Below, piece after piece: positions 1 to 23,353 of a DNA stretch of 23,353 nucleotides. Numbering within the stretch: the first letter of the stretch is position 1; every line of letters begins with the position of its first letter. The stretch lies in IMG/VR virus record IMGVR_UViG_3300027749_000483, positions 1-23,353 of that record. The stretch is one strand, 5' to 3'. This stretch comes from a virus. The translations under genes were made by a program, and so were the position numbers. Below the pieces are notes generated by a model that was given only the letters and a program-made list of their open reading frames with translations, was not told where the DNA came from and searched no databases.

Positions 1-3000
1 AAAGAAGCAAATAAGCTTAAGGCTTCTATGGAAAGGGCAGCAGCACTTGAAGCAGGATATCCAAGATGGGCTATGCAAACTGGAGGGATTCCAGGATTTA
101 TTCAAGGTCTTACCCCACTACCAATGGCAGGAGATTTGCCTAGCACCATTGTTTACGATATTGATAAGACCTTGGCGGGAAGTGTAGATTTTACCAAAGC
201 AGCAGGACAAAATACATTAGATGCTTGGGCATTAGCAGCAGAAAATGCTCCAGTAAATTCAGCAGAGTTAGCAAAGTATAATTTCCTTAAATCAATGGGT
301 CACAAAATGGCTGTTGTTACTGCTCGTGGTGCCAAGTATGACCAAATGACACTTTCTTGGCTAGAAAGCAATGGCATCAAGTTTGACGAGTTTATCTCTA
401 GACCAAATGGAGTTACATCATCAGATCCAGTATTCAAGCGTTCAGTTCTTGAAGAAATGATGAGTCGTGCAAATATTGCAGGGTTTATTGACGACAAGCC
501 CGCTAACCTAAAGATGGCTTCTAAGCTAGGTATTCCTGCTATTGAAGCAATTTCTGTAATGCCTAAGTTACAATCTGGAGGAAGCCCTTGGGTTCCAGGA
601 AGTGGAGAGGGAGATAGAATTCCTGCTATGCTTGAGCCTGGCGAATTTGTTGTAAATAAAAAAGCTGCAAAACAATATGGTGGATTACTAAATGACATTA
701 ACTTTAATCAAGCACCTAGATTCCAAAAAGGCGGAGTTACAGGATTTGATACGGGCGGAAATACTATTGAAGATATTTGGGGTGATGGTCAAAAAACATT
801 TAGAGCAGCACAATGGCAAGGACCAAGATTACCAATTGATTATGGATTTGTAACTAGAACTAAAGAACTTAACCGTCATCCATATTTTGCAACTGAAGAA
901 GAAGCAGAAGAATATGTAAGAACAGAAGTTGCAATGAAAAGTCTTTCTGATACAGAAAAAAATGAATTAAGATCTTTACGTCAATTTGTAAATGATGAAA
1001 AAAATCTAAATTATCTTGCTAGTGTTTGGCAACAAGGTTCAGCGGGAATTAGAAATCATCCAGAAAGACTAGAAGCCCTATTATCCTACTTTATGCCAAT
1101 CAAAGATGCAATGACTTTGAGAAGAAAAACAACTCTTGGTGTTCCAGGAGAAATGCCAACAGAACAACAAATTTCAATTTTGGATGCTCTTTCTTCTGGA
1201 GCTTATGACAGTATTATTGGAAAAAAGATCAATCTTACTGGTACTCCATCTGCTTATACAGAATGGGGATTTGATTGGTTAACTGCTAAAGATTTTCAGG
1301 GTAAGATACAAAACACAGAGTTTAGAGAAAATCAATTAACAAAAGCGAAAGAACAATTTGAAAGTGCAAAAAGACAAGTTGAAGCTTTAAACGACCCAAA
1401 CCCCCAGATAGCTGCCATGTCTAGAAGGTATTTGGAAGATAGATTCAGTGGCTGGACTAGTCGCAAGGGAGTTCCATTTGAAGAAAATGTAGCAACATAC
1501 TTAGATCTGCATGAAAGAGCAATTGTAAGTGCACAAGAAGATCTTGCAAAGCTTAAGCCTATGGGTAGAGAACCAAAAGAAGTTATGTTCCAAAGATTAT
1601 TTAAGCCAGGAACATCAATGCTGGATATTACAAAAATTAATCCTAATGAAAAATATCGTGGAACTACACTTATGGAAAGAGAGTGGATTACTGGTCCAGG
1701 AAATCCAACAATAGAATCTGTTTCCCAAGCATGGGTTCCACCAGATAAAATGATTGGTGGTCAAAAAGCATATCAACAAGCAATTGAAAATAATTTATTC
1801 CCATATGTATTAAATATGAAACAACGTGGTGGAATTCAGGGATTTGAAATTGGTGGAGGATATACATTAGAATCATTAGTAGATGATTGGCAACAGGGTC
1901 CTAAAAAAATTAGAAATTACCCCGAAAAACTTAAAGCATTATTGTCTAGTCTTAGTCCAATTCAAAAAAATATGATTCTTAGAAGAAAGACTAGACTTGG
2001 TGTTCCAGGAGAAATGCCTCAAGGACAACAAGTTGCTATTATGCAAGCCCTTGAAACTGGTGATTATGAAAGTATTCTTGGTAAAAGATTTAATTTAACT
2101 GGAAAGCCTTCGGCATATACAGAGTGGGGATTTGACTGGCTTGCGAGTAAAGAATTTACCGATGACCCTCAAAAATTAGAATTTGCTCGATATCAGTTAG
2201 AAGTAGCAGAAAAAAGTTTAGCTTCCACTAAATCTGCTATAGATTCAGTAATTAATCAACCAGACACAATGCACACAAAATTTGTTGCAAAGCCTTGGCT
2301 TGAAGGCAGATTTAGAGGCTGGAAAGATGACGGAACAACTTTTGAAGAAAAGATGGCTATTTATCTAAAACATAAAGAAGAAGATGTTTTGAGAGAAAGG
2401 GCAAATGTTGCTAGATTTATGCCCTATGGTAAAGAGCCAACCGATGTTATGATTCAAAGGGAATTTAAGAAGGGTCATCCAATGCTGGATGTTTCAGCAG
2501 CAAAGCCTGATGCAAAATATCGTGGCAGAAGTATAATGGAAAGAGAATGGATCACTGGTTCTAGTCGACCAAGACTAGAATCTATTTCTCAAGTGTGGAT
2601 TCCACCAAATAAAATGATTGGTGGTCAAAGAGCATACCAACAAGCAATTGAAAAGAATTTATTCCCATATGTATTGAATATGAAGCAACGGGGTGGCATT
2701 CAAGGTTTTGCTGAAGGACTAACATCTGCAACAGGCTTAAATGACGGTGGAATTAAAAATGTTTTTGCAAAAAATCAAAATTTTGTTGGTCACGAATCAA
2801 TGGAATTTGTTTATGATCTTGGAGATGACAAGGGAGTAGCACTTAAATTAATGAGGATGAGGGACGTAGAAGCTGATGGCTGGTACGTTTCAGAACTTTT
2901 TAAAAATGATGCTTCTTCAAAAACAGTTGCACAAATTTTAACTCATGCTAGAGAATACCTTCAATCCAGAGGAGAGGATTTCTCTATAGCAGCAATGTTA

Positions 3001-6000
3001 GAATACGGAAGCTATTCTCCAGATTCAAGAGCAATTATTCAAAATTTGATGAAATCTGGAAGTTTAGAAATACCTACTTCTAAATTAAAAACAAACACCT
3101 ATGACAAGAGTGCTGGAAGATATCACGCTCAAGACACAATTTGGAAAGCCAATAATATAAAAGATGGTTGGGAAAATATTCCAGAATTATCAAACTGGGT
3201 TAAAAAATACAGAGCATTTAGATCAATGCCAATTGCAGCTCAAGTTGGTGGAGGAATTAAAGGATTTGCTGAAGGATTAACATCCAAAACAGGATTGCCC
3301 GAAAGATATCTTGGCACAGAGTTTGATAATTGGGAGCAAGTGGGAGATCCTACTGGGCTACACTTCTTACAAGATCATGGAAACGGTACTGGTGCTTATG
3401 TAGGAATTAGAAATGGAGTCGAAAACGGTTATGGTGTTCCTGGCTGGTATATAGAAACGGCTATGGCTCACGGAGTACCTCAAACAGCAATAGTTGAATT
3501 ACTAGTAGAAGCAAGAAAAAAATTACAAGAATATGGGCAAGATTTTTCTATTTCTGCTATAAAAGAAGGCGGAAGCTATTCTAGTCATAGCGCACCAATG
3601 CTTTTAGCTTTAGAAAAAATGGGGTTAATTTCGTTTACTGAAGAAGAAAGGCTTGCACTACTCAACAAAGATTTGACTAAAAAGGGACCAATTGAAATAA
3701 ATGGTTTGGGCAAAGCTACTGCACAAGGATATATTACTAACACTATAGATCAGTTTAAATATGCATATGGTAGCGGTAACAATACAGATCCATTTGATGA
3801 AAATCCTGGAACAATAGAGCGAACAAAGGGTCTTCCTGACTGGAAAAAAGAATTTTTAAAGCAAAGGAGAATACCTTTATTTGAAAAAATGGGTGGCAGT
3901 ATTCCAGGATTCCAAACTGGAGTTACATCTCCTTGGGTTCCAGGAAGCGGGGATGGAGATAGGGTTCCCGCCATGCTTGAACCAGGTGAATTTGTTGTTA
4001 ATAAAAATGCAGCAAAACAATATGGCGGATTACTAAATCATCTTAATTGGGAAGCTGCTCCAAGATTTGCAACAGGTTTTACTGGGGGTATGAGGGTATC
4101 TCAGGGGGCACAAGAACTACTTAACATGAATCGTGAGCAAGATCGTGGACTAATGGTTAAGGGTGCTCCTGGAGCCTATAGTATGATGACTAGAAATATG
4201 GAAGCATTTTCTAGAGGCATGGCTAAAACAATTACTCCTATGGATGCTTATAGAACTTCTGTAATTCGTGGACAACTAGCATTGCAAGAATTCCCAGGAA
4301 AAATTAGAAAATTTTCCACAGACATTAGAAAATCTTTCACAGATAATTATCAATGGGGTAAAGGATTAAGTGGAGGTGTATCAAGTGCAATTAATACTGG
4401 AAGACAAATTGGTGCAGGGCTATTTGGAACAGCAGGATTAGCAGCAGCACAAATATCAAAAATTAAATCTGGTTATCAATGGGGTAAAGGATTAAGTTCA
4501 GGAGCTTTTGGGTTAGGTCGTGAAGCAGGTGCAGGGGCATTTGGTACTACTGGATTAGTAGTTGGACAAGCGATGGCAAATGCTCAAAAAGCATTATCTG
4601 GATTTAAAACTGGCTTGCAAAACCCAGATATAGCATTCAAAAACCTCCCTGACTATTTTAATAAAACAACTGCTGCAGCTATTAATATGGGTGCTCGTTT
4701 AAGAAATGCTGCAGATTCTATCAAAAATGGATTTAGTTCTGGTAGAGCAATGCCAGGATTTTTGGGATCGCCAGGTCAAGGAAATATGCTGGAAAGAGGC
4801 TCATATAATCTTGGAGCAACTTTAACAGCACCAATTAAATCAATAGGAACTATTTTTTCTAAAGTTTCTGGAAATATAAAATCTAATTTTATGGCTGGTC
4901 GTGGCTTAATAAGAGGTGAAGTTGCTGACGGTGGAGCAAATGCTTATATGGGTAGCACTACAATTGCTAATAGAATTAGGGGCGTTAGTGGAGGATTTGG
5001 TGCACTAGTTGGTGTTATGGAAAAGGGTGTAAAGGGAGTTCGTAGTTTTTCAACAGCAATTTCTGCGTTAAATGCTCGTCTTGTAAGTGGAGTAAATGCT
5101 GCAAATTCTCAAGGAATGACATTTAAACAGGGAATGAATATTGGTCAAGGAAAGCAACTGGTTGGAACTGGTCAATATAAGACCACAATGGTCCCTATGA
5201 CCACTACCGATAGAGGTGGAAATATAATACCAGTTCTAACTAAATCTGGCGATCAAAAAATGATAGAACAAAAAGAAGAAAATATGCGTAAGGGAACTAT
5301 GAGTGATACTAGAGGATTTAAGGGTAAAGCTGGATACATATGGGGAAAGCAAGCTGCTGGTGGAATGATGGGTATGATGGGTGGTCAGATGGCAGGAATG
5401 GCAGGAATGCAGATGACTGCCAATATGCAAGAGGGAATGACTAAGAGTACACTTAGCGGTGCAAGTATGGGTGCTATGATGGGCGGTATGATTCCAGGAT
5501 TAGGACCAGTTGGTGGAGCGATGATTGGTGCAATTGCTGGTGGAGCAATGAAAGCTTATGGTCAATGGAAAGAAAAATTAAAAAATCAAGCAGATTTACT
5601 TACTGATTCTCTCACAATGGATTCTGTTGCAATGCAACACTTGGGGGTAACAGCAAGAGATTTTTCAAATATTGTTTACAATGCTTCTGGAAAAATTGTA
5701 AAATCATCTTCCGAATTTCAACAAGGAGTGCAAGATTATAAAACTTCTCAAGATCCACTTATTGTTTCAGCTTTAAAGGGTTTGGCAGATATTGCTCAAG
5801 GTGGGGATATTACAAAAATTGAAGACTTGATGAGAGCAAGATTTGGTGGTCAACTTTTAGCAACAAATGGTTCTCCAGAAGCTAGAAAAAAAATGTATAC
5901 AGATATGCAGCAGTTTATGACTGCTGGCAATGTTGGTTCACTTACAAGACAAACTATTATTTCTGGATATAAAAATATAAAAACGCCAGAGCAAGCCCTT

Positions 6001-8199
6001 TCTGAAATTTCAAAAAATATTGTTTACGAAACACCAGAAACAGTAGAAGGATTTAAAATGCCTGGAGTTAAAACTGGAAATAGAGCTGGTGGCGGTGGGA
6101 GTAGAGATCGTGCTAAAGCAGCTGCATTCCATAATCAATCACTTGGCACTGAGTCTGCATCAGCCTTATACTCAATGCAAACAACAGCAGATCCACTACA
6201 ATTAGGCAAAGCTTTTGATAATTCAAAAGGACAAGCAAAAGATTGGATGGATTCTGTAAATAAATCTAAAGATACTTGGATAAATTTTAAGGATATTATT
6301 AAAAAATCTGACCCAGCAATGGCTCAACTTGATACTCATATGCATAATCTTGGAGTTACTACATTACAAGTAACTAGAATAAATAGTCTTTATCAAGCTG
6401 GTCTTGCTCAAATGACTGATGAACAATTAAAAGAAATTAAAGCTAATCCTACCTTGCTAACTGGATTAGAATTAGAAGCAGCAGCAAGACAATCTGTAAA
6501 CTCTACTTTTTCAGAATATCTTGCAAATGCTCAAGCACATGATGCACAAATGGCAACACAAAATTCGTCAGAGCAAAAAGCAGCCGACAAAGCTAAAGCA
6601 GAACAAGATAGATTAAATGATCTTATCGATGGTGTAAATACCTATATTGATTCTGAACAAAAAAAGATTAATAAAATTCAAAAAGAAAAATCCGCTTATG
6701 ACAGTTTAATGCAAGCCCAGGAACAAAGTATTCAAAATGAAAATACTTTAAACAATTTAAAGTCTGCTGTAACTAGAGCAAGAGCAGGTGGAGATTTGCT
6801 TGCAATGGCAGATGCTCAAGGTAACTACAATGCTGAATTACAAAAGCAAGCAGACGAAAAAGCAAAGCAAGCAAAAGATGCTAACTACGATAAGATGATG
6901 GAAAAACATCAAAACAACATTGATGCTGCACAAAATAAAATTACTGGTTACGAAAAGGCATTAAAAAATCTAGAAAAGTCTACAGCAAATGCAGCAAAAG
7001 TTGCTGGAGAAAATTGGAATATTATTGCAAGTAAAGCAACTCCTGCAACAGATGCTGTGAATGGAATTAATGATTCAGTTTATGGAACAGCAATGAAAGG
7101 TGGATGGAATAATGCTCAAGAATTATATGAAAAAGTTCTTGGAGAAGATAAAGGAATGGCTGGAAAATTAAAAAAGGCTGGAATGAAGGCTGGAGATTTA
7201 AAGAAAGCTATTTTTGATTTTGCTAAAAGTGCATCGGGTACAGAAATGCAAACTGCAAACGAAAAGATTGATGCTTTTGGCAATAAGTTAGATGGAATTG
7301 CCGATAAATCTAAACGTCTAAAGGTAGCTCAAATGCTACAAGCTACACTTACTTCTCAAATTGCTAGTGGACAACTTAAAACTAAAGAAGATGTCAAAAA
7401 AGCCATACCAAAAAATTTATCCCTGATTGAAGAATTCTATAATGTTACAGATACTGGCACTGCAACAAAAAAAGCAAAAGATGGAGACTACGGCTATTTT
7501 AATAATAAAAGAATTATGTTTTCTGGTGGAAAGTGGTACAACATGCATTTTTCCAGAAACGGTGATACAAAAACATTATTAAAGCATCAGCCCAAAAAAG
7601 GTGATGTAGTTTGGACAGATGCTAGTCATACAGATATGTACAAGTTTTCAGATGGAACAGGTGCTGTAAGAGGTCCAGGTGGACCAAAAGATGATTTAAT
7701 TCCCGCACTGATTTCAAATGGAGAATATGTTGTAAATGCAGCAGCTGTGAGTCAATATGGTACTAGATTTATGGATATGATTAATGCAAGAAGATTTAAA
7801 GATGGTTCTGGTCCATCAAGTGGTCCAGTAATGAATGATTATATGAAGTCGGATAGTGTTCATCATCAGCAAATTGATGGATGGAAATGGGATAAAAAAC
7901 AAAAGAAATATGTCCTTCCAACAATCAAGCCAAAATCAATTACAGCACTAAATGCTGTAAAGCCAAAAAATATTACTAGAATGTTTGACACTTCCGCCAT
8001 GAATAAGTCAATAAGAGTTTCTGGGCAAACAGGGGCGGGAACTTTTAATAGCACCATTAATGATCATACAGTGTATAATATAACAGTGAACGCAAAAACT
8101 GGAGCAAGTGCAGAAGAAATTGCAAGAATGATTGAAGCAAAAATGAAAAATACTCGTAAGAGTATGGGAACTCCTAGAAAACAGGGTGCTAAAGTATAA
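1..8199 (+). CDS. Tape measure protein, 5'-partial, with embedded enzyme-like modules
   Basis: The reading frame is open from nt 1, so the gene starts upstream of the window; the first in-window ATG is at nt 28, and residues below are numbered from it (2723 visible). The TMP assignment rests on size, a glycine/methionine-rich hydrophobic segment (nt ~5330-5570), alanine/lysine-rich coiled coils (nt ~6570-7000), a TMP-typical GPGGPKDDLIPA segment (nt ~7675) and a C-terminus of the YNITVNAKTGAS type (nt ~8080), directly followed by distal tail genes. TMPs set siphovirus tail length and leave the tail on infection. Unusually, residues ~38-1215 are a row of enzyme-like modules: HAD phosphatase, two ADP-ribosyltransferase-like, two GNAT-like, each behind a short GG-x-x-GF linker. 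The stop codon overlaps the next ATG by 1 nt, indicating coupled translation. TMP identity is secure; the enzymatic modules rest on motif reading. Confidence 0.93.
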   Translation, partial: KEANKLKASMERAAALEAGYPRWAMQTGGIPGFIQGLTPLPMAGDLPSTIVYDIDKTLAGSVDFTKAAGQNTLDAWALAAENAPVNSAELAKYNFLKSMGHKMAVVTARGAKYDQMTLSWLESNGIKFDEFISRPNGVTSSDPVFKRSVLEEMMSRANIAGFIDDKPANLKMASKLGIPAIEAISVMPKLQSGGSPWVPGSGEGDRIPAMLEPGEFVVNKKAAKQYGGLLNDINFNQAPRFQKGGVTGFDTGGNTIEDIWGDGQKTFRAAQWQGPRLPIDYGFVTRTKELNRHPYFATEEEAEEYVRTEVAMKSLSDTEKNELRSLRQFVNDEKNLNYLASVWQQGSAGIRNHPERLEALLSYFMPIKDAMTLRRKTTLGVPGEMPTEQQISILDALSSGAYDSIIGKKINLTGTPSAYTEWGFDWLTAKDFQGKIQNTEFRENQLTKAKEQFESAKRQVEALNDPNPQIAAMSRRYLEDRFSGWTSRKGVPFEENVATYLDLHERAIVSAQEDLAKLKPMGREPKEVMFQRLFKPGTSMLDITKINPNEKYRGTTLMEREWITGPGNPTIESVSQAWVPPDKMIGGQKAYQQAIENNLFPYVLNMKQRGGIQGFEIGGGYTLESLVDDWQQGPKKIRNYPEKLKALLSSLSPIQKNMILRRKTRLGVPGEMPQGQQVAIMQALETGDYESILGKRFNLTGKPSAYTEWGFDWLASKEFTDDPQKLEFARYQLEVAEKSLASTKSAIDSVINQPDTMHTKFVAKPWLEGRFRGWKDDGTTFEEKMAIYLKHKEEDVLRERANVARFMPYGKEPTDVMIQREFKKGHPMLDVSAAKPDAKYRGRSIMEREWITGSSRPRLESISQVWIPPNKMIGGQRAYQQAIEKNLFPYVLNMKQRGGIQGFAEGLTSATGLNDGGIKNVFAKNQNFVGHESMEFVYDLGDDKGVALKLMRMRDVEADGWYVSELFKNDASSKTVAQILTHAREYLQSRGEDFSIAAMLEYGSYSPDSRAIIQNLMKSGSLEIPTSKLKTNTYDKSAGRYHAQDTIWKANNIKDGWENIPELSNWVKKYRAFRSMPIAAQVGGGIKGFAEGLTSKTGLPERYLGTEFDNWEQVGDPTGLHFLQDHGNGTGAYVGIRNGVENGYGVPGWYIETAMAHGVPQTAIVELLVEARKKLQEYGQDFSISAIKEGGSYSSHSAPMLLALEKMGLISFTEEERLALLNKDLTKKGPIEINGLGKATAQGYITNTIDQFKYAYGSGNNTDPFDENPGTIERTKGLPDWKKEFLKQRRIPLFEKMGGSIPGFQTGVTSPWVPGSGDGDRVPAMLEPGEFVVNKNAAKQYGGLLNHLNWEAAPRFATGFTGGMRVSQGAQELLNMNREQDRGLMVKGAPGAYSMMTRNMEAFSRGMAKTITPMDAYRTSVIRGQLALQEFPGKIRKFSTDIRKSFTDNYQWGKGLSGGVSSAINTGRQIGAGLFGTAGLAAAQISKIKSGYQWGKGLSSGAFGLGREAGAGAFGTTGLVVGQAMANAQKALSGFKTGLQNPDIAFKNLPDYFNKTTAAAINMGARLRNAADSIKNGFSSGRAMPGFLGSPGQGNMLERGSYNLGATLTAPIKSIGTIFSKVSGNIKSNFMAGRGLIRGEVADGGANAYMGSTTIANRIRGVSGGFGALVGVMEKGVKGVRSFSTAISALNARLVSGVNAANSQGMTFKQGMNIGQGKQLVGTGQYKTTMVPMTTTDRGGNIIPVLTKSGDQKMIEQKEENMRKGTMSDTRGFKGKAGYIWGKQAAGGMMGMMGGQMAGMAGMQMTANMQEGMTKSTLSGASMGAMMGGMIPGLGPVGGAMIGAIAGGAMKAYGQWKEKLKNQADLLTDSLTMDSVAMQHLGVTARDFSNIVYNASGKIVKSSSEFQQGVQDYKTSQDPLIVSALKGLADIAQGGDITKIEDLMRARFGGQLLATNGSPEARKKMYTDMQQFMTAGNVGSLTRQTIISGYKNIKTPEQALSEISKNIVYETPETVEGFKMPGVKTGNRAGGGGSRDRAKAAAFHNQSLGTESASALYSMQTTADPLQLGKAFDNSKGQAKDWMDSVNKSKDTWINFKDIIKKSDPAMAQLDTHMHNLGVTTLQVTRINSLYQAGLAQMTDEQLKEIKANPTLLTGLELEAAARQSVNSTFSEYLANAQAHDAQMATQNSSEQKAADKAKAEQDRLNDLIDGVNTYIDSEQKKINKIQKEKSAYDSLMQAQEQSIQNENTLNNLKSAVTRARAGGDLLAMADAQGNYNAELQKQADEKAKQAKDANYDKMMEKHQNNIDAAQNKITGYEKALKNLEKSTANAAKVAGENWNIIASKATPATDAVNGINDSVYGTAMKGGWNNAQELYEKVLGEDKGMAGKLKKAGMKAGDLKKAIFDFAKSASGTEMQTANEKIDAFGNKLDGIADKSKRLKVAQMLQATLTSQIASGQLKTKEDVKKAIPKNLSLIEEFYNVTDTGTATKKAKDGDYGYFNNKRIMFSGGKWYNMHFSRNGDTKTLLKHQPKKGDVVWTDASHTDMYKFSDGTGAVRGPGGPKDDLIPALISNGEYVVNAAAVSQYGTRFMDMINARRFKDGSGPSSGPVMNDYMKSDSVHHQQIDGWKWDKKQKKYVLPTIKPKSITALNAVKPKNITRMFDTSAMNKSIRVSGQTGAGTFNSTINDHTVYNITVNAKTGASAEEIARMIEAKMKNTRKSMGTPRKQGAKV
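139..555 (+). other. HAD phosphatase domain inside the tape measure protein
   Basis: This is a domain, residues ~38-176, not a separate gene. All four HAD motifs can be read: DxD at D44 and D46 within VYDIDKTLAG, the motif II threonine T98 in VVTARG, the motif III lysine K137 in VFKRSVL, and the acidic pair D155-D156 in GFIDDKPANL. Spacing and the LKSMGHKMAVVTARG context resemble the 3'-phosphatase half of T4-type polynucleotide kinase and related short-cap HAD enzymes. With nothing obviously lost, an active phosphatase is plausible, perhaps on nucleic acid ends or nucleotides; the substrate is a guess. It is preceded by a GGIPGF linker at nt ~82-100 and followed by the first PAMLEPGEFVVN repeat. 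Confidence 0.8.
586..693 (+). repeat. Direct repeat, left copy, bracketing the ART/GNAT cassette
   Basis: This 108-nt segment encodes a PWVPGSGEGDRIPAMLEPG-type motif followed by EFVVN and AKQYGGLL. Base by base it matches nt 3931-4038 with about 14 differences, close to 87% identity without gaps. The protein motif is a known TMP-associated segment. A third, strongly diverged relative lies at nt ~7675-7790 (IPALISNGEYVVN). The two good copies enclose 3.2 kb holding the ART-like and GNAT-like modules. Confidence 0.85.
1027..1845 (+). other. ADP-ribosyltransferase-like module 1 within the tape measure protein
   Basis: Domain, residues ~334-606. The order of motifs follows the arginine-type ADP-ribosyltransferase fold. 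An arginine-bearing strand (LRRKTTLGVP, R365-R366) comes first. A gK-[IF]-NLTGTPSAYT segment stands where the STS strand is expected. The module ends with GTSMLDI, YRG and MEREWIT, where E550-x-E552 matches the catalytic ExE. The STS serine/threonine pattern is not canonical, so activity is uncertain. The module ends with an NMKQRGGIQGF linker at nt 1813-1845. It is clearly homologous to the following module. Assignment to this fold is inference from motif order and needs a profile or structure search. Confidence 0.55.
1888..2709 (+). other. ADP-ribosyltransferase-like module 2 within the tape measure protein
   Basis: Tandem copy of the preceding module, residues ~621-894, offset 861-864 nt. 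It keeps the arginines (LRRKTRLGVP, R652-R653), the LTGKPSAYTEWGFDWL segment and the ExE glutamates (MEREWIT, E838 and E840). The last 99 nt (2608-2706) match 1744-1842 at 89 positions, mostly silent changes, so the duplication is recent or kept uniform by recombination. The middle part has diverged much more. Conservation of the putative catalytic residues in both copies argues for selection on function. Confidence 0.55.
2760..3130 (+). other. GNAT-acetyltransferase-like module 1 within the tape measure protein
   Basis: Domain, residues ~912-1035. The order resembles GNAT strands and helices: a hydrophobic hairpin (VALKLMRMRD), WYVSELFKND where the strand before the acetyl-CoA loop is expected, then ILTHAREYLQSRGEDFSI as the following helix and strand, then SPDSRAIIQNLMKSG as the C-terminal helix. 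The R/QxxGxG/A pyrophosphate-binding loop is not visible, so if this is a GNAT fold it is probably degenerate or uses a different ligand. It is preceded by a GGIQGFAEGLTSATG linker. Fold assignment is tentative. Confidence 0.4.
3290..3680 (+). other. GNAT-acetyltransferase-like module 2 within the tape measure protein
   Basis: Domain, residues ~1088-1218, a diverged copy of the previous module at an offset of about 564 nt. Matching blocks are GWYIETAMAHG, LLVEARKKLQEYGQDFSI and GGSYSSHSAPMLLALEKMG. The linker GGGIKGFAEGLTSKTGL before it is nearly the same as the one before module 1. As in module 1, the usual acetyl-CoA loop is not apparent. Confidence 0.4.
3931..4038 (+). repeat. Direct repeat, right copy, bracketing the ART/GNAT cassette
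   Basis: Partner of nt 586-693, same orientation and same reading frame, about 87% identical over 108 nt. It marks the end of the enzyme-like part of the TMP. Downstream, the protein changes to glycine/alanine-rich tape measure sequence. Confidence 0.85.
4347..4497 (+). repeat. 25-nt direct repeat within a 42-codon tandem repeat
   Basis: A 25-nt identical stretch at 4347-4371 recurs at 4473-4497, exactly 126 nt later. It encodes YQWGKGLS and is followed in both copies by a glycine/alanine-rich hydrophobic stretch. This is a small internal duplication in the tape measure part of the TMP. Confidence 0.85.
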
Positions 8200-9122
8200 T
8201 GACTTATAATGCATTGGCGGGAATTTCAGTAGCAACATCGGCAGCTTCCACTACATTTTATCAATTAACCGATCACAATAGACAACCCATCTCTATTGAC
8301 TTTGATATAATGGAAAAAGCTGCTCGTATGGCAGATGGAACTATGAGAAAATATGTAGTTGCTAGAAAAAGAAAAGTTTCTGTAAATTGGCAGGATTTGC
8401 CATCTGGAACTGGAGTACCTGTTTCAGACTATGATGTAATTCAATTAACTCCCTCTGCAGTAGCAGATGTTTGGACAAATTCAACAGGAAATACAAATAC
8501 TGCCACTCCTGGTCAATCATATACGGCTACTGCCAATATTCGTAGAACATTAGCAACTGCAGGAAATTCATATATAAGAATTGATTGGAAAAAAGCAGAC
8601 GGATCTTCTAATGGTAACACTGGAGCAACAAATATTTTATCTATTAATAATTCTTCATGGACACAATTGAGTGTTACTGCAACTGCTCCAGCAGATACGG
8701 CATATGCAATTATTGTAGTTAATGCAACTCCAACATCTATCATAGATTATATTTATGTAAAGTCTGTAATTTTTGCGGGAAATTCTGTTGCAACTTCTCG
8801 TTTTGTTGCTGGAACAAATACAACAATTTCTTTAACTTATTTATCAAATTTAAATTCAGGATATACAATGACAGCTGATGGTAATAAGGGTGGTGCTTGG
8901 ATTAAGTCTTTTTATGAACAAAATGTATTTAAACCAATTGTTGTTAAGATTACACATTCTGTAGATAATGCTGCAACAAATTCAAGTTCAGCTTTTGTTC
9001 CATCGCCTCAAAATACTGGAGAGTCATTTAGTTGCTTTATAACAAGCTTTAAATATGATATAATTAAGAGATATACGTTGACGGATTTAGTCAATGTTAG
9101 CATAGAATTCACGGAGATTTAA
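8199..9122 (+). CDS. Distal tail (Dit-like) minor tail protein with inserted jelly-roll domain
   Basis: 307 residues. The ATG shares its A with the TMP stop codon. The N-terminal part carries MADGTMRKYV, RKRKVSVNW and LPSGTG, which I associate with actinophage minor tail proteins placed directly after the tape measure. The end, with GAWIKSFYEQNVFKPIVV and TDLVNVSIEFTEI, looks like the closing strands of a tail-tube-type beta barrel. Between them (nt ~8460-8790) lies a Ser/Thr/Asn-rich beta domain with SYTATANIRR, WTQLSVTATAPA and IIDYIYVKSV, a pattern like CBM4/9-type jelly rolls. Role inferred: connects the tail tube to the baseplate hub, with a possible glycan-binding surface. The precise family is uncertain; position and motifs support a distal tail protein. 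Confidence 0.7.
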   Translation: MTYNALAGISVATSAASTTFYQLTDHNRQPISIDFDIMEKAARMADGTMRKYVVARKRKVSVNWQDLPSGTGVPVSDYDVIQLTPSAVADVWTNSTGNTNTATPGQSYTATANIRRTLATAGNSYIRIDWKKADGSSNGNTGATNILSINNSSWTQLSVTATAPADTAYAIIVVNATPTSIIDYIYVKSVIFAGNSVATSRFVAGTNTTISLTYLSNLNSGYTMTADGNKGGAWIKSFYEQNVFKPIVVKITHSVDNAATNSSSAFVPSPQNTGESFSCFITSFKYDIIKRYTLTDLVNVSIEFTEI

Positions 9123-12100
9123 TGCTAGGTACAGCATCAACTCAGCAACTATTTGCATCATCTACAGCAATTGCTTTAATTCCCCAAGTTTGGGCGGAAT
9201 GGAATTACAACGCTCTTATTCAACCATACACAACAACATCAAGTAGTGTTAGTGAAATTATTGCATCATCCGCTTCTGCTCTAAATACCTCGTCATTTTG
9301 GAACGCAGTCGTTGACAATGGAAAATTAAATGGAACAATTGCATACACATCATCTGCATTTGGCATAAATTCTATTGTTGACACATCTGGAAAAGCATTA
9401 TCATTTAAAATTTTAAGAAAAACAGCAGTAGATTCTAATTGGAATCATAAAGGTTTAATCTATTCTTCATTTTCATCTAGTGCTATTAACTTGCCAAAAA
9501 CAAATGGTTTTTACAAATTTGTTTTTTATGTCAGAAATGATTCAGTTAATTTCACTGATGGATACCCAGCAACAATTGCTGCTTCAAATGTAACAAAAAC
9601 AGTAAGTTCTTCTATATCAACATCATCCTATTATTATCGTGTTGTTGGAGTGGGAGCAGATAATCAATCACCAGGAATAGATTTTGTTAATAATTCAGAT
9701 AGAATATTTGTTCAGCCAGCAAGTAATGCTAGTGTGACTCTTTCCTGGACTGCAGATCCAAAAGCATTATCCTATAGAATTTACAGATCTACGTCCCCCA
9801 AATCTACAGAATATAGAACATCAACTGTAAGTTCTTCGTATGTCGATAGTGTAAGTTCATGCCTTTCTCAGTCTTATGCTCCATATTTAAATGCTCACAC
9901 AAGTGTTGTTCCAATAATTTCTGGAAGTGATTCTGGAGGCAATTCAGTTGGAACATCTTTCTATATTAAAAGCTCTGACACATCTGTTGGTACTCTTTCA
10001 AATAGGAATAACAACATTGATGTTGTGCCAGATGTTTGGAAAAAAGTTGAGCTATGGTTTACTGTTAATCCAAACACAGCAAGTGCTTTATCTAAAGTAA
10101 GTTTGAGTTTTGACATAACAGCAGATTATGAAAATACTTCTGTTGCTGTAGATAATATTACTCTACATCAAGTGTCCGAACATGACTACTACTTGAATGA
10201 ATTTTATTCTACATCATCCCCTTTTGAACCATTAAGACCAGGAGAAGCATTTACTAATGTTTTGATGCCAAATGAAGATAAGATAGTGCATGGATATGGA
10301 ACGGCTTCTTACAAAAAGCCAGCATCATTTGGAGTAAAGAGTCCACAAATTTTAATTGAAAAAGGAACAACTAGTCCATTTATTCAAGTTTTGCCATCAC
10401 AAGATGATAAATTTACTTATTATATTTCAGATTCAACCGATAAAGCAATTCAAGCACAGTATGATAGATACATGTCCATCAATAAAATTGTATTGAAATA
10501 TAATACATCTTTTAATACAATTTCTTCTGGATCCATACTTCTGTATACGGGATCTGCAAATACTTTAACTAAAATTTCATTATCAGCTGGTGATTTTAAT
10601 GATAATGGAGTAACTGTTTTATATTATAATAGTTCAAGTTGGTCTACTACACCTTGGGATGCACCACCCCAATTAGATTCATATGGAGCATTACAAAATG
10701 TAGTTAGTCAAGTTAGAGGTATTGGTTTTGTTGCTGGAACTATTACTAAAAAAACAAAATATAGCACATTTTCAGATAGCGGGGATTTTTCAAAAGCACA
10801 TATTATTGAACTATCCCCTAGGTTAGAACTAGATTTATCTCCAGAACTTATTTCGTATGATTGCAAAAATGAACTTAGCTCACAAACAACTGACGGTTTT
10901 CCAATTTCATATATCAATGCAAATGCTGGAAATTTAACTTTTTCAAATATTCCTTTATATCAATCAGATGGGTCATCTGCTGCAACCATTTTTGAGAATA
11001 GGTCAAAAAACGCAACATTCTACAATTTACTAAGGCAAGGAATTAAATTCAATTGTTTTTTAAAGTCCCCAGATTTTCAGAAAGATTTAATTGAAAAAGT
11101 TCCACAATTTGTTTTATATTCAGATTCTTGGCAAATTAATGATATTGGTGAAGTTTCAGTTTCACTGTATGATTACATGAAAGTTTTTGCACAGTCAGCA
11201 GAATCTCCAAGATATGCTTGCGACAACAGTAATTTATTTAATATTATCACTACATTATTTGCAGTATCAGGGTATAGTGATTACGATTATGATGCATTAC
11301 TTAACATTTGTGCTGGTGCTACCGAAACATCATATTTTTGGTTTGATGAACAAAAAACAGTATTTGAAAATTTACAAGAGTTATTTATTGTACATCAAAT
11401 TGGGGCTTTCATGGATGAGTATGGAATCATGAGATTTAAAAGCTTGTCTCAAATTTTTAAACAAATAAACTCATCTAATTTTTATGCAAATTTTCCAGTG
11501 ACAGATATAAACAAAACTGTAGGTTCATCAAATATTAACTATATTCCAAATTTAATTCCAAGTTCATATAGCGAAACAATATCTGAAAAAGTTGGAAAGG
11601 TTATTGCTAGATATACACTATCTTTAAGAAGCAATAGCATCGATAATTCAGGAAAAGACGGGACCTCAAGATCATCTGATACTACCACTACCGCATGGTA
11701 TGAAACTGAAAATATTGCTTTACCAAGTTTTTATTTAGAAGAATCTTTATACAAGGCTCAAAATTATATCAGTGTTCCAAAAACAGTTATTAATGGTAAA
11801 AATATTAGACATTCTTTGGGAAATTTTTCAGGAGAGCTTTTAATTGGAAAAGAAATAGTGTCTTATGCTGGTGCTGAATATATTTTTTATGGAGCAAACT
11901 CATCTTCTCCAGTATACATAGCTAGAAATGTTCAGCAACAATCAGACATTGATGATGGAATTGCAGAGGTTAATAGATTATTAATTGATCAAATAGATAA
12001 TAGGGTTGACTATTATCCAACTGGAAAACTTCTTAATATTTCTCGTGGCTTGTATGGAACAAGTGCTGAAGACCACTTAACATTAAAAACAAAAAATGAG

Positions 12101-13648
12101 ATTGGAAATTCTATTACATCATCTTTTAATACCTACATATATAATGAATCAAATGGAGAAATATCAAATGTATCTAATGCGCTTGACGCATCAAATATTG
12201 GACTTTCTTTAAGGTCTGCTAAAAATAATCAAAGAGTTTTACTTTCTCCAGTTATTAAAGATTCAGATTATAATTTTTTTGCAGTAGACTTTCAAGTTCC
12301 AGTATCTGATATAACAACAAATTTTGGTCAAAAAATTCTTAAAGCTGCGGGAAGCAAAAAGCAAAAAGCTAAACGTGTTCAAACACTACAAAATTCTCAG
12401 CATTCACAAGACCTTGAAGTTGGATTATTTTTTAATCTTAACAATAACTCTACAATAAATAAAGCTAAAACATCTAGTGCAACTTATTTTATTTCTTTAC
12501 AACTAAACAATATTTATGGGAAAAAAGATGAGTATACTATGGCTATTTACAAGCAGTCAGAAACAACAAAAAAATTAGTACCAGTTGGAAAAACAAATGG
12601 ATCAGCAGCAAAAAATATTTCAATATCAGCAATATTTGATGGAAGAAATAGTGAATATTCTAATAGTGAAACTGGATATCATCGATTGTCTGTTTATGTT
12701 CAAGGGTCGTATTTGAAAGTAGCCATTGATAATATTGAAATAGCAACGGTTCAGGGAACATTTAATAATTTAACTGGATCTGAATTTGGCTTCTATATGA
12801 AGAATACTACTGCTCTAAAACCAAAAGCTCATGTAAAAATTCAAGAAATTTATGCAGACAAGGTAGTAGAAGATTTAACTAGAAAAGTAGGTGCGATAGA
12901 GTTTGACGTTTCTCCAAGATATTATTTCTTAAGTAGAAAATATTTAAATAATCTTGTCAACCATATTCCAATCAATACATCTCCATACTTATTTCAAGCA
13001 AATCCACAGGTACGGGGAATAAAATATTACGATGTTAAAATGTCGGGAACTCCAATTTATTCTAATACTGCTGGATTCTTGCCACATGTTTATGGAATTG
13101 TTAATAGTGCTAGAGCTAATAATGAAGTTAGTAAAACTTTAGGTCCTATTAAAAATAGTGATTTACAATACTCTGACCTTTTTTGTGATCCATTTAATGC
13201 AAAATTTGTTGTTGTAAACAATACAAATGAATTAGTTCCATTAAGTGATAGCAATAATAATGAAGTTATTCCATTAAGTATTCTCGCAAAAGTTTATCAA
13301 AAAACATCTGAAAGAATTATTGAAAGAGTTGTTGATTCTAATCACATAAATAATAGTAGAGAAATTCAAATAAAATGGGCAAATAATAAAAATGAAGTAG
13401 AAAAAATATTAAATTTAATGCAAAAATCTTTAGACAGTTTTTACTCAAGCATTAATGTATCCATATTTTACAACCCACTTATTCAAGTGGGAGATTTTGC
13501 TCAAATAAGTTACTCTTTGAAGAGATTGGGGTATGACCCTGCAGACCCCACAGTAACTCCTATAAAATGTTTAGTAACATCAGTTTCTCACAGCTTTAGC
13601 GAAGGATATTCCACTACAGATCTTATCTTAAAGCCTATAATAATTTAA
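9122..13648 (+). CDS. Baseplate hub / tail-associated (Tal-like) protein with FN3 and LamG-like domains
   Basis: 1508 residues; ATG overlaps the previous stop by 1 nt. The N-terminus has IPQVWAEWNYN, a segment typical of actinophage tail-tip proteins. Residues ~155-247 look like an FN3 domain (YYYRVVGVGADNQSP, VTLSW, YRIYRST). Flanking segments (residues ~40-150 and ~270-355) look like a jelly roll ending in VAVDNITLHQ. Residues ~580-800 are the probable hub core. Residues ~1100-1250 resemble a concanavalin/LamG-like sandwich (YHRLSVYVQGSYLKVAIDN). The C-terminal NPLIQVGDFAQISY, CLVTSVSHSFS and STTDLILKP match the end of Tal/gp27-type hubs. Likely role: tail-tip hub that closes the tube and contributes to receptor contact. 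No peptidase motif was noticed. This is the last gene before a short gap with a promoter-like element. Confidence 0.75.
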   Translation: MLGTASTQQLFASSTAIALIPQVWAEWNYNALIQPYTTTSSSVSEIIASSASALNTSSFWNAVVDNGKLNGTIAYTSSAFGINSIVDTSGKALSFKILRKTAVDSNWNHKGLIYSSFSSSAINLPKTNGFYKFVFYVRNDSVNFTDGYPATIAASNVTKTVSSSISTSSYYYRVVGVGADNQSPGIDFVNNSDRIFVQPASNASVTLSWTADPKALSYRIYRSTSPKSTEYRTSTVSSSYVDSVSSCLSQSYAPYLNAHTSVVPIISGSDSGGNSVGTSFYIKSSDTSVGTLSNRNNNIDVVPDVWKKVELWFTVNPNTASALSKVSLSFDITADYENTSVAVDNITLHQVSEHDYYLNEFYSTSSPFEPLRPGEAFTNVLMPNEDKIVHGYGTASYKKPASFGVKSPQILIEKGTTSPFIQVLPSQDDKFTYYISDSTDKAIQAQYDRYMSINKIVLKYNTSFNTISSGSILLYTGSANTLTKISLSAGDFNDNGVTVLYYNSSSWSTTPWDAPPQLDSYGALQNVVSQVRGIGFVAGTITKKTKYSTFSDSGDFSKAHIIELSPRLELDLSPELISYDCKNELSSQTTDGFPISYINANAGNLTFSNIPLYQSDGSSAATIFENRSKNATFYNLLRQGIKFNCFLKSPDFQKDLIEKVPQFVLYSDSWQINDIGEVSVSLYDYMKVFAQSAESPRYACDNSNLFNIITTLFAVSGYSDYDYDALLNICAGATETSYFWFDEQKTVFENLQELFIVHQIGAFMDEYGIMRFKSLSQIFKQINSSNFYANFPVTDINKTVGSSNINYIPNLIPSSYSETISEKVGKVIARYTLSLRSNSIDNSGKDGTSRSSDTTTTAWYETENIALPSFYLEESLYKAQNYISVPKTVINGKNIRHSLGNFSGELLIGKEIVSYAGAEYIFYGANSSSPVYIARNVQQQSDIDDGIAEVNRLLIDQIDNRVDYYPTGKLLNISRGLYGTSAEDHLTLKTKNEIGNSITSSFNTYIYNESNGEISNVSNALDASNIGLSLRSAKNNQRVLLSPVIKDSDYNFFAVDFQVPVSDITTNFGQKILKAAGSKKQKAKRVQTLQNSQHSQDLEVGLFFNLNNNSTINKAKTSSATYFISLQLNNIYGKKDEYTMAIYKQSETTKKLVPVGKTNGSAAKNISISAIFDGRNSEYSNSETGYHRLSVYVQGSYLKVAIDNIEIATVQGTFNNLTGSEFGFYMKNTTALKPKAHVKIQEIYADKVVEDLTRKVGAIEFDVSPRYYFLSRKYLNNLVNHIPINTSPYLFQANPQVRGIKYYDVKMSGTPIYSNTAGFLPHVYGIVNSARANNEVSKTLGPIKNSDLQYSDLFCDPFNAKFVVVNNTNELVPLSDSNNNEVIPLSILAKVYQKTSERIIERVVDSNHINNSREIQIKWANNKNEVEKILNLMQKSLDSFYSSINVSIFYNPLIQVGDFAQISYSLKRLGYDPADPTVTPIKCLVTSVSHSFSEGYSTTDLILKPIII

Positions 13649-13652
13649 TAAA

Positions 13653-13661
13653 TGGTATAAT
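13653..13661 (+). promoter_or_regulatory. Extended -10 promoter element upstream of the fibre module
   Basis: TGGTATAAT is a perfect extended -10 (TGnTATAAT) in the 33-nt gap after the Tal-like gene. No convincing -35 hexamer lies 16-18 nt upstream, which extended -10 promoters do not strictly need. A GGAGG ribosome binding site (13671-13675) lies 6 nt before the ATG at 13682, so a transcript starting near 13668 would carry little or only part of it; the site could also be chance in AT-rich DNA. Confidence 0.45.
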
Positions 13662-13681
13662 ATATAGAATGGAGGATAATA

Positions 13682-14152
13682 ATGATTGATGAACTAAATG
13701 GGTTTTCTATAGAAAATTCAGAGAAATTTGTAAATCCTGCATCCATACCATCTAAAAGAGTTATTAATATTTATCGTGATGACCCAAGAAACAATCCAGA
13801 TTATATATCTAATTGTGGATTTGCAATAAATATCATTGATGGGGATAACCCTGTTGCTGACTTAGACGTAAAAGTTTCCTCAGTTTTTACTGGAGAAGGC
13901 TCTAATCCAGAACAACATATCTTAGAAAATAATAAAACAGATAGTCTTAACACAGATAGATTAATTTCTGTAGATCAAACATCTACCCCACTAGCTTCTC
14001 CACAAAATATATATTTAAGTCCAACATCATGGCAGCTAGAAGATTACTCTTCTGCAGGAAATGGATCTATTAGATGGGTAGCATCTTTATATTTTGATGA
14101 TGTAGTTGGCGCATCCGAATACGAATACACATTGAATGCGAGAACAAGTTGA
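13682..14152 (+). CDS. Small structural protein ending in a half FN3-like domain
   Basis: 156 residues, with a strong GGAGG site at a spacing of 6 nt. The bulk of the protein is not recognised. Its last ~45 residues (SPQNIYLSPTSW, NGSIRWVASLYFDD, GASEYEYTLNA) read like the first strands (A, B, C) of a phage FN3 domain, and the protein then stops where the second half should follow. The missing half appears at the start of the fibre gene at 15102. Its position between the hub and the fibre suggests a baseplate or fibre-attachment role. There is no signal peptide or membrane segment. Confidence 0.7.
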   Translation: MIDELNGFSIENSEKFVNPASIPSKRVINIYRDDPRNNPDYISNCGFAINIIDGDNPVADLDVKVSSVFTGEGSNPEQHILENNKTDSLNTDRLISVDQTSTPLASPQNIYLSPTSWQLEDYSSAGNGSIRWVASLYFDDVVGASEYEYTLNARTS

Positions 14153-15102
14153 TAAAAGGAAAATATGTAATAAAATCAGGCGATGAAGTTATAGCCGAAA
14201 CAGAAAATAAAATTATGGCAAAGGGAATTGAAGCTATAAATCTATACCTTACAAACGGAATTGCTGATTGGGCGGGATCTATTGGATATGGGGCAACAAC
14301 AGAAGCAAATACAGCATCTAACATCACATACTTAAGGTATGAATTAGGAAAAGCTGTAGTTTCTAGTAAGACTTACCTAAGTGCTTCAAATCAAATTGTT
14401 ATTAAGGCAAGTATCCCAAATACTTTTTCGGGAGAAGTTTATGAACTTGGAGTATTTCCAACAAATATTGTTTCTGGAAATAAAGACGCTTTTGTTTTTA
14501 CTAATTTTGATGAGATATTATCTAGCACTGGAACTGGGTCAAGTGCTTGGTTGCAAGGATCTTCAAATCTTTCTAGCAATAGTGCTGCTTCGTTGAGTGC
14601 AACATCTAGAGCAAGTGCTTCTAGCATTTATGTCAATACGTCAAGTGTTTTATCTAACTTTTCAATTGTTGCAGATTTAAGTGATTACACTTCTTCGGAC
14701 AGGTTGCATCTTTTATATTATGTACCAACGACGGGATCTGCAGCAATTCCTGCAAGCATAACTTTTACATTCTATGATAGTAACTCTGCCAGTTGGTCTT
14801 CTAGTGCAACAGCCCTTGATCAAACTAGCCCTGGATTTAAATATACATTTATTAGTATGCAAGCCCCAGATCCATACTGGAGTGGAGTTGTTACTAATAT
14901 AACAGCAAGTTTTGCTAATAGTGCTAACTCTTCTAATAAAAATATTGTATTTGATGCTTTAAGGTTTAGAGAAAATGCAACAACAAAACCAATTGAAAAT
15001 ACATTAGTAAGTAGAGCTATATCAACAAGTTCAACTGTTCCAATATTTTCAACAACATATGGACAACCACTACAAATTGAGTATTACTTAACGGTGTCGT
15101 AA
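14149..15102 (+). CDS. Baseplate/fibre-associated structural protein (TTG start)
   Basis: 317 residues. The TTG at 14149 overlaps the previous TGA by 4 nt. I prefer it to the ATG at 14215 because the domain begins at once with KGKYVIKSGDEVIAETENK, a pattern common at the start of phage baseplate/fibre proteins, followed by GIEAINLYLTNGIADWAGSI and IGYGATTEAN. The C-terminus (TYGQPLQIEYYLTVS) fits the end of the same family. A Ser/Thr-rich jelly-roll-like insertion (nt ~14500-14980; WLQGSSNLSSNS, ITFTFYDSNSASW, NIVFDALRF) sits in between. Low initiation efficiency of TTG plus the overlap suggests translational coupling with the upstream gene. It apparently interrupts the FN3 reading shared by its neighbours. 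Structural role likely; exact function unknown. Confidence 0.7.
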   Translation: MIKGKYVIKSGDEVIAETENKIMAKGIEAINLYLTNGIADWAGSIGYGATTEANTASNITYLRYELGKAVVSSKTYLSASNQIVIKASIPNTFSGEVYELGVFPTNIVSGNKDAFVFTNFDEILSSTGTGSSAWLQGSSNLSSNSAASLSATSRASASSIYVNTSSVLSNFSIVADLSDYTSSDRLHLLYYVPTTGSAAIPASITFTFYDSNSASWSSSATALDQTSPGFKYTFISMQAPDPYWSGVVTNITASFANSANSSNKNIVFDALRFRENATTKPIENTLVSRAISTSSTVPIFSTTYGQPLQIEYYLTVS

Positions 15103-18100
15103 TGGGTTTTATAAATTTAACGGGTCTTACTCCAGGAAAAACTTATGATATTGCAGTAAGAGCAAAAAGCCCAGATGGTGTTGTTTCTGGCAATTCTATT
15201 GTTTATACTTTTACCGCCCCATCTACAAATATTGATGGAACACAATTAGTTGCAACTAATCAATCTGTAGTTACTGCTCTTGCACCAAGTTCATCAAGTG
15301 TTACTGGTGGAGCATTAATTGCTGGAGGTTTAGATGCAAGTGGTGCTGCTGCTGCAGGTGCATTAAATCTTGGAAGTGTTTGGAATGGAACAGCAAGTTC
15401 TATATCCAAATTAACGGGCACAGCAAGCACTGGGGCGGTAGTTATAAATAGCACTGGTATTCTAGGATACCAATTATCTTCAACATCTTCAGGACAGGCT
15501 AATTTCTTCCTTGATACAGCATCAGGTAATGCTTATTTTAGAGGAACTGTATATGCTAATGCAGGACAAATTGGCGGGTTTTTAATTGATACTACTAGCC
15601 TATCTGCAAGCAGTATGTATTACAATAATCTATCTGCTTATGATCCATCATTTGAAGATAATTGGCAAGATTATTGGGTGGCATCTGCCACCATGTCAGT
15701 TTCCGCTGAAGAATTTAAGTTTTTTGAATTTCAAGATAATTCATCTCTTACTCCACAATCATCACTTGCCTATGCAACAGTGCATGCAGCAGCAGCAAAT
15801 ACTCCATCACTTGCAGTACGAACTGCCACATTGTCTGCAAGTAGTTTTAAGATGGTTATGTATAAAAATGCTGCATCAGCAATAGCTTTTTCAAATTCAG
15901 ATTTAGGAATGACTATAGGAAATTCTTATATTCTGTCTGCTTATGTTTCAAAACCTACTTCAGCATCTGCATCAAATTCAAATAATATATATATGCAAGT
16001 AAATCGATATAATGCTTCAGTTTCTGGAACTCTGACAGGAAGTTGGACTTCTTCAATAAGTCCGATTACCAGTAGTTCTTGGACAAGATTGTCCGTAGTG
16101 CTATCTCCATCATCTTCTGAGTATTACACAATATCTATCGCTGACCCAGATGGTCAAAGCAATACAGGAAGAGGTTCAGCAGTAGAGGCAACATTCTCTG
16201 TTGATTCAATTCAATTAATAAGTGGAACAACTTTATCTCCATATGGATATAGCAATCAAGTTGTTATTAATCCATCAAGCAATATTCCAATTAAACTTAG
16301 TTCAATAAATAATGATTCTACCCTAACTAATATTTTTAGCGTTTACACGGATGGAGGAATTCTTGGAAATTATTTTTATGTAAAAAAACAATCTAAAATT
16401 AATGATATTTATTTTGGTGCTAAAAATATTACAAATATTTCTATTGGTGATTTTAATTCTACTCATCAAAAAAATACAAGCGGTAATAATATTAATATAG
16501 GAATTAGTACAATGCCATTTCATGTCAGTGGTTCAAACAACGTACTAATTGGAACAAATGCGGGATATTTCTTGCAATATGGTTCAAACAATGTAGTTAT
16601 TGGTGGTGCAAAATTAAATTATGCTACAGATGGAAATGTTGTAATTGCCGATGGTGCTGGTAATATTAGAATACAGGCAGATTCTACAGGTCTTGTAACA
16701 ATTCCAGGAAATGCATCTGTAACTGGAAAGATTACTGCTGCTTCATTTGTAGGAAATGGGGCGGGACTTACAGGAATTACTGTAACTGCATCAGCTACAG
16801 GTTCTATTACTATTGGATCTACTTTAATACCTTTGAATACTACAACAGCATCTCTGGGGGGTCTGACAAAATTTGACCTTACAGATAATACATCTTTTGC
16901 AAATTTTTCAGTTTTAACTCAGGCACCCAACATATATGGTGGACCCATAAGTTTAAAAACACAGGCTAACAGTTCAGGTACTGGCACCTCTACGGGTGGA
17001 GGAATCACTATTGAAACAACATCTACTGCTACAAATACTTCAGGCGCAGGTGGCGGATCAATTAATATTCAAACTAATGGAAACTCTTCAGGTGTTGCTA
17101 TTGCACAAGGTGGAAATATTGATATTTTGACATCAAAAAGTGGTAGCACTGGGACATCTGGTTCTATATCTATAATCTCTAACAATAAGTTTTTAATATC
17201 AGCTATTGGAAATTCAGGATCAATTGATAACTTTAGGATAGGTGCCACAACTCCTAGAGATGGAAACTTTTCAGATATTGGTTTGATTTCTCCAGGAACT
17301 GGATACTTTACATCTGGATCCTTTACAAGTTTAACAATTAGTAATTATGCAACAATTACTCTTGGAACAACTCCAACAGCTGCTGGGCTTGTTATAAAAA
17401 ATCAATATCTTAATCAAACCGCCAACCTTTTTGAATTAAAAAGTTACACATCATCTGTAGCAATTTTTTACTTTGACAACGATGCTAATCTTTTTTCTAA
17501 CAGAACTGCTTCTTTTACAAAAAATGTAACGGCTTCAGCATTTGTTGGCAATGGATCTTTGCTTACCAATATAACAGCTTCTAATATATCTGGAACTGTG
17601 GCAAGTGCTACAAATTCTTCAAGTGCAGGATATGCAGCAAGTGCAGGATACCTACCAGTATCTGGATTATCCGCATCTACAATTACAATTGGTTCTACTG
17701 CAATTGGATTGGGTAGTACCACAGCATCTTTGGGTGGAATAACAAGTGTGAGTATTTCTTCAGGTTCAGCAAATCCTCTTACAGTAACAAGTGGTGTTGC
17801 ACAAACTAATTCAACTGGCGGAACAATATCTTTATCTACATCTGCAAATGCTACAATTAATGCAACTCCAACGGGAGGTAATATAAATATTTCTACAAGT
17901 GCTGCTGGATCTGGCATGGGTCTTGCGGGAGGTGGAAATATTACTATTCAAACTACTGCTACAGGAACTGGTACTCCTGGAAATATTACAATCTCTGCTG
18001 CTTCTGGATTTACTCCTGGAACAATAAACAATTTTAATATTGGTGCAACAACTCCAGGAACTGGAAACTTTACTGAATTAACTATAAGTGGGTCATCTGT

Positions 18101-19628
18101 AGCAACTCAGGCATATGCTAATAGTGCATCCCTAAATGCATATAATTTAGCAATTGCTAATAGTTTTAGTGCAAGCAATACAATAACAAATAGCACTGGA
18201 ACAGCAGTAACTTTAAATACTTTAGGACTTAATACAGGTGGTACTTCTTCAGCACTTGGTGGAGCAATTAATATTACAACACTTGCTCAAAATGTTGGAT
18301 CAAGTGTTAGTGCTAGTTCTGGAGCAATTAATATTACGACAACCGCTGGAACAGGTAGTGCATATAGCACCGTTGGTGGAAATATTAATATTAAAACTCT
18401 TTCAGCTACAGGATCAGTAAATACTGCTGGAAATATTATTATTGCATCTAGTGGTGGTTTTACCATTTCATCTTCTTCCGTTGGATCAATTGATAACTTT
18501 AATATAGGTGACACAAATCCAGGAACTGGAAACTTTACTTCATTAGCCATAAATGGAGCATCCGTAGCAACACAATCATATGTAAGCAGTTCTGCATATA
18601 ATAATACAAGTGCATCTGTTGGGTATGCAGCAAGTGTAGGTTCTGTAATTGTTGGTGGAATATTAAATTCATCATCTACTAATTTTAATTTATTATCAAC
18701 ACCAAATACTATTACTGCATTTAGTGCTGCAAGTTCATTAACTATTGGATTCCAAAATAATGGTACATCAATAATGAATATTGGACCAGGAGTCAGTGGA
18801 ATAGGAAATAGAACTCTTAATCTTTTTGCTAATGCAATAAATACTGCTGGGTCAGCTTTAATTAATATTGGAGCTAGTACAACATCTGGAGGAGTTAGTC
18901 CACAAACAATTAATCTTGGTAATACTATTGGAACATCTAATACAATTAATATTGGTGGTTCAACTAGTACCACTTTAACCCTTAATGCAACAACATCCGT
19001 AACTGGAACACTTACTACCGCATCTATAACTGCTACATCTGCTTCGGTATCTGGAACAGTTACCGCTGCATCTTTTGTAGGAAGCGGGGCGGGACTTACA
19101 GGATTAATGGGAGCACTTGTATACTCTGCTTCATTTGCATCAGCATCAGCTATATCCTTCAATAATGTATTTAGTTCATCTTATACAAACTATAAAATTA
19201 TTATAAATTTTAGCGCAATTACTTATACAGGATCAACATACACTCCAATAAAATTTGCTTTTAGGGCAGCAGGAGTTGACTCTTTGGGTGCTGGAACATA
19301 CAATTCAGTGTATCAAGGATATTCATCCTTTACTTCGGGATATACTGCATCATCATTTTCCAATACCTCTTTTATTTATGGTCCATCAGCTGCTGTACTG
19401 AATGTTGGAGCAAATCTAGTTCTTGAAGCATATGGTCCTGCTACAACTACTAGTAGAAAAGAAGTGGTTTCTCAAAGTTATCAGATGGGAAATCCAGGTG
19501 GTTCATATACCCTTTCTCACACAGGTTACAATACATCGGCAAGCGCATTTGATGGCTTTTCTTTATTATCAAGTTCTTCAAACAATAATTATACTGGAAC
19601 CATTAAGATTTACGGATACAACAATTAA
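15102..19628 (+). CDS. Large modular tail fibre / receptor-binding protein
   Basis: 1508 residues, rich in Ser, Thr, Gly, Ala and Asn; ATG shares a base with the previous stop. Order: half FN3 domain (residues 1-40; INLTGLTPGKTYDIAVRA); fibre-type segment with NAGQIGGFLIDTTSL (~res 155); jelly-roll CBM-like domain starting DPSFEDNWQDYWVAS (~res 180-385); YadA-head-like turns (SGSNNVLIGTNAGY and GSNNVVIGG, ~res 470-505); the spacer AASFVGNGAGLTG; three beta-repeat shaft modules; a second spacer copy AASFVGSGAGLTG; and a C-terminal tip (~res 1337-1508; SFNNVFSSSYTNYKIII ... GTIKIYGYNN) like a beta-sandwich tip widespread in environmental phage fibres. Probably trimeric, binding a host surface polymer. 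No intramolecular chaperone motif was recognised. A promoter-like element follows the gene. Confidence 0.85.
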   Translation: MGFINLTGLTPGKTYDIAVRAKSPDGVVSGNSIVYTFTAPSTNIDGTQLVATNQSVVTALAPSSSSVTGGALIAGGLDASGAAAAGALNLGSVWNGTASSISKLTGTASTGAVVINSTGILGYQLSSTSSGQANFFLDTASGNAYFRGTVYANAGQIGGFLIDTTSLSASSMYYNNLSAYDPSFEDNWQDYWVASATMSVSAEEFKFFEFQDNSSLTPQSSLAYATVHAAAANTPSLAVRTATLSASSFKMVMYKNAASAIAFSNSDLGMTIGNSYILSAYVSKPTSASASNSNNIYMQVNRYNASVSGTLTGSWTSSISPITSSSWTRLSVVLSPSSSEYYTISIADPDGQSNTGRGSAVEATFSVDSIQLISGTTLSPYGYSNQVVINPSSNIPIKLSSINNDSTLTNIFSVYTDGGILGNYFYVKKQSKINDIYFGAKNITNISIGDFNSTHQKNTSGNNINIGISTMPFHVSGSNNVLIGTNAGYFLQYGSNNVVIGGAKLNYATDGNVVIADGAGNIRIQADSTGLVTIPGNASVTGKITAASFVGNGAGLTGITVTASATGSITIGSTLIPLNTTTASLGGLTKFDLTDNTSFANFSVLTQAPNIYGGPISLKTQANSSGTGTSTGGGITIETTSTATNTSGAGGGSINIQTNGNSSGVAIAQGGNIDILTSKSGSTGTSGSISIISNNKFLISAIGNSGSIDNFRIGATTPRDGNFSDIGLISPGTGYFTSGSFTSLTISNYATITLGTTPTAAGLVIKNQYLNQTANLFELKSYTSSVAIFYFDNDANLFSNRTASFTKNVTASAFVGNGSLLTNITASNISGTVASATNSSSAGYAASAGYLPVSGLSASTITIGSTAIGLGSTTASLGGITSVSISSGSANPLTVTSGVAQTNSTGGTISLSTSANATINATPTGGNINISTSAAGSGMGLAGGGNITIQTTATGTGTPGNITISAASGFTPGTINNFNIGATTPGTGNFTELTISGSSVATQAYANSASLNAYNLAIANSFSASNTITNSTGTAVTLNTLGLNTGGTSSALGGAINITTLAQNVGSSVSASSGAINITTTAGTGSAYSTVGGNINIKTLSATGSVNTAGNIIIASSGGFTISSSSVGSIDNFNIGDTNPGTGNFTSLAINGASVATQSYVSSSAYNNTSASVGYAASVGSVIVGGILNSSSTNFNLLSTPNTITAFSAASSLTIGFQNNGTSIMNIGPGVSGIGNRTLNLFANAINTAGSALINIGASTTSGGVSPQTINLGNTIGTSNTINIGGSTSTTLTLNATTSVTGTLTTASITATSASVSGTVTAASFVGSGAGLTGLMGALVYSASFASASAISFNNVFSSSYTNYKIIINFSAITYTGSTYTPIKFAFRAAGVDSLGAGTYNSVYQGYSSFTSGYTASSFSNTSFIYGPSAAVLNVGANLVLEAYGPATTTSRKEVVSQSYQMGNPGGSYTLSHTGYNTSASAFDGFSLLSSSSNNNYTGTIKIYGYNN
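16725..19110 (+). repeat. Repeated shaft modules in the tail fibre gene
   Basis: Three related blocks (nt ~16790-17335, ~17660-18090, ~18090-18590) each contain several turns of the form GGxIxIxT and close with a DNF-x-IG-x-T-x-P-x-x-GNF signature at nt ~17224, ~18030 and ~18493. The last two closings share a 21-nt identical stretch starting near nt 18054 and 18519. The spacer SFVGNGAGLTG is repeated at nt ~16746 and ~19074 with a near-identical DNA sequence, and a diverged relative occurs at ~17538. The blocks probably form beta-helical or beta-prism segments of the fibre shaft. Confidence 0.75.
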
Positions 19629-19657
19629 TTGCATTTGTAATTAATAAATAGTACAAT
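19629..19657 (+). promoter_or_regulatory. Sigma70-type promoter candidate for the post-fibre genes
   Basis: TTGCAT (19629-19634) and TACAAT (19652-19657) are separated by exactly 17 nt, in the 56-nt gap after the fibre gene. Transcription would begin near 19664. An AAGGAGAT ribosome binding site lies just before the ATG at 19685. This is the longest gene-free stretch in the window, and the element fits a separately expressed unit. Confidence 0.5.
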
Positions 19658-19684
19658 AGGTAAACAGACAACAAGGAGATATAA

Positions 19685-19888
19685 ATGTCAGAACAAACAC
19701 AGGTAGATTTTAAGACACTAGAACTTCTAGTGCAGGAACTACAGAACCGTATTGGTCAGATTACTAGCCAATATGAAACAAACCTTGCTATGCTTAAGGC
19801 ACAGGCAACACAGGAAATTCAAGCTCGTGAACAGCGTATTCAGGAACTTCAGGGTGCATTGATCAATGCTCAAAAGGAAACGGATTAA
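19685..19888 (+). CDS. Small coiled-coil protein of unknown function
   Basis: 67 residues, with a very good ribosome binding site (AAGGAGAT, 4-6 nt spacing). Almost the whole protein is predicted to be helical with heptad-like hydrophobics (LELLVQELQNRIGQITSQYE, then AREQRIQELQGALINAQKE) and rich in Gln and Glu, typical of a short parallel coiled coil. It has no membrane segment or signal peptide, so it is not a spanin. Placed right after the fibre behind its own promoter, it could be a fibre assembly factor, a trimerising structural part or a scaffold. Those roles are guesses; no family is recognised. Confidence 0.7.
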   Translation: MSEQTQVDFKTLELLVQELQNRIGQITSQYETNLAMLKAQATQEIQAREQRIQELQGALINAQKETD

Positions 19889-20255
19889 TTATAGTCCCCG
19901 TGTTCCTAGCGGTATGATTGCTCATACTGAAAAAGGGCATTTCTACATAAAAGGGGACAAGCGATTTAAGTTTATTTCGGATAGGGCAAGATTATCTTGG
20001 AACCTACATGAAGTCAATACAACAGAGTCTGCTATGTCCGATGTAAAATTGTCGGGAATTGTTGGATTTAGAGATGGATCTTTAATCAGAGATATTTCAA
20101 CAAACAAATTGTACTTAATGGTAGATAACAAAAAGATGCTTATTGTTGACCCAGATGATTTAATTGCGCTGGGATTTAAAAAGCATAATGCTATACTTGT
20201 TAGTAAACGAGAAGCAGATTTTCAAAAAGATGGAGGAAATTTAAGTGGCAGATAA
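19866..20255 (+). CDS. Putative virion surface protein with NGKKRxI-type repeat motif
   Basis: 129 residues from the ATG at 19866, overlapping the upstream gene by 23 nt; an AGGGTG at 19851-19856 is a weak ribosome binding site. A later ATG at 19914 is the alternative start. Residues ~65-125 (GSLIRDISTNKLYLMVDN, IVDPDDLIALGF, LVSKREADFQKDG) match a short repeat often seen in phage and Gram-positive surface proteins, in which a displayed value-like strand pair is followed by a lGF turn and a VS-x-x-E helix. The N-terminal SGMIAHTEKGHFYIKGDKRF segment is not recognised. The location suggests a tail- or fibre-associated part, but this is inference. Confidence 0.65.
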   Translation: MLKRKRINYSPRVPSGMIAHTEKGHFYIKGDKRFKFISDRARLSWNLHEVNTTESAMSDVKLSGIVGFRDGSLIRDISTNKLYLMVDNKKMLIVDPDDLIALGFKKHNAILVSKREADFQKDGGNLSGR

Positions 20256-20667
20256 TATTACATTAACCGCTGCAGATATTAGTGGTTTGCAGAGTGCAAA
20301 ATATATTGCACTACATAGGTTAAATACTAATCAATTCCTTTTTGACGGGAATGGAACAGCACCATTAATTGGAGATAATTCTACAGGGATTAAAGTTTAT
20401 GCATCATCTCAAGTAAATAGCAGTATGGGAAACAATAGTGGAAAAACAAATCAATTTGTGTTTGATTATTCAGGTCTAAGTTTATCAACTAATCCTGTAA
20501 TTACAGCAACACTATCTGCAGAAAATGATCTTTCTGCCTATAACCCAAAAATTACTGTTATCAATGTTTCCCCATCTGGGTGCACAGTAGTTGTTAATAT
20601 GAGCAATATATCTAGTGCCAAAACACTTTCTGTTAGATGTAACTTAATTGCTATTGGATATGCCTAG
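20245..20667 (+). CDS. Putative virion protein with H-type-lectin-like C-terminus
   Basis: 140 residues, starting with GTG at 20245 behind a clear GGAGG (20232-20236, spacing 8 nt) and overlapping the previous gene by 11 nt. The sequence is beta-rich with many Ser, Asn and Thr. The C-terminal part (ITVINVSPSGCTVVVN, then SVRCNLIAIGYA) has the rhythm of the end of H-type-lectin-like domains in phage fibres, where a strand with ftv is followed by a final strand containing AIG. A small adhesin or decoration protein is the best guess. There is no signal peptide or membrane segment. Confidence is good that it is a gene and low for function. Confidence 0.65.
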   Translation: MADNITLTAADISGLQSAKYIALHRLNTNQFLFDGNGTAPLIGDNSTGIKVYASSQVNSSMGNNSGKTNQFVFDYSGLSLSTNPVITATLSAENDLSAYNPKITVINVSPSGCTVVVNMSNISSAKTLSVRCNLIAIGYA

Positions 20668-20923
20668 CTATAAAGTTTTGAAATCGTGGGTCAAGAGAGA
20701 TTCTATGATTTCAAAAGAAGGGTATATCTTAATTAAAATACCAGAGCATCCCAAATCATTTAGGGGCTGGTATTATGAACATAGGTTAGTAATAGAAAAA
20801 AAGCTTGACAGAATACTAGAAGTATGGGAAACTATACATCATATAAATGAAAATAAAACAGATAACAGAATAGAAAATCTATTCCTCTGTACCAGAGAGC
20901 AACATAACAAAGCTCATAAGTAG
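20660..20923 (+). CDS. Free-standing HNH endonuclease (HNH_3-like)
   Basis: 87 residues from the ATG at 20660, overlapping the previous stop by 8 nt; the frame is open to a TTG at 20648, which I consider less likely. The HNH signature is complete: EHRLVIEKKL, then ETIHHINENKTDNRIENL with H60-H61, N69 and N73, then REQHNKAH with H82. This matches small HNH_3-type homing endonucleases of phages, which nick or cut at specific sites and spread between related genomes. A preceding GYILIKIPEHP strand pair is typical of the family. There is no long DNA-binding extension. It is placed between virion genes and the phosphoesterase, with no intron border seen. It ends 11 nt before the next ATG. Confidence 0.88.
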   Translation: MPSYKVLKSWVKRDSMISKEGYILIKIPEHPKSFRGWYYEHRLVIEKKLDRILEVWETIHHINENKTDNRIENLFLCTREQHNKAHK

Positions 20924-20934
20924 AAAGTAATAAA

Positions 20935-21696
20935 ATGACAAACGATCTTAAGTGGATGATGGTAAGTGACGTACATTTTCCTCGCCATGACCCACGCAAA
21001 GTTGAGTTATTTCTAAAGGTAATGAAGTGGTGGAAACCAGATGCAGTTGACCTATTGGGAGATATTGATGATGCAGATTCTACAAGCCGTTGGGCTTCAG
21101 AATACCCTGCTGAATTTACCATTCCAGTTAGTGATGGTGGAGTTCAGGGAACTAAAGAATTCCTTCATCAGATTAACAAGATTGTTCCAAAAGCAGATAA
21201 GCACTTCCATGATGGAAATCATGGGTGGACCCGTCATGGGGATTACCTCGCAAAGAAAGCACCAGCTTTCCTAGAATTTATTACTCCAGACTCCTTGTAT
21301 GATTACAAGAACGCAGGATTTAATTGGCACGAGTATGACCAAGAGCCTGTGCATCGATTTGGAGATATGTATGCTCATCATGGAGAATCTATTTCTAAGC
21401 ATGCAGGAGAGTCTGTTCGAAATGATGTAAATAACTGGGGCGTATCTCTAGTTCGTGGACATTCGCATAGAATGGGAACTTACTTCCAGACCTACAGTAT
21501 TACTGGTCAGGAATTGCGGGGATTCGAAATTGGACACCTTACTGATATTAGTAAGATGGATTATACTATTACAAAGAATTGGCAAGCAGGATTTGCAATT
21601 GGACATGTTGAAAATGGTAACTTCCCTCATATTCAACTAATTCAGATTACACCTGATTATACTTGCTATGTTGACGGAAAAAAGTTTTCCGTATAA
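20935..21696 (+). CDS. Calcineurin-like metallophosphoesterase
   Basis: 253 residues. The metal-binding motifs are present in order: D12-x-H14 in SDVHFP, G42-D43-x-x-D46 in LLGDIDDAD, G94-N95-H96 in FHDGNHGW, H148-H149 in AHHGES, and G175-H-S-H178 in VRGHSHR. All expected metal and phosphate ligands are therefore visible, so an active two-metal phosphoesterase is likely. Related phage enzymes act on DNA ends, cyclic nucleotides or other phosphoesters; the substrate cannot be told from the sequence. The GNHG instead of GNHE is a common variation. The ribosome binding site is weak (GAAAG). Codon use looks somewhat more GC-rich than in the fibre genes. The last codons form one arm of a hairpin (see 21671-21697). 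Confidence 0.9.
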   Translation: MTNDLKWMMVSDVHFPRHDPRKVELFLKVMKWWKPDAVDLLGDIDDADSTSRWASEYPAEFTIPVSDGGVQGTKEFLHQINKIVPKADKHFHDGNHGWTRHGDYLAKKAPAFLEFITPDSLYDYKNAGFNWHEYDQEPVHRFGDMYAHHGESISKHAGESVRNDVNNWGVSLVRGHSHRMGTYFQTYSITGQELRGFEIGHLTDISKMDYTITKNWQAGFAIGHVENGNFPHIQLIQITPDYTCYVDGKKFSV

Positions 21697-21697
21697 T
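21671..21697 (+). promoter_or_regulatory. Hairpin and promoter-like element before the holin gene
   Basis: ACGGAAAA (21674-21681) and TTTTCCGT (21685-21692) form a perfect 8-bp inverted repeat with a 3-nt loop that spans the end of the phosphoesterase gene. The same stretch contains TTGACG (21671-21676) and a perfect TATAAT (21692-21697) separated by 15 nt, shorter than the usual 17. There is no U tract after the hairpin, so it is a poor intrinsic terminator. It could be an operator inside a promoter, an RNA processing site, or chance in coding DNA. Confidence 0.35.
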
Positions 21698-21715
21698 TAA
21701 TCTAAGGAGATTAAA

Positions 21716-22030
21716 ATGAATCTAACAAATTCGCAGACAGTATCACTAACATTTCTAACATTGGGAATTTTAGTAACACTTCTAACATCTTTGGTAAAGA
21801 CCTTAAATTGGTCTCCAAAGACAACGCATACGCTTACCGCCATTCTAAGTTTATTGGCGGGATATGTAAGTGCTTACTTCCAGAGAAATGGTACAACAGA
21901 TCTTGAGGATGTTGCAAAGCACTTTGCATACATCTATACAACATCACAGTTTGTATACGCATATGCACTAAATAACACAGCCTTGAATAATTGGTTGCTT
22001 AAGTTTAACTTGGTTAATATAAAGAGTTAA
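21716..22030 (+). CDS. Holin-like small membrane protein
   Basis: 104 residues with an excellent AAGGAG site at 21703-21708. Two clear membrane segments: residues ~9-27 (VSLTFLTLGILVTLLTSLV) and ~39-55 (TLTAILSLLAGYVSAYF), separated by a short polar turn with a proline. A third aromatic stretch (residues ~70-86) is too polar to be certain. Size and layout fit class II-type holins or related actinophage membrane proteins that form pores for lysis. No endolysin gene is found next to it in this window, so the lysis role is inferred from topology only. The stop is immediately followed by the ATG of the zinc-ribbon gene. Confidence 0.7.
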   Translation: MNLTNSQTVSLTFLTLGILVTLLTSLVKTLNWSPKTTHTLTAILSLLAGYVSAYFQRNGTTDLEDVAKHFAYIYTTSQFVYAYALNNTALNNWLLKFNLVNIKS

Positions 22031-22216
22031 ATGTTTTGTAAGAACTGCACAGGCAGAGTATTTGTAGATAGAGTGTTTTCTCAGAAAATGCGTGTTGAAT
22101 TATTCTGCCTTATGTGTGGTAAAAGATGGATAATTAAGAAGGATGAAGGTGCTTTAGGTCAATGGCTATCGGAAAAAGAAAGAAGCCTGTCGAAAAAATC
22201 TTATATTTCTACTTAA
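22031..22216 (+). CDS. Small zinc-ribbon protein
   Basis: 61 residues; the ATG follows the previous stop directly. Two CxxC knuckles (C3-x-x-C6 and C26-x-x-C29), separated by 19 residues, form a probable zinc ribbon; the second reads CLMCGKRW. The tail is basic (SEKERSLSKKSY), allowing nucleic acid binding. Proteins of this form are frequent in environmental phages without known function; a transcription-linked or host-polymerase-binding role is possible but unproven. Its 3' end overlaps the next gene by 55 nt, which is long for this compact genome; both frames look coding. Confidence 0.7.
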   Translation: MFCKNCTGRVFVDRVFSQKMRVELFCLMCGKRWIIKKDEGALGQWLSEKERSLSKKSYIST

Positions 22217-22677
22217 ACAACAATATCCACAAGGCACTTCATAGAAATCGTGCTGAAGACTTGTTGATTGCTTGGGATTATAGTAATGAAAAAAGAGTAG
22301 CATACTCTTTGTCAGATGTAGCCAAAAATAAAAAGGGTGCATATACTATAACCCAAGCAGCCAAGTTGATAAATAGAAGTCCAGATACTATTAAAAGACA
22401 CTGGCGATCTGGAGAAATTAGAAAACCCCAACAAGTTTACTCCCTTGATGAGAAAAGAACTCCAGGAAAATTTTATTTTAGTGAAGATGATATGCGGGAA
22501 TTGCAAGATTTTTTCAAGACAGTTCACAGGGGTAGACCTAGAAAAGATGGAATGATTACACCTAGTAATATTCCTAGCAAAGCAGAATTAGAAGCATTGA
22601 TGAGAAATGAAAAAGTTCTCTATGCTAAAAACGATAGCGGAGAGTTTGTTCCTGTATGGAAAGCTCCAGAATGGTAG
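22162..22677 (+). CDS. MerR-like helix-turn-helix DNA-binding protein with AT-hook
   Basis: 171 residues; ATG chosen because MAIGKRKKPVEK is a plausible start, although the ribosome binding site is weak and it overlaps the upstream gene by 55 nt. Residues ~60-118 form a MerR/excisionase-type winged helix: YTITQAAKLINRSPDTIKRH as helix-turn-helix, SGEIRKP as turn, GKFYFSEDDMRELQDFF as wing and following helix. Just after it, residues 123-130 read RGRPRKDG, an AT-hook core (G124-R-P-R127) that binds AT-rich minor groove. The N-terminal 55 residues are helical and unrecognised. Likely a phage transcription regulator or DNA-architecture protein. It has no recombinase partner in the window, so an excisionase role is less likely. 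Confidence 0.75.
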   Translation: MAIGKRKKPVEKILYFYLNNNIHKALHRNRAEDLLIAWDYSNEKRVAYSLSDVAKNKKGAYTITQAAKLINRSPDTIKRHWRSGEIRKPQQVYSLDEKRTPGKFYFSEDDMRELQDFFKTVHRGRPRKDGMITPSNIPSKAELEALMRNEKVLYAKNDSGEFVPVWKAPEW

Positions 22678-22680
22678 ATT

Positions 22681-22893
22681 ATGAGTATCGAAAATGATCC
22701 AAAGAAAATTCTAAAATCATCCTTAGAAGTTCTTCAAAAATCCTATAAGGTTGCAAAAAAGAAAGATGATTTAGAGAATATGCTTGCTATATCCGATAGA
22801 CTTATGCTACTATATGAATTGCTATCAAATATAAAAGATAGCAAAAAGGGTAACTCCCTAGGATTTCTAAGAGATATGGCGGAAGATGAATAA
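22681..22893 (+). CDS. Small helical protein, unknown function
   Basis: 70 residues, starting 3 nt after the previous stop. The sequence is almost fully helical and highly charged: LKSSLEVLQKSYKVAKKKDD, then LAISDRLMLLYELLSNI. Such two-helix proteins are common in phage early regions, and the pattern would suit a helical hairpin. No family is recognised, and it has no membrane segment. It overlaps the following gene by 8 nt, consistent with one operon. Confidence 0.6.
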   Translation: MSIENDPKKILKSSLEVLQKSYKVAKKKDDLENMLAISDRLMLLYELLSNIKDSKKGNSLGFLRDMAEDE

Positions 22894-23095
22894 TACAAGT
22901 GTAAGAGTTAATCTAGAGTTTGTGAGAAATCTTGGCAACTATGAAAGCATTAGAATTTCTATTGGTGTAGAAGATGCTGTACGTCAAGGTGAAACAGTTA
23001 ACGAAGCAACAGATCGTGTTTATGAGTTTGTAGAGACTAAACTTATTGAAAAATCAAATGAAGTAGAAGCCGAACTTAAGGGTCATAAGAAATAA
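22886..23095 (+). CDS. Conserved small phage protein, unknown function
   Basis: 69 residues, overlapping the upstream gene by 8 nt. The order is a beta strand pair (VRVNLEFVRNL, ESIRISIGVED), a RQGETVNEATDRVYEFVE segment, and a charged C-terminal helix. I recall this form from many phage genomes near replication genes, with a pattern of Gly-Glu-Thr followed by an amphipathic helix, but no function is known to me. Compact and acidic, it could be a small accessory protein of replication or a host-takeover factor. The stop shares a base with the ATG of the next gene. Confidence 0.65.
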   Translation: MNNTSVRVNLEFVRNLGNYESIRISIGVEDAVRQGETVNEATDRVYEFVETKLIEKSNEVEAELKGHKK

Positions 23096-23353
23096 TGACA
23101 AAGGAAGATGCTAAACTTGCTCATGCTTTGGTGAGCAAGTATGTTGCGTTATATCAGGACAAATATTCCAAAGCCCCACACATTAATCGTCACAGAGAAA
23201 AGTGGGCTATGCAGGATGTAATAGATAGCGTAGGCTATGATCGGTCAAAAGAACTACTTGACTATTACTTCAAAATCACAAAACCAGGTCATCCTTTAAC
23301 TTGGTTTTTTTACAATTTTGACAAGATCGATGAGAATATGGTAAAGTTGCAAC
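23095..23353 (+). CDS. Unknown phage protein, 3'-partial
   Basis: The gene starts at the ATG at 23095, which overlaps the previous TAA by 1 nt, and runs open off the window end; 86 codons are visible. The product starts MTKEDAKLAHALVSKY and continues with a helical region and the segment SKELLDYYFKITKPGH, then PLTWFFYNFDKIDENM. It resembles a type of small helical phage protein seen near replication and transcription genes, but I do not recognise a function. It has no membrane segment. The coupled start and coding character make it a real gene. Confidence 0.65.
   Translation, partial: MTKEDAKLAHALVSKYVALYQDKYSKAPHINRHREKWAMQDVIDSVGYDRSKELLDYYFKITKPGHPLTWFFYNFDKIDENMVKLQ

Follow-up and report, generated by a model that had tools for sequence, protein, structure and literature searches.

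An FN3 domain divided between two tail proteins, with a third tail gene at the cut, in a large group of tailed phages

Few modules are as common in phage tails as the FN3 domain, and each copy is usually regarded as one intact bead in a chain. The fold consists of the sheets A-B-E and C-F-G, with C'/D; strand B is the partner of E in the first sheet, and strand C that of F in the second. In chaperone-usher pili, donor-strand complementation, in which an incomplete Ig-like subunit fold is completed by another subunit, gives a tight non-covalent joint. At the tail tip, FN3 domains described as single-chain join the hub and the central fibre in the T5-like siphophage DT57C (PMC10713586), and lambda gpJ has two of them after its hub domains (PMC10721106). 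Division of the domain has been described for a monobody, an engineered FN3 domain; according to PMC11666773, which cites Dutta et al. 2005, cutting in the CD loop at Asn45/Ser46 gives two peptides that refold and bind the target, with melting near 45 C as compared with 78 C for the uncut form. Among open-licence papers we found no description of a split FN3 domain of the kind reported below, and a homologous cassette with the identical split and gene order, gp39-gp40-gp41 of Streptomyces phage Annadreamy (Stanwilliamsviridae), is annotated only as a hypothetical protein, a tail protein, and a minor tail protein, with a fibre that continues into several complete FN3 domains.

The window, by which we mean the whole stretch of DNA analysed, is a virus record from a metagenome, 23,353 bases long, and the features of the locus are collected in Table 1. 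The three ORFs, here called A, B, and C, occupy one frame each and three frames in all, and they confirm the layout of the original prediction, in which a complete third-frame gene lies between the two parts of an FN3 domain with overlaps of 4 and 1 nt at its borders. Protein A ends, after a strand-C-like segment, with ...NGSIRWVASLYFDDVVGASEYEYTLNARTS and its stop; protein C begins with MGFINLTGLTPGKTYDIAVRAKSPDGVVSGNSIVYTFTAPS, in which a strand-E-like segment is followed by LTPGKTY; and of the segment that would lie between strands C and E (the C'/D region) little remains at the cut. Ends as abrupt as these could reflect an assembly error or a wrong start codon, especially in a sequence of metagenomic origin; the same junctions are present in isolate genomes, which refutes this reading, and because there is no in-frame start codon 5' of C in any of the 17 loci checked, the truncated start of C is not a mis-called one.

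Table 1. Features of the divided FN3 locus in the window.
Feature	Position	Strand	Evidence
Protein A, 156 aa	13682..14152	+	ORF; aligned with 14 homologues
Protein B, 317 aa, TTG start, phrog_9983 tail protein	14149..15102	+	ORF and profile match
Protein C, fibre, 1508 aa	15102..19628	+	ORF
FN3 half 1: A residues 107-156, strands A, B, C	14000..14149	+	Profile alignment, predicted strands, dN/dS
FN3 half 2: C residues 1-42, strand E, LxPGxxY corner, strands F, G	15102..15227	+	Pfam fn3 below cut-off, profile alignment, AF2
A/B overlap, 4 nt, TTGA (ATGA or GTGA in most relatives)	14149..14152	+	
B/C overlap, 1 nt, TAATG	15102..15102	+	
Tail hub / minor tail protein directly 5' of A, phrog_10359; probable anchor of A	9122..13648	+	

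The same arrangement of A tail, B, and C head is shared by phages of Streptomyces (Stanwilliamsviridae), phages of Rhodococcus, and relatives from aquatic samples. A tblastn search with the window B led to Streptomyces phages, whose own B proteins in turn matched 127 Streptomyces records and, more weakly, Rhodococcus phages. Annadreamy gp39 ends with VVDVVIELEDVAGATEYDVRMTKA and its stop, gp41 begins with MSRILLRDLEPGRLYHIQARATNG, and the cassette is likewise placed after hub genes; the split is also seen in Faust, Wakanda, Coruscant, Karimac, Cursive, BillNye, Enygma, Ankus, Mandalore, Francesca, NiceHouse, and Trina, and in the aquatic virus contigs L004, L005, L007, L022, L023, and L024. 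Most of these relatives share 15–40% identity with the window, and the cut site is the same in each homologue read. In all of the 29 loci compiled the fibre start has a partner tail, with B always between the two, and thus no fibre homologue with the same start and no partner half, a finding that would have spoken against the original prediction, was encountered among them. The split is a real and general feature of a large and ancient group of tailed phages.

Alignment with a 93-column reference, built from intact FN3 domains that occur in the fibres of these phages, places the two ends in complementary parts of the domain. A profile built from 29 tails covers columns 1–41 and the head profile columns 55–93, without overlap; the tail profile is in the right FN3 register with a score of 14.84 that was reached by none of 199 column shuffles, and the hhalign probability of its match to FN3 is 2.4%, weak in absolute terms. 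Strand B of the tail usually has F or L in place of the FN3 tryptophan, and the LxPG motif is found in most of the heads in the 29-locus compilation. When tail and head sequences are joined, the halves present the strand order A-B-C followed by E-F-G, with the LxPGxxY corner before F, and three of five joined relatives pass the gathering cut-off of 25 bits for Pfam fn3 (PF00041, model length 84): L005 (25.8 bits), L022 (27.3), and L023 (26.2) do so, and L024 (22.0) and Francesca (23.0) score below it. The corresponding heads alone give 21.2, 20.5, 23.1, 20.3, and 22.1 bits, and heads joined to shuffled tails 20.7, 20.5, 22.6, 19.8, and 21.3 bits, in the order L005, L022, L023, L024, and Francesca; a Pfam scan of four tails alone gave no match. 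The matches of the joined relatives cross the junction: that of L022 spans fn3 model positions 6–81 of 84, and that of L023 contains a large insert, making it the least clean of the three that pass.

The window itself is a weaker case, as its joined pair scores 17.5 bits in a match that starts near the junction, and its head alone matches model positions 52–74 with 14.3–16.8 bits, also below the cut-off; the joined Annadreamy pair, at 20.8 bits, likewise falls short. The division of an FN3 domain between the end of A and the start of C is thus borne out by the profile columns and by the joined relatives that pass Pfam, and the further claim that the joined halves form one normal FN3 is supported at the level of sequence by those three relatives; the window pair stays below the cut-off. 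Against solved structures, the joined profile aligns almost without gaps across the junction with prolactin receptor FN3 D2 at 29.9 bits, as compared with 23.0 for heads alone, and several higher-scoring PDB entries match mainly through the head; the sequence comparisons thus suggest that the tail adds a modest, though consistent, gain. At the level of sequence, two separate chains have ends that jointly make up one predicted FN3 domain.

The two ends are also under selection. When the window is compared with L004, the tail has a dN/dS of about 0.17 and the head one of about 0.16, and the rest of A has 0.28; in the tail dN is 0.077 and dS is 0.456, and the tail is 84% identical where the rest of A is 68% identical. 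Tail and head are both under purifying selection, with similar constraint. These observations bear on the possibility that B entered an FN3 gene and that what we see are left-over ends with no joint function, since such useless ends would have decayed, and the FN3 pattern and length of both have been kept through deep divergence. Although it is true that the joined halves make one FN3, and that B sits exactly at the cut with the short overlaps an insertion would leave, no fused relative was found either: in a tblastn search with the joined halves against 50,697 phage records, the search for fused genes that the original prediction had proposed, none of the matches listed had the two halves in one piece. 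We consider a functionless relic of this kind quite improbable. It is possible that an insertion first produced the split and that the split now has a function; no relative with a fused A-C gene or an empty site was found, and no evidence that would polarise the change, and because B lies between the halves in all groups, any such event predates the whole set.

A further reading of the geometry is a programmed bypass of B, giving a full-length A-C protein as a minor product with a continuous FN3 domain. There is nothing beyond the geometry to recommend it, and the gene for B is complete and conserved, with a length of about 0.8–1.1 kb. The overlaps also vary from one relative to the next, some having 4 nt, some 1 nt, and some none, and the frames are not fixed, so that a common bypass signal is unlikely, and we regard this reading as very improbable indeed.

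Protein B matches phrog_9983 with an E value of 1.9e-13 (residues 23–315 to positions 3–270 of 273), and all homologous loci read have it between A and C. It seems to be a common N-terminal tail domain into which a variable, beta-rich region is set, the last strand of the protein closing the domain. We found no relatives of B in bacterial genomes, and no convincing solved relatives of either A or B.

Protein A has a conserved N-terminal segment (KFVNPxSIP...DDPRNN), a poorly conserved linker, and the C-terminal FN3 half. The window A has no match to phrog_11696 (unknown function) at an E value of 0.1; Annadreamy gp39 matches it at 5.1e-31 and the Francesca A weakly, through its tail, at 0.0066. 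AF2 models of A and C were built on shallow alignments of 15 rows. In the model of A, pLDDT is 67–83 at residues 21–60, about 36–45 in the linker, and about 49–62 in the tail, where strands are predicted at residues 110–112, 118–121, 130–138, and 147–153; in the model of C, strands F (14–19) and G (33–38) form a hairpin with pLDDT of about 77–85, and E is unpaired. A Foldseek search of both models against the PDB gave no match with an E value of 0.001 or lower, which models of such low confidence would lead one to expect. In these models neither half appears as a confidently folded, complete domain, although low pLDDT values are weak evidence on this point when the alignments are shallow, and the alternative that each half is a different complete domain was not seen: the tail has low-confidence strands and the head an F-G hairpin.

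The halves could also act separately, with the head of C completed by the C-terminal strand of B, by a second copy of C, or by the hub, and the tail of A binding elsewhere. A conserved strand does lie at the end of B (for example IEYYLTV), directly before C, and in phage lambda proteins of the tail tip are known to augment one another's beta-sheets (PMC10721106). The end of B is a single conserved strand, with no equivalent of strands A-B-C; these strands, absent from the head, are present in the tail of A in FN3 register, and tail and head always occur together. Separate action thus seems unlikely. We favor instead the pairing of the two halves because the cut is constant, the ends are under purifying selection, neither shows a confident fold of its own or the signature of a different domain, and fibre starts are accompanied by partner tails. 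The original prediction had offered insertion and pairing as two readings; pairing is the one favored by these data, and insertion is a possible origin. From the sequences we consider it likely that the halves assemble into a composite FN3 domain that fastens the fibre to A non-covalently.

How such a joint would work follows from the position of the cut. Because it falls between strands C and E, each sheet of the sandwich would be built of strands from both A and C proteins, and reassembly would interlock the two chains; either half alone would lack a full core, and the halves would be expected to co-fold on assembly. The fibre would then be fastened non-covalently to A through the composite domain, and the conserved N-terminus of A would probably sit on the hub protein encoded directly upstream, with the variable linker between, giving the order hub, A N-terminus, variable linker, composite FN3, and fibre. 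Protein A is presumably an adaptor on the tail hub. Its gene directly follows that of the hub-like protein with the phrog_10359 match, in which no Pfam FN3 match was found.

Comparison with the described systems reveals both likenesses and differences. As in the split monobody (FNfn10; PMC11666773), one FN3 is cut after strand C, and co-folding is expected in the phage pair; unlike the monobody, the phage cut is natural and conserved, it separates two virion genes with a third between them, C'/D is largely absent, and binding is predicted. With C'/D missing, the phage pair may be of lower stability than its engineered counterpart. In DT57C and lambda gpJ, too, FN3 domains sit where the hub meets the central fibre (PMC10713586, PMC10721106), but each of theirs is described as belonging to a single chain, and the one described here is divided between two. 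Pilins of the chaperone-usher type lack one strand, whereas each member of the phage pair has approximately half a domain, with about three strands per side rather than a single donor strand, and neither chaperone nor usher is seen. Taken with the spread of the split, the sequence evidence makes it fairly likely that this is an ancient natural device for fibre attachment, in which reassembly of an FN3 domain cut at a fixed site holds two structural proteins of the virion together and a third tail gene lies in the cut.

A more distant aquatic group (L056–L070 and L071–L097) was found with the Rhodococcus and Streptomyces B alignment. The A/B/C order is kept, and C starts mid-domain (MAEIRIPVEKLPPPDKNGDHAFQFRIISVDKNQWSAWSQLY). 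The profile of these heads scores 23.6 against the main-set heads, which none of 150 shuffles reached, and in the comparison with FN3, too, none of 150 shuffles reached the score of the heads. A corresponding A end lies upstream in 25 of 27 contigs, the other two ending before that point; these tails are weakly related to those of the main set (1 of 150 shuffles, and 21 of 150 against FN3), and Pfam recognised no FN3 in the head, the tail, or the two joined. By sequence the distant group may be counted for the head and for the gene order, but not yet for the split. Its A tail seems longer by a C-C' like hairpin (IDTNGTIYKVES), and the cut site may therefore be slightly later. B shares mainly its first ~110 residues with this group, and C is short in L056–L070 (e.g. 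L058:6146-6724), mostly about 190–200 aa, with 599 in L060.

Some features of the neighbouring sequences are also noted. The window, L004, and L007 have almost the same C-terminus of the fibre (GALVYSASFASASAISFNNVFSSSYTNYKI...), with a middle that varies in its length and its repeats, and the L005 fibre has a different C-terminus, which suggests exchange of modules among these fibres. The tape measure ORF (28–8199) has at its N-terminus a match to a phosphatase domain of the HAD type (PF25109/PF03767) that falls narrowly short of the cut-off, with E values of about 2e-5 to 3e-5, and it contains a repeated motif, SPWVPGSGxGDRxPAMLEPGEFVVNKxAAKQYGG. The protein that follows it (8199–9122) is 307 aa in the window and 172–177 aa in L004, L005, and L007, the window copy having an extra internal ~130 aa of beta-rich appearance, perhaps an insert of carbohydrate-binding type. 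An HNH endonuclease at 20648–20923 (PF13392, E 5e-11) corresponds in place to the annotated HNH endonuclease of Annadreamy, which precedes the metallophosphoesterase of that phage.

For annotation, the short "hypothetical protein" that precedes B should be read with care, as its end is predicted to be half of the fibre's first domain. If the pairing reading is correct, the two genes would encode a snap joint that explains how the fibre is fastened to the hub, and it would be a natural counterpart of the engineered split FN3 domains; it would also limit which fibres these phages can swap.
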